NCBI RefSeq assembly: GCF_023370115.1 | Contig: NZ_CP097160.1 | Location: 310,001 to 374,000, forward strand | Origin: Gulosibacter sediminis | GTDB lineage: Bacteria; Actinomycetota; Actinomycetes; Actinomycetales; Microbacteriaceae | Length of the DNA: 64,000 nucleotides | Direction: 5' to 3' | The notes under the pieces: model-generated | Database searches by the model: none | Seen by the model: only the letters and a program-made list of their open reading frames with translations | What the model was told of the DNA's origin: nothing | In this document: positions 1-64,000 of the stretch, piece by piece | Numbering within the stretch: position 1 is the stretch's first letter | Layout of the letters: every line of letters starts with the position of its first letter | Program-made: the position numbers and the translations under genes

Positions 1-558
1 CCCCAGCTCGTCACCGAGCAGGAGCACTACACGGCCGCCGAGTCGGCCGCGGGCATCAAGTACGTCGGCGTGAACTTCGCCGCGAACGCGTCGGTGAACA
101 TCGCGATCTCGATCGACGGTGGCGAGCCGCAGAGCGTTGAGTCGCTCACGGCCGACGCCGACGGCACGATCACTGGCCAGTTGACGTACCAGGCGGTTGA
201 TTCCGAGAACGGTGCGGTCATCGAGGACAACCTGCCCTGGCCGGCCGGTTCGTACACGATCGTCGCGACGCAGGGCGACCTCTCGGCGACCGTGAGCTTC
301 ACGGTTGGCGAGGACGCTGCGGCGACCGACGGCACCGCGACCGCGACCGCCTCGGCGACCGCGACCAGCGACCCGAGCGACACCGACCCCGCGACCGCCA
401 CGAGCATCCCGGCCGACGGCACCAACAACGCGGGCGACCAGCTCGCGACGACCGGTGCGAACGAGAGCGCGATGTTCATGGGCATCGCGTCGGGCGTCAT
501 CGCGCTCGCGCTCGGCGGAGCGCTCGTGCTGCTGCGCCGTCGTAACAACGAGGCGTAA
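1..558 (+). CDS. C-terminal part of a sortase-anchored surface protein (5' end outside window)
   Basis: An open frame runs in from base 1 and stops at TAA 556-558, giving 185 residues of an incomplete gene. About the first 100 residues form an Ig-like beta domain. A Thr/Ala/Asp-rich spacer follows, then a sorting signal: LATTG, a hydrophobic helix and a tail containing RRRNN. LATTG fits the LAXTG type used by class E sortases of high-GC Gram-positives. The segment closely matches the last third of the 5'-nucleotidase gene at 3393-6041, so the two genes are paralogues at least in the anchor region. Whether the missing N-terminus is also a nucleotidase cannot be seen. The mature protein should be covalently attached to the cell wall. 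Confidence 0.85.
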   Translation, partial: PQLVTEQEHYTAAESAAGIKYVGVNFAANASVNIAISIDGGEPQSVESLTADADGTITGQLTYQAVDSENGAVIEDNLPWPAGSYTIVATQGDLSATVSFTVGEDAAATDGTATATASATATSDPSDTDPATATSIPADGTNNAGDQLATTGANESAMFMGIASGVIALALGGALVLLRRRNNEA

Positions 559-580
559 GCCAGTCGCCTTCGGGTGATCC

Positions 581-623
581 GCGGCGGCGGTCGGAGCTTC
601 GACTCCGGCCGCCGCCGCCGTTT
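581..623 (+). terminator. Rho-independent-type hairpin after the first surface-protein gene
   Basis: GGC-repeat arms at 582-596 and 603-617 pair over about 15 bp with one G-U, around a CTTCGA loop, followed by a short T run. A similar hairpin follows the paralogous gene near 6064. Confidence 0.7.
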
Positions 624-666
624 CCGCCGGAAAATCGGGCTAACCGCGACACCCATGCGGGAGAGG

Positions 667-1122
667 TCAGTTCGCGGTGACGGTGACGCTCCAGGTGACG
701 CCGAACCGGTCGGTGAGCATCCCGAAGCCGGCGCTCCAGGCTGATGCGGCGAGCGGCTCGACGATCGTGGCGCCCGCCGCGAGCGCATCCCAGTAACCCC
801 GCAGTTCCTCGAGGCTGTCGGAGCTGATGGAGACGAACAGGGCCTGGTCGGTCACCGTGGTGTGGTTCTCGCGGCGGGTCGCGCCGCTGCCGGCGATGCC
901 GCCCTCGGTCTGGCCAGGGATGTCGTAGCCCATGACGCGGAAACCGTTGTCGGCGGCGACGAGACCGAAGACGACCTTGTCGGCGCCGGGGACCTCGGCC
1001 GGCATGCCGAAGTCGGCGTAGGTGTTGATGACGACGTGCCCGCCGAACACGGAGCCGTAGAACTCGAGCGCTGCACGTGCATCGCCGCGAAAGTTCAGGT
1101 GGGTGGTGGTTTGGATGCTCAT
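667..1122 (-). CDS. VOC family protein (PhnB-like glyoxalase fold)
   Basis: This 151-residue protein has the PhnB / '3-demethylubiquinone-9 3-methyltransferase-like' layout. It opens with strand-helix LNFRGDARAALEFYGSVFGG and ends with LTDRFGVTWSV, typical of small VOC proteins of 130-160 residues. No reaction can be assigned. The ATG at 1120-1122 is preceded by AGGAG on the minus strand. The gene is divergent from the WYL regulator starting at 1224, with about 100 bp between them. In actinobacteria that pairing often means the regulator controls the VOC gene; this is inferred here. Confidence 0.88.
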   Translation of the reverse strand: MSIQTTTHLNFRGDARAALEFYGSVFGGHVVINTYADFGMPAEVPGADKVVFGLVAADNGFRVMGYDIPGQTEGGIAGSGATRRENHTTVTDQALFVSISSDSLEELRGYWDALAAGATIVEPLAASAWSAGFGMLTDRFGVTWSVTVTAN

Positions 1123-1211
1123 GGCTGCTCCTAGCGTTGAATATCGACCGGTCTCGGTCGGTAATTCGAGCCTCGCAGGCCACTAGGTCAAATCATGTCC
1201 TAGTTGAGTCG

Positions 1212-1223
1212 TAAGGTTCAACC
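1212..1223 (+). promoter_or_regulatory. Leaderless-type -10 box for the WYL regulator
   Basis: TAAGGT at 1212-1217 lies 6 nt before ATG 1224 with no Shine-Dalgarno between, so transcription should start at or next to the A of the start codon. Confidence 0.5.
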
Positions 1224-2210
1224 ATGACCACCCCGACATCGCGACTCCTGAAACTGCTGTCGTTGCTGCAAACGCACCGCGACTGGCCTGGCTCGGTGCT
1301 CGCGGAACGGCTTGAGGTGAGCGCCCGCACGGTGCGGCGCGACGTCGAGCGCCTTCGCGAAATGGGCTACACGATCGACGCGACCATGGGCAGCGATGGG
1401 GGATACCGGCTCGCGGCCGGCAGCGACCTGCCGCCGATGCTGTTCGACGATGACCAGACCGTCGCGATCGCAGTCGCGTTGCAGGCCGCCACCGTCGTAG
1501 GGGCGGAAATCGGTGAGGGTGCGATTCGGGCACTGGCGACGATGCGGCAAGTAATGCCGTCCCGCTTGCGCCGCCGCCTCGATGCGCTCGAGGTCACTGC
1601 GATTCGGCAGCGTCCGGGTGTAGGCGCTCCTGGTGAGATCTCGATCGAGGTGCTGCTGTCACTGGCAACGACAATCCGCGCCCGAGAGGTGCTTCGCTTC
1701 GACTATGCCCCGCGCGTCGCGTCGGCAGATGATTCATTCCTCCCACCGAGGCGGGTCGAGCCGCATCACCTCGTCACCGCGCAGGGCCGTTGGTACCTGC
1801 TCGCGTGGGACCTGGAGCGAGACGATTGGCGTACGTTCAGCGTCGATCGGATTGCGCCTCGCACCCCGACGGGTTCGCGCTTCACTCCGCGCGAGGCGCC
1901 GGGCGGCGACGTGCACGAGTTCGTCTTGGCCCATTTCAAGGGCTCCGACGTCAATCAGTGGCCGTACCGCGGCACCGTCATCCTTGACCTCCCCGTTGAG
2001 GAGGTCCTCCCGTTCGCCGGCGACGGCGCGGTGCGAGCCTACGGCGAAGGACGGTGCGTGCTCGAATCAGGATCCTGGTCATGGGGAGCGCTCGCCGCCT
2101 CGTTCGGCCGCTTCGAGGCGCCGATGGAGGTCCTCCACCCGCCCGAACTCGCCGAAGCGTTCGCGACACTCGCCAATCGCTACCGCGACGCCGCGGGCAC
2201 GCCCCGATAG
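1224..2210 (+). CDS. HTH plus WYL-domain transcriptional regulator (YafY type)
   Basis: The protein has 328 residues. The N-terminal winged helix (about 5-65) contains SVLAERLEVSARTVRRDVERL, the DeoR-like recognition helix of this family. The WYL domain around 180-220 contains GRWYLLAWDLERDDWRTFSVDRI, expected to bind a small ligand or nucleic acid. A WCX-like C-terminal region follows. The ATG at 1224 is supported by a leaderless -10 box. It is divergent from the VOC gene and is followed after 79 bp by an aldo/keto reductase, either of which could be a target. The ligand is unknown. Confidence 0.92.
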   Translation: MTTPTSRLLKLLSLLQTHRDWPGSVLAERLEVSARTVRRDVERLREMGYTIDATMGSDGGYRLAAGSDLPPMLFDDDQTVAIAVALQAATVVGAEIGEGAIRALATMRQVMPSRLRRRLDALEVTAIRQRPGVGAPGEISIEVLLSLATTIRAREVLRFDYAPRVASADDSFLPPRRVEPHHLVTAQGRWYLLAWDLERDDWRTFSVDRIAPRTPTGSRFTPREAPGGDVHEFVLAHFKGSDVNQWPYRGTVILDLPVEEVLPFAGDGAVRAYGEGRCVLESGSWSWGALAASFGRFEAPMEVLHPPELAEAFATLANRYRDAAGTPR

Positions 2211-2289
2211 CCCGCGACCGCATCCGGGCACGTCACGTCTTGGGTCGGTTCGCCGGAATGCGCGACCGATCCCCGCTGTTGAGGCAATC

Positions 2290-3243
2290 ATGACCACAAC
2301 GCGCATCGGTTCTAGCGACCTCGAAATCTTCCCGCTCGCCCTCGGCGGCAACGTCTTCGGTTGGACAGCCGACCGCGACGCGAGCTTCGCCGTGCTCGAC
2401 GCCTTCACCGAAGCGGGCGGCACGCTCATCGACACCGCCGACTCGTACAGCCACTGGGTGCCGGGACACTCGGGCGGCGAAAGCGAGCGCACGATCGGTG
2501 AGTGGATCGCGGCGCGCAAGCCCCAGGGCGTACAGCTCGCGACGAAGGTCGGCATGCAGCCGGGCGGCCCGCAGCTCACCGCATCCAACGTGCGCGCGGT
2601 CGCCGAGCAGTCGCTGCAGCGCCTCGGCGTCGAAACCATTGACCTCTTCTATGCACACAAGCCCGACGACGTGACCCCGCTCGAGGAGACCGTCGCGGCG
2701 TTCGACGCGCTCGTGCGCGACGGACTCATCCGCAACATCGGCCTTTCGAACTACTCTGCCGAGCAGGTCGAGCAGTGGCTCGACATCGCTGAGCACACCG
2801 GTGCCGCGAAGCCGGTGGCGCTCCAGCCGCAGTACAGCCTCGTGCACCGCGGCGACGTCGAGGGCCCGCTGCTCGCCACGGCGCAGCGCCACGAGCTGAG
2901 CATCCTGCCGTACTACTCGCTCGCGAGCGGCTTCCTCACCGGCAAGTACCGCGAGCCCGTCGAAGCGGGGGAGTCGCCGCGCGCCGGCGGCGCCTCGCAG
3001 TACGCGACGGCCGAGGGCCTGCGAATCATCGACGAGCTCGAGCGCATCGCCAGCGAGCACGGCGCGAGCATCGCCTCGACCGCCCTCGCGTGGTTGCGCC
3101 AGCAGCCCACCGTGGCCGCGCCGATCGCGAGCGCGTCGAAGCCGTCGCAGATCGCCGGCCTCGTCGCCAGCGCCACGCTCGAGCTCACGGATGCGGAGCT
3201 CGCGTCGCTCTCGGAAGTTTCGTCGGCGCTGCTGCCCGCGTAG
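2290..3243 (+). CDS. Aldo/keto reductase
   Basis: The protein has 317 residues, normal for the AKR superfamily (TIM barrel, NADPH-dependent carbonyl reduction). Visible signatures are GGTLIDTADSYSHW with the catalytic Asp and Tyr, LATKVG with the catalytic Lys, and DLFYAHKPDD with the His. The C-terminal PIASASKPSQI segment belongs to the cofactor-binding end. ATG 2290 is preceded by TTGAGG. An alternative frame opens at 1633 but overlaps the WYL gene and was rejected. The substrate is unknown; the sequence resembles AKR11/12-type general stress reductases. Confidence 0.92.
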   Translation: MTTTRIGSSDLEIFPLALGGNVFGWTADRDASFAVLDAFTEAGGTLIDTADSYSHWVPGHSGGESERTIGEWIAARKPQGVQLATKVGMQPGGPQLTASNVRAVAEQSLQRLGVETIDLFYAHKPDDVTPLEETVAAFDALVRDGLIRNIGLSNYSAEQVEQWLDIAEHTGAAKPVALQPQYSLVHRGDVEGPLLATAQRHELSILPYYSLASGFLTGKYREPVEAGESPRAGGASQYATAEGLRIIDELERIASEHGASIASTALAWLRQQPTVAAPIASASKPSQIAGLVASATLELTDAELASLSEVSSALLPA

Positions 3244-3392
3244 CGACCCCGCGGATGCGCGACTCGGGCCGCCCGGCCGGGTCGCGCATCCTGCCGTTGC
3301 GAATCAAATAGTGAGAAGACCCTTGGCTTTACCTGAGCGTTACCTCAGCATGGAAAAGTACATGCGTTCGTATCACGGTTCTAGGAGGCCTT

Positions 3393-6041
3393 GTGGCTAA
3401 GAAGTCCCCGATGGTGAAGGGCGGTGTCGCGGCCACCCTCGGCCTCGCGCTGGCTGCCACCGCATTCGTTGCTCCGGCAAACGCCGAAGCGCTCAACACC
3501 GGTGAGGTCATTCAGCCCACCGCAGGCACCACCCAGATCAACCTCATCGGCTTCAACGACTTCCACGGTCGCATCACGAAGGTCGACGCCTTTGCCGCCA
3601 ACGTGCTGCAGGTGCAGGACACGTTCGGCGCCGACAACAGCATCATCATCGGCAACGGTGACCAGGTTGGCGCCTCGGAGTTCGAGTCGTCGGTCGCCGG
3701 CGACCAGCCCTCGAAGGACGCGCTCGTCGCGCTCGGCGTCGACTCGTACACCTCGGGTAACCACGAGTTCGACAAGGGCCAGGAAGACGCGCTCGCGATT
3801 CGCGACACGTTCGGCACCCTGCTCGCCGCGAACGTCATCAAGGCCGATGGCACCCCGCTGCTCGACGCGTACAGCACCTTCGAGGTTGCCGGCCACACCG
3901 TCGCCGTCGTTGGCGCCGTGACGCAGTCCACCGCATCCGGCGTGAGCCCCGCGGGCATCGAGGGCCTCAGCTTCACCGACCCGGTCGACGCCGTGAACGA
4001 CGTTGCCGCGCAGCTCTCCGACGGCGACGAGTCGAACGGCGAAGCCGACATCATCATCGCCTCGTACCACGAGGGTGGCCCCTCGAGCGGCAGCTACGAC
4101 GACAACTCGTCGAACGAGACCTTCGCGAAGATGGCGACCGAGACGTCGGCTGACGTCGACGCCATCTACGAGGCGCACACGCACCAGACCTACAACTACG
4201 AGACCAACATTGACGGCAAGATCCGTCAGGTGGTTCAGGCCGGTCAGTACGCCGAGAACGTCGGCCAGATCGTGCTCGACGTCGACGCTGACGGCAACGT
4301 CGTGAGCTCGTCGTCGTCGGTCGTCCCGACCTTCCTCGAGGATGGCGAGACCCCGCGCGTCGACGCGTCGACCCTGTCGGCTGACTCGCAGGCGGTCTAC
4401 AACACCGTCGTCGGCATCCAGGAGGCCGCGCTCGCCGAGGCCGAGGTGCTCGGCGCCGAGCAGATCGGTGTCGTTGAAGAAGACATCACCCGCGCGAAGA
4501 CCTACGACGCCACCGGCGCCGTGACGGTCGAAGACAACCGCGCGCAGGAGTCGACCCTCGGCAGCGTTGTTGCCGACTCGATGATGCTCTGGGCGCAGAG
4601 CGTCGGCACTGAGGCGCTCGACGCCGACCTGTCGATCATGAACCCGGGCGGCATGCGCGCCGACATCGCGGGCGACGGCACCCTCACTTACAAGGACGGC
4701 CAGGTCGTGCTGCCGTTCGTGAACAACCTCTCGGTGGTTTCGATCACTGGCGCCGAGCTCAAGAACGTGCTCGAGGAGCAGTGGCAGCTGCAGGCCGACG
4801 GCACCGTGCCGTCGCGCCCCTACCTGCAGCTCGGCCTCTCGTCGAACGTCGACTACAGCTACACCGGCTCGACCTCGGACGACCCGCTGACCACGCAGGG
4901 CAGCCACATCACCTCGGTCTACATCGACGGCGTTGCCCTCGATGACGCGCAGGTTTACAAGGTCGTCATGCCGTCGTTCCTCGCGGCCGGTGGCGACAAC
5001 TTCCTCTCGCTGAACAACAACGAGGGCGTCTACGACACCGGTTCGGTCGACCTCGACGCGTTCGTGCAGTACGTCGAGAGCCTCCCCGGCACGCTGCTCG
5101 AGCCCGAGCAGACCCGCAACGGCTTCCAGATCGACGGCTACTTCGGTGAGGACGGCGCTGCGCCGTCGATCGAGGCCGGCGCCGAGCAGACCATCACCGT
5201 CACCGACGTTGACCTGCACTCGCTCGACCTCGTCGCGAACACCACCGTTGAGGTGCTGCTCGACGGCAACGTCATCGGTGAGGGCACTGTGACCGGCTCG
5301 ACCCTCGCGGGCGAGACCACCACTGCCGACGTGACCTTCACGGTTCCGGCCGACACCGCGGCGGGCGACTACACCATCCAGGTCGTCGCGCAGCCCTCGG
5401 GCTCGACCGTCAACCTCCCGCTGACCGTGACCGCGGCCACCGAGACCACCCCGCCGACCACGACGCCGCCGACCACCCCGTCGACCGAGACCCCGGCGCC
5501 GACCCCGTCGGAGACCGAATCGCAGGAGCCCCAGCTCGTCACCGAGCAGGAGCACTACACCACGGCCGAGTCGGCCGATGGCGTCAACTACGTCGGCGTG
5601 AACTTCGCCGCGAACGAGGCCGTCGACATCGCGATCAGCGTTGACGGTGGCGACGCGCAGAGCGTTGACTCGGTGCTCGCTGACGCCGATGGCACGATCA
5701 GCGGTCAGCTGACCTACCAGACGGTTGACCAGGAGACCGGCGCGGTCATCGAGGACAACCTGCCTTGGCCGGCCGGCACCTACACCATCGTTGCCACGCA
5801 GGGTGACCTCTCGGCGACCGTGACCTTCACGGTTGGCGACGAGACCGGTGCGGCGACCGACGGTGGCTCGACCGACGGCACCTCGACCGTGCCGGCGGCC
5901 GGCAACAACGGCTCGGGCGACCAGCTCGCGACGACCGGTGCGAACGAGACCGCGATGTTCGCGGGCATCGCGGCGGGCGTCATCGCCCTCGCGCTCGGTG
6001 GCACCCTGATGCTGCTGCGCCGTCGTAACAACGACGCGTAA
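3393..6041 (+). CDS. Sortase-anchored 5'-nucleotidase / 2',3'-cyclic phosphodiesterase family protein
   Basis: The product has 882 residues and starts at GTG 3393, with AGGAGG at 3383-3388. A signal peptide (about 1-31) ends at APANA-EAL. The metallophosphatase domain shows LIGFNDFHGR, GNGDQVGAS, TSGNHEFDKG and EAHTHQTY, the dinuclear-metal ligands of the family. The 5'-nucleotidase C-terminal domain follows (about 355-560, with NPGGMRADI and AAGGDNFL). Then come an Ig-like segment, a TPPTT/PTPSE spacer, a second Ig-like domain and a sorting signal (LATTGANE, hydrophobic stretch, LLRRRNN tail). It should hydrolyse extracellular nucleotides at the cell wall. The last 170 residues closely match the partial gene at 1-558. 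Confidence 0.93.
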   Translation: MAKKSPMVKGGVAATLGLALAATAFVAPANAEALNTGEVIQPTAGTTQINLIGFNDFHGRITKVDAFAANVLQVQDTFGADNSIIIGNGDQVGASEFESSVAGDQPSKDALVALGVDSYTSGNHEFDKGQEDALAIRDTFGTLLAANVIKADGTPLLDAYSTFEVAGHTVAVVGAVTQSTASGVSPAGIEGLSFTDPVDAVNDVAAQLSDGDESNGEADIIIASYHEGGPSSGSYDDNSSNETFAKMATETSADVDAIYEAHTHQTYNYETNIDGKIRQVVQAGQYAENVGQIVLDVDADGNVVSSSSSVVPTFLEDGETPRVDASTLSADSQAVYNTVVGIQEAALAEAEVLGAEQIGVVEEDITRAKTYDATGAVTVEDNRAQESTLGSVVADSMMLWAQSVGTEALDADLSIMNPGGMRADIAGDGTLTYKDGQVVLPFVNNLSVVSITGAELKNVLEEQWQLQADGTVPSRPYLQLGLSSNVDYSYTGSTSDDPLTTQGSHITSVYIDGVALDDAQVYKVVMPSFLAAGGDNFLSLNNNEGVYDTGSVDLDAFVQYVESLPGTLLEPEQTRNGFQIDGYFGEDGAAPSIEAGAEQTITVTDVDLHSLDLVANTTVEVLLDGNVIGEGTVTGSTLAGETTTADVTFTVPADTAAGDYTIQVVAQPSGSTVNLPLTVTAATETTPPTTTPPTTPSTETPAPTPSETESQEPQLVTEQEHYTTAESADGVNYVGVNFAANEAVDIAISVDGGDAQSVDSVLADADGTISGQLTYQTVDQETGAVIEDNLPWPAGTYTIVATQGDLSATVTFTVGDETGAATDGGSTDGTSTVPAAGNNGSGDQLATTGANETAMFAGIAAGVIALALGGTLMLLRRRNNDA

Positions 6042-6063
6042 GTAACACGCCTTCGGGCGATCC

Positions 6064-6108
6064 GCTGCGGCGGTCGGAGCTTCGGCTCTGGCCGCCGCTG
6101 GCGGTTTC
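6064..6108 (+). terminator. Hairpin terminator after the 5'-nucleotidase gene
   Basis: GCGGCGGTC at 6067-6075 pairs with GGCCGCCGC at 6090-6098 (one G-U) and is followed by GGTTTCC. It resembles the hairpin after the paralogue at 581. Confidence 0.6.
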
Positions 6109-6137
6109 CGTGGGGGTTGGGCGGGTTGCGCGCGTGG

Positions 6138-6164
6138 CCCGTGCAGCCCGTGCAGCCCGTGCAG
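6138..6164. repeat. Three tandem copies of CCCGTGCAG
   Basis: A perfect 9-bp tandem triplet in the roughly 300-bp gap between the nucleotidase and the next gene. Confidence 0.85.
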
Positions 6165-6247
6165 CGGCGGGCGGGTGCGTGGGGTTGTCATTAGCGTTGG
6201 CGCGAGTGACGAGCGGTCTACGGCTAATGGTTGGCCGTATCGCTAAT

Positions 6248-6271
6248 GCTTGGGCTTGGGCTTGGGCTCGG
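6248..6271. repeat. Tandem GCTTGG hexamers
   Basis: Three exact copies and one imperfect copy of GCTTGG. With the 6138 repeat and the terminator, this is all I see in the gap 6042-6342 apart from the -10 box at 6330. Confidence 0.8.
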
Positions 6272-6329
6272 TCAGGGGCGGATGCGCGGGGCCGCGGTGT
6301 GGGATCGCGTCGGCCGGCGCCGGGTTGCG

Positions 6330-6342
6330 TACGATTTCTCAC
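6330..6342 (+). promoter_or_regulatory. Leaderless-type -10 box
   Basis: TACGAT at 6330-6335 lies exactly 7 nt before ATG 6343, with no ribosome-binding site between. This fixes the start of the downstream gene. Confidence 0.6.
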
Positions 6343-7020
6343 ATGTCTGGGCAGCGGGGTGGCAAGCCGAGCGCCGCGGTGTATCGGCGCCGGCGGCTCG
6401 TCGCGCTCGTGCTCGCGGTGATCGTCATCGCGCTGCTCGTCTGGGGCGTCGTTTCGCTGTTCGGGGCGCTCCGCGGCGGCGACGACCCGACGTCAACCGG
6501 TGCGGCGCCGAGCCCGACCGAGACCGCACAACCGGACGCGACCACGAGCGAAGCCGAGCCGACCGAGTCGCCGGAAGCCACCGCATCCGAAACCCCGGAG
6601 CCGACCGACGACACCCCGGCTGTCTGCACCGAGGGCGACGTGACGGTCACGGCCATCACGGACGCGGCGACGTACGCGGCCGACGCGCTGCCGCAGCTCT
6701 CGATGAAGCTCGTGAACACGAGCGACAGCCCGTGCCGGATGGACGTGGGCACGTCGGCGCAGATCTACACGATCAAGTCGGGCGACGACACGATTTGGAC
6801 GTCGACGGACTGCCAGTCCGACGGCACGAGCCAGGTCGTCGAGCTGACGCCGGGCAAGGAAGTCACGTCGCCCGCGATCGAGTGGGTGCGCGAGCGCTCG
6901 ACGACTGACACCTGCGACTCCGATTCGCGGCCCGCCGCGGTCGGCGGCGGCGCGTACTACTCGCTCACGGTGTCGATCGGCGGCATCTCGTCGGAGCCCG
7001 TGTTCTTCGAACTGCAATAG
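6343..7020 (+). CDS. Membrane-anchored secreted protein of unknown function (DUF4232-like C-terminal domain)
   Basis: The protein has 225 residues. A short basic N-terminus (GGKPSAAVYRRRR) precedes one transmembrane helix (about 17-40), then a Thr/Pro/Glu/Ser-rich linker to about residue 90. The extracellular beta domain contains four Cys (VCTEGDV, SPCRMDV, STDCQSD, TDTCDSD), likely two disulfides. I chose ATG 6343 over the upstream ATG 6250 because the earlier segment is repeat-derived sequence and 6343 has a leaderless -10 box. Such TM-linker-beta proteins are common in Micrococcales. No function can be given. Confidence 0.8.
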   Translation: MSGQRGGKPSAAVYRRRRLVALVLAVIVIALLVWGVVSLFGALRGGDDPTSTGAAPSPTETAQPDATTSEAEPTESPEATASETPEPTDDTPAVCTEGDVTVTAITDAATYAADALPQLSMKLVNTSDSPCRMDVGTSAQIYTIKSGDDTIWTSTDCQSDGTSQVVELTPGKEVTSPAIEWVRERSTTDTCDSDSRPAAVGGGAYYSLTVSIGGISSEPVFFELQ

Positions 7021-7027
7021 CGGCGGT

Positions 7028-8518
7028 TTAGACCGGGCGGAGGTGGTTGCCGTTGCGGTTGCCGCCGGGGTTCCCGTTAGTGCCGCGGTTGCTGTTGTTG
7101 CCGCTGCGGTTGCTGCCGGCACTGTTGTTGCCGCTGCCGCTGCCTCTGACTCCACCGTTACGGCCGCCGCCACTGCGGCCACCGCCAAGCTCGAGGTCAA
7201 GCGCGAGGTCGACAGCATTCGTGACCGTGCCGTGCTCGGGCCCGAACTGCTTGCCGTAGCCGAGCCGCTTCGCCTCGGCGAACCGCATCTTCTCGGACGA
7301 CACATGCCGAATCTCGCCGACCAGGCTGATCTCGCCGACGACGACCGTGTTTGGCTTCGTCGGCCGGTTCTTCTGCGCTGAGCTCAGGGCGACGGCGATT
7401 GCGAGGTCGGCGCCCGGTTCGGTGAGGCGCACGCCGCCGACGGTCGACACGTAGACGTCGTGGCTCGCGAGCTGGATGCCGCAGCGCCGCTCGAGCACCG
7501 CGAGGATCATCGCGACGCGGTTCGAGTCGACGCCGTTCGTGACGCGGCGTGGATTTGGCGCCTGCGAGTGCACGACGAGTGCCTGCACCTCGACGGGCAG
7601 CACGCGCTTGCCCTCGAGCGCGACGGTGATCGCCGAGCCGGCCACGGGCTGGTCGCGCTGGCTCACGAACAGCGCCGACGGGTCTGGCACCTCGACCATG
7701 CCGTCGCCCGACATCTCGAAGCAGCCCACCTCATCCGTGGGGCCGAAGCGGTTCTTGAGCGTGCGCACAAACCGCAGCGCAGTCTGGCGGTCGCCGTCGA
7801 TGTGGGCGACGACGTCGACGAGGTGCTCGAGCAGGCGCGGGCCGGCGACGTTGCCGTCTTTCGTGACGTGGCCGACGAGGATCGCCGGCATGTTGCGGGT
7901 CTTCGCGGCGCGGATGATCGCGGTCGCGACCTCGCGCACCTGGCTCGGCTGGCCGGCGAGCGAGTCGACGTTCGCCGATGCGATGGTCTGCACGGAGTCG
8001 AGGATGAGCAGGGCCGGGTCGGTCTGCTCGATGTGGCCGAGCACCGTGCCGAGGTCGGTCTCGCTCGCGAGCAGCAGCGTGGGCTGGAGGGCGTGCGTGC
8101 GCTGGGCGCGCATCCGCACCTGGTTCACCGATTCTTCGCCCGAGACGTAGAGCACGCGCGCGCCGGTCGCTGCGATGCGCGATGCGGTTTCGAGTAGCAG
8201 CGTCGACTTGCCGACGCCGGGTTCGCCCGAGAGCAGGATGGCCGCGCCGGGCACGATGCCGCCGCCGAGCACGCGGTCGAACTCGCCGATGCTCGTGGGC
8301 TGGTGCTGCGCGACCTCGGATGCGGGCACCTCAGTGATCGGCACCGCCCGGTGGCGCGGCGCGAGGGCCTGCGCGCGGGCCTCGATGCCGGTGGGCGTGC
8401 CCTTCTCGATGACCGTGCCCCACGCTTGGCACTCGGGGCAGCGGCCGACCCACTTGATCGACTCGTAGCCACACTCCGTGCACTCATAGGTGTTGCGCTG
8501 CTTGCTCTTCGTGGCCAT
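7028..8518 (-). CDS. radA: DNA repair protein RadA with an unusual Gly/Asn/Arg-rich tail
   Basis: The 496-residue product is the branch-migration ATPase of recombinational repair. The C4 zinc finger (CTECGY...CPECQ, residues 13-30), Walker A GEPGVGKST (99-107), the RadA motif KNRFG and the Lon-like C-terminal domain (VVVGEISLVGEIRHVSSE) are all present. ATG 8518 has TACGCT 6 nt upstream, so the longer frame to 8932 is not needed. The last 50 or so residues are a low-complexity tail rich in Gly, Asn, Ser and Arg, which most RadA proteins (about 450-460 residues) lack. The gene stops 7 bp from the stop of the convergent gene ending at 7020. Confidence 0.95.
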   Translation of the reverse strand: MATKSKQRNTYECTECGYESIKWVGRCPECQAWGTVIEKGTPTGIEARAQALAPRHRAVPITEVPASEVAQHQPTSIGEFDRVLGGGIVPGAAILLSGEPGVGKSTLLLETASRIAATGARVLYVSGEESVNQVRMRAQRTHALQPTLLLASETDLGTVLGHIEQTDPALLILDSVQTIASANVDSLAGQPSQVREVATAIIRAAKTRNMPAILVGHVTKDGNVAGPRLLEHLVDVVAHIDGDRQTALRFVRTLKNRFGPTDEVGCFEMSGDGMVEVPDPSALFVSQRDQPVAGSAITVALEGKRVLPVEVQALVVHSQAPNPRRVTNGVDSNRVAMILAVLERRCGIQLASHDVYVSTVGGVRLTEPGADLAIAVALSSAQKNRPTKPNTVVVGEISLVGEIRHVSSEKMRFAEAKRLGYGKQFGPEHGTVTNAVDLALDLELGGGRSGGGRNGGVRGSGSGNNSAGSNRSGNNSNRGTNGNPGGNRNGNHLRPV

Positions 8519-8524
8519 GCCTCC

Positions 8525-8530
8525 AGCGTA
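8525..8530 (-). promoter_or_regulatory. Leaderless-type -10 box for radA
   Basis: On the minus strand TACGCT lies 6 nt before the radA ATG. GGAGG also falls in those 6 nt but is too close to act as a normal Shine-Dalgarno. Confidence 0.45.
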
Positions 8531-8582
8531 GTTGCGGCCTGCGACATGGGGTTGGCCTGTGGATAGGTGGCCGCGGCGCAGG

Positions 8583-8632
8583 GTGTCCCCGTTGTCCCGT
8601 TTTTCGCGCGAAAAGTGGGACATCGGCGACAC
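8583..8632. repeat. Type A 50-bp hairpin element, copy 1
   Basis: GTGTCCCC...TCCCG at the left and GTGGGA...GGCGACAC at the right form an imperfect palindrome around a CGCGCG loop. It lies between the glycosidase stop and radA. Sister copies are at 16922, 35729 and 60527. Confidence 0.85.
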
Positions 8633-8700
8633 TATGTGGCCGCGGTCGACGGATGTGCGCGGCGGCACGTGTGCGAGGGCCGCGACCGCGCATCCCACCC

Positions 8701-10422
8701 CTACGGAGTAGCCGAAGCGGTCGCCGTCGGGCCGTCGCCGTCGGCGTGCGACGCCGCGTCGTCGAACGTGAGCACGGTCGTGGTGCCAGGCGTGCTCGCG
8801 ACCGTGAGCGGCGCATCCGCGGTCAGGGTCGCACCCGCGAGCTCGGCCTGCACCGGCGCCATCGCGGGCAGCGTGCTCTCGGTCGAGTCGAGGGAATCGC
8901 TCGCGAGCTGGGAACCGGAGTCGGGCGTCCACGCGGCCGGCGCATCCGCCCCCAAGCCCTCGGGCGCGTGCAACGAAACTGGCGCGAGCGCATCCGTCGC
9001 CGAGGGGTCGCGCATGTCGACGATGACGTACGTGAGCGAGCCGTCGTCGCCGTAGACGGCGTGCACCATCACTCTGCCGTCGCCGCTCACGGAGGGCGTG
9101 AGCACCTGCCCGTCAGGCACCCAGCTCAGCAGCATGAGCGCGAGGAAGTTCGAGCGTCCCTCGATCACTTCACCCGGTTCGTCGACCGTGCCGCTCGCGC
9201 AGACCGGGCTCATCGGGGCGCCGCCATCGCACGCCCCGAGCATCGAGTGAAACGCGATGCGCTCGGCGCCGATCTCGGCGGCGGTGAGCACGTAGTCGCT
9301 CGTCCAGAGGGCCTGGGCGTGCGTGCGCGAGGTCTCGTTGCCGCCCGAGCACGAGGTCGGCCCCGTCTCTTCGACCCAGAACGGCAGCCCGGCGTCGTCG
9401 GCGACGCCCTTGCCGAGGCTGAGGATCTTGTGCGCGCTCTCGCGCAGCGCGGGCGAGGTGAGGTTCTCGATGGTCGTGGTCGACGACCGGTTGCTCGTCG
9501 CGTCGCAGCGCCACAGCGGGTACCAGTGCATCGTCACCGCGGTCTTGTTCGGCAGATCCGACTCGGTGTAGGCGCGCAGCCAGGTCGTGTCGTAGGCGCC
9601 CGGGCCGGCGTAGTTCGTGCCCGGCGTCTCGGCGTCGATCGCGTCGGAGTGCTCGACCAGCGCATCCTGGTAGGCGTCGGTGTCCCAGTCGTCGCCGCGC
9701 ACCGCGAGGTCGGGTTGCGCCTCGGGGGAGTAGCCATTCGGCTCGTTGCCGATCGTGATCGCGAGCAGGTGGTCGCCGAACGCGGCCGTCGCGTACTTCA
9801 CCATGTCGGCGGCGCGCTCGGGGTCGTTGTGGCCGAGGTCGACGACGAGCGTGACGTCGGCATCAACCGCCTCGACGACCGCCGCGACGCGCTCGAGGTC
9901 GGCCGGAGTGACCGTCGCCTCGGCCCACTCGGGCGCGGGTTCGTCGGTGCTCGTCCACCACATCCGCCGGTCAACCTTGTTGCCGCCGAAGCGCAGCACG
10001 GGGTTGCCGAGCGCGGCGAGGGTCGTCGTGAGGTTCGAGTTGTCGCTGTTCCAGGCCGGATTTGCGAGCTCGGTCGCCTCGAAGCTGAGGCCGAAGGTGC
10101 CGCCCCAGGCGGTCGCGTCGTCGGCGAGCGCGAAGTTCGCGGTGATCGGCTCGGCCGAGAGCCCAGATGCGTCGGGCAATGCGAATGTGCCGGGGTTCGG
10201 GTCGTAGCCCGGAACGATGAGCTGCTCGGCGATGTTCTGCGTCGGGGTTGGGGTCGCGGCGTCGGATGCGGTGCCCGAGTCGGTCGGGCCGGTCTCGGTC
10301 GCGTCGTGGGGCGCGAAGACGATGGCTGCGATGAGCACGACGATGGCGACGGATGCGCCGGCGATGATCCAGGCGAGTCTCGGAGACCGGCGAGCAGGGG
10401 CGTTCGTGCGGTCGGAGGTCAT
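8701..10422 (-). CDS. Membrane-anchored GH79-like glycoside hydrolase
   Basis: The product has 573 residues. One N-terminal transmembrane helix (about 15-38, LAWIIAGASVAIVVLIAAIVF) is followed by a Thr/Ser/Asp linker and a TIM barrel. GNEPNGYSPEA carries the likely acid/base Glu and WVEETGPTSCSGG the likely nucleophile. A C-terminal beta domain follows (VMVHAVYGDDGSLTYVIVD). This layout is that of family GH79 (heparanase and beta-glucuronidase relatives), so it may cleave uronic-acid-containing glycans outside the cell. The family call rests on motifs only. I took ATG 10422 just before the basic segment and TM; the frame stays open to 10653, and ATG 10473 is an alternative. Confidence 0.75.
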   Translation of the reverse strand: MTSDRTNAPARRSPRLAWIIAGASVAIVVLIAAIVFAPHDATETGPTDSGTASDAATPTPTQNIAEQLIVPGYDPNPGTFALPDASGLSAEPITANFALADDATAWGGTFGLSFEATELANPAWNSDNSNLTTTLAALGNPVLRFGGNKVDRRMWWTSTDEPAPEWAEATVTPADLERVAAVVEAVDADVTLVVDLGHNDPERAADMVKYATAAFGDHLLAITIGNEPNGYSPEAQPDLAVRGDDWDTDAYQDALVEHSDAIDAETPGTNYAGPGAYDTTWLRAYTESDLPNKTAVTMHWYPLWRCDATSNRSSTTTIENLTSPALRESAHKILSLGKGVADDAGLPFWVEETGPTSCSGGNETSRTHAQALWTSDYVLTAAEIGAERIAFHSMLGACDGGAPMSPVCASGTVDEPGEVIEGRSNFLALMLLSWVPDGQVLTPSVSGDGRVMVHAVYGDDGSLTYVIVDMRDPSATDALAPVSLHAPEGLGADAPAAWTPDSGSQLASDSLDSTESTLPAMAPVQAELAGATLTADAPLTVASTPGTTTVLTFDDAASHADGDGPTATASATP

Positions 10423-10679
10423 CGAGTCGTCGTCATCCTTCGCGGTCGTGCGCGGGCGGTGGCCTGGTGGCATCGTACCGAGGCGTGGTTTCGCGGGCGT
10501 GGGGTGGGGCTGCTGGTGGGGCGGGCGGGGTCGCGGGCTCGGCGGTGACCTCAGTAGAGCCGAGGGGCCCGCCGAGCCCGCGACATCCGCGCCCGCCAGA
10601 CCACCACATCCGGCCCTCGCCAAAACTCGGCAAAACATAAGTTGCGCGAGCACTGAGAAATGTGCTTAAAATAGACGCT
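10423..10679. other. Intergenic region with a likely tRNA promoter
   Basis: No convincing gene is present. Just before the tRNA, TTGCGC (10642-10647) and TAAAAT (10667-10672) form a plausible -35/-10 pair, though the 19-bp spacing is long. Confidence 0.4.
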
Positions 10680-10769
10680 GGTGACGTGTCCGAGCGGCCG
10701 AAGGTGCAACACTCGAAATGTTGTGTGGGGGCGACTCCACCGTGGGTTCAAATCCCACCGTCACCGCCA
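10680..10769 (+). tRNA. tRNA-Ser(CGA)
   Basis: The acceptor arm GGTGACG (10680-10686) pairs with CGTCACC (10759-10765), followed by discriminator G and an encoded CCA. The anticodon stem CAACA/TGTTG encloses loop CTCGAAA with anticodon CGA at 10714-10716, reading UCG serine codons. The long variable arm GTGGGGGCGACTCCAC and the T-loop GTTCAAAT are as expected for tRNA-Ser. Confidence 0.97.
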
Positions 10770-10774
10770 GGTTG

Positions 10775-10819
10775 AAGGCCCCGAGTTCTCAGCGAAACGC
10801 TGAGGAGTCGGGGCCTTTG
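10775..10819 (+). terminator. Terminator of tRNA-Ser
   Basis: AAGGCCCCGA pairs with TCGGGGCCTT, and an inner CTCAGCG-AAA-CGCTGAG stem caps the hairpin. It ends in TTTGT. Confidence 0.85.
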
Positions 10820-11111
10820 TCATGCGGTGACCGGTGCCGCCGTCGCCTGAATCGTGGGTGGGCCGCCCGGGTGCGACTGGCACCGCCAGCCGCCACTGGC
10901 ACTGCCAGCGACACATGGCGCCGTCCTGATCGCGCCAGTTGATTGCAGCAGCGCCAGTCGCGGGTCGTGAGGTGCGCGGACAGCGGTCTCGCCGGTCCAA
11001 GGCTGGGCAATTGGTCGTTCCGTGGTTCTGAAGTACGTCGAGTCAGTGTCTGAGTACCCGGTAAGGCAGTCTTCGTAAAATCGGCGAAATTTCGATCGTT
11101 AGGGAGGCGTC
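10820..11111. repeat. CTGGC/GCCAG-rich intergenic segment
   Basis: No gene is seen here. From 10873 to 10960 the motifs CTGGC and GCCAG recur in CACTGGCAC and GCGCCAG contexts. GCGACTGGC (10873-10881) is an exact inverted match of GCCAGTCGC (10952-10960). The stretch GCGCCAGTTGATTGCAGCAGCG near 10932 has a similar counterpart on the far side of the next gene (about 11690-11712). Confidence 0.55.
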
Positions 11112-11597
11112 ATGGGTACGCAGGACGAATTGAGCAGGGAGCAGGTTCTCGAGATCATGCGAGGCGAGCAGATCCTTATGCTCTCCACCGCAACGAAGGA
11201 AGGCAAGATCGTCGCGCATCCGATGACAGCGCAGGCGATTGACGACGACGCAGTTGCCTGGTTCTTCATCGGGCTACAGGGCGATCAAGCCGATGCAATC
11301 CGCGAGAACCCGCAGGTGAACCTCGCCTTCGCGGACACGGGGTCGTGGCTCTCGGTCTCGGGCACGGCCAACTTCGTGGACGACCGAGCCAAGGTCGAGG
11401 AACTCTGGGACGGCCAGGTCGCCGCGTACTTCGACGGGGGCAAGGACGACCCCAACCTCGGGCTGCTCAAGGTTGTGCCCGAGTCGGCCCAGTTCTGGGG
11501 AGTCGAGGGCAACAAGGTCATCGCGGCGGTAAAGATCCTGGCCGCCAAGATCCGGGGCTCCGACGGCCCCGGCACTTCGGCGACCACCGAGTTGTAG
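11112..11597 (+). CDS. Pyridoxamine 5'-phosphate oxidase-fold protein (general stress protein 26-like)
   Basis: The protein has 161 residues with a split-barrel flavin-binding fold: LMLSTATKEGKIVAHPMTAQAI, AVAWFFIG, NPQVNLAFADTGSWLSVSGTANFVDD and FWGVEGNKVI match the GSP26/PPOX-like family. Members bind FMN or F420 and reduce small molecules; the substrate here is unknown. A GGGAGG sequence sits just upstream of ATG 11112. It is monocistronic, with its own strong terminator. CTGGC-type repeats flank it on both sides. Confidence 0.9.
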   Translation: MGTQDELSREQVLEIMRGEQILMLSTATKEGKIVAHPMTAQAIDDDAVAWFFIGLQGDQADAIRENPQVNLAFADTGSWLSVSGTANFVDDRAKVEELWDGQVAAYFDGGKDDPNLGLLKVVPESAQFWGVEGNKVIAAVKILAAKIRGSDGPGTSATTEL

Positions 11598-11601
11598 CAG
11601 C

Positions 11602-11640
11602 GACCCCGCCCGCCCGGGAACCCCGGGCGGGCGGGGTCTT
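11602..11640 (+). terminator. Strong terminator after the PPOX-fold gene
   Basis: A perfect 17-bp stem (11602-11618 with 11622-11638) around the loop AAC, ending in TCTT. Confidence 0.9.
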
Positions 11641-11766
11641 GAACAGAGACACCAGCGGCGCCTCAAGCGACCACTGTTGCTGTCATAACGGCGCCAGTTA
11701 TTGGCTGCAGCGTCAATTGTCAGCGCACGAGCGAAGCAGGCTTGCCAGCGCAGTGCTGGCCGCCGT

Positions 11767-12000
11767 TCACGCCCCGGCGCGCACCCGCACCCCGTGTCCC
11801 CCGAGTTCGACGACGTCGCCGTCGTGCAGCTGTCGGCCGCGGCGCGTCTCGCCCTCGCCGTTCACCCGCACGTGGCCTTCGCCGATGACCTCTTTCGCGT
11901 CGCCGCCCGTGTCGAGCAGCCCCGAGAACTTGAGGAATTGCCCGAGACGAATCATGTCGCCTTCGATCTGGACATCGTCGATCGGGTCGCTGCTGCTCAT
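11767..12000 (-). CDS. Small S4-domain RNA-binding protein
   Basis: The protein has 77 residues and is almost entirely an S4 fold: IRLGQFLKFSGLLDTGGDAKEVIGEGHVRVNGE, then LHDGDVVELGG. It belongs to the YbcJ/RlbA-type stand-alone S4 proteins, which bind structured RNA. The ATG at 12000 has TAGCAT 6 nt upstream on the minus strand, so the mRNA is probably leaderless. It is divergent from the MetE-like gene at 12108. Confidence 0.9.
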   Translation of the reverse strand: MSSSDPIDDVQIEGDMIRLGQFLKFSGLLDTGGDAKEVIGEGHVRVNGEGETRRGRQLHDGDVVELGGHGVRVRAGA

Positions 12001-12006
12001 GCCCTC

Positions 12007-12012
12007 ATGCTA
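12007..12012 (-). promoter_or_regulatory. Leaderless-type -10 box for the S4 gene
   Basis: TAGCAT on the minus strand, 6 nt before the ATG at 12000. Confidence 0.45.
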
Positions 12013-12107
12013 GCGACCGGGCGCGGCCCCACCCCAATCGCCGTGCAACGTCGCACGGCGTCACAATCCGCAGAAATATCGGGGTACTTCGATACTTTTT
12101 GAGCACT

Positions 12108-13316
12108 ATGACGAAAATCGAAACCACCACTGCTGGAAGCCTGCCCCGCACGCAGGCGCTCATCGACGCCAACTCGGCGCGCACCGTCGCTGACGACGGC
12201 TTCACACTGCAGTCGACGCCCGAATACGACGCCCTCGTGACCGAGGCGGTGCGCGACGTCGTCGCACGCCAGCGTGAGCTCGGCATCACGCAGCCCGGCG
12301 ACGGTGAGTTCGGCAAGGCGATGTCGAGCCCGGTCGACTACGGCGCCTGGTGGACCTACTCGTTCCAGCGCAACAAGGGTCTCTCGCTCACCGGCGACAA
12401 CCCCTTCACGCAGGAGCCCGTGCGCTCGACGCCGGGCAACGTGCAGCTCACGTCGTTCCCCGACCGCCGCGACTGGACGATCTTCGCCGAGGCCTACGCC
12501 GACCCGAACAGCGGCATGGGCACGGGCAAGAACGCGACCGAGTGGCCGGCGACGACCGGCGAGATCGAGTATGTCGGCCAGGATGCGATTGCCAGCGACG
12601 TGCGCAACCTCAGCTCGGCCCTCGAGGCCGGCGAGCGCGGCTTCATCACCGCGATCGCGCCCGGCTCGGCCGCGCGCATCCAGAACGACTTCTACGCGAC
12701 CGAGCAGGAGCACATCGACGCCTGGATCCCCGCGCTCCACGAGGAGTACAAGGCCGTCACCGACGCCGGCCTCATCGTGCAGCTCGACGACCCGTCGCTC
12801 GCCGAGAACTGGGACCAGATCAACCCCGAACCGAGCGTTGAGGACTATCTCGCGTTCACGCAGATTCGCATCGACGCGATCAACGAGGCGATCAAGGGCC
12901 TGCCGAAGGAACTCGTGCGCCTGCACCTCTGCTGGGGCTCGTGGCACGGACCGCACACGACCGACATCGAGCTGAAGCACATCCTCAAGACCGTGCTCTC
13001 AGCGAACGTCGGCCAGGTGTCGTTCGAGGCCGCGAACGCGCGCCACGAGCACGAGTGGGAGATCTGGGAAGAGAACAAGGCCATCATCCCCGACGACCTC
13101 GTGCTCGTGCCAGGTGTCGTGAGCCACTCGACGAACCTCGTCGAGCATCCTGACCTCGTCGCGCAGCGCATCGCGCGCTTCGCGAAGATCGTCGGCCCCG
13201 AGCGCGTCATCGCGTCGACCGACTGCGGCCTCGGTGGCCGCATCCACCCGCAGATCGCCTGGGCGAAGCTCGATTCGCTCGGTGAGGGCGCGCGCCGCGC
13301 GGTCGCCCGCATCTAG
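12108..13316 (+). CDS. Cobalamin-independent methionine synthase-like (MetE C-terminal domain) protein
   Basis: The protein has 402 residues and corresponds only to the catalytic C-terminal barrel of MetE. Likely zinc ligands are His273 and Cys275 in RLHLCWGSWHGPH, an acidic residue near FEAAN (about 307) and Cys373 in STDCGLGGR. Stand-alone proteins of this family transfer methyl or alkyl groups to thiols; some use a corrinoid or small-molecule donor rather than folate. The acceptor is not known. ATG 12108 was chosen. TACTTT at 12093-12098 may be a -10 box giving a very short leader. A hairpin follows the stop. Confidence 0.88.
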   Translation: MTKIETTTAGSLPRTQALIDANSARTVADDGFTLQSTPEYDALVTEAVRDVVARQRELGITQPGDGEFGKAMSSPVDYGAWWTYSFQRNKGLSLTGDNPFTQEPVRSTPGNVQLTSFPDRRDWTIFAEAYADPNSGMGTGKNATEWPATTGEIEYVGQDAIASDVRNLSSALEAGERGFITAIAPGSAARIQNDFYATEQEHIDAWIPALHEEYKAVTDAGLIVQLDDPSLAENWDQINPEPSVEDYLAFTQIRIDAINEAIKGLPKELVRLHLCWGSWHGPHTTDIELKHILKTVLSANVGQVSFEAANARHEHEWEIWEENKAIIPDDLVLVPGVVSHSTNLVEHPDLVAQRIARFAKIVGPERVIASTDCGLGGRIHPQIAWAKLDSLGEGARRAVARI

Positions 13317-13327
13317 TCGCTTTCGCT

Positions 13328-13358
13328 GAGGGGCCCCGCCGCGTGCGGGGCCTCTTCG
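13328..13358 (+). terminator. Terminator after the MetE-like gene
   Basis: GGCCCCGC (13332-13339) pairs with GCGGGGCC (13345-13352), followed by TCTTC. Confidence 0.75.
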
Positions 13359-13477
13359 CGTTTTCTGTGGCGCGAGATGGGTGCCGCGGAGATGGCAGCG
13401 GCAGAAATGACGACCGTAGGAAACCGCATCGAACGTGGCTTGTGCACCGCCTTCACCACCCATACGCGCGGCCCGAC

Positions 13478-13822
13478 CTACGGCGTGACCGCCTGCGGCA
13501 GTACCGACAGCGCGATCACGACGAGGGCGACGACGCCGGCCCCGACCGTCCCGAGCAGCAGCGCCAACTGCAGCCAGGGCGCACGATTGAACACCGGCCG
13601 GCGCCCCGAGTGCCGGATGCTCGCGCCGAGATACAGCGCGGCCGCGGCGGCGATGCCGAGGTAGCCGAGCAGCGCGAGCACGTCCTCGCCCGCGCGGCCG
13701 AGCATGAGCCGTGACCAGAGCAGCGAGTAGATGCCGATCTCGAGTGCGGTGCGCTGCCACGCAAACCGCGTCTCGCTTCGCGGCAACGCGACGTCGTCGG
13801 GGTCGTACGAGTGCAGCGTCAT
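13478..13822 (-). CDS. DUF202 family inner-membrane protein
   Basis: The protein has 114 residues and three predicted membrane helices, beginning with the family motif RTRFAWQRTAL-like 'ETRFAWQRTALEIGIY'. Its ATG overlaps the TGA of the upstream YidH-like gene (ATGA, 13819-13822), so the two are translationally coupled and probably form a hetero-oligomeric membrane complex. The function of DUF202 proteins is not established. Confidence 0.88.
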   Translation of the reverse strand: MTLHSYDPDDVALPRSETRFAWQRTALEIGIYSLLWSRLMLGRAGEDVLALLGYLGIAAAAALYLGASIRHSGRRPVFNRAPWLQLALLLGTVGAGVVALVVIALSVLPQAVTP

Positions 13823-14181
13823 AGCAACATCGCCGCGACGAGCAAGGCGCCCGACACCGCGACCGAAATCGACAGGATCAGCCCGAGTGGCGTGCGCGGC
13901 AGCGGCTCGTCACGGCGCAGCGCGCGCTCGGTGCGCATCCACGAGAACCACGCGGCGACCGCGAGCACGATGCCGGTGAGCACGAGCGCGACGGCCGCGA
14001 GCATCCGCATCACCTCGTGCAGCTGCTGGCCAAGCAACTGCAGCGCGATGCCGCAGGCGATCAGCGCGATCGCGGTGCGCATCCACGCGAGAAAGGTGCG
14101 CTCGTTCGACAGCGTGAAGCGCGCATCCGGCTCCTCGCCCGCCGAATAGACCGACTTCGGAAAACGCGACTCAGCAGACAT
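13819..14181 (-). CDS. DUF202 family membrane protein (YidH-like)
   Basis: The protein has 120 residues. DARFTLSNERTFLAWMRTAIALIACGIAL is the diagnostic DUF202 N-terminal motif, followed by two more membrane helices. The open frame extends to 14388, but ATG 14181 directly precedes the conserved region and avoids overlap with the AraC gene on the same strand. It is the first gene of a two-gene operon with the smaller DUF202 protein. Confidence 0.9.
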   Translation of the reverse strand: MSAESRFPKSVYSAGEEPDARFTLSNERTFLAWMRTAIALIACGIALQLLGQQLHEVMRMLAAVALVLTGIVLAVAAWFSWMRTERALRRDEPLPRTPLGLILSISVAVSGALLVAAMLL

Positions 14182-14308
14182 GCCACTATTGTGCGCTGCG
14201 CGCGTCACGCCAGCCAACGCGTTGCGGTTCGCTCTATCGAAGCGCGATGTCGGCCCGAAAGTGGGCCCAAACGCAAGACCTATGCGCGCTGGGGCGTGGG
14301 AGGGCGGT

Positions 14309-14731
14309 TCACGATACGCGGTCGCGCCGAATCGGCCGCGACACCTGCCGTGCAAGGCAGTGCGGGATGCCCTCGGTCGCGTCCGCACGCTCGCGGGCGT
14401 AGCGGCTCGGCGACATGCCGACGAGTTCGGTGAAACGCGTGCTGAAGGTGCCGAGCGACGAGAACCCGACCTCGAAGCAGACCTCGGTGACGTTGAGGTC
14501 GCCGCGACGCAGCAGCGTCATGGCGCGCTCGACGCGGCGGGTCATGAGATAGGAGTACGGCGTCTCGCCGAACACGCGCTTGAACTCGCGCGCGAGGTGC
14601 CGGCCCGACATGTTCGCCCCGTGCGCGAGCGCATCGACGTTGAGCGGCCGCGCGTACTCGCGGTCGATGCGATCGCGGATGCGGCGCATGGCAACGAGGT
14701 CGCGCAGCTGCTGCGAATCAGAGCTGGCCAT
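14309..14731 (-). CDS. AraC family DNA-binding protein
   Basis: The 140-residue protein is essentially only the double helix-turn-helix domain: VDALAHGANMSGRHLAREFKRVFGETPYSYLMTRRVERAMTLLRRGDLNVTEVCFEVGFSSLGTFSTRFTELVGMSPS. No N-terminal ligand domain is present, so it may act constitutively or through oxidation or partner proteins. ATG 14731 was chosen; a longer frame starts at 14770. It lies 41 bp downstream of a VOC gene on the same strand. AraC-VOC pairs are common in actinobacteria. Confidence 0.9.
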   Translation of the reverse strand: MASSDSQQLRDLVAMRRIRDRIDREYARPLNVDALAHGANMSGRHLAREFKRVFGETPYSYLMTRRVERAMTLLRRGDLNVTEVCFEVGFSSLGTFSTRFTELVGMSPSRYARERADATEGIPHCLARQVSRPIRRDRVS

Positions 14732-14772
14732 GACGCGATTCTGCCACGGCCGCATCCACGGGGCGCACACGA

Positions 14773-15180
14773 CTACAGCTGGTTGATGCGCACGAGGTTG
14801 CCCGACGGGTCCCGGAATGCGCAGTCGCGCACGCCGTAGTCCTGGTCGGTCGGCTCCTGCACGACCTCGGCGCCAGCGGCCTCGAGCTGCTCGTAGAGGG
14901 CGTCGAGGTCTTCGGTCGCGAAGGTGATGGCGCCGTACGCGCCCTTCGCGATGACTGCGAGGATGGTCTCGCGCTCGGCGTCGGTGAGGCCCGGGTCGAT
15001 TGCCGGGGGAGTGAGCACGATCGAGGTTTCGGGCTGGTTCGTCGGACCGACGGTGATCCAGCGCATGTTTTCGTAGCCGACATCCTGGCGCACCTCGAAG
15101 CCGAGGGCGTCGCGGTAGAACTTCAGCGATGCCTCGGGGTCGGTGTGGGGCAGGAACGCGTAGTGAATGTTGATCTTCAT
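14773..15180 (-). CDS. VOC family protein (glyoxalase/bleomycin resistance fold)
   Basis: The protein has 135 residues: MKINIHYAFLPHTDPEASLKFYRDALGFEVR starts the first beta-alpha-beta-beta-beta unit, and GVRDCAFRDPSGNLVRINQL ends the second, with His, Glu-type and Asn positions of the metal site. No substrate can be assigned. ATG 15180 is fixed by TAGCGT exactly 7 nt upstream (leaderless). It precedes the AraC gene in what looks like one transcript. Confidence 0.9.
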   Translation of the reverse strand: MKINIHYAFLPHTDPEASLKFYRDALGFEVRQDVGYENMRWITVGPTNQPETSIVLTPPAIDPGLTDAERETILAVIAKGAYGAITFATEDLDALYEQLEAAGAEVVQEPTDQDYGVRDCAFRDPSGNLVRINQL

Positions 15181-15187
15181 GGCTGCA

Positions 15188-15193
15188 ACGCTA
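15188..15193 (-). promoter_or_regulatory. Leaderless-type -10 box for the VOC-AraC operon
   Basis: TAGCGT on the minus strand, exactly 7 nt before the ATG at 15180. Confidence 0.6.
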
Positions 15194-15324
15194 TGGCGCG
15201 GCGGGTGGGCGCGGCTTCTTGATTCCTGCCAAGTTCGGTGGTCGGCGGCAGACGGATGCGCGGCTCGTCGGATCGGTGATGAAACTGCAATCTTGTGCTC
15301 GGTTTGGGGCGGCGGATGCGGGGC

Positions 15325-15337
15325 TACTATGACGCGC
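15325..15337 (+). promoter_or_regulatory. Leaderless-type -10 box
   Basis: TACTAT (15325-15330) and a 7-nt spacer GACGCGC before ATG 15338. The same spacer recurs before ATG 15735. Confidence 0.6.
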
Positions 15338-15691
15338 ATGAGCGAAGTTCTGCAGCCGGTCGCGCCAGCGAGCGAGGCAGCCAAGCCGGCGCATGGCAAG
15401 GCCGTGGCCGCGATCGTGCTGGGCGCGGTGTCGTTGATTCCGCCCGTGTATTTCCTGGTCATCGGGCTGCTCCAGCAGCTGAACCCCGAGTCGCTCATCG
15501 GCTACTTAGGGCTGCTCACGATTCCGATGGCACCGGTCGGCGTGATCCTCGCCGGCGTCGGCATTTGGCTCGCGATCTGGGCGAAGCGGCAGGGTGCGAA
15601 GGCGAATGTCGGCCTCGCGCTGTGCATCCTCGGGGCCGTTGCCTGCCTCGTCGTGCTCGCCTACTTCCAGCCCTGGACGTGGTGGACGTAG
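15338..15691 (+). CDS. Small membrane protein, DUF4190-like
   Basis: The protein has 117 residues. A short polar N-terminus (MSEVLQPVAPASEAAKPAHGK) is followed by about three membrane helices and a WTWWT end. It resembles DUF4190 small membrane proteins; no function is known. ATG 15338 is placed by the -10 box 7 nt upstream. The next gene is a shorter paralogue with the same N-terminus, spacer and promoter layout. Confidence 0.75.
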   Translation: MSEVLQPVAPASEAAKPAHGKAVAAIVLGAVSLIPPVYFLVIGLLQQLNPESLIGYLGLLTIPMAPVGVILAGVGIWLAIWAKRQGAKANVGLALCILGAVACLVVLAYFQPWTWWT

Positions 15692-15721
15692 TCGGAGCAT
15701 CCCGCCCTGCGGATGCGCGGC

Positions 15722-15734
15722 TAGGGTGACGCGC
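15722..15734 (+). promoter_or_regulatory. Leaderless-type -10 box
   Basis: TAGGGT (15722-15727), then GACGCGC and ATG 15735. The spacer is identical to that at 15331-15337. Confidence 0.6.
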
Positions 15735-15938
15735 ATGAGCGATGTTGGTCAGCAGAGCGAGGCGGAGCAGCCGGCAGCCTCGCCAGGGCGAATCAAGGCC
15801 GTGGCGGCGACCGTGCTCGGCGCGCTTTCGCTAGTGCCGCCCAGCTATTTCCTCATCGTCATGACGGTGTGCATGATCGGCCTCATCGCGTGCCTCGCAA
15901 ACTTTGCCATCTTCCAGCGGTGGCGCGTGTTCTTCTGA
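15735..15938 (+). CDS. Short membrane-protein paralogue of the preceding gene
   Basis: The protein has 67 residues. Its first 45 (MSDVGQQSEAEQPAASPGRIKAVAATVLGALSLVPPSYFLI) parallel the start of the 15338 product, and its end (CMIGLIACLANFAIFQRW) parallels LCILGAVACLVVLAYFQPW there. The middle helix region of about 45 residues is missing, so it looks like a tandem duplicate with an internal deletion. It keeps its own leaderless -10 box and may be functional. The frame is open upstream to 15594, but that stretch has no support. Confidence 0.65.
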   Translation: MSDVGQQSEAEQPAASPGRIKAVAATVLGALSLVPPSYFLIVMTVCMIGLIACLANFAIFQRWRVFF

Positions 15939-15986
15939 CCCCGCGGCCGCGGGAATGCTCGCGGCCCGCGGCGCGTTGCTACGGGC

Positions 15987-16676
15987 ATGACTTCGAACAC
16001 GCAGGCCACCCCCGAGCCGATCGCCATTGACATCTGGACCGATGTCGTCTGCCCGTGGTGCTACATCGGCGAATCGCGCCTCCACGACGCCCTCGAAGCT
16101 GAGGGCCTCAGCGATCGCTTCAAGATCGAGCTGCACGCCTTCGAGCTCGACCCGACGTCGCCCGTCGGCGACGGCAGCGAGACCAACGTCGACCACCTCG
16201 CCCGCCGCAAGGGCATGCCGCGCGAGCAGATCGAGCAGATGGAGCAGCAGATCCACGGCCTCGCCGACGAAATCGGACGCCCCTACGCGACCGAGCGCCC
16301 CATGGCGAACACGCGCCCGCTGCACCGCGTGCGCCAGGCGGTCATCGACAATGGCGGCGACGGCGACGCGTTCTTCCTTGACCTGCAGCGCCGCTACTTC
16401 GCCGGCGACGTGAACCCCTTCAACCAAGACGAGATCGTCGCGAGCGCCGAGCAGCAGGGCCTCGACGAGGCCCGCACCCGCGAGGTGCTCGCCGGCGACG
16501 ACTTCGACCAGGACGTCACCGACGAGGCCCGCCGCGCCCAGATGCTCGGCGCCCAGGGCGTGCCGTTCTTCCTCTTCAACCACAAGTACACGGCGCCGGG
16601 CGCGCTGCCGCTCGACACCTTCCGCCAGGTCGTGCGCTCACTCGTGGCCGAGCAGGATGCGCAGGCCGCGAAGTGA
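15987..16676 (+). CDS. DsbA family oxidoreductase, FrnE-like
   Basis: The protein has 229 residues. The thioredoxin-type active site is C22-P-W-C25 in DIWTDVVCPWCYIGESRL. A helical insertion and the cis-Pro loop GVPFFLFN (about 190) complete the FrnE/2-hydroxychromene-2-carboxylate isomerase-like fold. There is no signal peptide, so it acts in the cytoplasm as a disulfide oxidoreductase or isomerase. Its TGA overlaps the GTG of a 71-residue protein ending in two cysteines (GTGA, 16673-16676), so the two are translationally coupled. Confidence 0.93.
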   Translation: MTSNTQATPEPIAIDIWTDVVCPWCYIGESRLHDALEAEGLSDRFKIELHAFELDPTSPVGDGSETNVDHLARRKGMPREQIEQMEQQIHGLADEIGRPYATERPMANTRPLHRVRQAVIDNGGDGDAFFLDLQRRYFAGDVNPFNQDEIVASAEQQGLDEARTREVLAGDDFDQDVTDEARRAQMLGAQGVPFFLFNHKYTAPGALPLDTFRQVVRSLVAEQDAQAAK

Positions 16677-16888
16677 GCGAGCCGCGTATCGCTTCGGCGC
16701 AAGACTTCGGCGACGCCGCGACCGAAGCGGCGACGAACCGCGCGGCCGATGCCGACGATGATGGCGCGACCATCGCATCCGACGGGAGCGAGTCGCCAGC
16801 GCAGCTGCCCGCGATTCAGGGCCTCGACGGTCTGCTTGGCGGGGCGGTCACCGCGACCACCTGCTCAATCGACGGCACCTGCGACTAA
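16673..16888 (+). CDS. Small acidic protein with a GG site and Cys-rich end, coupled to the FrnE-like gene
   Basis: The protein has 71 residues and I do not recognise it. The first 55 residues are acidic and Ala-rich (AADADDDGATIASDGSESPAQ). Then come GLDGLLGG and the end AVTATTCSIDGTCD. A double Gly followed by a short Thr/Ser/Cys segment is the arrangement of leader-core peptides, and the CxxxGxC end could also be a substrate or metal site for the coupled DsbA-like protein. No peptide-modifying or export enzyme is nearby. GTG 16673 is supported only by the overlap with the upstream stop. Confidence 0.6.
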   Translation: MSEPRIASAQDFGDAATEAATNRAADADDDGATIASDGSESPAQLPAIQGLDGLLGGAVTATTCSIDGTCD

Positions 16889-16921
16889 CGGCGTCCGCTG
16901 CAGGCGGCTCGGCCCCATCGA

Positions 16922-16972
16922 GTGTCCCCGGAATCCCACTTCCAGTGCCTCAAAGTGGGACATCGGGGACAC
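16922..16972. repeat. Type A hairpin element, copy 2
   Basis: GTGTCCCCG and TCCCACTT pair with AAAGTGGGA and CGGGGACAC. It is the best-paired copy and sits between convergent genes, where it could end transcription from both sides. Confidence 0.88.
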
Positions 16973-17018
16973 CCGATGCCCGCAAGACGGCGACGAGTTA
17001 CGCGCGCGGTGTCGGAAG

Positions 17019-17570
17019 TTAGACGACCAGCGCGCCGAGGCTTTCGGGCAGGTCTTCGTCGCTGAGGTCGCCGCCAGGGACGAGCAGGTCGAAGCGCGAG
17101 ACCCGCTCCGAGTCGGTGAGCGCGATGAGTGCGAACGCACCCGGCGCATCCGCTGCCGACGCGGCAACCTGCAGGTCGAGCTCGGCACGCTCGGCCATGA
17201 GGTTCACGGCGTTGCACGGCGCGTCGAGCGTGACGAGCACGGTGGTCGCGCCGCCGTCGAACCTCAGTGGCACGCAGTCGTCTACGCGATGGAGACGCCC
17301 GTCAACCTCGAGCGAAACGGATGCGCCCACCGGCACGAACGTGCGCTGCAGCCCCGGCAGCGGCGAGAAGTCTGCGGGCTGCTCGAGGTCCGCGACGCTG
17401 AGCTTCCACCGGCGGCCGTCGCGATCGATTCCCGGCACCTCCTCGTCGAGGCCGACCAGTTCGGTCGTCGATCCGAGGCCATTCGCCCATGGGGTCGACT
17501 TACGGTCGCGCAGCGAGCGGATCACTCGCCAACCCCCGGCCCGGCCAGGCGCACCCTCAGCACCCGCCAC
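17019..17570 (-). CDS. HutD/Ves family protein
   Basis: The protein has 183 residues: NGLGSTTELVG, WKLSVADLEQPADFSPLPGLQRTFVPVGASVSLEVDG and CVPLRFDGGATTV are the hallmark segments of the HutD cupin-like family (about 180-200 residues), linked to histidine utilisation in other bacteria but of unproven activity. The GTG at 17568-17570 overlaps the TAG of the M20 peptidase (TAGTG), indicating coupling; an internal GTG before IRSLRDRKSTPW is an alternative. No other hut gene is in the window. Confidence 0.85.
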   Translation of the reverse strand: MAGAEGAPGRAGGWRVIRSLRDRKSTPWANGLGSTTELVGLDEEVPGIDRDGRRWKLSVADLEQPADFSPLPGLQRTFVPVGASVSLEVDGRLHRVDDCVPLRFDGGATTVLVTLDAPCNAVNLMAERAELDLQVAASAADAPGAFALIALTDSERVSRFDLLVPGGDLSDEDLPESLGALVV

Positions 17571-18907
17571 TACGCCCGCTCCAATACACGCGCCGTGACG
17601 CGCGCCCCAAACTGCAGCGCCTCGACGGGCACGCGCTCGTCGGCGGCGTGGAACTGCGCGAACACGTCGAAGTCGAGCGGCACGCGCAGGGGAGTAAACC
17701 CGTACCCGGCAATGCCGAGCGTCGAGAAGTGCTTGTTGTCGGTGCTCGCGGGCAGCATGTATGGCACGACCTCGCCCTGCGCATCCTCGACGTCGATGGC
17801 CTCGCGCAGCACCTCAACGAACGCCCCCGACGCCGGCGACTCCGTGCCGCGGTACCAGGCGCGCTCCTCGATCTCGACATCGGGCCCCGCGAGTTCGCGC
17901 AGTGTCGCGCGCACGAGCTCGTCCTGCCCCGGAACCACCCGCACATCGACGAGCGCGGATGCACGCCCCGGCACGACGTTCGGCTTGCCGCCGGCCTCGA
18001 GCACGGTCGGGGTCGCGGTCGTGCGCAGGCCGGCACCGACGAGCGGCCCGGCGATCTCGAGCCCCGCGAGCTCGGCCTCGAGCGTCGCCTCGTCGAACGC
18101 GCGGCCGCGGGCGCGACCAAACGCATCCAGGAAAGCCTCGAGTGCACGCGTGCGCGCGACCGGAAACTCGTACGCCCCGATGCGCGCGACCGCCTCGGCC
18201 AGCGCAACCACCGTGTTCTCCGACGACAGCCCCGAAGCATGCCGGGCCGACCCGCGCGCCGTCAGCGCCACGGTCGCCGGGCCCTTCTCGCCGGTCGCGA
18301 GCAGGTACGCGCGTCGGCCCGACGCATCCAAGGGCACGGAGAACCCGCCGACTTCGCTGATCGACTCGGTCACGCCCGAGAACAACTCGGGCCGATTGCG
18401 CACGAGCCACCGCGAGCCCCAGACTCCGCCCGCCTCCTCATCGGCGAGAAACGCGAGTACGAGATCGCGCCGCGCCCGCACACCCGTGCGTGCGAAGTGC
18501 CGCACCACGGCCACGAGCGTGCCAGCGAAGTGCTTCATGTCAACGGCGCCGCGGCCGTACAATAACCCGTCGCGTACCTCGGCGCCGAAGGGCGGCGCGG
18601 CCCAGTCGCGCGCATCCACCGGCACGACGTCGAGGTGCGCGTGTGCGAGCAGCGCGGGCGCCGAAGGGTCACTCCCCGGCACGCGCGCGACGAACGAGCC
18701 GCGGCCGGGATGCGGTTCGAAGAACTCACCTTCGATACCGACCTCGCCAAGCCACTCCTGCACGAGCCTCGCGGCGCGCGTCTCGCCGTCACCGATCGTC
18801 GCGAGGTCGCCCGTGTTGATGCTCTCGATGCGAATCAGCTGCCGCGTGAACTCGAGCGCCTCGTCCTCGAGTCTTCGCACCGCGGCGGCGTGGTCGGGGG
18901 TCGTCAT
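17570..18907 (-). CDS. M20 family metallopeptidase
   Basis: The product has 445 residues, typical of M20A/ArgE-DapE relatives. LAHAHLDVVPVD and GRGAVDMKHF carry metal-binding His and Asp, and FLADEEAGGVWG contains the catalytic Glu and a metal Glu. The dimerisation domain follows (about 195-310). It cleaves amide bonds of small N-acyl amino acids or dipeptides; the substrate is unknown. AGGAG precedes ATG 18907. It is coupled to hutD downstream. Confidence 0.9.
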   Translation of the reverse strand: MTTPDHAAAVRRLEDEALEFTRQLIRIESINTGDLATIGDGETRAARLVQEWLGEVGIEGEFFEPHPGRGSFVARVPGSDPSAPALLAHAHLDVVPVDARDWAAPPFGAEVRDGLLYGRGAVDMKHFAGTLVAVVRHFARTGVRARRDLVLAFLADEEAGGVWGSRWLVRNRPELFSGVTESISEVGGFSVPLDASGRRAYLLATGEKGPATVALTARGSARHASGLSSENTVVALAEAVARIGAYEFPVARTRALEAFLDAFGRARGRAFDEATLEAELAGLEIAGPLVGAGLRTTATPTVLEAGGKPNVVPGRASALVDVRVVPGQDELVRATLRELAGPDVEIEERAWYRGTESPASGAFVEVLREAIDVEDAQGEVVPYMLPASTDNKHFSTLGIAGYGFTPLRVPLDFDVFAQFHAADERVPVEALQFGARVTARVLERA

Positions 18908-19123
18908 TGGCGCTCCTGCCGTCGTGGAAGTTGGCCGGCCCGGGCCGCGCCGTGTCGCGGTGACCGGGCCGTGCATCCAGTCAAGCGGGCGACCCCGGGC
19001 ATCCCAAGCCGTGTGACCGAGTATGTCGCACGCGCCCCGCAACACTGTTACCCGCCGGCCGAACCACCCACAAAGTGAGCGCGATGGCGGATGCGCGGCC
19101 CGGGCGGGCGGCGCGGGCGCGGG

Positions 19124-20785
<1,662 letters not shown>

Positions 20786-20932
20786 GGATCCTCCTCGTTG
20801 AGTGATGACCAGTCTTCCCCCGAGGCTAGCCCGGGCCCGAACAGCGAGGCAGGCTCATGTCTGCATGGATCAATGCAGAAAGTGGATGAGCGGGGCGGGG
20901 CTCGTGCTCGGGTCGCGAGCCGCGCATCCCGC

Positions 20933-21871
20933 CTAGATGAGCTGTGTCGCGCGAATGAGCGAGTGCTCCTGCGCGACGTCCTCCTCGAGCACGTCGAGAA
21001 AACGGAACACGACGGGGTTCGTCGTGCCCGCGTTCCAGGCGAGCGAGAGCGTGGATTGCACCGGCTTCACCTGCATGCCCTCGAAGTCGATCGGTCGCAG
21101 CCGCACATCCTCGGGCAGGAAATGCCGTGCCGAGGCGGGCACGATCGCGAAGCCGAGCCCCGCGTTCGCGAGCGAGAGCAGCACCGGAATCTGCCCCGCG
21201 TACTGCGAGATGCGCGGCTCGATGCCAGCCCGTTGCAGCGCGAGCATCGCGAGGTCGTGGAAGTACCGCGCCGTCTTCGGCTGGTACATGAGCAGTGGCT
21301 CGCGGGCAAGGGCGTCGAGACGAATCGGCTCGGCGGAGGCGGCGTGCGGCGACGAGGTGTGCACCGCCACGAGCATGTCCTCGGTGAGCAGCGTGCGCTC
21401 GGTGATCGTCGGTCGGTTGAGCTGCGGGTGCAGCAGGCCGATGTCAACCGTGCCGCGCTCGATCTCGTCGAGCTGGTCAGCGGTGATGCGCTCGGTGAGG
21501 TTGAGGCGTACCCCAGGCAGGTGCTTGTTCACGAGCTTGACGATGGCGGGAAGGATACTCCGTCCGGCCATCGCGGTATAGGCGATCGACAGACTGCCCT
21601 CGGCACCGAGCCCCACCGCCTTCGTGTCGGCGGCGGCACGATCGGCGAGGTCGAGGAGTTGCCGGGCGTGCGGCAGCAGCACCCGACCGGCCTCGGTGAG
21701 CACGACGCGACGGCTCGTGCGCACGAACAACTGGGTGTCAAGCTCGCGCTCGAGCTGTTGAATCTGTCGGCTCAGCGGCGGCTGCGTCATCTGCAGCCGC
21801 GCGGCCGCCTCACCGAAGTGCAACTCTTCGGCGACGGCGACGAAGCATTCCATCTGAATTAGCGAGAACAT
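20933..21871 (-). CDS. LysR family transcriptional regulator (probably of the glucarate operon)
   Basis: The protein has 312 residues. MFSLIQMECFVAVAEELHFGEAAARLQMTQPPLSRQIQQLERELDTQLF is the LysR winged helix, followed by the two-lobed effector domain. The chosen ATG 21871 gives the standard N-terminus; the frame is open to 22087. It is divergent from the glucarate dehydratase-like gene. A palindrome ATCAATACC-N5-GGTATTGAT overlaps its own start codon, consistent with autorepression and divergent control (inferred). The inducer is presumably a sugar acid. Confidence 0.93.
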   Translation of the reverse strand: MFSLIQMECFVAVAEELHFGEAAARLQMTQPPLSRQIQQLERELDTQLFVRTSRRVVLTEAGRVLLPHARQLLDLADRAAADTKAVGLGAEGSLSIAYTAMAGRSILPAIVKLVNKHLPGVRLNLTERITADQLDEIERGTVDIGLLHPQLNRPTITERTLLTEDMLVAVHTSSPHAASAEPIRLDALAREPLLMYQPKTARYFHDLAMLALQRAGIEPRISQYAGQIPVLLSLANAGLGFAIVPASARHFLPEDVRLRPIDFEGMQVKPVQSTLSLAWNAGTTNPVVFRFLDVLEEDVAQEHSLIRATQLI

Positions 21872-21892
21872 CAATACCTTCCCGGTATTGAT
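21870..21892. promoter_or_regulatory. Palindromic LysR-type operator
   Basis: A perfect 9-bp inverted repeat ATCAATACC-TTCCC-GGTATTGAT, overlapping the lysR start codon in the divergent lysR/glucarate dehydratase gap. Confidence 0.65.
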
Positions 21893-22035
21893 TATTCCAT
21901 AGGACGTGTTGGTGGCATCGACCCGGGCTCCTAGGGTGAAGTCTATGGCGTCCCGTTGCCCGCGCCAGACGTTGCACAATGTCGTGGACGGCGACCGCGC
22001 CGTGTCCCAGTGCACCGACGAAAGGCAATGACGCC

Positions 22036-23370
22036 GTGGAACAGATCCGCCGTTTTCGACGCGACGACCAGCAAGCAGCCGGGGCAACCCCGGGCAGCAT
22101 CTCCGAGATCGTGATCACGCCAGTGGCGTTCCACGACGCGCCGCTGCTCAACTCGGTCGGCGTGCACGAGCCCTTCGCGCTGCGCGCCATCATCGAGGTG
22201 ACCGCGGCTGACGGCACCGTCGGCCTCGGCGAGACCTACGGCGATGCCCAGCACATCCAGCGCCTCGCGCTCGCGGCAGAGGTGCTCGTCGGCCTCGACG
22301 TCACCGAGACGAACGAGCTGCGCCGCCGCGTCATCGAGGCGCTCGAGAACGACACCATCGAGGGCGGCCACGGCATGTCGGGCATGGTCACCGGCACCAC
22401 GGCCGCCGACCGCGTGCTCTCGCCGTTCGAGGTCGCCGCGCTCGACATCCGCGCCCGCCAGCTCGGCGTGTCGGTGTCGGAGCTGCTCGGCGGCCGTGTG
22501 CGCGAGCGCGTCGAGCTCAGCGGCTACCTGTTCTACAAGTGGGGCGGCCACCTCACCGAGCAGAATGAGCCGGGCGAAGACGACGCGTGGGGCCCCGCGC
22601 TCGATCCTGCAGGCATCGTCGAGCAGGCCCGCACCCTGATCGACCGCTACGGCTTCACCGCGCTCAAGCTCAAGGGCGGCGTCTTCCCGCCCGAGGAGGA
22701 GGTCGCGGCGATTCTCGCGCTGCGCGAGGCGTTCCCCGACGTGCTGCTGCGCATCGACCCGAACGGCGCCTGGACCGTCGAGAGCTCGGTCAAGGTGGCC
22801 GAGGCGCTCGAGGGCGTCATCGAATACCTCGAGGACCCGACCGTCGGCCTCGACGGCCTCGCCGCTGTGAAGCAGCGCACGAGCATCCCGCTCGCGACGA
22901 ACATGTACGTCGTCTCGTTCGACCACATCCGCCCCGCCATCGAGCAGAACTCGGTCGACATCGTGCTCAGCGACCACCACTTCTGGGGCGGCTTCAAGCG
23001 CTCGCAGCTGCTCGCCGGCATCTGCGAGACCGTCGACTGGGGCCTGTCGATGCACTCGAACTCGCACCTCGGCATCAGCTTCGCCGCGATGATTCACCTC
23101 GCCGCCGCGACCCCGAACCTCAGCTTCGCCGTCGACACCCACTGGCCGTGGAAGCGGGCCGACGAAGACGTCATCGTCGGCGACGTGTTCAACATCGCGG
23201 GCGGCTCGGTTAACGTGCCCGAGGGTCCCGGCCTCGGCGTCGAGCTCGACCGCGACCGCCTCGCGGCGCTGCACCAGCAGTACCTCGACGCGGGCCAGAC
23301 GCAGCGCGACGACACGACGTACATGCACCGCATCCGCCCCGACTTTTCGCCCGAGGTGCCGAAGTGGTAA
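22036..23370 (+). CDS. gudD: Glucarate dehydratase-type enolase superfamily enzyme
   Basis: The product has 444 residues, normal for GudD. The catalytic KxK is Lys211/Lys213 (ALKLKGG), metal-site Asp241 lies in RIDPNGAW with the partner Asn243, YLEDP follows, ATNMYV is next, and the base His344 is in SNSHLG. It should dehydrate D-glucarate to 5-dehydro-4-deoxyglucarate. GTG 22036 has AAAGG upstream; an earlier in-frame start at 21979 overlaps the promoter region. The next gene overlaps by 7 nt. KdgD at 28247 and the semialdehyde dehydrogenase at 36025 supply the next two steps. Confidence 0.9.
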   Translation: MEQIRRFRRDDQQAAGATPGSISEIVITPVAFHDAPLLNSVGVHEPFALRAIIEVTAADGTVGLGETYGDAQHIQRLALAAEVLVGLDVTETNELRRRVIEALENDTIEGGHGMSGMVTGTTAADRVLSPFEVAALDIRARQLGVSVSELLGGRVRERVELSGYLFYKWGGHLTEQNEPGEDDAWGPALDPAGIVEQARTLIDRYGFTALKLKGGVFPPEEEVAAILALREAFPDVLLRIDPNGAWTVESSVKVAEALEGVIEYLEDPTVGLDGLAAVKQRTSIPLATNMYVVSFDHIRPAIEQNSVDIVLSDHHFWGGFKRSQLLAGICETVDWGLSMHSNSHLGISFAAMIHLAAATPNLSFAVDTHWPWKRADEDVIVGDVFNIAGGSVNVPEGPGLGVELDRDRLAALHQQYLDAGQTQRDDTTYMHRIRPDFSPEVPKW

Positions 23371-24347
23371 CTCCGCTGCGCATCGTCGTCAGCGACCCGA
23401 TCATCGCGCCGTTTCGCGCGCAGCTTGAGGCGACGGCCGAGCCGCACGAGTGGGTCTACGCGACTTCGGGCGACGCCGCCGAGCTGAACCGGGTGGCGGC
23501 CGATGCCGACGTGCTCGTGCTCTCGAAGCTCGCCGAGCCGGCTGACTTGCGCGAGTCGAGCATCCGTCTCGCGCACGTGACCGGCGCCGGCACCGATCGC
23601 GTCGACGTCGCGCTGCTGCCCGCCGACGTTGCGATCTGCAATACCGGGCATCACGGCCGCTCGATTGCCGAGCACGTGATCATGCAGCTGCTCATGCTGC
23701 GTCGGCGCGCGCTGACGACGGATGCGCAGCTGCGGTCGGGCGAGTGGCGCACCGTCGCGAGCGACCCGGCCACGCCGTACCATCGGCTTGCGTTCGGCGA
23801 CACGCTCGGCGTCGTTGGCACCGGCGAGATCGGCCAGGAGGTCGCGGCGCTCGCGGCAGGGCTCGGGATGCGCACGATCGGCGTTCGCCGCAACGCTTCG
23901 GCCGGCGTGCCCGCGGGCTCGTCATTCGAGCGCGTCTACGGCTTTGATGAGCTCGAGGCGTTCCTTGGTGAGTGCGACATCGTCGTGGTGTGCGCGCCGC
24001 TGAACGACGAGACGCGCGGCATGATCTCGAGGCCGCAGCTCGCCGCGATGAAGCCGACCGCGCACCTGCTCAACGTCGCCCGCGGCGGCGTGCTCGACGA
24101 GGATGCGGTGGCCGAGGCCGTCGCCGACGGCACGATCGCGGGCGTCGGCCTCGACGTGTGGTGGGGCGGCAACGACGGACTCCGCGCCCCCAAGTCGGTC
24201 GCCCGCTTCGCGAGCCTCCCGAACACCGTGGTCAGCCCCCACCACTCCGGCCACGCCGAGCAGGTATTCATCGCCCGCGCCCGCGACATCGCCCACAACA
24301 TCGACCGCCTCGCCGCCGGATTGCCCCTCGAGCGCCAGGTTCGGTAG
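23364..24347 (+). CDS. D-isomer-specific 2-hydroxyacid dehydrogenase
   Basis: The product has 327 residues. The NAD-binding motif is GVVGTGEIGQEVAALAAGLGM. The catalytic Arg lies in LLNVARGGVLDEDAV, the acidic residue in the following helix region and His in VVSPHHSGHAEQ. Near the Glu position it reads VGLDVWWGGNDG rather than the usual DVFxxEP, so the active site departs from the norm. GTG 23364 overlaps the stop of gudD, so the pair is one operon. It probably reduces a 2-keto acid from sugar-acid catabolism; the exact substrate is unknown. Confidence 0.9.
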   Translation: MVTPLRIVVSDPIIAPFRAQLEATAEPHEWVYATSGDAAELNRVAADADVLVLSKLAEPADLRESSIRLAHVTGAGTDRVDVALLPADVAICNTGHHGRSIAEHVIMQLLMLRRRALTTDAQLRSGEWRTVASDPATPYHRLAFGDTLGVVGTGEIGQEVAALAAGLGMRTIGVRRNASAGVPAGSSFERVYGFDELEAFLGECDIVVVCAPLNDETRGMISRPQLAAMKPTAHLLNVARGGVLDEDAVAEAVADGTIAGVGLDVWWGGNDGLRAPKSVARFASLPNTVVSPHHSGHAEQVFIARARDIAHNIDRLAAGLPLERQVR

Positions 24348-24541
24348 GGGTGGGGTTGGCGCCTGATTCCGGGCTAATTCGCCATTGGTCCGGATGCCCG
24401 GGGCTGTGCAAGGCTCCACGGCACCGGCCGCGCAGCCCCACCACCGAGAGCTTGGGCTGTTATTGCGGCCCTCCAAGCCACACGCGAATTTGCCACGGGT
24501 GTGTACTTTGCGCCCCCGGTAGTCGCCCGCGGCCCAAGCAA

Positions 24542-25816
24542 CTACGCCCCGGTCACCCGAGACCCGGCGGGCGCGGCCGCCGATCCCTGCACCGGCACGA
24601 GGCGCTGCAGCTGTGTGACGTGCCGCGGCTCGAGCTCCTCGATCGTCGAGACGCCGAGCAGCGCCATCGCGCGACGAATCTGCGAGCCAAGGATCTCGAT
24701 CATGCGGTCGACGCCCTCGCGGCCGCCGGCCATGAGGCCGTAGAGGTACGCGCGGCCGACGAGTGTGAACTTCGCGCCGAGCGCCATCGAGGCGACGATG
24801 TCGGCGCCGTGCATGATGCCGGTGTCGAGCATGATGTTCGCGTCGCTCCCGACTTCGCGCACGACCTCGGGCAGCAGACGGAACGGCACGGGTGCGCGGT
24901 CGAGCTGACGGCCGCCGTGGTTCGAGAGCACGATGCCGTCGACCCCCTTGTCGATGAGCCGCACCGCGTCGGGCAAGGTCTGCACGCCCTTCACGATGAG
25001 CTTGCCCGGCCACATGTCGCGGATGATCGAGAGGTCGTCGTCGGAGATGGTTGGGTCCATCGCCGAGCTGAGGAGCTCGCCGACGGTGCCGCCGGTCGAC
25101 GAGAGCGAGGCGAACTCGAGCTTCGGTGTCGTGAGGAAGTCCCACCACCACCACGGGCGCGGAATCGCGTCGACGATCGTCTTCACCGAGAGCTGCGGCG
25201 GAATCGAGAAGCCGTTGCGGGTGTCGCGCATGCGGTTGCCGCCGATCGGCGCGTCGACGGTGAACATGAGCGTGTCGAAGCCGGCCCTCGCGGCACGCTC
25301 GACGAGGCCGTACGAGATCTCGCGGTCGCGCATGACGTAGAGCTGGAACCAGTTGCGCCCGTTCGGGTTGACCCGCTGCACTTCTTCGATCGAGGTCGTG
25401 CCGAGGGTCGAAAGCGAGAACGGGATGCCCGCCGCCGCGGCAGCGCCGGCGCCAGCGGTCTCGCCCTCGGTCTGCATGAGCCGCGTGAAGCCGGTCGGGG
25501 CGATGCCGAAGGGGAGGGCACTCGTGCCGCCGAGGATGTTGGTGGTCGTATCGACGTGCTCGGCCGGGCGAAGGATGTCGGGGTTGAACTCGATGTCGCG
25601 GAAGGCCTGGCGGGCGCGGCGCATCGAGAGTTCTTCGTCGGCGGCACCGTCGGTGTAGTCGAAGGCGGCCGCGGGGGTGCGGCGCTTCGCAATCTTCCGA
25701 AGGTCGGCGACGGTGAGGGCCGCCTCGAGGCGGCGGCGCTTGAGGTTGAAATCGGGCTTCTTGAACTGCAGGTACTCGAAGATGTCCGAGGGGTTCGGTA
25801 GTTGACGTTGCACCAT
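24542..25816 (-). CDS. FMN-dependent alpha-hydroxy-acid oxidizing protein
   Basis: The protein has 424 residues of the LldD/glycolate oxidase/mandelate dehydrogenase family. [47 protein letters not shown] and [12 protein letters not shown] carry the FMN and substrate residues (Lys in IVKG, His and Arg in NHGGRQLD). It oxidises an L-2-hydroxy acid to the keto acid. ATG 25816 has AAAGGTC upstream. It is 34 bp downstream of an MFS gene on the same strand, which should import its substrate. Confidence 0.93.
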
Positions 25817-25850
25817 GGTGGAGACCTTTTCGTTTTCGACGATGTTGGGG

Positions 25851-27188
25851 CTACGCCTCGGGCACGGCTGCCGGAGTGATAGCGGTTTCGACGTGCGCAA
25901 CGCGCTTGATGAAGAACGACGCGATCACCGAGATACTGGCGCAGATCGCGACGTAGACCGCGATGGGCCACCACTCGCCTCCGCTGATCTCGAGCAGCCA
26001 AGCAGCGATGATCGGGGCGGTGCCGCCGAAGATCGCGGCACCAAGCTGGTAGCCGAGGGTCGCGCCGGTGTAGCGCAGCTCGGGCGCGAAGTTCTCGGCG
26101 ATGAGCGTGCCGAGAATCGCGTTCACGCTGCCCCACAGCAGGCCAAAGGCGAAGATGGTCGTGACGAACAGCGCCCAGGTTTCGCCGGTGTTGAGCACAA
26201 GGTAATAGGGAACGATCAGTACGATCGTCGCGCTCGCCGACCAGCGGTAGAGCAGGGCGCGCGAGACGCGGTCGGAGATGGCACCGAAGATCGGCATCCA
26301 GACGGTCGCGACGAACGCGGCGGCGCCGACCGCGAGGAGCACCATGTTCTCGCGGGCGCCGAGCACGTTCGTCGCGTAGGCGACAACGTAGGTGCCGAAG
26401 ATGTAGAACGGGCCGGTCTCGGCGGCCTTCGCGCCGATCGAGACGAGCACGGCGCCCCAGTGCTTCGTCACGACGTCCTTGATCGGCAGCTTGAGGCGGG
26501 CGCCGGTCTCGCGGATGCGGCGGAACTCCGGGGTCTCGTCGAGGCCGTTGCGGATCCAGAGGCCGATGAACACGAGCACGATGCTCGCGACGAAGGGCAC
26601 GCGCCAGCCCCACGTGAGGAACTGGCCGTCGGGCAGTTGCGTGAGCAGGGCGATGACGATCGAGGCGAGCAGCATACCGAGGCTGATTCCCATCTGCGGC
26701 ACGGCGCCGTAGAGTCCGCGGCGGTGCTTCGGGGCGTACTCGTAGGCGAGCAGCAGCGCGCCGCCCCACTCGCCGCCGATGCCGAGGCCCTGGAGGATGC
26801 GGAAGCAGATGAGCAGGATCGGCGCGGCGATGCCGATCGCCGCGAAGTCGGGGAGCAGGCCGATCGCGACCGTGCCGCCGCCCATGAGCGTGAGCGTGAT
26901 GAAGAGCGTCTTCTTGCGGCCGATGCGGTCACCGATGTGCGAGAAGATGATGCCGCCGAGCGGGCGGAAGAAGAACGTGAGCGAGAACGACGCGAAGGCG
27001 AGGATCGTCGACACGAATTCGTCGTCGCTCGGGAAGTAGAGCTTGTTGAAGACGAGGGCCGCGACGGTGCCGTAGACGAGGAAGTCGAACCACTCGATGA
27101 CGCTGCCGCTGAGGCTGCCGAGGAGCACGCGCAGGTTGAGCTTCTCTGTGGTGTCGGGTGTTGGGGTAGGTGTTCCCGGTGCGTTCAT
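25851..27188 (-). CDS. MFS transporter, metabolite:H+ symporter family (ShiA/ProP-like)
   Basis: The protein has 445 residues with 12 predicted membrane helices. [35 protein letters not shown] and [30 protein letters not shown] are hallmarks of the metabolite:H+ symporter branch that imports organic acids and osmolytes. The start ATG 27188 has GGGAGA upstream; the frame runs to 27320 across the promoter. Together with the hydroxy-acid oxidase gene it forms an operon behind two GntR-type operators. Confidence 0.93.
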
Positions 27189-27232
27189 GAATCTCTCCCT
27201 TGAGATTTTTGCTACTGAGATTTCCGCTGCCA

Positions 27233-27256
27233 GTGCGGGTGCGGGTGCGGGTGCGG
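27233..27256. repeat. Four tandem GTGCGG hexamers
   Basis: Four perfect copies directly upstream of the MFS gene, next to the GntR-type operators. A change in copy number would alter promoter or leader spacing. Confidence 0.85.
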
Positions 27257-27270
27257 GTGGGCCACACGTG

Positions 27271-27294
27271 TGGTACGACCATGTGGTCTGACCA
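27271..27294. promoter_or_regulatory. Two FadR/GntR-type operators
   Basis: TGGTACGACCA (27271-27281) and TGGTCTGACCA (27284-27294) both fit the FadR-subfamily consensus TNGTNNNACNA. They lie between the gntR stop and the MFS start, with centres 13 bp apart. Confidence 0.75.
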
Positions 27295-27400
27295 CACGAG
27301 TGTAGGCACTCGCTGTTCAACGCGTCAACAAAAAATGTTCAAAATGCGCAGGAGACACCCCCGGGCGCGGCCGCCCGGCCTAAGAAGGTGCGGCTGGGAA

Positions 27401-28129
27401 CTACTCGGCGCCGGTGGCGGGAGCGCCGAGGTTGCCTGCGGCTTCGCCGGCCGCCGACGTTTCGAAGTAGTACCCGCGAATGTGGGCCTGGATACGCTCT
27501 GCCGCGACCTCGCGGTCGCCCTCGCGGAGCGCCGTGAAGATGTCCCGGTGCTCGCGCCGCAGCCTGCGCGAGGTCGTCGCCCACTCGGGAATCGCGTGGG
27601 CGAGCGCGAGCGTGTGATCGGCGATCGACAGCCGCAGTGCATCCATGAGCGTGCTGATGAGCGGGTTGTCCGCGGCGCGCGAGAGCACGACGTGGAACTC
27701 GGCGTCGAGCGGAAGGAAATCCTCGACGGGGAGCAACTCGTCGTCCATGAAGTCGAGCAGTCGCTCGGCACTCTCCCAATCGCCGAAGGCGGGGTCGGAG
27801 TGTTCGGCCGCCCATGTCTCGAGCAGCAGCCGCGTCTCAAAGATGTGGTGGTGATCGACCTGCCGTGTCGCGAGCTGCAGGTTGAGCGCGAGCGTGAGCG
27901 CCTGTTCGGGCGCCGCCGTGATGATCGTGCCTGAGCGGGGGCCCGAGCCGGTCGAGGTGCGGATCGTGCCGAGCGACTCGAGCACGCGCATCGTCTCGCG
28001 CACCGAGCTGCGCGAAATGCCGAGCGTCTCGGCGAGCGTGCGCTCACTCGGCAGGTGGTCGCCGACGTGCAGACGGCCGCTCGCGAGTTCGTCGGTGACC
28101 CACGCCATAACCACTTCGTGTGCCTTCAT
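27401..28129 (-). CDS. FadR-subfamily GntR regulator
   Basis: The protein has 242 residues. The winged helix contains LPSERTLAETLGISRSSVRETMRVLESLG (about 28-58). An FCD effector domain follows, with ETRLLLETWAAE, DAEFHVVLSRAA and EHRDIFTALREGD providing Asp/His metal-site positions. ATG 28129 was chosen. It should bind the two TGGTNNNACCA sites just downstream and control the MFS-oxidase operon, with a hydroxy- or keto-acid as inducer (inferred). It lies between kdgD and the MFS gene on the same strand. Confidence 0.93.
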   Translation of the reverse strand: MKAHEVVMAWVTDELASGRLHVGDHLPSERTLAETLGISRSSVRETMRVLESLGTIRTSTGSGPRSGTIITAAPEQALTLALNLQLATRQVDHHHIFETRLLLETWAAEHSDPAFGDWESAERLLDFMDDELLPVEDFLPLDAEFHVVLSRAADNPLISTLMDALRLSIADHTLALAHAIPEWATTSRRLRREHRDIFTALREGDREVAAERIQAHIRGYYFETSAAGEAAGNLGAPATGAE

Positions 28130-28246
28130 TCGCACAATTGTTGCATTCGCCGCCCGGGCGCCACTGCACACTGGAAACGCGGTAAGCGCCCCGGTCCGAA
28201 GGCCAGAGCGCTCACCCTTGCGCGTATCCGCGACGTTGGAACGACG

Positions 28247-29173
28247 CTACGCCGAAACCTGCACCGTCTTCACGAGTGCGTCGAGGTCGGCGAGGTCCTG
28301 CTCGCTGAGGTCCTGCAGCGGCGGGCGCACGGGGCCCACGCTGCGGCCGACGACGTTGAGGCCGCCCTTGACGATCGACACACCGTAGCCGTGCTTGCGG
28401 TCGCGGATGTCGAGGTAGGGGATGACGAAGTCGCGCACCATGCGGCTGACCTCGGGCTCGTTTTCGGCGCGCACTGCGTCGTAGAACTTGAGCGCAAACT
28501 CGGGCACGAAGTTGAACATCGCCGACGAGTAGGTGCTCATGCCCATCTTCAGCAGCGGCAGCGCGTAGGTCTCGGCGGTGGGCAGGCCACCGAGGTAGAA
28601 CAGGCGGTCGCCGAGCGCGGCGCGCACGCGAGCGAGGTGCTCGATGTTGCCGATCGCGTCCTTGAAGCCGATGAAGTGCGGGTGCTTGTCGGCGAGGCGC
28701 TGGAGGATCTCGGGGGTGTAGATCGCGTTCGCGCGGTTGTAGACGATGAGCGCAATGTCGGTCGACGAGGCGATCGCGTCGAGGTGGTTGAACAGGCCCT
28801 CCTGGTCAACCTCGGTGAGGTACGGGGGCAGCACGAGGAGGCCCTCGGCGCCGGCCTCGGTCGCGGCCTGGGCGTTGGCGATGGCCTGCTTCGTCGAGCC
28901 ACCGGCCGACGCGAGCACGGGAACTTCGTCGCGGCTCGACTCGACCGCGGCGCGCACGACCTGGGGGAACTCGTCAACGCTGAGCGAGAACCCTTCGCCG
29001 GTGCCGCCTGCGGCAAAGAGGCCGGCAACGTCGTAGCTCGACTGCCATTCGATGTGCTTGCGGTACGCAGCCTCATCGAAGTCGTAGTCGGCAGTGAAGG
29101 CCGTGGCCGGGAACGACAGCAGACCGGTGGCGAGGTGCTTCGCGAGCTCCTGCGGCGTGTACTTCGTGGTCAT
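28247..29173 (-). CDS. kdgD: 5-dehydro-4-deoxyglucarate dehydratase
   Basis: The product has 308 residues of the DapA/NAL aldolase superfamily. FAAGGTGEGFSLSVDEF matches KdgD proteins, Tyr145 lies in LIVYNRAN and the Schiff-base Lys171 in IGFKDAIGN. It converts 5-dehydro-4-deoxy-D-glucarate to 2-oxoglutarate semialdehyde with loss of CO2 and water. That product feeds the dehydrogenase at 36025-37563, and its substrate comes from the gudD-like enzyme at 22036. ATG 29173 is the start. Confidence 0.93.
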   Translation of the reverse strand: MTTKYTPQELAKHLATGLLSFPATAFTADYDFDEAAYRKHIEWQSSYDVAGLFAAGGTGEGFSLSVDEFPQVVRAAVESSRDEVPVLASAGGSTKQAIANAQAATEAGAEGLLVLPPYLTEVDQEGLFNHLDAIASSTDIALIVYNRANAIYTPEILQRLADKHPHFIGFKDAIGNIEHLARVRAALGDRLFYLGGLPTAETYALPLLKMGMSTYSSAMFNFVPEFALKFYDAVRAENEPEVSRMVRDFVIPYLDIRDRKHGYGVSIVKGGLNVVGRSVGPVRPPLQDLSEQDLADLDALVKTVQVSA

Positions 29174-29385
29174 GGCAAATCCTTTTCGAATAAATCTGTG
29201 AGGGTATTGGTCAGCGTAGGAGGAATTCGGAGGCGAAAACGCGATTCGCTATCCAAGTCGGCTATGCGCCGATATCAAAAGTGGAAACGCGCAAAATCAA
29301 TTCCGAATTCGCATTGGGGGATACCTGACAGGGCCGCTTCGCGACGGGCGCGAGGCGGCCCTCGGGTGGGGTTGGGATGCGCGAA

Positions 29386-30318
29386 CTAGAGCTCGACGGG
29401 CGTCACGAGCGGCTCGCCAGCGAGCTGCGCGCGCACGTTCTCGAGCACGAGGTTCTTCATGTCGTTGCGGGTCTCGACCGTGCCGCTGCCGACGTGGGGC
29501 AGGGCGACGACGTTCGGCAGGTTGAGCAGCTCGGCGGGCACCTGCGGCTCCTCCTCGAACACGTCGAGGCCGGCGCCGCCGACCGTGCCGTCCTGCAGCG
29601 CGGCGATGAGCGCGGCTTCGTCGACCACGGTGCCGCGGGCGACGTTGACGAGGATGCCGTCGGGGCCGAGTGCCGCGAGCACGCCGGCATCGACGAGGTG
29701 CTTCGTCGAGGGGCCGCCGACCACGGTGATGACGAGCGCGTCGCTGCGGCGGGCAAGTTCTTCGAGCGAACCGACGTACTCGGCGGTCGTGCCGGGCACC
29801 TCACGGCGGTTGTGATAGAGCACCTTGCAGCCGAAAGCCTCGACGCGCTGGGCGACGTCGGCGCCGATGCGACCCATGCCGAGGATGCCGATGGTGCTGC
29901 CCGAGAAGCGTCGCGTCAGCGGGTAGTTGGCCCCGGCGGCCCACTCGCCGGCGCGGGTGAAGCGTTCGGAGTCGGGGAAGCGACGGAAGGCGTTGAGCAG
30001 CAGACCGAGCGCGGTGTCGGCGACGCAGGCATTGAGTACATCGGGGGTGTTCGTCAGCGCGACACCGCGAGCCTTGAGCGCGGCGGTGTCGTTGCCGTCG
30101 TAGCCGACGCCGAAATTCGCGACGAGTTCGAGATTCGGCAACTGCTCGAGGAGTTCGGCCTTCACGCCGTTGCGGCCGCTGGTCACCGCGATGCGGATCT
30201 CCTCGGCGCCCTCGATGGGCGCTCCAGGGGTCACGACGCGGGCGGCAAACTCATCGTTGAGTTGCGTCTCGAGGGCGGGCATCAGTGGGCCGACCTGGAG
30301 TACGGAAGTTGCGTTCAT
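29386..30318 (-). CDS. 2-hydroxyacid dehydrogenase, glyoxylate/hydroxypyruvate reductase-like
   Basis: The protein has 310 residues. ANFGVGYDGND, the Rossmann motif GILGMGRIGADVAQRVEAFG, the catalytic Arg in NVARGTVVDE, Glu in DVFEEEPQVP and His in LPHVGSG are all in place, so it should be active with NAD(P)H on glyoxylate, hydroxypyruvate or a related keto acid. ATG 30318 is chosen over GTG 30327 because TAGCGT lies exactly 7 nt upstream of the ATG. It is next to kdgD, which suggests sugar-acid metabolism. Confidence 0.93.
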   Translation of the reverse strand: MNATSVLQVGPLMPALETQLNDEFAARVVTPGAPIEGAEEIRIAVTSGRNGVKAELLEQLPNLELVANFGVGYDGNDTAALKARGVALTNTPDVLNACVADTALGLLLNAFRRFPDSERFTRAGEWAAGANYPLTRRFSGSTIGILGMGRIGADVAQRVEAFGCKVLYHNRREVPGTTAEYVGSLEELARRSDALVITVVGGPSTKHLVDAGVLAALGPDGILVNVARGTVVDEAALIAALQDGTVGGAGLDVFEEEPQVPAELLNLPNVVALPHVGSGTVETRNDMKNLVLENVRAQLAGEPLVTPVEL

Positions 30319-30325
30319 GTCGCTC

Positions 30326-30331
30326 ACGCTA
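30326..30331 (-). promoter_or_regulatory. Leaderless-type -10 box for the hydroxyacid dehydrogenase
   Basis: TAGCGT on the minus strand, exactly 7 nt before the ATG at 30318. The rest of the roughly 300-bp divergent gap (to 30619) is less GC-rich and holds GTCTAAGAC and TTGATCAA palindromes near 30351 and 30371. I see no gene in it. Confidence 0.6.
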
Positions 30332-30619
30332 GTTCGGGCGGGTAAAAATCGTCTAAGACGTAAAACGCATTGATCAATTCCCGCGGTGCATCTATCCCGC
30401 GAGTCGCGTGGAATTCCGCGACTTTTGCCGAGCGAAAAAGCCGAATCCGCGCATCCGACGTCATTTGCTTACGGAATGCTTGCTTGCGAACTTCCGCGAA
30501 ATTGATTGACTCTAGGTACGCGAGAGTCCGTCGACAACGCGGTCGACACCCCGCATCAGACCTCAGCCGCGTCTCGTACGCGACCGGCCACATCCACCAT
30601 GGCAAAGGAGCCAAACGGC

Positions 30620-32191
30620 ATGACAAGTTCTGCAGTTCCCAGGAGCGCCAAGGCGCGCCTCACGCGCAGCGCCATCGCTGTGGTGCCGATCATCGCGCTG
30701 CTCACCGGCTGCACCGTCGCCAACTCGCAGTCCGACTCCGGCGTCGGCGCCCTCGAGGGCGACACGGTGCGGGTCGTGCTGCAGCAGGAGCCCCCGACGC
30801 TCGAGGCGTGCGAGGCGAACCTCACCTCGACCGGTGTCGTCGTCCGTTCGAACATCACCGAGCCCCTTGTCGAGCGCGACCCGGCGACGGGTGACCTCGA
30901 CCCGTTGCTCGCCACCGAGTGGTCGCAGACCGGCGACACCGAATGGACGTTCACGATGCGCGAGGGCGTCACGTTCCAGGACGGCGAGAAGTTCGACGCG
31001 GCCGCCGCCGCGCACTCGATCGACCGCGCCGTCAATTCCGACCTCGGCTGCAACGTCGAGGGCTACGTCTTCGGCGACGCCGACCTCGGTCTCGACGTCG
31101 TCAACGACACGACGCTGAAGATCACGACCGAAGAGCCCGACCCAATTCTGCCGCTGAAGCTCTCATTCATCGAGATCGTCTCGCCCGCCACCTCCGACAC
31201 CGAGAAGGTGCGTGAGCCCGCCGGCACCGGCCCCTACGAGATCGCCAACTGGAGCTCGGGCAACAACATCCGCCTCACCCAGTTTGCCGATTACTGGGGC
31301 GACAAGCCCGAGTTCCCGAACGTCGAGTATGTGTGGCGTGGCGAGGCGACCGTGCGCGCGGCCATGATCACGAACGGCGAGGCCGACATTGCGACCGGCC
31401 TGAGTCAGGACGACGGCATCGGCGACTACGGCGTCCCGTACCCGAACAACGAGACTGTCGCCGTGCGCTTCCAGGGCAACGTCGCGCCGCTCGACGACAT
31501 CCGCATCCGCCAGGCGATCAACTACGCGATCGACAAACAAGGGATCGTCGACGCGCTCTACCCGAACGGCGACCAGGTCGCGGCGCAGATCATCCCCGAG
31601 GGCGTGGTTGGCCACAACCCCGACCTCGAGCCCTGGCCTTTCGACCCGGAGATGGCCAGCCAGCTGGTCGAGGAGGCCCGCGCCGACGGCGTGCCAGTCG
31701 ACACCGAGATCCAGCTCGTCGTGCGCACCGCGCAGTTCCCGAAGATTCAGGAAGTGGCCGAGATCCTGCAGGGTGAATTCGCCGAGATCGGCCTCAACGT
31801 GAACCTGCAGATGCTCGAGACCGCGCAGCATCTCGAGTACCAGACCGCACCGTTCGTCACGAACCAGGGCCCCATCATGCTGCTGATTCAGCACGGTAAC
31901 CAGGCCGGTGACGCCCAGTTCTCGGTCGACCAGTACTTCCTCTCCGACGGCCCGCAGAGCGAGTTCGGCACCGACGAGTTCGACGCGATGATGGATGCGG
32001 CCCGACCGCTTTCCGGCGACGAGCGCGAGGCGGCGTACGAGGAGATCATGAACTACGAGGTCGAATCGATCGTGCAGATGGCCTTCATCTCCCACCAGAC
32101 CGGCATGCTCGGCGTCTCCGACCGCATCAACTACACCCCGAACTCGGCATCCGGCGACGAGTTGCGGATCTCCACGGTGACCTCGGCCTAG
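30620..32191 (+). CDS. ABC transporter substrate-binding lipoprotein (family 5, peptide/nickel type)
   Basis: The protein has 523 residues. A lipobox LLTGC places the acylated Cys at residue 31. The family-5 signature appears as LEPDPATGDLDPLLATEW-like text, GVTFQDGEKFDAAAAAHSID, GTGPYEIANWSSGNNIRL and IRQAINYAIDKQGI. ATG 30620 has AAAGGAG 9 nt upstream. It starts a three-gene operon with two permeases, but no ATPase gene follows. The ligand is unknown; the sugar-acid context does not settle whether it is a peptide or an acid. Confidence 0.93.
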   Translation: MTSSAVPRSAKARLTRSAIAVVPIIALLTGCTVANSQSDSGVGALEGDTVRVVLQQEPPTLEACEANLTSTGVVVRSNITEPLVERDPATGDLDPLLATEWSQTGDTEWTFTMREGVTFQDGEKFDAAAAAHSIDRAVNSDLGCNVEGYVFGDADLGLDVVNDTTLKITTEEPDPILPLKLSFIEIVSPATSDTEKVREPAGTGPYEIANWSSGNNIRLTQFADYWGDKPEFPNVEYVWRGEATVRAAMITNGEADIATGLSQDDGIGDYGVPYPNNETVAVRFQGNVAPLDDIRIRQAINYAIDKQGIVDALYPNGDQVAAQIIPEGVVGHNPDLEPWPFDPEMASQLVEEARADGVPVDTEIQLVVRTAQFPKIQEVAEILQGEFAEIGLNVNLQMLETAQHLEYQTAPFVTNQGPIMLLIQHGNQAGDAQFSVDQYFLSDGPQSEFGTDEFDAMMDAARPLSGDEREAAYEEIMNYEVESIVQMAFISHQTGMLGVSDRINYTPNSASGDELRISTVTSA

Positions 32192-32239
32192 CGCCGGCAC
32201 CGCACCCGACTCAACGCAACGGTTCAGAGAGGAACTCAC

Positions 32240-33334
32240 GTGCTGAATTACCTAGGGAAGCGAATCCTCCAAAGCGCGATCCCGCTGATCGTCGTCGTCA
32301 TCGGCGTCTTCTTCCTCGCCCGCCTCACGGGTGACCCGTCGTCGCTCTACCTGCCGCTGAGCGCGACCGAGGAGATGAAGGCCGACTTCGCGGCCCGTAA
32401 CGGCCTCGACCTGCCCATCTTCCAGCAGCTGCTCAACTTCCTCGGCGGCGCGTTCACGCTCGACTTCGGCGAGTCGATGCGCACCGGCGAGGATGCGGCG
32501 GCGATGGTGCTCCGGGCGTTCCCGGCCACGCTGCAGCTCGCGTTCTTCACGATGCTGTTCTCGATCATCATCGCGGTCGTTATCGGTTGCTGGGCCGCCC
32601 TCAAGCCGAACGGCGTCGCCGACCGCATCGTGAGCTTCTTCTCGATGGTCGCCGCGAGTGTGCCCGACTTCTGGCTCGCCATTCTCGGCATCTGGATCTT
32701 CGCGATCTCGTTCGGTATTCTGCCCACCTCGGGTGTGCAGGGTGGCCCCGAGGTGTGGATCTTGCCCGTCGCGACGCTGATGATGCGCCCCGTGGGCGTG
32801 CTCGCGCAGATCGTGCGCGGCTCGATGGTGACCGTGCTCGGCCAGCCCTACATCAAGGTGGCCTACAGCCGCGGCGCAACGCGGTTCTTCGTCGTCACCC
32901 GGCACGCCCTGAAGAACGCGGCCGCCCCGGCGCTCACCGTCGCGGGCGACCTCACCGTCGGCCTCATCAACGGCGCCGTGGTCGTCGAATCGATCTTCGG
33001 TTGGCCCGGCATCGGAAAGCTCATGATCGACTCGATCCTCATGCGCGACTTCCCGGTGCTCCAAGCCGCCGTGCTCGTCACCGCCGTTGCGATCTTCGTG
33101 CTGAACATCGTCATCGACCTGCTCTACGCCGCCCTCGACCCGCGGGTTCGCCCCACCGGTCGCAGCGCGAAGCAGCAGGGGAAGAAGGACGGCGAGCCCG
33201 CGACCACCGGTGTGCGCACCGTCAAGCCCGGCGCCATCAAGGCGACCGTGGCCACCGCATCCGCCGGCTCGGCCTCGAGCACCGGCACCACCACATCCAC
33301 TCAGGCACCCGGAACCCAGGGGGCAGGCGCATGA
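32240..33334 (+). CDS. ABC transporter permease, DppB type
   Basis: The protein has 364 residues. About six membrane helices are present, with the N-terminal LGKRILQSAIPLIVVVIGVFFLARL and the EAA-type loop SMVTVLGQPYIKVAYSRGATRFFVVTRHALKNAAAPALT that contacts the ATPase. GTG 32240 has AGAGGA upstream. The last 60 or so residues after DPRVRPTGRSAK are a Ser/Thr/Ala-rich hydrophilic extension, which is unusual for DppB. The TGA overlaps the next ATG by 4 nt. Confidence 0.94.
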   Translation: MLNYLGKRILQSAIPLIVVVIGVFFLARLTGDPSSLYLPLSATEEMKADFAARNGLDLPIFQQLLNFLGGAFTLDFGESMRTGEDAAAMVLRAFPATLQLAFFTMLFSIIIAVVIGCWAALKPNGVADRIVSFFSMVAASVPDFWLAILGIWIFAISFGILPTSGVQGGPEVWILPVATLMMRPVGVLAQIVRGSMVTVLGQPYIKVAYSRGATRFFVVTRHALKNAAAPALTVAGDLTVGLINGAVVVESIFGWPGIGKLMIDSILMRDFPVLQAAVLVTAVAIFVLNIVIDLLYAALDPRVRPTGRSAKQQGKKDGEPATTGVRTVKPGAIKATVATASAGSASSTGTTTSTQAPGTQGAGA

Positions 33335-34299
33335 CCGACACCCAGCCCAAGTACACTCCGGCGGTTGACGCCGGTGGCACCGAAGCGATTCTCACGACGA
33401 AGGCCGATCGCCGCCAGCTGAAGCGCGAGGGCGGACGTCCGAGCCTGTTCACGCTGCTGCTGCGCGACAAGTTCGCGACCACGGCCGCGGTCGTGCTCAT
33501 CGTCATCATCCTCACCTCGCTCGTCGCGCCGCTGCTCGTGAGCGATCTCGCGCAGCGCCCCGACCTGCCCAACCGCAACCTGCCGCCGTTCAGTATCGGC
33601 GAGGGGTGGCAGTTCATCCTCGGCTCTGACGCGATTGGGCGCAGCATGCTCGCCCGCATGATGATCGCGGGCGGCACGAGCCTCGGCGTCTCACTCGCCG
33701 CGGTCGTCGTTGCCGGCATCATCGGCACGGCCTGGGGCATCTGGGCCGGCTACCACCGCGGCTGGCGCGAGAGCCTGTCGATGCGCATCGGTGACATCAT
33801 CATGTCGTTCCCGTCGCTGCTGCTCGCCGTCGTCATCCTCTACATCTTCGCTCCGAGCGCCGCGAACATCGTGCTCGTGCTCGCCCTGACGCGCATCCCG
33901 ATCTACCTGCGTACCGCGCGGGCCGAGACTGCCGAGCTGCGCACGCGCATGTTCGTGGATGCGGCGCGCAACTTCGGCGCGAGCCCCGCGACGATCATGG
34001 GTCGCCACATCTTCCCGAACGTGCTGCCGACGATCGTCTCGCTCGCGACGCTCGAGTTTTGCTATGTGATGCTCGCTGAGTCGTCGCTGAGCTTCCTCGG
34101 TATTGGTATTCAGCCGCCGGACCTCAGCTGGGGTCTGATGGTGTCGCAGGGTCGCGAGTACCTGTCGATCGCCTGGTGGCAGTCGGTGCTGCCTGGCCTG
34201 TCGATCGTCATCACGACGGTGTGCGCAAACGTGCTCGCCGCGTGGCTGCGCATCGCGACCGACCCGGGTCAGCGCTGGCGCCTCGCGAACAAGAAGTAG
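33331..34299 (+). CDS. ABC transporter permease, DppC type
   Basis: The protein has 322 residues. Its N-terminal segment (LLLRDKFATTAAVVLIVIILTSLVAPLL), GSDAIGRSMLARMMIAGGTSLGVSL and the EAA loop (MFVDAARNFGASPATIMGRHIFPN) are typical DppC. ATG 33331 overlaps the dppB stop (ATGA), so the two are coupled. A terminator follows at once, and no ATPase is encoded here; the fused ATPase at 19124-20785 is the best partner in the window. Confidence 0.95.
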   Translation: MTDTQPKYTPAVDAGGTEAILTTKADRRQLKREGGRPSLFTLLLRDKFATTAAVVLIVIILTSLVAPLLVSDLAQRPDLPNRNLPPFSIGEGWQFILGSDAIGRSMLARMMIAGGTSLGVSLAAVVVAGIIGTAWGIWAGYHRGWRESLSMRIGDIIMSFPSLLLAVVILYIFAPSAANIVLVLALTRIPIYLRTARAETAELRTRMFVDAARNFGASPATIMGRHIFPNVLPTIVSLATLEFCYVMLAESSLSFLGIGIQPPDLSWGLMVSQGREYLSIAWWQSVLPGLSIVITTVCANVLAAWLRIATDPGQRWRLANKK

Positions 34300-34316
34300 C
34301 CACCTCGTGGGGGAGC

Positions 34317-34350
34317 GCCCCGCCTCGGCAGGTGCCGGGGCGGGGCCTTC
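34317..34350 (+). terminator. Terminator of the binding protein-permease operon
   Basis: GCCCCGCCTCGGCA pairs with TGCCGGGGCGGGGC (one mismatch) and is followed by CTTCTC. Confidence 0.8.
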
Positions 34351-34441
34351 TCTCGTTAGTGGGGGAGCGCGAGGCTAGTTCGGCATGGTGCGGATGCGGC
34401 GAGCTTGGTGACGCGCGATTCGCGGCAACTCGCGGCGTCGC

Positions 34442-35683
34442 TCAGTTAGCGGGCGCGAGGCTGAGGGCGGCGGGCAGGTCGCCGCGCGCATCCGCCGCGA
34501 CCTCGACGGCGTCGGCGCCGAGCCAGCGGGCCAGCTCGCCCAGTTCTTCGACGAGGTTCGCGACCACGACGTCCTCGCGCGGCCAGGTTTTCGCGGCCTG
34601 CGCATCCGGGGTTTCGGCGAATGCCGAGCGCACGAGCAGCACGCCGCGGGCGCGGTCGTGCTTGAGGTCGACGCGGGCGACGAGGTGCTCGCCGAGCAGG
34701 AACGGCAGCACGTAGTAGCCGTGCACGCGCTTCGCCGCGGGCGTGTAGATCTCGATGCGGTAGTGCATCCCGAACAACTCGAGCAGGCGGCGGCGCTCGA
34801 ACACGAGCGGGTCGAAGGGCACGAGCAGCGCCCGCGCGTCGGTGCGGCGGGGGATGCGCGCGCCGGCCGCGAGCCAGACCTCGCGATCCCAGCCGCGCAC
34901 GGTCACGGGTTCGAGCTCGCCGAGTTCGACGAGCTCGGCGATGGCCCGCTTCGTGCTCGCGGTGTCGAGGCGGAAGTAGTCGGCGAGGCACCGGAGCGAA
35001 CCCACGCCGTGCGCCTGGGCCGAGATGCGCACGAGCTCGCGCACCGCATCCGCGCGCTCGGCGGTCTCTTGCGCCGCGATGGCCGGTGGCAGCACGCGCT
35101 CGGTGAGGTCGTAGACGCGCTCGAACTGCGCGTTGCGGCGGGCCGAGGTGATGACGCCCTCGTCGAAGAGGATCTCGAGGGCGACTTTCGCGCCGCTCCA
35201 CGACCAGCCCCAGCCGTCGGATGGTCGGGCCGCGTGGGCCTCGTCGACGTAGCGCTCGAGCTCGCGGTTGGTGAGTGGGCCGTGCTCGGCGACGATGCCG
35301 CGCACGAGCGCCATGATGCCCGGATGCTTCGCCTCGATGTTGGCCGCGCTCATGCTGCCCCAGTTGCGGCGCTTCCAGCTGAGCAGCGGATACGTCGCCG
35401 CCGGCACGTAGGTCGCCTCGTGCGCCCAGGTCTCCATGAGGCGGTGCGGGGCCTTGCCGGTCGCGCGGTCGACGAGCGCGGTGTCGTAGGGGCCGAGGCG
35501 AGAAAAGAGGGGGAGCAGGTGGGCGCGCGTGAGCACGTTAACCGAGTCGATCTGCAGCAGGCCGATGCGGTCGAGCACGCCGGTGAGGTGCCGCATCGTC
35601 ACGGTCTCGGGGCGCGGGCGATCGAGGCCCTGGGCAGCGATGGCGACGCGGCGCGCCTGGGCGAGAGTCAGGGTGCGGGTCAC
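34442..35683 (-). CDS. YcaQ-family (AlkZ-like) winged-helix DNA glycosylase
   Basis: The protein has 413 residues of the HTH_42/YcaQ family, which unhooks DNA interstrand crosslinks and removes bulky alkylated bases. GLLQIDSVNVLTRAHLLPLFSRLG carries the Q-x-D catalytic motif (Gln44, Asp46). The tandem winged-helix core and PFDPLVFERRRLLELFGMHYRIEIYTPAAKRVHGYYVLPFLLGE near the C-terminus are also diagnostic. GTG 35683 was chosen because TAGCGT lies exactly 7 nt upstream; the frame runs on to 35944 without support. It stands alone between the ABC operon and aldH. Confidence 0.9.
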   Translation of the reverse strand: MTRTLTLAQARRVAIAAQGLDRPRPETVTMRHLTGVLDRIGLLQIDSVNVLTRAHLLPLFSRLGPYDTALVDRATGKAPHRLMETWAHEATYVPAATYPLLSWKRRNWGSMSAANIEAKHPGIMALVRGIVAEHGPLTNRELERYVDEAHAARPSDGWGWSWSGAKVALEILFDEGVITSARRNAQFERVYDLTERVLPPAIAAQETAERADAVRELVRISAQAHGVGSLRCLADYFRLDTASTKRAIAELVELGELEPVTVRGWDREVWLAAGARIPRRTDARALLVPFDPLVFERRRLLELFGMHYRIEIYTPAAKRVHGYYVLPFLLGEHLVARVDLKHDRARGVLLVRSAFAETPDAQAAKTWPREDVVVANLVEELGELARWLGADAVEVAADARGDLPAALSLAPAN

Positions 35684-35690
35684 CCCGCTG

Positions 35691-35696
35691 ACGCTA
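35691..35696 (-). promoter_or_regulatory. Leaderless-type -10 box for the YcaQ-like gene
   Basis: TAGCGT on the minus strand, exactly 7 nt before GTG 35683. Confidence 0.6.
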
Positions 35697-35728
35697 GTCA
35701 CCGAGCCTGGATGCGTCAACGCCGCAGG

Positions 35729-35778
35729 GTGTCCCCAAGATCCCACTTTTTCCGCGAAAACTGGGCTGTGGGGGACAC
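35729..35778. repeat. Type A hairpin element, copy 3
   Basis: GTGTCCCC...TCCCACTTTTT at the left and GGGGGACAC at the right, with a CCGCG loop. The right inner arm is partly degraded (AACTGGGCT). It lies in the 340-bp gap between aldH and the YcaQ-like gene; between it and the hairpin at 35953 I see only C-rich low-complexity DNA. Confidence 0.82.
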
Positions 35779-35952
35779 TTTGCGGCGGCCGTGCTGGGAT
35801 GCGCGGGGCAGGCTGGATGCACGGGCTCGGGCAGGCGCGCGGCCGGGCCAACGCACTCGCCTGGCCCGACGCATCCCGTCCTTGCCTCCCAACCCCGACC
35901 CATCCCAAACCAACCCACCTACCCAGCACCGTCCCACCCCACACCCCCGGAA

Positions 35953-35990
35953 AACGAAGAATGCCCGCGGGCCAAGCCCACGAGCATTCT
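35953..35990 (-). terminator. Likely terminator of the 2-oxoglutarate semialdehyde dehydrogenase gene
   Basis: On the minus strand GAATGC and GGGC arms pair with GCCC and GCATTC, followed by TTCGTTTT. Confidence 0.65.
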
Positions 35991-36024
35991 CAACTAGCCG
36001 CAATACCGAGCGGCCAAGCGCAAG

Positions 36025-37563
36025 CTACCGCGCAGCCGAACCCCACGTCTTCGAGGCGCCAGCCTCGTCGATGCGCTGGGGCACGCCCCACGGGTTCGAA
36101 TCCTGCAGCGGTGCGGGGAGCAGCGCATCCGGCATCGACTGGAACGCGACCGGGCGCAGGAAGCGACCGATTGCCGCGGTGCCGACCGACGTCGACGAGT
36201 CGTTCGTCGTCGCGGGCCATGGGCCACCGTGCTGCTGAGCGTAGGTCACGGCGACACCGGTCGGCCAGCCGCCGAACAGGATGCGGCCCGAGACCTGGCG
36301 CAGGGCCCGCACGAGCGACTTGAGCTCGTCGCTCTCTTCGCCTTCAGCGGCCTGGATGGTCGTGGTGAGCGAGCCGGTGAAGAACTCGTTGACGAGCGCG
36401 GGGTAGTCGGTGCCGGCGGGCACCTCAACGAGCACCGAGAACGGGCCGAACACCTCGGCGAGGATGGCCTCGCGACCGGCGCGGAAGTCGTCGAGCGAGA
36501 CGGCGACGATGGTCGGGGTGGTCCACCCCTGCTTGTCGTCGTCGACGCGCGACGAGCCGTCGGTGATGACGCGCACGCCGTTGGCGGCGAGCACCTCGTC
36601 GCGGCGCTTGTTGTAGCCGCGGGTGATGCCCGGGTTGAGCAGGCGCTGCTCGCCGGTCGACTCGTTCGCGGCGTCGAACGCCGCCACGAGCTGCTCGTCG
36701 AGGCCGTGGCCCTCGGGCAGGAACACGAAGCCGGGCTTCGTGCAGAGCTGGCCGGCCGAGCCCGAGATCGAAGTGGCGAAGCCGCTCACGATGTCGTCGG
36801 CGCGGGTGTCGAGGGCGGCCTGCGTGACGAACACGGGGTTCGTCGAGCCGAGCTCACCGTAGAAGGGGATTGGCTGCGGGCGCGCAGCCGCGATGTCGGC
36901 GAGCAGGCGGCCGACGTACTCCGAACCGGTGAAGGCACCGGCCTGGATGCGCGGGTCCTTGAGTACCGAGGTGCCGTTCTCCTGGCCGCTGAACACGGCG
37001 AAGACGCCGTCGGGCAGGCCGGCGCCCTTGAGCGCCTCGGCGACAATCTCGCCGGTGCGCACCGAAAGCTTCGGGTGGCCCGAGTGCGACTTGAGCAGCA
37101 CGGGGTTACCGGCGGCGAGGGCCGCGGCGGTGTCGCCACCGGCGACCGAGAAGGCGAACGGGAAGTTCGAGGCCGCGAACACGACGGTCGGGCCGACGGG
37201 CTGCAGCACGCGACGCAGGTCGGGGCGCACGCCGAGGGCGTAGTCGGTGTCGAGGTAGTCGATGCGGGCGTCGAGGTAGGCGCCGTCGACGATCACGTCG
37301 GCGAACAGGCGCAGCTGCACGGCGGTGCGGTTGAGCTCGCCGCGGAGGCGACCCTCCGAGAGGCCGGTCTCTTCCTGGGCGATCGCGACGAGCTCGTCAG
37401 CGTTCGCGTCGAGCGCGTCGGCGGCGGCGACGAGCGCAGCGCCGCGCTCCTTCGGGTTCGTGTCGGCGTAGGCAAGCGCGGCCGCGTCGGCGGCGGCAAC
37501 GAGCGCCTCGATCTCGGGGTCGAGCTCTTGAATCAACGGGCTGTTGGTGTGCGGTGTAGTCAT
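36025..37563 (-). CDS. 2-oxoglutarate semialdehyde (2,5-dioxovalerate) dehydrogenase
   Basis: The product has 512 residues of the NADP-dependent KGSADH branch of aldehyde dehydrogenases. Visible features are Asn133 in AASNFPFAFSVAGGDTAAALAAGNPV, Glu237 in FYGELGSTNPVFV and the nucleophile Cys274 in GSAGQLCTKPG. The form PFAFSVAGGDT and C-terminal FGGWPTGVAV are characteristic of this subfamily. It oxidises 2-oxoglutarate semialdehyde to 2-oxoglutarate, the last step after GudD and KdgD. ATG 37563 is taken because AGGGA is well spaced from it; two ATGs just upstream (37569, 37572) abut that site. Confidence 0.93.
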   Translation of the reverse strand: MTTPHTNSPLIQELDPEIEALVAAADAAALAYADTNPKERGAALVAAADALDANADELVAIAQEETGLSEGRLRGELNRTAVQLRLFADVIVDGAYLDARIDYLDTDYALGVRPDLRRVLQPVGPTVVFAASNFPFAFSVAGGDTAAALAAGNPVLLKSHSGHPKLSVRTGEIVAEALKGAGLPDGVFAVFSGQENGTSVLKDPRIQAGAFTGSEYVGRLLADIAAARPQPIPFYGELGSTNPVFVTQAALDTRADDIVSGFATSISGSAGQLCTKPGFVFLPEGHGLDEQLVAAFDAANESTGEQRLLNPGITRGYNKRRDEVLAANGVRVITDGSSRVDDDKQGWTTPTIVAVSLDDFRAGREAILAEVFGPFSVLVEVPAGTDYPALVNEFFTGSLTTTIQAAEGEESDELKSLVRALRQVSGRILFGGWPTGVAVTYAQQHGGPWPATTNDSSTSVGTAAIGRFLRPVAFQSMPDALLPAPLQDSNPWGVPQRIDEAGASKTWGSAAR

Positions 37564-37963
37564 TAGCATCATCCCTGAAACTCGTGCTGCTGCCTGCGTG
37601 CATCAGCTCGGGGGCGGGCGCAAAAAAAGCGCGCAGCAACAGCCGCCTGCCGAACGTTCACGAAGCCTATCGCGCGAGCCCCTCGCGAAACCCGAAATCG
37701 TTGCGCTCTCGGCGATCAGTCGGCCAACGCATTGATGAATGCACGAATTGGCACGATGCGCGGGCATTTCCTTGTGTAAAGGCACGAAGGCAATTCAGAC
37801 AATGTCCAATTAGGGTTATCGCGGGTCCCGGTCCGAGCGTTACACGGCACGATTCGGCTCGGGGCCGAACACGTTCACGCACGGATGCACCGGCAGGGTC
37901 GCCGAGGTCCGTGCCACTGCGTCGGGTGCTCCGCCACGTCGCAAGACTAGGGTGGAGACCGCT
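37564..37963. other. 400-bp divergent intergenic region
   Basis: No gene is convincing. It separates divergently transcribed aldH and the 3-hydroxyisobutyryl-CoA hydrolase gene, so it should hold both promoters. TAGGGT at 37948-37953 lies 10 nt before ATG 37964 and is a likely -10 box with a leader of about 3 nt. Confidence 0.5.
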
Positions 37964-39010
37964 ATGACAGCTTCACCGGTGCTCTTCGACCAGCGCGGCC
38001 ACCTCGGCCTCATCACCCTGAACCGCCCGCGGCAGCTCAATGCCCTCTCGTTCGAGATGTTGCAGCTCATCGATGCGCAGGTGGATGCGTGGCTCGCCGA
38101 CCCGAACATCCGCCAACTCGCGCTCACGGGCGCGGGGGAGCGCGCGCTCTGCGCCGGCGGCGATATCGCTGAGTCGCGCCTGGCGCTTGAGGCGGGCAAC
38201 CCGCAGCTGTTCTACGACTTTCTTGCGCTCGAGTATCGGCTCGACGTGAAGCTCAACGAGCTGCCGAAGCCGTACGTGACGCTGCTCGACGGCATCACCT
38301 TCGGCGGCGGCATCGGCCTGAGCGCCCATGCGTCGCACCGCATCGTCACCGAGCGCAGCCGCCTCGGCATGCCCGAGGTGCGCATCGGTTTTCTGCCCGA
38401 CGTCGGCGGCAGCTGGCGGCTCGCCGAGATGCCCGGCGAAGTCGGGATGCACGTGGCCCTCACCGCGGGCACGTTCGGCGCGGGCGATGCGCTCGCGGGC
38501 GGATTCGCCGACGCGTTCGTGCCGTCGGCGCGGCTCGGCGAGCTGCTCGCGGCGCTCGAAACCGAGGCCGCCGACGAGGTCGTCGCGCGCTTCGCCGAGC
38601 CGGCGCCCGAGGCCGAGCTGCTGCCGCAGCGCGACTGGATCGACGTCGTCTACCGGCATGAGCGCGTTGCCGACATTTTGGCCGAGTTGGATGCGCTGTC
38701 CACGGCGGGGCAGGCGGCCGTGGGGGAGGCCGCCGCGAGCATCCGGCAGATGTCGCCGACGTCGCTCGAGGTGACGGCACGACTGCTGCGGGATGCGCGG
38801 GCAGAGCCGGGCCTGCGGGCCGCGGTCGCGCGCGAGTACCGGGTGGGGATGCACCTCGCGACGGCGCCCGACTTCGCCGAGGGCGTGCGGGCGCGCGTCG
38901 TCGACAAGGACAACAACCCGCAGTGGCGCCCGGCGCGACTTGAGGACGTCGACCCGGCCGAGATCTCGCGGATGTTCGAGACCGACGCGACCGCCGCGCT
39001 GTTCGGCTAG
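37964..39010 (+). CDS. 3-hydroxyisobutyryl-CoA hydrolase-like enoyl-CoA hydratase/isomerase family protein
   Basis: The product has 348 residues. RALCAGGDIAESR supplies the oxyanion-hole strand. YVTLLDGITFGGGIGLSAHASHRIVTERSRLGMPEVRIGFLPDVGGSWRLAEM is the segment that separates 3-hydroxyisobutyryl-CoA hydrolases from plain hydratases, and the C-terminal extension (QMSPTSLEVTARLLRDA...DNNPQWRPARLEDV) confirms it. It should hydrolyse 3-hydroxyisobutyryl-CoA in valine breakdown. The upstream GTG at 37952 overlaps the probable -10 box and was rejected. A thiolase gene follows 141 bp downstream. Confidence 0.9.
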   Translation: MTASPVLFDQRGHLGLITLNRPRQLNALSFEMLQLIDAQVDAWLADPNIRQLALTGAGERALCAGGDIAESRLALEAGNPQLFYDFLALEYRLDVKLNELPKPYVTLLDGITFGGGIGLSAHASHRIVTERSRLGMPEVRIGFLPDVGGSWRLAEMPGEVGMHVALTAGTFGAGDALAGGFADAFVPSARLGELLAALETEAADEVVARFAEPAPEAELLPQRDWIDVVYRHERVADILAELDALSTAGQAAVGEAAASIRQMSPTSLEVTARLLRDARAEPGLRAAVAREYRVGMHLATAPDFAEGVRARVVDKDNNPQWRPARLEDVDPAEISRMFETDATAALFG

Positions 39011-39151
39011 GCGGGCGGGTCGGCCCGGTGTGCACCGTGCAGCCAGATGTCGGTGGTGGCAGGCACAATAGAAATTGAACGGCCCGCGCTTCGGGCCCAC
39101 ACGTCGCAACGCCGCGGGTTCGCTCGCGGTCGAGATTCGAGGAGCACTCTC

Positions 39152-40324
39152 ATGGCCGCACTCGTGGCGGGGTACGCCCGCACGCCCTTTACTCGGTTCA
39201 CCGGCAAGCTTGCGGGGCAGCCCGCCACCGTGCTTGGCGCCCACGCCGCGAAGGCCGCGCTCGAGCGCGCGGGTATCAGCCCTGACGAGGTGGACCTCGT
39301 CGTCGCCGGCCAGGTTCTGCAGGCCGGTGCCGGCCAGAACCCAGCCCGCCAGAGCTCCGTCGGCGCGGGCATCTCGATGAACGTGCCGGCCATCACGATC
39401 AACGCCGTCTGCCTCTCGGGCACCGAGGCGGTCTCGCAGGCCGCGCGCCTTATCGCGGCGGGCGAGGCCGACGTCGTCGTCGCGATCGGCCAGGAGTCGA
39501 TGTCGCTCGCGCCGCACGTCGCGCCGCTGCGCGCGGGCGTGAAGTACGGCCCCGCGACGTTCATCGACACCGTCGACCACGACGGCCTCTCCGACGCCTT
39601 CGACCAGGTCGCAATGGGGGCGCTCACCGAAGAAGGCAACGTGCCGCTCGGCCTCACCCGCGAAGAGCAGGACGAGTTCTCGGCGAAGTCGCACCAGCGC
39701 GCGGCGGCCTCGGGCGAGTTCTTCGCCGGCGAGATCGCGCCGTTCACCGTCACCTCGCGCAAGGGCGACACCGTCATCGACGCTGACGACGGCGTGCGCC
39801 CCGAGACGACGGCCGAGTCGCTCGCCGGCCTGCGCCCGGCGTTCACCAAGGACGGCACGATCACGGCCGGCAATGCCTCGCAGATCACCGACGGCGCCGC
39901 CGCGCTCGTCATCGTGAGCGAGGCCGCCGCCGAGCGGCTCGGCCTCGCGCCGATCGCCCGCATCGAGGCGACCGCGTTCGTCGCCGGCCCCGACAACCAC
40001 CTCCACTCTCAGCCCGCGCGGGCCATCTCGGCCGCGCTCGCGAAGCTCGACGGGGTCACCGCATCCGACCTCGCCGCTGTCGAGATCAACGAGGCCTTCG
40101 CGGCCGTCGGCGTGCAGTCGGCGCGCGAGCTCGGCATCGACCTCGAGGTGGTGAACCAGCACGGCGGGGCGATCGCGCTCGGGCACCCGATTGGCGCATC
40201 CGGGGCACGCATCGTGGGTACGCTTGCGCGCCAATTGCAGGCCGCGGGCGCCGGCTCGCTCGGCGCCGTCGGCATCTGCGGTGGCGGCGGGCAGGGCAGC
40301 GCGGTCGTGCTGCGCGCGCTCTAG
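39152..40324 (+). CDS. Acetyl-CoA C-acetyltransferase (thiolase)
   Basis: The product has 390 residues. The acyl-accepting Cys87 lies in INAVCLSG, His345 in GGAIALGHPIGASGARI and the proton-shuttling Cys376 in GICGGGGQG. It interconverts acetoacetyl-CoA or longer 3-ketoacyl-CoA with acetyl-CoA. GAGGAG lies about 10 nt before ATG 39152, so the longer frame from 39047 was not used. It follows the 3-hydroxyisobutyryl-CoA hydrolase gene and may share its transcript; a terminator follows. Confidence 0.95.
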   Translation: MAALVAGYARTPFTRFTGKLAGQPATVLGAHAAKAALERAGISPDEVDLVVAGQVLQAGAGQNPARQSSVGAGISMNVPAITINAVCLSGTEAVSQAARLIAAGEADVVVAIGQESMSLAPHVAPLRAGVKYGPATFIDTVDHDGLSDAFDQVAMGALTEEGNVPLGLTREEQDEFSAKSHQRAAASGEFFAGEIAPFTVTSRKGDTVIDADDGVRPETTAESLAGLRPAFTKDGTITAGNASQITDGAAALVIVSEAAAERLGLAPIARIEATAFVAGPDNHLHSQPARAISAALAKLDGVTASDLAAVEINEAFAAVGVQSARELGIDLEVVNQHGGAIALGHPIGASGARIVGTLARQLQAAGAGSLGAVGICGGGGQGSAVVLRAL

Positions 40325-40337
40325 CCAGGGCAGACGA

Positions 40338-40378
40338 AAGCGGGCCGGGCGACGCGTTGTGCATCACCCGGCCCGCTT
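40338..40378. terminator. Bidirectional terminator between convergent genes
   Basis: AAGCGGGCCGGG pairs with CCCGGCCCGCTT over 12 bp. It serves the thiolase gene (+) and the lipoprotein gene (-). Confidence 0.85.
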
Positions 40379-40394
40379 CGGCGCGGCCTGCGTG

Positions 40395-40949
40395 CTACGG
40401 GCAGGTCACCGTGAGCTCGAAGGGCAGCGTTTCGACGCTCGTCGCGTCGGCAATGTTGGTCGAGAGGCCCTCACCCGAAATCGTGTAGGTGTTGCCGTCG
40501 ACCGTTGCTTCGGCCGAACCCTGGCCGGTGCCCTCGGCGTACGCCAGGCTGTTGCCGTCGGCGTCGGTGACACCGACGGCGGTGACGGTCGGGTCATCGG
40601 CGCTCGCGAGGACAGCGCCGACGGACTGGCCAGCGGCGGCGTCGAGATCGGGCGAAGTCACCGAAATCGCAAAGCCCATCTCGGAGTCGGCGCAGGCGAC
40701 CTGTGCGTCGCTGAACTCAACGGCCTGACCGTCGATGGTGAGGGAGAAGTCGCCCGAGCCGCTGCTCGCGCCGCCTTCCTCGCTGCCGCCGTCTTCGGTG
40801 GTCGTGTCTTCCGACTCGTTGCTGCCGGTGTCGGCCGAGTCCTGGTTGCTGTCGGTGGCCGGCTCTTCGGCGTCGCCGCTGCTGCAGGCGGTGAGCGACG
40901 CGAGCAGCGTGGCTGCGGCGGCGAGAGAGATGAGGTGCTTGCGGTTCAT
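40395..40949 (-). CDS. LpqH-like (19-kDa antigen family) lipoprotein
   Basis: The protein has 184 residues. A signal peptide ends in the lipobox SLTAC with Cys22, followed by an Asp/Glu/Ser/Thr-rich linker. The C-terminal domain (FSLTIDGQAVEF, QVACADSEMGFAISV, VTAVGVTDADGNSLAYAEGTGQGSAEATVDGNTYTISGEG, FELTVTC) follows the mycobacterial LpqH pattern, including the paired Cys. It is exported and anchored to the membrane; its role is unknown. AAAGG precedes ATG 40949. Confidence 0.88.
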   Translation of the reverse strand: MNRKHLISLAAAATLLASLTACSSGDAEEPATDSNQDSADTGSNESEDTTTEDGGSEEGGASSGSGDFSLTIDGQAVEFSDAQVACADSEMGFAISVTSPDLDAAAGQSVGAVLASADDPTVTAVGVTDADGNSLAYAEGTGQGSAEATVDGNTYTISGEGLSTNIADATSVETLPFELTVTCP

Positions 40950-41098
40950 TGCAGTGCCTTTCTGGCGGCCACGCGGGTCGTTGCGAGGCGCTGCTTGGAT
41001 GCTATTTGCGCGGCACCAACCCGCGATAGCGCTGCTCGTCGATCTCAGCCCGCAGGCCGACGACACATGCTGCTCGGGGCTGGTGCCACTCGCACCGA

Positions 41099-41923
41099 TT
41101 AGTAGCTTGCGCGCTCGCCGGTGCCCGCCACGCCGGAGCGCTCGTGGAGGAACGTATCGGCAAGCTTTTCGGATGCGCGGGCCAGCAGCGAGACATCGGC
41201 CGCGACGAGGATGAAGTCCATGCCGTCGTCGAGGTAGCCGAGCGCGACCTGCTGGTCGAACGCGTTGATACCGACCGGCTTCCCGGCCGTGCGGGCGGCC
41301 GCGATCGCCGAGCGCACCCCGGCCACAACATCCGGATGCGTCTGCTGGCCGATGAAGCCCATTGAGGCCGCGAGGTCGCTCGGGCCGATGAAGATGCCGT
41401 CGACACCCTCGGTGTTCACGATCGCCTCGACGTTCTCCACCGCCTCCGCCGACTCGATCTGCACGAACAGCGAGACGAGCTCGTCGTTGGCGCGCCCCAG
41501 GTAACCGTCGACGCGGTTCCAGCGGCCGCCGCGCGAGAGCGCGGCGCCGACGCCGCGCACGCCGGCGGGCGGGTAGCGGACCGCACGAACTGCGGCAGCC
41601 GCATCCTCACCCGAGTTCACCATCGGCACGAGCAGGTTCTGTGCGCCGAGGTCGAGGTACTGCTTGATGAAGACTTCGTTGTTCACGGGCACGCGCACGA
41701 CCGGGGTGACCGGGTAGGCGGCGAGGATCTGCAGCTGGGTCTGGATCGACTCGAGCGAGAGCGGGGCGTGCTCGCCGTCGATGAGGACCCAGTCGAGGCC
41801 TGAGCCGGCGGCGATCTCGGCGTTCACCGTCGAGCCCGAGCAGAGCCACATGCCCGCGAGGCCGCGGTCGGCGTCGGCGAGGCGCTGCTTGAAGGTGGGC
41901 GGGAGCTCTAGAGAAAACGACAT
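41099..41923 (-). CDS. hpaI: 4-hydroxy-2-oxoheptanedioate aldolase (HpcH/HpaI family)
   Basis: The product has 274 residues, a class II metal-dependent aldolase. VLIDGEHAPLSLESIQ, RVPVNNEVFIKQYLDLGAQNLLVPMVNS, VQIESAEAVENV (metal Glu) and GVDGIFIGPSDLAASMG (metal Asp) are present. In homoprotocatechuate breakdown it cleaves 4-hydroxy-2-oxoheptanedioate to pyruvate and succinate semialdehyde. It overlaps hpaH by 16 nt on the same strand, which supports the specific assignment over general HpcH/HpaI aldolases. Confidence 0.9.
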   Translation of the reverse strand: MSFSLELPPTFKQRLADADRGLAGMWLCSGSTVNAEIAAGSGLDWVLIDGEHAPLSLESIQTQLQILAAYPVTPVVRVPVNNEVFIKQYLDLGAQNLLVPMVNSGEDAAAAVRAVRYPPAGVRGVGAALSRGGRWNRVDGYLGRANDELVSLFVQIESAEAVENVEAIVNTEGVDGIFIGPSDLAASMGFIGQQTHPDVVAGVRSAIAAARTAGKPVGINAFDQQVALGYLDDGMDFILVAADVSLLARASEKLADTFLHERSGVAGTGERASY

Positions 41924-42693
41924 GAAATGGTGCCCATCTTTCCGTAGTCACACACGACCGAGTCGCCGCGCTCGACCCACATGGGGCGGGTGAACGAGCC
42001 GGCGAGGATGATCTCGCCGGCCTCGAGGCGCGAGCCGTGCTGGTGGAACTTGTTCGCGAGCCAGGCGACGCCCGTGGCGGGGTGGTTGAGCACGCCCGCG
42101 GCGACGCCGGTCTCTTCGATCGTCTCGTTCTTGTAGAGGAGCGCCGAGACCCAGCGCAGGTCGATCTCGTCGGGGCGCATCGGGATGCCGCCGAGCACCA
42201 TGCCGCCGTAGGCCGCGTTGTCCGAGATGGTGTCGACGATCGTGCGGCCCTCCATCTCGATGTGCGAGTTGAGCACCTCAAGCGCGGGCGTGACGAACTC
42301 GGTGGCGCGGATCACGTCGAACAGCGAGCAGTTCGGGCCCTCGAGCGGCGACTTGAGCACGAACGCGAGCTCAACCTCGATGCGCACGTTGGTGAACTGG
42401 TCGAAGTCGATGACCGAGCCGTTTTCGTAGACGGTGTCGTCGAACATGACGCCGTAGTCGGGCTCGGTGATGCCGGTCGCGGCCTGCATCGCCTTCGAGG
42501 TGAGGCCGATCTTGCGGCCGACGAGCTTGCGGCCGGCGGCGACCTGGCTGTCGCGCCAGACACCCTGGATTGCGTAGGAGTCCTCGACGGTCGCGTCGGG
42601 GTAGCGGGCGGTGATGCGGGGGATCACCGTGTGAGTGCGCTCGGCGTCGGCGAGCTCCTCGGCAATCTTTCTGATGTCCTCATTGGCAAGCAT
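41908..42693 (-). CDS. hpaH: 2-oxo-hept-4-ene-1,7-dioate hydratase
   Basis: The product has 261 residues of the FAH-fold hydratase branch (HpaH/MhpD). GRKIGLTSKAMQAATGITEPDYGVMFDDTVYENGS, RIEVELAFVLKSPL (metal Glu residues) and AAYGGMVLGGIPMRPDEIDLRWV are typical of HpaH. It adds water to 2-oxohept-4-ene-1,7-dioate before HpaI cleaves the product. ATG 42693 has TATGAT 6 nt upstream on the minus strand, suggesting a leaderless mRNA; the frame runs to 42720. It lies 13 kb away from hpaD and hpaE. Confidence 0.92.
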   Translation of the reverse strand: MLANEDIRKIAEELADAERTHTVIPRITARYPDATVEDSYAIQGVWRDSQVAAGRKLVGRKIGLTSKAMQAATGITEPDYGVMFDDTVYENGSVIDFDQFTNVRIEVELAFVLKSPLEGPNCSLFDVIRATEFVTPALEVLNSHIEMEGRTIVDTISDNAAYGGMVLGGIPMRPDEIDLRWVSALLYKNETIEETGVAAGVLNHPATGVAWLANKFHQHGSRLEAGEIILAGSFTRPMWVERGDSVVCDYGKMGTISCRFL

Positions 42694-42699
42694 GCGCCG

Positions 42700-42705
42700 A
42701 TCATA
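42700..42705 (-). promoter_or_regulatory. Leaderless-type -10 box for hpaHI
   Basis: TATGAT on the minus strand, 6 nt before ATG 42693. It is close to the ideal TATAAT. Confidence 0.55.
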
Positions 42706-42786
42706 TTTGATTTGCCTCACCCTCGTCCGAGTGCTTGCCGGTGGCCGCCGCCCGAGCTCTCAACTGCCCGACCGCTCAACCGCGAA

Positions 42787-43413
42787 TTAGGGGGTGGGGT
42801 AGCGCCAGGATGCGGTGGCTGGGTCAGTGCCGTAGGTGTCCTGGTTCGCGGCGGGGTCCTCCCAGCCCGGGTCGTTGCCGAGTTGGAGGCAGTCCTCGAT
42901 GCGGCCGGATGCGCCGGCAATCGACACTTCGAGCACCTGCGCGCCGCGCTCGCAGCGGCCGTTTGACTGCCACGAGAGCTCGAGCTTGGCTGCCGTTCCG
43001 GGCTCGATCGTCGGGGCGGATTCGGACCCGGGCGAGGCCTCCCAGTCGACATCGATGTCGATGCCGTCGAGCGTTGACGTCGCGAACGTTGGCGGCTCGC
43101 TGAGCGTGACCGGCGCATCGGAGCAGTTGAGAATCTCGACGCTGAGATACCGGCGGCCCGCTGCCGCGTCGACGATACTGAAGCCGATCGCGAGTTGGTC
43201 GGTGCCGTCGCAGCTCGCGGGCGTCGCGGCCTCACGAATGGGCAGCTCGCCCTCGTACGGCCCGGAAGACTGCTCGGAAGCGTCAGTCGCGCCGGTGCTC
43301 TCGCCAACATCCACTTCGGGGATGCGCGACCCGGCCGTGTTCGCGCACGCCGCCAACAGCGCAACGGCTGCCGCGCATCCGACCACCGCCCGCATCCCAC
43401 TCAATTTCCCCAC
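42787..43413 (-). CDS. Putative lipoprotein of unknown function
   Basis: The product has 208 residues. A lipobox ALLAAC with Cys23 follows a short basic N-terminus. The mature part starts with a Ser/Glu-rich linker, then a beta-rich domain with four further Cys (ASCDGTD, EILNCSD, NGRCERG, EDCLQ), similar in style to the DUF4232-like domain at 6343-7020. GTG 43413 has GGGAGG 7 nt upstream. It probably faces the outside of the membrane. No function is assigned. Confidence 0.8.
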   Translation of the reverse strand: MGKLSGMRAVVGCAAAVALLAACANTAGSRIPEVDVGESTGATDASEQSSGPYEGELPIREAATPASCDGTDQLAIGFSIVDAAAGRRYLSVEILNCSDAPVTLSEPPTFATSTLDGIDIDVDWEASPGSESAPTIEPGTAAKLELSWQSNGRCERGAQVLEVSIAGASGRIEDCLQLGNDPGWEDPAANQDTYGTDPATASWRYPTP

Positions 43414-43434
43414 GCCCCATCCTCCCTTGAAAAG

Positions 43435-43499
43435 CTGTTGAGTGGTCGCTTTTTGTAGTTAGTGAGGCGGAAACACTACAAAGAACGACCACTCAACAG
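43435..43499. repeat. Type B hairpin element, copy 1
   Basis: Perfect 14-bp ends CTGTTGAGTGGTCG and CGACCACTCAACAG, inner partial pairing with GTAGT/ACTAC and a loop containing GGCGGAAAC. It lies between a lipoprotein gene start and the monooxygenase stop. Copy 2 is at 55249. Confidence 0.9.
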
Positions 43500-43553
43500 T
43501 TCGTGTGGCGGCCGCGCTACGGGGCGGCCTGCCGACCAAGCGCGCCGTGGCGG

Positions 43554-44843
43554 CTAGGGGTGGGGGACCGGGGCCGTGGCGGGGAGGGCGTTGCCCGCGT
43601 AGGCGAGGTAGCCGCGCTGGATTTCGATTTGGTCGGCGACGTAGCGCGCGTCGTGCCAGCAGCCCCAGATGAAGCTCGAGCCGCGGCGCGACTGCCACGG
43701 GATGCCGACGAAGTAGACGCCCGGCTCCTCCGAGACGCCGCGCTGCTGCACGGGGCGGCCGCGGTCGTCGAAGGTGTCGACCTCGAGCCAGCCGTAGTCG
43801 ACGCCGAAGCCGGTCGCCCAGACGATCGTCGTGATGCCGGCCGCAGCCAAGTCGAGCGACTCGATCGGTGTCGTCACCGACTCGGGCAGTGCGCCGAGCT
43901 GCCACGCCTCGGGCTCCTCGGGCAGGTCGAGGCCCATGCGCTCGATGTAGGCGTCGGCCTGCTCGAGCACCGACAGATAGTTCGCGTCGCCGAGGCGAAT
44001 GTCGCGCTCGAGGTTCGGCTCGAACGTGAGCACGCCGTCGGCAAACGACTCGGCGCGGCCGACGAGCGTGATGCCATCGGCGGCGAGGTCGCGGAAGTCG
44101 ATCGTGCGACCGCCGTGGGCACCGCTCACGGCGATGGTCGTGTGCTCGGCGCCGGCAGGCGGCGTCGCCTTCTCCCACAGGCCGAGCGCCCCGAGCCACC
44201 ACACGAAGCTGCGCCCGCGGTACCGCTGCGGAGGCCGGTCGTGCGCACCCACCGCGAGCACGACCTCACGCCCGCTCGCCCGCAGCTCGTCGGCAATCTG
44301 CACGCCCGACGACCCCGCGCCGACGACGAGCACGCCGCCCGGCCGCAGCTGCTCGGGGTTGCGATAACTGCTCGAGTGCAGCTGGTCGATGCCGGCGTCG
44401 GCCGGCACGAGGGCGGGATACGCGGGCACCTGAAACGCGCCCGTCGCGGCGACGACGAAGCGCGACGAGAACGTGCCGGCGCTCGTCTCGGCGATGAACC
44501 GGCCGCTCGCGTCGCGGCGCACGCTGCGCACCTCGACGCCGGTGCGGATCGGCAGCGCAAACTTCTCGGCGTACTGCTCGAAGTACCGCGCCACGCGCTC
44601 CTTCGGCGCGAATTCGTCGGGGTCGACATCGTCAAACTCGAGGCCGGGGAAGCGGTCGTGCCAGGCGGGGCCGTTGGCGACGAGCGAATCCCAGCGCTCG
44701 CTGCGCCAGCGCTCGGCGATGCGGTTGCGCTCGAGCACGATGTGGGGGAGGCTCCGGGCGCTCAGGTGTTCGCTCGTCGCAATTCCGGCCTGGCCGGCGC
44801 CGATTACGAGCACTTCGGTGGGCTCGATCTGGGGGCTCGACAT
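43554..44843 (-). CDS. Flavin-containing monooxygenase-like NAD(P)/FAD protein
   Basis: The protein has 429 residues. An FAD Rossmann motif VLVIGAGQAGIATSEHL lies near residue 12, a second nucleotide motif VLVVGAGSSGVQIADEL near 168 and the ATG-type signature IVWATGFGVDYGWL near 330. It belongs to the CzcO/FMO group, which oxygenates N, S or carbonyl substrates. The substrate is unknown; the neighbouring amine genes make an amine or imine plausible (inference). GGAGAT precedes ATG 44843. A LysR-box-like palindrome lies 112 bp upstream. Confidence 0.88.
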   Translation of the reverse strand: MSSPQIEPTEVLVIGAGQAGIATSEHLSARSLPHIVLERNRIAERWRSERWDSLVANGPAWHDRFPGLEFDDVDPDEFAPKERVARYFEQYAEKFALPIRTGVEVRSVRRDASGRFIAETSAGTFSSRFVVAATGAFQVPAYPALVPADAGIDQLHSSSYRNPEQLRPGGVLVVGAGSSGVQIADELRASGREVVLAVGAHDRPPQRYRGRSFVWWLGALGLWEKATPPAGAEHTTIAVSGAHGGRTIDFRDLAADGITLVGRAESFADGVLTFEPNLERDIRLGDANYLSVLEQADAYIERMGLDLPEEPEAWQLGALPESVTTPIESLDLAAAGITTIVWATGFGVDYGWLEVDTFDDRGRPVQQRGVSEEPGVYFVGIPWQSRRGSSFIWGCWHDARYVADQIEIQRGYLAYAGNALPATAPVPHP

Positions 44844-44954
44844 GTGTTCATCTCCGCTCTGGTGTCAGCTCAGCGGCACTTCTTCGCGTCGCTGCTGGCT
44901 TCAGACAACCGCACACCCCGCCCGCGACGCCAATAGTTGTTCCCGGTGCAGAAC

Positions 44955-44969
44955 ATCTATTCACCAGAT
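44955..44969. promoter_or_regulatory. LysR-box-like palindrome upstream of the monooxygenase gene
   Basis: ATCTATTCACCAGAT (T-N11-A form) resembles ATCTATTTACTAGAT at 46016-46030 beside the neighbouring lysR gene. Confidence 0.5.
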
Positions 44970-45039
44970 GCAAACCGAAAAAGCGATCACAAAAACCGCA
45001 CGCGGATGCGCGCCACGGCCACCCGCAGAACTCGCGCCC

Positions 45040-45984
45040 CTACGCCCCCGGCAGCCGAGGCCGAGCCGGATGCGCGGGGTCGGCAAGCACCTCGCGCACG
45101 GCCGCCTCGACTGCCCGCGCCCGGCTCGATGGCTGCACCTGCGCGAGCGCCGCGATCTCGACCCGCAGTCCCGGTGCATCGTCGCTGAGGTCGACGGCGA
45201 CCGCGCGATCGCCCGCGTAGGTCTCGTCGGTGTTTGGGCGCTGATTCAGGATCGAGAAGCCGAGCCCGGCCGCGACCATCGACCGCACCGTCTCGTAGCT
45301 TGACGAGCGATAGCGCGGGTTTGGTTCGACGCCCGCCGAGCGCAGGATGTCGAGGAAGTACGCGGTGCTGCTCGGCAGGTCGAGCAGCACGAACGGCTCG
45401 TCGGCGAGCTCGCGCAGGGCAATGCGCTTGCGGCTCGCGAGCCGGTGCGTCGCCGGCAGGATGACGTGCGGCCGAAACTCCGCGAGCACGGTGCTCGCGA
45501 TGCCGTCGCCCATCGGCAGGTCGTAGGTGAGCGCAATCTCGGCGCGACCGCCCCGCAGTGCGGCGAGGCACTCCTCGTGGTTGCCCTCGATGACGTCGAC
45601 CTCGAGCGCTGGCTGGCTCTCGCGCAGCGCGCCAAGGAGCTGCGGCAGGATGAACGGCGCGAGCGGCGAGAAGCAGGCGAGGGTGATGCGGCCCTGCACC
45701 TCGTGCTGCCCGGCGCGCACGTTGTCGATCGTCGCGCCGAGCTCACCAAACAGTCGCTGCACATCGCGCAGCAGCGTCTCGCCGGCGGGGGTGAGAATGA
45801 GCCCCTTCGAGTGCTGCCGAATAAACAGCGACGCCCCGAGCGAGCGCTCGAGCTGGGTGATCGCGGTCGACACGGCCGACTGGGCCACGTGCAGCTCGGC
45901 GCTCGCGGCCGTCATGTTGAGCAGCTTCGCGCACTCGGCGAAGTAGACGAGCTGATTCAGCGTGATGGGAAACCGTTGCACCAT
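45040..45984 (-). CDS. LysR family transcriptional regulator
   Basis: The protein has 314 residues. The winged helix is ITLNQLVYFAECAKLLNMTAASAELHVAQSAVSTAITQLERSLGASLFIRQ, followed by the effector domain (about 95-300). It is divergent from the ridA operon and upstream of the monooxygenase gene. Matching ATCTA...TAGAT-type palindromes near both promoters suggest control of both. The inducer is unknown. Confidence 0.94.
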   Translation of the reverse strand: MVQRFPITLNQLVYFAECAKLLNMTAASAELHVAQSAVSTAITQLERSLGASLFIRQHSKGLILTPAGETLLRDVQRLFGELGATIDNVRAGQHEVQGRITLACFSPLAPFILPQLLGALRESQPALEVDVIEGNHEECLAALRGGRAEIALTYDLPMGDGIASTVLAEFRPHVILPATHRLASRKRIALRELADEPFVLLDLPSSTAYFLDILRSAGVEPNPRYRSSSYETVRSMVAAGLGFSILNQRPNTDETYAGDRAVAVDLSDDAPGLRVEIAALAQVQPSSRARAVEAAVREVLADPAHPARPRLPGA

Positions 45985-46015
45985 GGGAGCCTCCTCGGGG
46001 CCGCACCGCGATCCG

Positions 46016-46030
46016 ATCTATTTACTAGAT
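46016..46030. promoter_or_regulatory. Palindromic LysR-type operator
   Basis: ATCTA-TTTAC-TAGAT, a perfect 5-bp inverted repeat containing T-N11-A, in the AT-rich gap between lysR and ridA. Confidence 0.6.
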
Positions 46031-46050
46031 GCACTGCCTAAATTTTCACT

Positions 46051-46068
46051 ATTTTACAGATGGACGCG
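46051..46068 (+). promoter_or_regulatory. Shared promoter motif upstream of ridA
   Basis: ATTTTACAGATGGACGCG, identical at 17 of 18 positions to 53729-53746 upstream of the NCS1 permease gene. Confidence 0.6.
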
Positions 46069-46127
46069 CTGGTTCAAGAATAAGGGGAACTCGCGGTAAC
46101 GCAACCGCCACTCGATGAGGAGGACCC

Positions 46128-46553
46128 ATGACCGAGCCGACCCACGTCCGCCTGCGCAAGTTCAACACCAAGGAGACGTACCCCGAGCAGAACCTCGACA
46201 ACGACCTCTGCCAGGCGGTCGTCGCCAACGGCGTCGTCTACCTGCGGGGCCAGATCGGGCAAGACCTCGACACGCGCGAGTCTGTCGGCATCGGCGACGT
46301 CGTCGCGCAGACCGAGCGCGCGATGGAGAACATCAAGATGCTGCTCGAGGAGGCGGGCAGCGGCCTCGATGACATCGTCAAGGTGATCGTCTACATCATC
46401 GACCCGCGCTACCGCGAAGACGTCTACCGCACCATGGGCACCTACCTCAAGGGCGTGTACCCCGTCTCAACCGGCATCGTCGTGCAGGCGCTCGCCCGCC
46501 CCGAATGGCTCGTCGAGATCGACGCGACCGCTGTTATCAGCGAGCGGGCCTAG
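46128..46553 (+). CDS. RidA family protein (enamine/imine deaminase-like)
   Basis: The protein has 141 residues. VVANGVVYLRGQIGQDL, GDVVAQTERAMENIKMLLEEAGSGLDDIVKVIVYI and ALARPEWLVEIDATAVI, with the conserved Arg, place it in the YjgF/YER057c/UK114 family, which hydrolyses reactive enamines and imines or acts as 2-aminomuconate-type deaminase. GAGGAGG precedes ATG 46128. It is first in a four-gene operon with a DUF1028 protein, an M20 hydrolase and an aldehyde dehydrogenase. Confidence 0.93.
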   Translation: MTEPTHVRLRKFNTKETYPEQNLDNDLCQAVVANGVVYLRGQIGQDLDTRESVGIGDVVAQTERAMENIKMLLEEAGSGLDDIVKVIVYIIDPRYREDVYRTMGTYLKGVYPVSTGIVVQALARPEWLVEIDATAVISERA

Positions 46554-46555
46554 CC

Positions 46556-47233
46556 ATGACGTTCTCGCTCATTCTGCGCGACCCCGTCACGGGTGAGTTC
46601 GGCTCGGTGATCTCGTCGTCGTCGCCCGCCGTCGCGGCGCGCTGCGTCAACCTCGCCGACGGCGTCGGCGGCGCCCACTCGCAAAACGTCACCGACCCGC
46701 GGCTCGGCGTGCAGCTCATCGACGAGCTCCGCGCTGGCGCGTCGGCCGAGGATGCGCTGGCTCGCGTCGTCGCGTCGGCCGACCCGGCCGCGATCGACTT
46801 CCGCCAGTTGCTCGTGTTGGATGCTGCAGGCCAGTCGGCGGTCTTCTCCGGTCCGCGCGCGCTCGGCACGTTCGGTGCCGCCCAGCGAGAGAACGCGGTT
46901 GCGGGAGGCAACATGCTCGCGAGCCTCGACGTGCTCGACGCGCTCGTCGACGCTGCGCTCACCGCCGAGGGCCCGATCGAGCGCCGCCTGCTCGCCGCGC
47001 TCAACGCTGCAATCGCGGCCGGCGGCGAAGAGGGCCCCGTGCACTCGGCCGGCCTCGCCGTCGTCGCCGATGCCGGCTGGCGCGTCACCGACCTCCGCGT
47101 CGACTGGTCGGACGACCCGATCGGCGACCTTGGCCGCGCGCTCGACGAGTGGCTGCCCCAGCGCGACGCCTACACGCGCCGCGGCCTCAACCCGGCCGAG
47201 GCCCCCTCGTACGGAGTGCCGGGCGATGAATGA
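46556..47233 (+). CDS. DUF1028 family protein (Ntn-hydrolase-like)
   Basis: The protein has 225 residues. MTFSLILRDPVTGEFGSVISSSSPAVAARCVNLADGVGGAHSQNVTDPRLGVQLIDEL is the DUF1028 start, and GNMLASLDVLDAL a later conserved part. The family is placed in the Ntn-hydrolase superfamily but has no settled reaction. Its ATG is 2 nt after the ridA stop, and its end overlaps the next ATG by 8 nt. Co-occurrence with RidA and an amidohydrolase suggests a step on a nitrogen compound. Confidence 0.9.
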   Translation: MTFSLILRDPVTGEFGSVISSSSPAVAARCVNLADGVGGAHSQNVTDPRLGVQLIDELRAGASAEDALARVVASADPAAIDFRQLLVLDAAGQSAVFSGPRALGTFGAAQRENAVAGGNMLASLDVLDALVDAALTAEGPIERRLLAALNAAIAAGGEEGPVHSAGLAVVADAGWRVTDLRVDWSDDPIGDLGRALDEWLPQRDAYTRRGLNPAEAPSYGVPGDE

Positions 47234-48440
47234 CGCAAGCACCGCATCCGATCACGCCTCAGCATCCGCCGCCGACGCGACCAGCGCCACCGAAGCCCTG
47301 AAGCAGCGCATCGTCGCTCGCCGCGAAGCGCTTGATGCCAAGCTCGTCGATCTCTCGAACGACCTCCACGCGAACCCCGAAACGGCCTGGCAGGAGCACC
47401 GCTCCTCGGCCGCGGTAGCGCGCCTGCTGGCCGAGCACGGCTTCGAGGTCGAGCATCCGTACCTCGGCCTCGAGACCGCGTTCCGCGCGACCTTCGGCGA
47501 TCGCGACGAGGCCGCCTTCACCGTCGGTTTCGTCGCTGAGTACGACGCGCTGCCCGGCCTTGGGCAGGCCTGCGGCCACAACCTCATCGCCGCCATGTCG
47601 ACCGGCGGCGCGCTTGCGCTCGCGGCGGTCGCCGACGAGCTCGGCATCGCCGTCGAGGTGATCGGCTCGCCGGCCGAGGAGGGCGGCGGCGGCAAGATCG
47701 AGCTGCTCGAGCGCGGCGCGTTCACCGAACTCGACTTCGCGCTCATGGCGCATCCGGCTCCCGTCGACGTCGTCGAGGCCCGTCCGTACGCGGTCGCGCA
47801 CTGGCATGTGCAGTACGACGGCCGCGCCGCCCACGCGGCGGCCTACCCCGAGCGCGGCGTCAACGCGAACGACGCGTTCGTCATCGCGCAGACCGCGATC
47901 GCCCTGCTGCGCCAGCAGCTGCCTGCCGGCGTGCGCGTGCACGGCGTGCAGACGCGCGGCGGCGAGGCCCCGAATGCGATTCCCGAGCGCACCGAAGGCC
48001 GCTGGTACGTGCGCGCCGAAACGATGGAGCAGCTGCTCGAGACCGAGCAGCGCGTGCGCAACTGCTTCGAGGCGGGCGCACTCGCGAGCGGCGCCGCCCT
48101 CACCGTAACTCCCGAGAGCAAGCGGTATTCCGAGATGCGCACCGACGAGGCCGCGCTCGAGCGCTACCGGGCGAACGCCGTCGCCCTCGGCCGCAACTTC
48201 GACGTCGACCCGGCCGCCGCCTCGATGAACCGCGCCTCGACCGACATGGGCAACGTCTCGCTCGTCGTCGACGCGATTCACCCGTACATCGGCGTCGGTG
48301 GCGACGCGAGCAACCACCAGCCCGCGTTCGCCGCGGCCTGCGTCGGCCCCGCCGCCGAGCAGACCCTGCGCGACGGAGCGACCGCCCTCGCGTGGACGGC
48401 GCTCGACGTCGCCCTCGACCGACTCAACCAAGCCCAATAA
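47226..48440 (+). CDS. M20 family amidohydrolase (PaaJ/AbgB/IAA-amino-acid hydrolase-like)
   Basis: The product has 404 residues. LHANPETAWQEHRSS, the metal-binding GLGQACGHNLIAAMSTGGAL and GSPAEEGGGGK, and the dimerisation domain HWHVQYDGRAAHAAAYPERGVNANDA match M20D hydrolases, which split N-acyl or aminobenzoyl conjugates. ATG 47226 overlaps the DUF1028 stop. It is third in the ridA operon. The substrate is not known, but an amide intermediate of the operon's pathway is likely. Confidence 0.92.
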   Translation: MNDASTASDHASASAADATSATEALKQRIVARREALDAKLVDLSNDLHANPETAWQEHRSSAAVARLLAEHGFEVEHPYLGLETAFRATFGDRDEAAFTVGFVAEYDALPGLGQACGHNLIAAMSTGGALALAAVADELGIAVEVIGSPAEEGGGGKIELLERGAFTELDFALMAHPAPVDVVEARPYAVAHWHVQYDGRAAHAAAYPERGVNANDAFVIAQTAIALLRQQLPAGVRVHGVQTRGGEAPNAIPERTEGRWYVRAETMEQLLETEQRVRNCFEAGALASGAALTVTPESKRYSEMRTDEAALERYRANAVALGRNFDVDPAAASMNRASTDMGNVSLVVDAIHPYIGVGGDASNHQPAFAAACVGPAAEQTLRDGATALAWTALDVALDRLNQAQ

Positions 48441-48455
48441 GAAGGAGCGCCAACG

Positions 48456-49946
48456 ATGACGCGCACACACGACGAGTGGCAGGCCGCCGCGGCCGCCCTC
48501 ACCTTTGACGGCCGCCCGTTCATCGGCGGTGCCCGCGTCGACGCCCACTCGGGCGCGACGATCGCGAAGACGAGCCCGGCGACGGGCGAGGTCATCTCGC
48601 ACATCCACGCCTGCGACGACGTCGACGTTGATGCGGCGGTCGCCGCCGCGCGCGCCGCCTACGACGCGGGCGAATGGTCGCGGGCCGGCGCCGGGTTCCG
48701 GCGCGAGCGCCTGCTCGAGTTCGCCCGGCTCATGGAGGCCCGCGCCGACGAGTTCGCCCTCTACGACACCCTCGACATGGGCAAGCCCGTGCGCGAGTCG
48801 TCGACGGTGGATGCGCCGGGCTCGGCCGCGCTCTACCGCTTCTATGGCGAGGCGATCGAGAAGCTCGAGGACGTGGTGCCCGTGACGCCGCCCGGCTCGA
48901 CCGCGCTCGTCACCCGCGAGGCACTCGGCGTTGTCGCGGTGATCGTCGCCTGGAACTACCCGCTCGAGATCGCGACCTGGAAGATCGCGCCGGCCCTCGC
49001 CGTCGGCAACTCGGTCGTCGTGAAGCCGCCAGTCGAGGCCTCGCACTCGACGCTGCTGCTCGCCGAGCTCGCGCTCGAGGCGGGCATCCCTGCGGGCGTC
49101 TTCAACGTCGTGACGGGCCGCGGCTCGACGGTCGGGCGCGCGCTCGGCCTGCACAACGACGTCGACATGCTCGCGTTCACCGGCTCGACCGAGGTCGCGA
49201 AGCAGCTGCAGCAGTACGCGGGGCAGTCGAACATGAAGCGGCTCGCCCTCGAGGCGGGCGGCAAGAGCTCGAACCTCATCTTCGCCGACTGCGACGACCT
49301 GCAGCTCGCTGCCGAAAAGGCCGCGTTCGGCAGCTTCTACAACCAGGGCGAGGTGTGCTCGGCCAACTCGCGCATTTTCGTCGAGCGGCCGGTGTACGGC
49401 GAGTTCGTGCGCCTTTATGTCGAGGCGGCGGCCGCGTACGCGCCTGGCGACCCACTCGACCCGGCCTCGGGCACGGGCTCGCTCGTGTCGAACGCCCACG
49501 CCGACAGCGTCTGGGACGCTATTGAGCGCGCGCGCTCGGCCGGCACGATCGTCGCCGGCGGCAACCGGCCCGCGATCAACGGCTCGACGGCCTTCATCGA
49601 GCCGACGATCGTGACCGACGTGCCGGACGACCACGAACTGCACACGCACGAGCTGTTCGGCCCGGTCGCGGTCGTCACCCCGTTCGACAATGAAGAAGAG
49701 GCGATCGCCCGCGCGAACGAGACGCCCTACGGCCTCGCGGCCTCGCTCTGGACAGGCTCGCTCGCCCGCGCGCACCGGGTGTCGTCGCAGCTCGTCGCTG
49801 GCACCGTCTCGGTGAACACCGTCGACGCGCTCGGGTTCACGACCCCGTTCGGCGGCTTCAAGCAGTCGGGCTTCGGCCGCGACCTCTCGGTGCACGCCCT
49901 CGAGAACTACACCGACTACAAGACGACCTGGATGCAGTGGGGTTAG
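48456..49946 (+). CDS. Aldehyde dehydrogenase (PuuC-like)
   Basis: The product has 496 residues. Asn167 lies in VAWNYPLEIATWKIAPALAVGN, Glu266 in LALEAGGKSSNLIF and Cys301 in NQGEVCSANSR; the full NAD-binding domain is intact. It resembles aminoaldehyde/gamma-glutamyl-aminobutyraldehyde dehydrogenases. GAAGGAG lies upstream of ATG 48456. It is last in the ridA operon and could also oxidise the arylacetaldehyde made by the nearby amine oxidase (inference). A perfect palindromic terminator follows. Confidence 0.94.
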   Translation: MTRTHDEWQAAAAALTFDGRPFIGGARVDAHSGATIAKTSPATGEVISHIHACDDVDVDAAVAAARAAYDAGEWSRAGAGFRRERLLEFARLMEARADEFALYDTLDMGKPVRESSTVDAPGSAALYRFYGEAIEKLEDVVPVTPPGSTALVTREALGVVAVIVAWNYPLEIATWKIAPALAVGNSVVVKPPVEASHSTLLLAELALEAGIPAGVFNVVTGRGSTVGRALGLHNDVDMLAFTGSTEVAKQLQQYAGQSNMKRLALEAGGKSSNLIFADCDDLQLAAEKAAFGSFYNQGEVCSANSRIFVERPVYGEFVRLYVEAAAAYAPGDPLDPASGTGSLVSNAHADSVWDAIERARSAGTIVAGGNRPAINGSTAFIEPTIVTDVPDDHELHTHELFGPVAVVTPFDNEEEAIARANETPYGLAASLWTGSLARAHRVSSQLVAGTVSVNTVDALGFTTPFGGFKQSGFGRDLSVHALENYTDYKTTWMQWG

Positions 49947-49976
49947 CCCGCGCGCCGGTGCCGGTGAGGCGCCGCC

Positions 49977-50022
49977 AACGAACCGGGGGCCCGCAGCACG
50001 TGCTGCGGGCCCCCGGTTCGTT
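49977..50022. terminator. Perfect 46-bp palindrome terminating the ridA operon
   Basis: The two 23-bp halves, centred between 49999 and 50000, are exact inverted copies (AACGAACCGGGGGCCCGCAG...), followed by GTTCT. Confidence 0.85.
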
Positions 50023-50070
50023 GTTCTGGGCCGTTGGCGCCGGCGCGGTGCAACCACTCAACGAGGCAGC

Positions 50071-50143
50071 GTGACCCACCTGTCCCATATATCGACCAGA
50101 AGGGAGATATACCCCTGACGGAATAGTGGGACAGTTGGGTCAC
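50071..50143. repeat. Type C hairpin element
   Basis: GTGACCCACCTGTCCCA pairs with TGGGACAGTTGGGTCAC (one mismatch), and an inner TATATC...GATATA stem extends it. Only one copy is in the window. A TCCCA/TGGGA core is shared with the type A elements. Next to it, 50051-50061 keeps CAACCACTCAA, a fragment like the type B arm. Confidence 0.75.
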
Positions 50144-50196
50144 GGAACCTTGCCGTTGGGCGCGAGGTGGCACGGTTGAGGCCCCGGGTCGGCGCC

Positions 50197-50853
50197 TTAG
50201 TGCATTGTCATGACGACGAGCATCGCGGCCATGCCGAGCGACTCGAGCGCGTGTGGGAGTCGGCGCCGCAGCAGCGCGGCGCCCGCCGCGACCGCGAACA
50301 CCGCGGCAAACACGAGCGCGACGACGGTGACCGCGACGAACAGCGTCGACCCGTCGTGCGAGTGGCCCGCGTGCGCGACGGCGACCGACATGCTCGCGAG
50401 CTGATCGCCGCCGCCCGCGGCGACCGTCGCGGTGTGCGTGCCGTGCGCCGGGTGCCCGCCGCCGTGCTGCAGCAACTGGAGGGCCATCACGGGGTACGAC
50501 GCCGCGCAGAGGGCGGGCACCGCGCGGTCGAGCAGCCGGGCACGCGGCGTGGCTAGCGCATCCGACACGCCCCGTGCCCCGGCCGGCACGCTCCGTGCAC
50601 CGGCCGTTACGCCACGCGCCCCGACCGCCGCGCGCCGCGCCGACCGCGCGTGCCACGCAGCCATGCCGACGCCGGCGAGCATGAGCACGCCGGCCCAGGC
50701 GATGGGATGCACGAGTCCGGTCATCGACGCGTCGATCATCGCGGCGGCCATCACGGCCGCGCCGCAGATCGGGGCAGCGCGGCGGTGCAGCAGCGCCGCG
50801 GCGAGGCAGAGGCCGCTCGCGGCGACCATGAGCCAGGGCATGAGCTCAGACAT
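50197..50853 (-). CDS. His-rich DUF5134-type membrane protein next to the amine oxidase
   Basis: The product has 218 residues and about six membrane helices. The loop before helix 5 is rich in His (QHGGGHPAHGTHT and AHAGHSHDGS), and the protein ends in TMH. A DUF5134 match is likely from layout. It lies 92 bp downstream of the copper amine oxidase gene on the same strand. The His clusters suggest metal binding, perhaps copper handling for that enzyme; this is inference. ATG 50853 is chosen just before helix 1. Confidence 0.72.
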   Translation of the reverse strand: MSELMPWLMVAASGLCLAAALLHRRAAPICGAAVMAAAMIDASMTGLVHPIAWAGVLMLAGVGMAAWHARSARRAAVGARGVTAGARSVPAGARGVSDALATPRARLLDRAVPALCAASYPVMALQLLQHGGGHPAHGTHTATVAAGGGDQLASMSVAVAHAGHSHDGSTLFVAVTVVALVFAAVFAVAAGAALLRRRLPHALESLGMAAMLVVMTMH

Positions 50854-50945
50854 GAGGGTCCATTCGGGTACGTCGTTGTACTGGTGGCGGGTACGCGTCG
50901 GCGCGGCCAGGCAGCTGCCTGACCGCGCCGAAACGGGGGAGCGGG

Positions 50946-52916
50946 CTACTCGCAGCCGCAGTGGCCGGCGCCCTCGGCACCACCCTCGCCACGCTGGGCG
51001 GCGCAGTGCGCGGAGGCCGGGCGGGGCACATCCAGCGTCGGGTTCTGGTCGAAGAAGCCGTAGGGCTTCATCGAGAAGCCGAGGCGGTCGACGGGCATGA
51101 TCGGCCAGTCCTCGGGGCGCGGGAAGTGGGTCATCGCGAACGAGCACCACACGACGATGTCGTCGCCGTCGACGGGCCGCTGCTGCTCGACCCACTGGGC
51201 GATCGTGCCCTGCTTGCCCGAGTGCTGGTTCGGGTAGGTGCCCGAGGGGAAGCGCTCGTCGGCGTCGAAGTGCGTGAGCCAGAGGTGGTTCTTGCCGTAG
51301 GCCGCGCGGCGCGAGATCGACGAGCCCTCGGCCGCCATCATCGTCGGCTGGTCGGCGGCGCGCAGCTCGTAGCCGACGGGAAAGCCGTGGCGGTTGAGCT
51401 TCGACGGGTTGACGATGTGCCACACGCGACCGGTCTCGCCGTTCGCCTGGCGCCCGCCCTCTTCGGTGAGGCGCGTGACCTTGCGGGTGAAACCGTTGCC
51501 CCAGGGGTTGTCGTCGCCGAACGGCACGCGCAGGGCCTCGTGCTCGTCGACCGCGTTCTCGAGGCCGTCGACCGACATGTCGAGTCGGGCGCAGAACATG
51601 TGCTGGTGGAACGGCATGCCGAGGCCCTCGTCGCCGAGGGGCGACGACCAGCGCCGGCGCTGCTCTTCGTCGGCGTACGCGGCGGTGTAGACGATGCCGG
51701 TCGCCTTGCACTCGAGCTCGATCGTGCCGTCGAGGTAGAGGTACCAGTAGAAGCCATAGTCGTAGTTGCCGACCGTGATGAAGAATGAGATGACGAGGCG
51801 GCGATTGCGGCGCACATCCACCGCGCCCGTGAACTCGTCGGTGTGCTTCCAGAGGATGCCGGCGTCTTCTTCGTGAATGCAGATGGCGTTCTTGATCGTG
51901 CGGGCGTGGCCCTGGTCGTCGGCGACTACCGCATCCGAGTAGTGAATCTCGCCGAGGCAGTCGCAGCCAAGCTCGAGCGAGTTCGCGTTCTTGCCCATCG
52001 AATACTCGCCGGCGTCGAAGTAGTTCTGCCAGAACCGCACGGGGCTTGGGTCGCCGTAGGGCACGACCATTTCCGCGACCGAGGCGCGGTAGATGATCGG
52101 CCGCACGGTGCCTTCTTCGCTGAAGCCGATCTGGTGCAGCACGAGGCCCTCGACCGGGTCGAAGCCGAGGCGCACCTGCCACTTCTCCCACGTGAGCACG
52201 TCGCCATCGAGGCTGAAGCTCGCGCCCTCGGGCTGGGTGATCTCGATCGGCTTCTGCGTCGTGCGGGGCTCGGGCAGCCACTCGTCGAGGTGGTAGTTGA
52301 AGCTCTCCTGCGGCACCGGCACGACGTCGGTGTCGATGACCTCGACGACCTCGCCGGTATTGAGGTCGAGGTAGGCGACGAGGCCCTCAAGCGGATGCGC
52401 CCAGGCGTTCTCCTCGGGCGTCGCCTGGATGAACGAGGAGCCGCGCACAAGTCGGCGGCCCTCCTCGCCCGGGATGTCGAAGATGCCTGCCGAGAGCGCG
52501 CAGACGCGCACCGAGTCGATGTCGGTGATGCCACGCTTCTCGACGGCGGCGCGCCAGGTCGGGTCCTGGCGGATGAGCTGCTCGGAGGCCTCGTACTCGG
52601 TGAGGGTGATTGGCGCCTGGCCCTCGGTCTCGACGTCGAGCACACGGGCGAGTAGCACCCTGTCGTTCGTGAGCGAAACGAGCACCTCGGTCTGTTCGCG
52701 GGTGCTCGGCTCGACGAGCAGGGTGCGCACCTGGCGGTCGAGGTCGCGGTTGCCGGCGATGACCTCGCGCTTGTCGGGCTCGACGAGGCTTACGAGCGCG
52801 AACAGGGTGCGCTCGGTGACGTGGCCCGCGCTGCCGATAATCGCTCGGTTGCGCTCGATCTCGTCGGCCGTGAGGCGGTTGAGCGGATGCTGTGGGGCGC
52901 TCGGTGTGGTGGTCAT
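50946..52916 (-). CDS. Copper-containing primary amine oxidase
   Basis: The product has 656 residues. The TPQ cofactor precursor is Tyr385 in TVGNYDY, close to Tyr382 of the Arthrobacter globiformis enzyme. Copper His residues lie in PFHQHMF and MTHFPRPEDWP, and the catalytic-base Asp in FWQNYFDAGEYSMG. It oxidises primary amines such as tyramine, dopamine or phenethylamine to aldehydes with H2O2 and ammonia. ATG 52916 has AAGGGAG 8-9 nt upstream; ATG 52937 is an alternative. The C-terminal tail (SAHCAAQRGEGGAEGAGHCG and CE) is unusually rich in Cys, His and Gly. Confidence 0.96.
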   Translation of the reverse strand: MTTTPSAPQHPLNRLTADEIERNRAIIGSAGHVTERTLFALVSLVEPDKREVIAGNRDLDRQVRTLLVEPSTREQTEVLVSLTNDRVLLARVLDVETEGQAPITLTEYEASEQLIRQDPTWRAAVEKRGITDIDSVRVCALSAGIFDIPGEEGRRLVRGSSFIQATPEENAWAHPLEGLVAYLDLNTGEVVEVIDTDVVPVPQESFNYHLDEWLPEPRTTQKPIEITQPEGASFSLDGDVLTWEKWQVRLGFDPVEGLVLHQIGFSEEGTVRPIIYRASVAEMVVPYGDPSPVRFWQNYFDAGEYSMGKNANSLELGCDCLGEIHYSDAVVADDQGHARTIKNAICIHEEDAGILWKHTDEFTGAVDVRRNRRLVISFFITVGNYDYGFYWYLYLDGTIELECKATGIVYTAAYADEEQRRRWSSPLGDEGLGMPFHQHMFCARLDMSVDGLENAVDEHEALRVPFGDDNPWGNGFTRKVTRLTEEGGRQANGETGRVWHIVNPSKLNRHGFPVGYELRAADQPTMMAAEGSSISRRAAYGKNHLWLTHFDADERFPSGTYPNQHSGKQGTIAQWVEQQRPVDGDDIVVWCSFAMTHFPRPEDWPIMPVDRLGFSMKPYGFFDQNPTLDVPRPASAHCAAQRGEGGAEGAGHCGCE

Positions 52917-52978
52917 GACGACTTCTCCCTTGTCCATGCCGTGTGGGTGTACGGGTTCGCCGCGGCACTGCGGCGCCC

Positions 52979-53008
52979 GAATTCTTTGAGGTGTACTGTA
53001 AAGAATTC
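52979..53008. promoter_or_regulatory. Large palindrome between the amine oxidase and tetR genes
   Basis: GAATTCTTT (52979-52987) and AAAGAATTC (53000-53008) form perfect 9-bp arms around 12 nt. It is placed as an operator for the divergent amine oxidase and TetR genes; its right half contains CTGTAAA. Confidence 0.65.
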
Positions 53009-53093
53009 CACGAGGGGCGGCGTTCGGCTAGTGAAATCGAGCGTTCGGCGATACCGAGAAGTGGGCATCTACATCACCGAAGGAGATGATCTG

Positions 53094-53702
53094 GTGGCGC
53101 GACCGAAGAACCAGGCGGCGCGGCGCGGCGAGCTCGTGCGGGCAGCGAAGGCCGCGATCGCCGAGCGCGGGCTCACCGGGCTGCGGGCGATCAACGTCGC
53201 CGAGCGTGCCGGCCTCAGCGCCGGCTCGGTCGCGTATTACTACCCCGATCTCGACGACCTCGTGCGCGAGGTGCATCGCGACGCGGTCGCGAGGTTCACG
53301 TGGCAGCGCCTGGGCGAGCATCCCGAGCAGCTGACGGCGCGCGAGCGGCTCGCCCGGCTCATCCGCAGCGGCATTCCGGCCTCGCGCGGCGACGTCGACT
53401 TTCAGGTGCTCAACGAGCTGCACACGCACGCGGCGCGCGACGACTATCACGCGGGGCTCATGGCCGAGCTCTACCGCCTCGAGGTCGAGCTCTACGCTTC
53501 GACCCTCGAAGCCGGGATGCGCGCGGGCAAGTTCGCGATGCGGCTGCCGGTCGCGACCGCGGCGAGCAATCTCGTCGCGCTCGAGGATGCGTACGGGCTG
53601 CACTACCTCGGTGGCACGCCGCTCGAACGCGAGGAGATCTACGCGCTCATTGCCTCCTGCGCCGAGGTCTTGACCGGCTGCTCGCTGCCACCAATCTCGT
53701 GA
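53094..53702 (+). CDS. TetR family transcriptional regulator
   Basis: The product has 202 residues. The TetR helix-turn-helix is RAINVAERAGLSAGSVAYYYPDLDDLVREVH (about 31-61), with a helical ligand domain after it. GTG 53094 is chosen because AAGGAG lies 8 nt upstream; GTG 53061 is an alternative. It is divergent from the copper amine oxidase, with a palindrome in the gap, and precedes the NCS1 permease. It probably represses the amine oxidase, relieved by an amine. Confidence 0.9.
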   Translation: MARPKNQAARRGELVRAAKAAIAERGLTGLRAINVAERAGLSAGSVAYYYPDLDDLVREVHRDAVARFTWQRLGEHPEQLTARERLARLIRSGIPASRGDVDFQVLNELHTHAARDDYHAGLMAELYRLEVELYASTLEAGMRAGKFAMRLPVATAASNLVALEDAYGLHYLGGTPLEREEIYALIASCAEVLTGCSLPPIS

Positions 53703-53722
53703 AGTGATCTCACGCATCCGAA

Positions 53723-53746
53723 ATCTGAATTTTACAGATGGATGCG
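53723..53746 (+). promoter_or_regulatory. Operator-like palindrome and shared motif before the NCS1 gene
   Basis: ATCTG-N7-CAGAT (53723-53739) overlaps ATTTTACAGATGGATGCG (53729-53746), which matches 46051-46068 upstream of ridA. Confidence 0.6.
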
Positions 53747-53818
53747 CGCTCCTCAGGATTGACGTAAACGGGCAGGTCGGACCTGCCCGGCAGGCAACGA
53801 AGCCGTGAGGAGAACCGA

Positions 53819-55243
53819 ATGAGCCACGAACCAGCTCCGGTCACGAAATCATTCGTGCAGTTTGAGCAACAGCACATCCTGCCGATTCCCGAGACCGAGC
53901 GCACGGGCACAAACTGGTCGCTGTTCGCGATCTGGTTCGGCCTCAACCTCATGCCGCTGACGGTGGTCACCGGTGCCGTCGCGAGCGGCAGCTACGGGCT
54001 GTCGATCGGGTGGAGCATCGTCGCGATTCTCGCGGGCAACGTGATTGGTGCGTTCGGCGCCGCGCTGCACGCGTCGCAGGGGCCGCACCTCGGCATCCCG
54101 CAGATGCTGCAGGCGCGCGCGCAGTTCGGTTACCTCGGCGCGAGCCTGTTCGCACTCATCGCGTTCGTGATGTTCATCGGCTTCTTCGCGAGCATCCTCA
54201 TCGTCGCGAAGGACTCGCTGCTCTCGGTGTTCCCTGGCTTCGACGGCACCACCGCGATCATCGTGTTCGCGGCGATCGGCACCGTGCTCTGCGTGTTCGG
54301 CTATGACATGCTCAGCAAGATCATGGTCTACATCTCGGGCATCATCGCCGTGGCCGTGTTGCTGTCGATGATTCTGCTCTGGACGCATCCGGAAGTCACC
54401 TCGCAGCGCGCCGACGCGGCCTTCAACTTTGAGGGCTTCTTCGCGATGCTCGCGATCGGCATCGTCTGGCAGCTCGCCTACGCGCCGTACGTGTCGGACT
54501 ACTCCCGCTACCTGCCGAAGAACACCGGCCCGAAGGCCGCGTTCTGGACGACCTACCTCGGCCTCGTGCTCAGCTCGGTGTTCGTCATGACGCTCGGCGT
54601 GCTGCTCGGCGCCGCGAACGCGTCGAACCCGCTCTCGGCGCTCGGCGAGGTGCTCGGCGGCGTCGGGCTCGCCGTGCTGCTCGTGTTCGCCGTGACGTCG
54701 GCGTTGATCAACGGTGTCGAGCTCTACTCGGCGGTGATGAACGCGCTGACGACGATGCAGTCAAGCTTCCGCGGGCTCGTGATTACGTCGCGGACGCGGG
54801 TGTGGACGACGATCGTGTGCGGCTCGGTCGCGACGCTCATCGCGATTCTCGGGCAGGGCGACTTCATGACCATGTTCGAGAGCTTCCTGACGCTGCTGCT
54901 CTACGTGCTCATCCCGTGGTCGGCGATCAACCTCACCGACTACTTCGTCGTGCGCAAGGGCGAGTACGACATCAGCGCGCTGTTCGATCGCAACGGCAAG
55001 TACGGCCGCTGGAACCCGGTGGGCTTGTCGACCTATGCGATCGGCCTGCTCGCGCAGGTGCCGTTCATGGTGACGCCGCTGTTCACGGGCCCGCTCGCCG
55101 AGCCGCTCCAATTCATCGACATCGCCTGGCTCGTCGGCTTCGCCGTCACCGTCGTCGTCTACCTCATCATTGTCCGCATCTTCGGCGACGGCACCCGCAA
55201 GCCCGTGACCTCCACCCCCACCCAAACCCCCGCATCCGCCTAA
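53819..55243 (+). CDS. NCS1 family permease (purine/cytosine/allantoin type)
   Basis: The protein has 474 residues and 12 predicted helices. Family segments include ERTGTNWSLFAIWFGLNLMPLTVVTGAVA, LHASQGPHLGIPQMLQARAQFGYLGASL and WQLAYAPYVSDYSRYLPKNTGPKAAFWTTYLG. NCS1 proteins import nucleobases, hydantoins or vitamins with Na+ or H+. GAGGAG precedes ATG 53819. The shared promoter motif suggests co-regulation with the ridA operon and so transport of that pathway's N-containing substrate. Confidence 0.94.
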   Translation: MSHEPAPVTKSFVQFEQQHILPIPETERTGTNWSLFAIWFGLNLMPLTVVTGAVASGSYGLSIGWSIVAILAGNVIGAFGAALHASQGPHLGIPQMLQARAQFGYLGASLFALIAFVMFIGFFASILIVAKDSLLSVFPGFDGTTAIIVFAAIGTVLCVFGYDMLSKIMVYISGIIAVAVLLSMILLWTHPEVTSQRADAAFNFEGFFAMLAIGIVWQLAYAPYVSDYSRYLPKNTGPKAAFWTTYLGLVLSSVFVMTLGVLLGAANASNPLSALGEVLGGVGLAVLLVFAVTSALINGVELYSAVMNALTTMQSSFRGLVITSRTRVWTTIVCGSVATLIAILGQGDFMTMFESFLTLLLYVLIPWSAINLTDYFVVRKGEYDISALFDRNGKYGRWNPVGLSTYAIGLLAQVPFMVTPLFTGPLAEPLQFIDIAWLVGFAVTVVVYLIIVRIFGDGTRKPVTSTPTQTPASA

Positions 55244-55248
55244 ATAAC

Positions 55249-55312
55249 CAGTTGAGTGGTCGTTTCTGTAGTGTTTCCGCTCTGGAAACTACAAAAAACG
55301 ACCACTCAACTG
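55249..55312. repeat. Type B hairpin element, copy 2
   Basis: CAGTTGAGTGGTCG and CGACCACTCAACTG are perfect 14-bp ends; the loop GTGTTTCCGC is the inverse of the loop in copy 1, so the two lie in opposite orientation. It is between convergent genes. Confidence 0.9.
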
Positions 55313-55359
55313 TTAGGGCAGGGCGGATGCGCCGGGTGGGGCGGCCCCCCGAGCCCGGC

Positions 55360-56502
55360 TTAGAGCTGGCTGCCTACCTTGAAGCCCTTGGTGTCGTCAC
55401 CGTCGCGGGTGTACGAGAAGCCGTCGGCGCCGATGGTCTGGGCCATTTCGGATGCGTCGGTGCGGGCAATCACCGGTTGCGGGTTGCCGTCGAGGTCGAG
55501 CACGAGCGAGGCGTCGGTGTACCACGACGGCACGACCGGGTTGCCCCACCAGTCGCGGCGCTGGTTGTCGTGCACGTCCCACGTGACGACCGGGTTGTCG
55601 GGGTCGCCGGTGTAGTAGTCCTGCGTGTAGATCTCGACGCGGTGGCCGTCGGGGTCGCGCAGGTAGAGGTAGAACGCGTTCGAGACGCCGTGGCGGCCGG
55701 GGCCGCGCTCGATCGCATCCGAGTACCGCAGCGCGCCGAGCTTGTCGCAGATCGCGAGAATGTTGTGCTTCTCGTGCGTCGCGAACGCGATGTGGTGCAT
55801 ACGGGGGCCGTCGCCACCGGTCGCGGCCGTGTCGTGCACGGTCGGCTTGCGGCGCATCCAGGCGGCGTAGACGGTGCCTTCCTTGTCCTGGATGTCCTCG
55901 GTCACGCGGAAGCCGAGGTCCTGGTAGTGGCGCACGGCGCGCGGCACGTCGGGGGTGACCTGGTTGAAGTGGTCGAGGCGCACGAGCTCGCCCGGAATCT
56001 GCAGGTCGTAGCGCCACGAGAGGCGCTCGACGTGGTCGGTCTCGTAGAAGAACTCGTACGGGAACCCGAGCGGGTCCTCGACGCGCACCGAGTCGCCGAT
56101 GCCCTTGGTGAAGCCCTCAGGGCGGCGCTCGACGCGGCAGCCGAGCTCCTCGTAGAAGGCGACGGCCTTGTCGAGGTCTTCCGGCGTGCGCACGCGGTAC
56201 GAGAACGCGGCGACGGCGGCGACGGGGCCCTTGCGCAGCACGAGGTTGTGGTGGATGAACTCCTCGGTCGAGCGCAGGTAGATCGCCTCGTCGTCTTCCT
56301 CGGTCACGTGCAGGCCGAGAATGTCGACGTAGAACTCACGCGACTTCGCGAGGTCGGTGACGACGAGATCCATGTAGGCGCAGCGCAGGATGTCCGGAGC
56401 CTCGGCCTTCGGCGTCGCGACCGGGTTCGCGGGCTCGATCGGGGCTTCCTTGGTGACGTAGAAGCCGGCCGACGTGCGGTCCTCTTCTCTGAATGCAGAC
56501 AT
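55360..56502 (-). CDS. hpaD: 3,4-dihydroxyphenylacetate 2,3-dioxygenase (VOC-type extradiol dioxygenase)
   Basis: The product has 380 residues. The 2-His-1-carboxylate metal site is His178 (RLDHFNQV), His237 (RMHHIAFATHEKHN) and Glu290 (GHRVEIYTQDYYTGDPD), as in the Mn/Fe enzymes of Arthrobacter and Brevibacterium. It opens homoprotocatechuate to 5-carboxymethyl-2-hydroxymuconate semialdehyde. ATG 56502 is the start. hpaE lies 39 bp upstream on the same strand, so hpaG, gntR, hpaE and hpaD form one operon. Confidence 0.95.
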   Translation of the reverse strand: MSAFREEDRTSAGFYVTKEAPIEPANPVATPKAEAPDILRCAYMDLVVTDLAKSREFYVDILGLHVTEEDDEAIYLRSTEEFIHHNLVLRKGPVAAVAAFSYRVRTPEDLDKAVAFYEELGCRVERRPEGFTKGIGDSVRVEDPLGFPYEFFYETDHVERLSWRYDLQIPGELVRLDHFNQVTPDVPRAVRHYQDLGFRVTEDIQDKEGTVYAAWMRRKPTVHDTAATGGDGPRMHHIAFATHEKHNILAICDKLGALRYSDAIERGPGRHGVSNAFYLYLRDPDGHRVEIYTQDYYTGDPDNPVVTWDVHDNQRRDWWGNPVVPSWYTDASLVLDLDGNPQPVIARTDASEMAQTIGADGFSYTRDGDDTKGFKVGSQL

Positions 56503-56541
56503 TGTTCTACTTCCGTGTAGCTATGTGGTGGGGATGCGGGA

Positions 56542-58035
56542 CTACTTGCCGGTGCCGAAGCGCGGGCTGTGCGCCTCGTTCAGCGTGATCTGAATCGACT
56601 GCTGCGTCGTGTAGAAGTCGACCGAGCGGTAGCCGCCCTCGCGGCCGAGGCCCGACGCCTTCACGCCGCCGAACGGGGTGCGCAGGTCGCGAACGTTGTT
56701 CGAGTTGAGCCACACCATGCCCGACTCGATCGCGCCAGCGAAGTTGTGCGCGCGCTTGAGGTTCGAGGTCCACACGTAGGCGGCGAGGCCGTACTTCGTG
56801 TTGTTTGCGAGCTCGAGCGCCTCTTCGTCGGTGTCGAACGGGGTGATCGCCACGACCGGGCCGAAGATCTCTTCCTGGAAGATGCGCGCATCCGGCTTCA
56901 CGTCGGCGAAGACAGTCGGCGCGACGTAGGTGCCCTCGGGGAAGTTCTCGGGGCGACCGCCACCGGCGAGGAGGCGACCCTCCGACTTACCGATCTCGAT
57001 GTACTCCATGACCTTCTCGAAGTGGGTCGGGTGCACGAGCGCCGCGACCTCGGTCTTCGGGTCGCCGGGCTCGCCGACGACGATGTTCTTCGCGCGCTCG
57101 GCGAAGCGAGCCACGAAGTCGTCGTAGATGTCGCGCTGCACGAGCACGCGCGAACCGGCGGTGCAACGCTCGCCGTTCAGGCTGAAGACACCGAAGACGG
57201 TCGCGTCGAGCGCGGCCTCGATGTCGGCGTCGGCGAACACGACGGCGGGGCTCTTGCCACCGAGCTCGAGCGAGAGGCCCTTGAGCATCGGCGCGGCGTT
57301 CGTCGAGAGGGTCGCGCCGGTCGAGCTGTCGCCGGTGAACGAGATGAGGGGCACGTTCGGGTGCTTCACGAGCGCGTCGCCCGCGGTGCTGCCCGAGCCG
57401 AACACGAGGTTGAAGACGCCCTTCGGCAGGCCGGCTTCTTCGAAGATCTCGGGCCACAGGGCGGCCGAGAGCGGAGTGTAGCTGGCAGGCTTGAGCACGA
57501 CGCTGTTACCGGTCGCGATGGCCGGCGCGAGCTTCCACGACTCCTGCATGAACGGCACGTTCCAGGGCGTGATGAGGCCAGCGACACCGATCGGCTTGCG
57601 GTTGACGTAGTTCATCTGGCGGCCGGGCACGCGGAACGCGTTGTCCTGCTGCGCGACGATCAGGTCGGCGAAGAAACGGAAGTTCTCGGCCGCGCGGCGG
57701 GCCTGGCCCTTTGCCTGGGTGATCGGCAGACCCGAGTCCCAGCTCTCGATGAGCGCAAGGCGCTCGTCGCGCGACTCGATGATGTCGGCGATCTTGTGCA
57801 GCACGCGCGAGCGGTCGCGGTTGAGCGCACGCGACCAGCTGCCCTCGTCGAAGGCGCGCTGAGCGGCGGCGACGGCGAGGTCGACGTCGTCCTTGTCGCC
57901 CGAGGCCGTGGTCATGTAGGTCTCGTTGGTGGCGGGGTTGATCACATCGAAGGTCTTGCCGGACTTGGCGTCGACGAACTCACCGTCGATGTAGAGCTGG
58001 ATGTGGCTCGGGAGATCTGCGGGACGAGTAGTCAT
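56542..58035 (-). CDS. hpaE: 5-carboxymethyl-2-hydroxymuconate semialdehyde dehydrogenase
   Basis: The product has 497 residues of the HpaE branch of aldehyde dehydrogenases: Asn159 in LITPWNVPFMQESWKLAPA, Glu257 in SLELGGKSPAVVF and Cys291 in SLNGERCTAGSR. It oxidises the ring-cleavage semialdehyde to 5-carboxymethyl-2-hydroxymuconate with NAD. It lies between gntR and hpaD with short gaps (30 and 39 bp). Confidence 0.94.
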   Translation of the reverse strand: MTTRPADLPSHIQLYIDGEFVDAKSGKTFDVINPATNETYMTTASGDKDDVDLAVAAAQRAFDEGSWSRALNRDRSRVLHKIADIIESRDERLALIESWDSGLPITQAKGQARRAAENFRFFADLIVAQQDNAFRVPGRQMNYVNRKPIGVAGLITPWNVPFMQESWKLAPAIATGNSVVLKPASYTPLSAALWPEIFEEAGLPKGVFNLVFGSGSTAGDALVKHPNVPLISFTGDSSTGATLSTNAAPMLKGLSLELGGKSPAVVFADADIEAALDATVFGVFSLNGERCTAGSRVLVQRDIYDDFVARFAERAKNIVVGEPGDPKTEVAALVHPTHFEKVMEYIEIGKSEGRLLAGGGRPENFPEGTYVAPTVFADVKPDARIFQEEIFGPVVAITPFDTDEEALELANNTKYGLAAYVWTSNLKRAHNFAGAIESGMVWLNSNNVRDLRTPFGGVKASGLGREGGYRSVDFYTTQQSIQITLNEAHSPRFGTGK

Positions 58036-58065
58036 GCGATTTTCCTTACTTGGTGGGTGATGTGG

Positions 58066-58758
58066 CTAGGCGCGCGGGCCGCGGGCCTGGTCGGTCTTGG
58101 CGTTGAGCGAGCGCAGCACCGCGTTCATGGTGTTGAGTCGGTGCTCGCGCGCCTGGGTTTCGATTTGGTCTTGGGATGCGCCGGATTCGATGAGCGCGAT
58201 GAGCGCCTCGTGCTCCTCGACGGATGCGGTGGAGCGGCCGGGCACGAACGCGAACGAAGATTCGCGCATGGTCTCGAGTCGGTGCCAGCCGCGGCGCACG
58301 AGGTCAGCGATGTGCGAGTTGTCGCAGTGCTGGAACAGCACGCAGTGGAACTCCTGGTTGAGGCGCGTGAACTTCGCGGCGTCGAGCAGCTCGAGCTCGG
58401 TGAGGGCGCGCATCTGCGCGTTGAGCTCGCGCGCCTCGGCGAGGTTCTCGGGGGTGAGCTTCGGCGCCGACTTCGCGGTCGCGTAGCCCTCGACGAGGCT
58501 CAGCGTCTCCATCGTCTCGTGGTAGACGTCGCTGTTGAGCATCGTCACCTGCGCACCCACGTTGTGCACGAAGGTCACCGCGCCCTCGGCCTCGAGCATC
58601 CGAATCGCCTCGCGCACCGGCACCGTCGAGCAGCCGAGATCGTTCGAGATCTGCGCGAGCACGAGCCGGTAGCCGGGGCCGAACGCACCCGAGGTGATGC
58701 GCTCGCGCAGGTAGTTGTACGCCTGTTGCGTCTTCGACGGTTCGACGGCGGTGGTCAT
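58066..58758 (-). CDS. GntR family regulator (FCD domain) of the hpa operon
   Basis: The product has 230 residues. The winged helix is LVLAQISNDLGCSTVPVREAIRMLEAEGAV (about 38-67). The FCD domain has METLSLVEGYATA, LNQEFHCVLFQHCDN and EEHEALIALIESG. The ATG at 58756-58758 overlaps the stop of the upstream FAH-RraA gene (TAATG), indicating coupling. It probably controls the operon through the ATATACGA repeats at 60267-60288. Confidence 0.93.
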   Translation of the reverse strand: MTTAVEPSKTQQAYNYLRERITSGAFGPGYRLVLAQISNDLGCSTVPVREAIRMLEAEGAVTFVHNVGAQVTMLNSDVYHETMETLSLVEGYATAKSAPKLTPENLAEARELNAQMRALTELELLDAAKFTRLNQEFHCVLFQHCDNSHIADLVRRGWHRLETMRESSFAFVPGRSTASVEEHEALIALIESGASQDQIETQAREHRLNTMNAVLRSLNAKTDQARGPRA

Positions 58759-60221
58759 TATTCGCCGGCCTTCCATGCTTCATACTTCTGCTTCCACTCG
58801 CCGGTGGGCGGGAAGAGGCCGTCGACCTTGTTGCCGGCCTTGACCTGGTCGAAGACCCAGGCGTCCTGCTTCTCCTGCTCGAAGGCGTCGTTGACAACCT
58901 CTTCGAACAGGTGCGGCGGGATCACGATGACGCCGTCGTCGTCGCCGACGATGACGTCGCCGGGCTGCACGGTGGTGCCGCCGCAGGCGATCGTGGCGTC
59001 GAACTCCCACGGCACGTGGCGGCGGCCGAGCACGGCCGGGTGCGAGCTGTTCGAGTAGACCGGGATGCCGAGTTCCGCGACCGCGGCCGAGTCGCGCACG
59101 CCGCCGTCGGTGACGACGCCGGATGCGCCGAGCACCTGGGCGCGCAGGGCGAGCACGTCGCCGAGGGTGCCGGTGCCCTTCTCGCCGCGGGCCTCCATGA
59201 CGACGACGTCGCCGGGCTTGACCGAGTCCATCGCCTGCTTCTGGGCGTTGTAGCCGCCGCCGAACTTCTTGAAGAGGTCTTCGCGGTTCGGCACGTAGCG
59301 GAGGGTCTTCGCGTAGCCGAGGATGCGGCGGCCGGGGTGGTTCGTGGTGGGGCCGTCGATCGAGCAGTTCTCGACGCCGCGCTTGCGCAGCTGTGCCCAG
59401 AGGGTGGCGACGGCGGTCTCGGCGACCTTCTCGCGCAGCTCCTGGGTGATGACGGCGCGCGGGTCAGCGAGGCCAGCCTTCGCCTTCGAGCCCCACGCCT
59501 CCTCACGCTGGGTGTCGTCGACCTTCGGCTGCGCGCCGAATACTGCCAGCCCGTACTGCGACTCGACGACGTTGGTGACCAGGCGCCCGCTCGAGGGGGC
59601 ACCGGGGGCGGTCGGCGCATCCACCTCGACCTCGACGACGTCGCCGGGCTGCGCGACCGAGCTGCCCGCGGGCGTGCCGGTGAGGATGATGTCGCCCACC
59701 TCGAGTGTCATGAGCTGCGAGAGGTCGGCGACGAGCTGGCCGAAGGGGAACGCGAGTTCGGCCGTCGTGTCGTCCTGCACGAGGTTGCCGTTGACCCAGG
59801 TGCGCACGCGCAGCGCCTGCGGGTCGAGGTCGGCGGCCGGGATCACCTCGGGGCCGAGCGGCGTGTAGCCGTCGCCCGACTTGTTCTTCACGTTCGAGCC
59901 CTTGTCGGCGTGGCGGAGGTCGTAGAGGCCCCAGTCGTTCGCGGCGGTGATGCCGCTCACCTTCGACCAGCCCTCTTCGGGGCTGACGCGGCGGCAGGTC
60001 TCGCCGATGATGAGGGCGATCTCGCCCTCGAACGCGAGCAGCTCGGTGCCCTTGGGGCGCTCGATGGTGTCGCCGGTGTTGGCGATCGACGTGCCGGCCT
60101 TGATGAAGTAGCCGGGGAACTTGGGGGAGCGGCCGCGCTCGGCGATGCGGGAAGGGTAGTTCAGGTGCAGGGCAAGAATTTTGCCGGGGCGGTTGGTGCG
60201 GTCGGTGAAGTCGACTGACAT
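58758..60221 (-). CDS. FAH-domain / RraA-like domain fusion, in the HpaG position
   Basis: The product has 487 residues in two parts. Residues 10-230 are a fumarylacetoacetate hydrolase fold (LNYPSRIAERG, AFEGEIALIIG with metal Glu residues, AANDWGLYDLR, DIILTGTPAGSS). Residues about 255-445 are RraA/HMG-aldolase-like (GDVVVMEARG, GDVLALRAQVLGASGVVTDGGVRDSA, DVIVGDDDGVIVIPP; Arg376-Asp377). In E. coli HpaG both halves are FAH folds that decarboxylate and isomerise. Here the FAH half may isomerise and the RraA half decarboxylate (inference). ATG 60221 has AAGGGA upstream. Confidence 0.88.
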   Translation of the reverse strand: MSVDFTDRTNRPGKILALHLNYPSRIAERGRSPKFPGYFIKAGTSIANTGDTIERPKGTELLAFEGEIALIIGETCRRVSPEEGWSKVSGITAANDWGLYDLRHADKGSNVKNKSGDGYTPLGPEVIPAADLDPQALRVRTWVNGNLVQDDTTAELAFPFGQLVADLSQLMTLEVGDIILTGTPAGSSVAQPGDVVEVEVDAPTAPGAPSSGRLVTNVVESQYGLAVFGAQPKVDDTQREEAWGSKAKAGLADPRAVITQELREKVAETAVATLWAQLRKRGVENCSIDGPTTNHPGRRILGYAKTLRYVPNREDLFKKFGGGYNAQKQAMDSVKPGDVVVMEARGEKGTGTLGDVLALRAQVLGASGVVTDGGVRDSAAVAELGIPVYSNSSHPAVLGRRHVPWEFDATIACGGTTVQPGDVIVGDDDGVIVIPPHLFEEVVNDAFEQEKQDAWVFDQVKAGNKVDGLFPPTGEWKQKYEAWKAGE

Positions 60222-60266
60222 TGCGTTTCCCTTCGCGTCGCTGCGATGCAGCTGCGGGTGAGCAGC

Positions 60267-60288
60267 TGATATACGAAATGATATACGA
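60267..60288. promoter_or_regulatory. Operator-like direct repeat before the hpa operon
   Basis: TGATATACGA occurs twice (60267-60276, 60279-60288), 12 bp apart, in an otherwise GC-rich gap upstream of the FAH-RraA gene. It may be the GntR binding site. Confidence 0.55.
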
Positions 60289-60802
60289 TCGCCTGCCGAG
60301 CGCAAGGGGCATTCAGTAGAGGCTCAGTTTTGGGGGTTTGGGCCGGCGGTTTGGGCGGGGCCCGATGCGCGGGTTCGTGCGTCGGTCTGGGCCTGGTCGG
60401 ATGCGCGGCGCGGCCTCGCCCGCGGGTGCGGCCGGTGCCCTTACTCACTTGCTTTGCTGTATGCGCTGGCCACGCTAGCGCGCGAGTCGGAGCGTCACCT
60501 CAACGCGGTCAGCACCGGGCCGCAAAGTGTCCCCGTTGTCCCATTTTTCGCGTTGAAAGTGGGATTTCGGCGACACTCAGCGCGTGGCCAGCGCGAGGTC
60601 CGCGCCCAGCTGCCGCCAGCATCCGGATGCGGTGGTCGACTATCGGTGCGGCCCCGGTCGCGCACCTGCCGTGGCGAACGAACAAGACCCCGCCGCATCC
60701 CGCGCCCCCGACCTAAACCGGCCCGCCAGCCGGCACCCCACATCCCTCTTCCTTGCCCAAACCCGCACCGGCGCGAACCGCCACCCGCCCCGGAAACCCC
60801 AA
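60289..60802. other. Intergenic region between the hpa operon and the MFS gene
   Basis: About 500 bp without a credible gene. It contains the type A element at 60527 and otherwise GC-rich, low-complexity sequence; the short frames here have no coding character. Confidence 0.5.
60527..60576. repeat. Type A hairpin element, copy 4
   Basis: GTGTCCCCGTTGTCCCATTTTT at the left and AAAGTGGGA...GGCGACAC at the right. It is nearly the same as copy 1. Confidence 0.87.
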
Positions 60803-60833
60803 AAGCCGCCAGGTATCCAACCTGGCGGCTTCG
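60803..60833 (-). terminator. Terminator of the MFS gene
   Basis: AAGCCGCCAGGT pairs with ACCTGGCGGCTT around a 5-nt loop; on the minus strand a TTTTGG tail follows. Confidence 0.85.
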
Positions 60834-60851
60834 GGCAGCAAACCCGACCGG

Positions 60852-62162
60852 CTACACCTCAAGCTTGTTGAGGTCGGCACCCTTCGTCTCGCGGAAGAAG
60901 AACGACGCGATCAGCGTCACGCCGCACAGTCCCATGACGTACGCGTTGAACAGCCACGGCTGCTCGAGCGACACGAAGAGCTGGTTGAGGTAGGGCGCGG
61001 TGCCGCCAAAGACGGCGACGGCGAGCGAGTAGGCGAAGCCAATGCCGCGGCCGCGCACGTAGGTCGGGAGGCTCTCGGCCTGCACAGCCGCGAGGGGCGA
61101 GTTCGCGAGGGCCCAGATCGACAGGGCGAGTCCGACGGTGAGAGTGAGCGTCCACGGCTGGTCGTTGACGAGCAGGCTGAACGGCACGGTCACGGCGATC
61201 GCGAGCACGGCGAAGAGGACGTACATCGGCTTGCGGCCGATGCGGTCGCTGAGGCGTCCGAGGAACGGGCTCACGACGACGCAGGCGAGCTGGCCGACGA
61301 CGGTCGCCCAGTAGGCCGCGCTTGAGCCCATGCCCTGCTCGTTGATCGCGTACGTGGTCATGTAGGTCATCCACACGTAGTTGAAGCAGGTGACGCCTGA
61401 GATGAGCGCGATGATGCGCACGGTCATTGCGATGACGCGGCGGCGCGGCACCTTCGGGTGCTCGACGGCCTGCGTGGCGTTCTCGAAGACGTCGCTTTCG
61501 CTCATCTTGCGGCGCATCCAGAGCACGACGAGCGCCATGACGCCGGCGACGAAGAAGGGAATGCGCCAGCCGTATTCGCCCATCGCCTCGTCGCCGAGCC
61601 CCGAGTTGAGCAGCGCGCCGACGAGGAACGCGAGCACGCTGCCACCGATGATCGAGACGCCGGTGACCGAGCCCCACTGGCCGCGGCGGTTGTTCGGCGC
61701 GATCTCGGCGATGTAGGTGATGGATGCGGTCGACTCGCCGCCGTGCGCAAAGCCCTGCACGCAGCGCAGCACGAGCAGGAACACCGAGGCCCACACGCCG
61801 ACCATCGCGAAGGTCGGCATGAGCCCGATGAGGAAGCAGGCCGCCGCCATCATGAGCATCGTGGTGAGCAGCACTGCCTTTCGGCCGATGCGGTCGCCGA
61901 GCCAGCCGAAGAAGATGCCGCCGATGGGGCGCATGAGGAAGCCGACGGCGAAGACGGCGAATACTGAGAGGATCGCCGAGGCGGGGTCGTTCTGGTCGAA
62001 CATCGCGGCGGCGATGAAGGGCGACATGACCGAGTAGGCGGTCCATTCGTACCACTCGAGCACGTTGCCGACGGTGCTCGAGAGCAGCGAGCGGCGACGG
62101 TCGGCGAGGGAGATCGTGGTTTGGGTCGACGGTGACGGGTCGAGTGAGGTCGTCTGTGCCAT
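60852..62162 (-). CDS. MFS transporter, metabolite:H+ symporter family
   Basis: The product has 436 residues with 12 predicted helices. GNVLEWYEWTAYSVMSPFIA, RPIGGIFFGWLGDRIGRKAVLL and VQGFAHGGESTASITYIAEIAPNNRRG mark the same subfamily as the carrier at 25851. It likely imports an organic or aromatic acid, possibly a phenylacetate-type substrate for the neighbouring hpa operon (inference). ATG 62162 has AAAGGA 7 nt upstream; GTG 62165 is directly before it. It is divergent from the GntR gene at 62425. Confidence 0.93.
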   Translation of the reverse strand: MAQTTSLDPSPSTQTTISLADRRRSLLSSTVGNVLEWYEWTAYSVMSPFIAAAMFDQNDPASAILSVFAVFAVGFLMRPIGGIFFGWLGDRIGRKAVLLTTMLMMAAACFLIGLMPTFAMVGVWASVFLLVLRCVQGFAHGGESTASITYIAEIAPNNRRGQWGSVTGVSIIGGSVLAFLVGALLNSGLGDEAMGEYGWRIPFFVAGVMALVVLWMRRKMSESDVFENATQAVEHPKVPRRRVIAMTVRIIALISGVTCFNYVWMTYMTTYAINEQGMGSSAAYWATVVGQLACVVVSPFLGRLSDRIGRKPMYVLFAVLAIAVTVPFSLLVNDQPWTLTLTVGLALSIWALANSPLAAVQAESLPTYVRGRGIGFAYSLAVAVFGGTAPYLNQLFVSLEQPWLFNAYVMGLCGVTLIASFFFRETKGADLNKLEV

Positions 62163-62354
62163 CACGGCGTCCTTTCATCGGTGTCGCGCTCGACAGTGCG
62201 CGCGGCAAGGTGGTGGGGCGGGGATTTGGCTGCGGCGCGTCAGTGCACCGGGTCGATGTGCTGGCGACGTTGCCGAGTCGGGTCGGGGATGGGCATCCCG
62301 CGATAGAGAGCATCGTATGCCAGTATTGTCGCCAATTCCACTTGGATCTCTCGG

Positions 62355-62379
62355 ATTTTCTGGAAGTTACTCCAAAAAT
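62355..62379. promoter_or_regulatory. Operator-like inverted repeat in the MFS/gntR divergent gap
   Basis: ATTTTCTGGA and TCCAAAAAT form an approximate inverted repeat around AGTTAC, about 45 bp before the GntR start. The surrounding 62163-62424 gap is less GC-rich and probably contains both promoters. Confidence 0.35.
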
Positions 62380-62424
62380 GGCGCCAAAGAAGCGGTGGTT
62401 GTCGGACTCCGGAATAATCGAAGC

Positions 62425-63099
62425 ATGGCATCTGAGTCGATGAACCTCGCGCCCGCCGCGCACGGGCAGACGGGTGAGCATATCGCGCAGCTGCTGCGCG
62501 ACGACATTCTCGCGGGGGAGTTCCTGCCGGGCGCGCGGCTCGGGCAGGTTGATCTTGCCGAGCGGTACGGCACGACGCGGGCGCCGATCCGCGACGCCCT
62601 GCGCATCCTCGCTGCAACGGGCCTCGTCTCGCACGTCGCGAACGCCGGGGCGCGGGTCACCCGGTTGAGCGCCGACGAGTGCGCCGAGCTCTATCGGATG
62701 CGCGAGCGAATCGAGCCGCTGCTATTCGAATACACCCTGCCGCAGCTCAGCGGGGAGCAGCTTGCTGAACTGCAGCGGCTCGCCGACGAGATGGCGGAGA
62801 CCGAGGATCCGGAGCGATTCGTGCAGCTCGATCGGGAGTTTCACGACATCACGTACTCGCCCGGCTCGACGCATCTGCTTGCCGACACGGTGCGAAACCT
62901 CTGGGATCGCACCCAGCACTATCGGCGCCAATACGTGAACAACGCGCGGCCGCACGGTGACCGCGCGTCGGATCACGACCACCAACTGCTTGTGAAGGCG
63001 TGCGCCGCGCGCGACGTCTACGAGGCCGGCCACATCATCGAGTTGCACGTGCGTCGCACGCGCCTCAACCTCGCCGAGCATCCCGAGATTTTCCGCTAA
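62425..63099 (+). CDS. GntR family regulator (FCD domain)
   Basis: The product has 224 residues. The winged helix is ARLGQVDLAERYGTTRAPIRDALRILAATGLV (about 36-67), and the FCD domain has MRERIEPLLFEYTLPQL, LDREFHDITYSPG and DHDHQLLVKACAARD. ATG 62425 was chosen as the first Met before conserved sequence; the frame runs back to 62065 across the promoter. It is divergent from an MFS carrier and upstream of an amino acid permease, either of which it may control. Confidence 0.92.
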   Translation: MASESMNLAPAAHGQTGEHIAQLLRDDILAGEFLPGARLGQVDLAERYGTTRAPIRDALRILAATGLVSHVANAGARVTRLSADECAELYRMRERIEPLLFEYTLPQLSGEQLAELQRLADEMAETEDPERFVQLDREFHDITYSPGSTHLLADTVRNLWDRTQHYRRQYVNNARPHGDRASDHDHQLLVKACAARDVYEAGHIIELHVRRTRLNLAEHPEIFR

Positions 63100-63193
63100 C
63101 CATCGACTGAATCAAGAATTTCAGTGGCCATATAAGGAAGCGCTGTTGTAACGTACCTTTCACAACCACGCATTGCGGATGAAAGGCCATCCC

Positions 63194-64000
63194 ATGGCAC
63201 ATGACGACGTCGTCACCACCACCAGCGCGCCAGCAAAGCGCCCGCTGCACACCTGGGAAATCACGGCGATTTCCATCGGCTTCATGGGCCCCGTTATGGC
63301 GATGTCGCTCAACGGCATCGGTGTTGCGGGACTCGTCGGCAAGGCCGTTCCCTTTACCTTCCTCATCTCGTTCATCGGCACGCTGCTCGTCGCCTACGGT
63401 TTCGTGCGCCTCACCCGCCGCATCACGCACGCCGGCTCGGTCTACGCGCTCGCCGGCATCACGCTCGGCCCGCGCGCCGGCTTCTTCGGCGGCTTCGCGC
63501 TGCTCGGCACCTACATCTTCTTCGCGGCCTGCATCGTCGGCGCCTGCGCCGTGTTCTTCGAGGCGATGCTCGGCGAGATGGGCGTCGTCATGGCCCCGGG
63601 CACATGGATGATCGTCGCGGTCGTCGTCGGCGTCATTGCGCTCGTGCTCAACCTGCGCGAGTCGGCGATCGTCGCCCGCACGCTGCTCGGCATCGGCTTC
63701 GTCGGCATCGCCGCGATGCTCGTGCTCGCCGTCGTGATCCTCGTCACCATCGCCACCGGCAACGCCCCGGTCAGCACCGGCATCGACCTCTCGACGCTCA
63801 CGCCGGGCGACGCCCCGATCACCGCGATCATGACCGCCTCGGTCTTCGGCTTCCTCAGCTGGGCCGGCTTCGAGTCGGGCTCCTCGCTCGGCGAAGAAAC
63901 CGACAACCCGAAGCGCGTCATCCCGCGCTCGCTGCTCATGGCGGTCATCATCGGCGGCCTCGTCTACGTGTTCATGATGTTCGCGCAGACGCTCGGCTTC
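63194..64000 (+). CDS. APC superfamily amino acid/amine permease (3' end outside window)
   Basis: The first 269 residues are present and the frame is open at base 64000. HTWEITAISIGFMGPVMAMSLNGIGVAGLVGKAVPFTFL starts the fold, RITHAGSVYALAGITLGPRAGFFGGF follows and SVFGFLSWAGFESGSSLGEETDNPKRVIPRSLL is the APC signature. It imports amino acids, polyamines or biogenic amines. GAAAGG lies 8 nt before ATG 63194. A tyramine- or dopamine-type substrate would fit the region (inference). Confidence 0.9.
   Translation, partial: MAHDDVVTTTSAPAKRPLHTWEITAISIGFMGPVMAMSLNGIGVAGLVGKAVPFTFLISFIGTLLVAYGFVRLTRRITHAGSVYALAGITLGPRAGFFGGFALLGTYIFFAACIVGACAVFFEAMLGEMGVVMAPGTWMIVAVVVGVIALVLNLRESAIVARTLLGIGFVGIAAMLVLAVVILVTIATGNAPVSTGIDLSTLTPGDAPITAIMTASVFGFLSWAGFESGSSLGEETDNPKRVIPRSLLMAVIIGGLVYVFMMFAQTLGF

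Follow-up and report, generated by a model that had tools for sequence, protein, structure and literature searches.

The window, that is, the whole stretch of 64,000 nucleotides of Gulosibacter sediminis (Actinomycetales) DNA that was analysed, encodes an FAH-RraA fusion protein together with genes of the homoprotocatechuate (hpa) pathway (Table 1). The ORF of the fusion starts with ATG at 60219-60221 on the reverse strand, and its GC content by codon position is coding-like. Its stop codon TAA (58760-58758) has one base in common with the ATG (58758-58756) of a GntR regulator gene, which is followed by hpaE and then hpaD. The exact start-stop overlap bears out the initial annotation, in which the fusion had been placed with hpaD and hpaE and described as coupled to their GntR regulator. 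The hpaH and hpaI-like genes are located in the same window, 13 kb from the fusion. Near these two, we have also identified genes for an aldehyde dehydrogenase (48456-49943) and a copper (primary-)amine oxidase (50949-52937), which would fit entry of tyramine, tyrosine or phenylethylamine into the hpa pathway.

The region upstream of the fusion contains the 8-mer ATCGTATA, which occurs only once in the window (60282-60289). The same 8-mer was found in 42 of 49 regions upstream of fusion genes (loci L036-L115), versus none of 48 control stretches. It is a candidate operator, to which the coupled GntR regulator would be expected to bind.

Table 1 Features of the hpa locus of G. sediminis, with positions given in the window
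Feature	Position	Strand	Evidence or remark
FAH-RraA fusion, 487 aa (predicted HpaG counterpart, NF009399/PRK12764 family)	58758..60221	-	ORF, profiles, structure model
FAH domain, residues 12-204, dyad-less type	59610..60188	-	PF01557, 81/81 conservation, fold match
Linker, residues 205-259, variable	59445..59609	-	Column conservation
RraA / HMG-CHA-aldolase-like domain, residues 260-486	58764..59444	-	PF03737, 3NOJ and 5X15 fold matches
D355-X20-R376-D377 metal/enolate motif	59091..59159	-	Conservation, alignment with 3NOJ
Candidate operator ATCGTATATCAT-TTCGTATATCAG	60266..60289	-	Upstream of fusion; holds conserved ATCGTATA
GntR/FCD regulator	58066..58758	-	Start codon overlaps fusion stop (TAATG); near fusion in 79/80 loci
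hpaE, CHMS dehydrogenase	56542..58035	-	TIGR02299, 639.4 vs cut-off 638.35
hpaD, VOC-type homoprotocatechuate 2,3-dioxygenase	55360..56502	-	TIGR02295, 442.5 vs cut-off 321.4
hpaH, OHED hydratase	41908..42720	-	TIGR02312, 365.0 vs cut-off 351.5
hpaI-like aldolase	41099..41923	-	TIGR02311 best match, 306.0 bits, below cut-off 368.8

The architecture had been read correctly as an FAH domain joined to an RraA domain with a GGVRD motif: Pfam domains FAA_hydrolase (PF01557, residues 15-201, E 1.2e-50) and RraA-like (PF03737, residues 294-433, E 5.1e-32) were found on the two halves, and GGVRD corresponds to residues 373-377, part of the D-X20-R-D motif. A structure model built from 74 sequences reached a mean pLDDT of 93.6, and an earlier model from eight sequences (pLDDT 67.8) was dropped in its favour. 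Only 4 of the 55 linker columns are invariant, compared with 60 of 193 and 54 of 226 in the two domains. Comparison with the nearest relative indicates purifying selection on each half, with dN/dS of 0.06/0.16 for FAH and 0.06/0.28 for RraA; the closest named relative is [Zimmermannella] faecalis (90% identity).

The combination of FAH and RraA in one protein is not new, as NCBIfam has an entry for it, NF009399 (PRK12764), which the fusion matches over residues 6-486 with 818.9 bits (cut-off 444). This family has no assigned reaction and is named only ‘fumarylacetoacetate hydrolase family protein’, and in public annotation the fusion appears as a hydrolase, as a menaquinone methyltransferase or as nothing at all. 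Within the open-access literature, to which our search was confined, no description of an FAH-RraA fusion in the homoprotocatechuate pathway was found. New here are the link between the NF009399 architecture and HpaG, and the genome survey.

In the FAH half, the metal triad E65, E67 (60021-60029) and D96 (59934-59936), as well as K114, are invariant in all 81 homologues. The His-x2-Glu dyad, in turn, is absent: R25 occupies the position of the general-base His in 81/81 sequences, and residue 28, at the position of the dyad Glu, is Q in 73 and E in eight of them. Residues 1-223 of the model match FAH folds with Z-scores of 25-30; in HpcE, it is the C-terminal domain (residues 217-429) that was matched (Z 25.6). 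The FAH half scored 138.7 bits with TIGR02303 (HpaG-C, cut-off 276.4) and 103.1 bits with TIGR02305 (HpaG-N, cut-off 228.65), and HpaG-C has the His-Glu dyad whereas the fusion does not. In a maximum-likelihood tree of FAH domains, which has long branches and is based on an alignment of short domains, the fusions group with standalone actinobacterial FAHs of the R25 signature (support 98/99). Another group (80/87) comprises HpaG-N, HpaG-C, a single FAH from Deinococcus and dyad-type FAHs of other actinobacterial hpa clusters. In view of this tree, we rejected descent of the FAH half from either HpaG-N or HpaG-C. The fusion was therefore not born by exchange of one HpaG half, and the earlier picture of an HpaG with its second half swapped has to be abandoned.

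Since the dyad-less clade has standalone members, loss of the dyad was not necessarily caused by the fusion with RraA. Among 12 loci with standalone R25-type FAH that were examined, an acetoacetate-decarboxylase (ADC)-family gene was nearby in ten, six with a LigB-type dioxygenase, and RraA in none. No ADC-family gene was found in the 80 fusion loci, and the actinobacterial hpa clusters with dyad-type FAH have neither RraA nor an ADC-family gene. The clusters of standalone dyad-less FAHs (L153-L162) mostly also encode an HpaE-like dehydrogenase and a glutamine-synthetase-like protein, and their gene content points to an apparent role in aromatic (amine) catabolism.

Profile (PF03737), fold and the D-X20-R-D motif all place the second half in the RraA superfamily. 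D355, R376 and D377 are invariant in 81/81 homologues and align with D102, R123 and D124 of the HMG/CHA aldolase 3NOJ, in a sequence alignment that ends at chain residue 186, short of the second metal ligand Glu-199. Model residues 252-475 match RraAS2 of S. coelicolor (5X15) with a Z-score of 27.7, and the match of this half to 3NOJ has a Z-score of 21.9 and an rmsd of 2.7 over 202 residues. With the HMG/CHA aldolase equivalog TIGR02798 (ligK_PcmE) it scored 75.2 bits, below the cut-off of 304.5. A tree of 22 RraA rows was unresolved by long branches and was left out of the conclusions. Standalone RraA proteins with 56% (L167:9167-11805, genome G550) and 47% (L132:5165-7891, genome G109) identity to the half of the fusion are encoded beside a weak HpaD homologue and an HpaI- or DapA-type aldolase, with FAH absent nearby. 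Plasmid pRLCBG43 of Rhodococcus erythropolis BG43 (L147:6968-8179) encodes a relative of the fusion, 403 aa long, in which FAH is followed by a degenerate RraA-like half devoid of D-X20-R-D.

We collected 80 fusion loci from public genomes, all from Actinomycetota by record titles. Within 10 kb of the fusion, GntR is present in 79 of them, HpaE in 76, HpaD in 74, HpaH in 48 and HpaI in 45. Of 297 genomes of the order, 80 encode the fusion and 85 encode HpaD: both were found in 78, the fusion only in two, HpaD only in seven and neither in 210 (Fisher p 1.5e-60, from counts that ignore shared ancestry). The survey proposed with the initial annotation, of how many hpa operons carry the same fusion, gave 77 of the 78 genomes with a strong HpaD (over 400 bits) among the 297 searched. 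In the remaining genome (G727, L165:12166-13660) the two halves are adjacent in different frames, as a result of either a natural split or a sequencing frameshift. In this order, the predicted HpaG counterpart is regularly the fusion.

The genes for the last steps vary between fusion loci. HpaH/HpaI are encoded in 48 of them and a DapA-type aldolase in 21, never both (Fisher p 1e-11). The DapA-family gene, with TIGR02313 ‘HpaI-NOT-DapA’ as its best match, is placed between GntR and HpaE (L062, L066, L067, L082, L114 and 16 more loci), and HpaH plus HpaI are thus cleanly exchanged for a DHDPS-type enzyme in these 21 loci. As the fusion is kept whichever of the two sets is present, its task should lie upstream of both.

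The genome of G. sediminis (one contig, 2.75 Mb, 99.3% complete) has three genes with an FAH domain (PF01557). Apart from the fusion, these are two single-FAH genes (295 and 256 aa), both beside unrelated genes and away from the hpa genes. A separate double-FAH HpaG, which would have spoken against the fusion standing in HpaG's place, was sought among the PF01557 genes of this complete genome and none was found; the fusion itself scored 130.9 bits with PRK15203 (double-FAH HpaG), versus a cut-off of 811. The genome also has no hit for HpaF / CHM isomerase (PF02962), a search which does detect HpaF on two known hpa plasmids used as positive control, and none for 4-oxalocrotonate-type tautomerase (PF01361). 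HpaF is absent from 47 of 48 fusion genomes and from all 13 HpaD-bearing actinobacterial genomes examined, with and without the fusion. The lack of HpaF therefore goes with actinobacterial hpa pathways as such, not with the fusion, and the idea that RraA specifically replaces HpaF is unsupported.

From its linkage to hpaD and hpaE and from the lack of another HpaG, the fusion is very probably the actinobacterial counterpart of HpaG. Its predicted place in the meta-cleavage of homoprotocatechuate is after HpaE and before HpaH, with 5-oxo-pent-3-ene-1,2,5-tricarboxylate (OPET) as substrate and 2-oxo-hept-3-ene-1,7-dioate (OHED) as product. The preceding tautomerisation of CHM to OPET would be spontaneous or take place in one of the two pockets of the fusion, as we propose from the genome being without HpaF. 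The coupled GntR regulator would control the operon, probably via the ATCGTATA operator.

As to the division of labour, we slightly favour decarboxylation by the RraA half and isomerisation by the FAH half over the reverse, and consider the chances of this assignment about even. OPET is a vinylogous analogue of oxaloacetate. By analogy with the binding of oxaloacetate to HMG/CHA aldolase, the RraA half would bind OPET by its pyruvoyl end together with a divalent metal, and would remove the vinylogous carboxylate; the metal-bound dienol (HHDD) would then be ketonised by the FAH half, with its intact metal site and without the His-Glu dyad. In favour of this assignment are the intact HMG/CHA-aldolase site, the dyad-less FAH half and the precedent of HMG/CHA aldolase, which decarboxylates oxaloacetate through an enolate (PMC5065237). 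It is further favoured by the company of dyad-less FAHs, which have a fused RraA or, in ten of the 12 standalone loci, an ADC-family gene, whereas RraA is absent from actinobacterial hpa clusters with a dyad-type FAH. Against it speak the greater closeness of the FAH half, with its intact metal triad, to the assigned decarboxylase domain of HpcE, and the R. erythropolis relative, which keeps the FAH half with a degenerate RraA half. For HpcE of E. coli, only the structure underlies the assignment of isomerisation to the N domain and of decarboxylation to the metal-binding C domain (PMC12718150). In FAHD1, decarboxylation has been credited to the metal together with one Gln and one Lys residue, not to the dyad (PMC8398924). 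In A. baumannii efficient decarboxylation requires a complex of the two FAH proteins (PMC12718150), and a clean split of tasks may therefore not exist.

The reverse assignment, with the FAH half as OPET decarboxylase (possibly also as HHDD isomerase) and RraA as a tautomerase converting CHM to OPET or HHDD to OHED, has perhaps one chance in a few of being right. It is consistent with the intact triad, with the higher score of the FAH half on HpaG-C than on HpaG-N (138.7 versus 103.1) and with its placement on residues 217-429 of HpcE in the fold search; however, the FAH half is no descendant of HpaG-C and is without its dyad. It would also fit other Actinobacteria, whose hpa clusters encode a single FAH without RraA. 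A tautomerase would suit a genome that has neither HpaF nor 4-OT, and the enolate chemistry of HMG/CHA aldolase, with its exchange of pyruvate protons (PMC5065237), would fit such an activity. Yet CHM tautomerises spontaneously (PMC12718150), and with HpaF missing in 13/13 HpaD-bearing actinobacterial genomes, with or without the fusion, RraA is not called for in this role.

It is very unlikely that the RraA half is an end-of-pathway class II aldolase, acting for or beside HpaI, or a remover of oxaloacetate, with the FAH half alone performing the work of HpaG. Characterised members of the RraA family are 4-hydroxy-2-oxo acid aldolases (PMC5065237) and the D-X20-R-D motif is there, but such an activity would be redundant, as 69 of 80 fusions have HpaH or a gene for an HpaI- or DapA-type aldolase beside them, and an HpaI-like gene lies in the window itself; as a main role, an HpaI-type aldolase was rejected on these counts. 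A mainly structural role of the RraA half, as the scaffold of a dimer or hexamer, or a regulatory one might be thought of from the name RraA, from the presence of the fold in RNase E regulators and from the one relative with a degenerate RraA half, but is hardly credible given metal/enolate residues invariant in 81 sequences and a dN/dS of 0.06/0.28.

With RraA as the decarboxylating half, a generalisation may be drawn, which we regard as rather unlikely: dyad-less FAHs would isomerise without decarboxylating, and non-FAH decarboxylase folds would have been recruited at least twice, in Actinomycetes through fusion with RraA in the homoprotocatechuate operon, and in other Actinobacteria in the form of an ADC-family protein in LigB/HpaE-like clusters.

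Compared with known systems, the fusion has in common with HpaG/HpcE of E. coli (PRK15203, 1GTT/1I7O) the predicted place in the pathway, an operon beside hpaE and one FAH fold. The E. coli protein, however, consists of two FAH folds, whereas the fusion combines one FAH of another clade with RraA and has no HpaF alongside. OPETD and HHDDI of A. baumannii TH (HpaG1/HpaG2; PMC12718150) likewise are two different polypeptide units for the conversion of OPET to OHED, but both are FAH folds encoded by separate genes and are accompanied by a CHMI. The RraA half shares its fold and D102/R123/D124 with the HMG/CHA aldolase of Pseudomonas putida F1 (3NOJ), which, in contrast, is free-standing and belongs to the protocatechuate 4,5-cleavage pathway, while the RraA half is fused to FAH in the homoprotocatechuate pathway. 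The hpaGLEDHI cluster of Corynebacterium aurimucosum (PMC2830990) has a regulator between hpaG and hpaE, and an hpaG to which OPET decarboxylation has been ascribed on the basis of its sequence. The gene order is the same as at the fusion loci and suggests that this hpaG may be the same fusion.

A textbook step of aromatic catabolism would thus be carried, in a whole order of bacteria from soil and skin, by a fusion of two unrelated enzyme types, which would explain how these bacteria do without HpaF and HpaG. If RraA decarboxylates OPET, one fold replaces another inside a fused enzyme, and a new reaction is added to the RraA family, whose members are often misnamed ribonuclease regulators. 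The assignment is relevant for annotating the degradation of tyrosine, tyramine and lignin aromatics. The fusion is common in the genus Arthrobacter, to which Arthrobacter sp. Rue61a belongs; this strain can use tyrosine, 4-hydroxyphenylacetate and homoprotocatechuate for growth (PMC3534580). A PheA/TfdB-type FAD monooxygenase (PRK08294) is encoded at L100:7822-9741 and in 22 other fusion loci, where it may replace HpaBC as 4-hydroxyphenylacetate hydroxylase.
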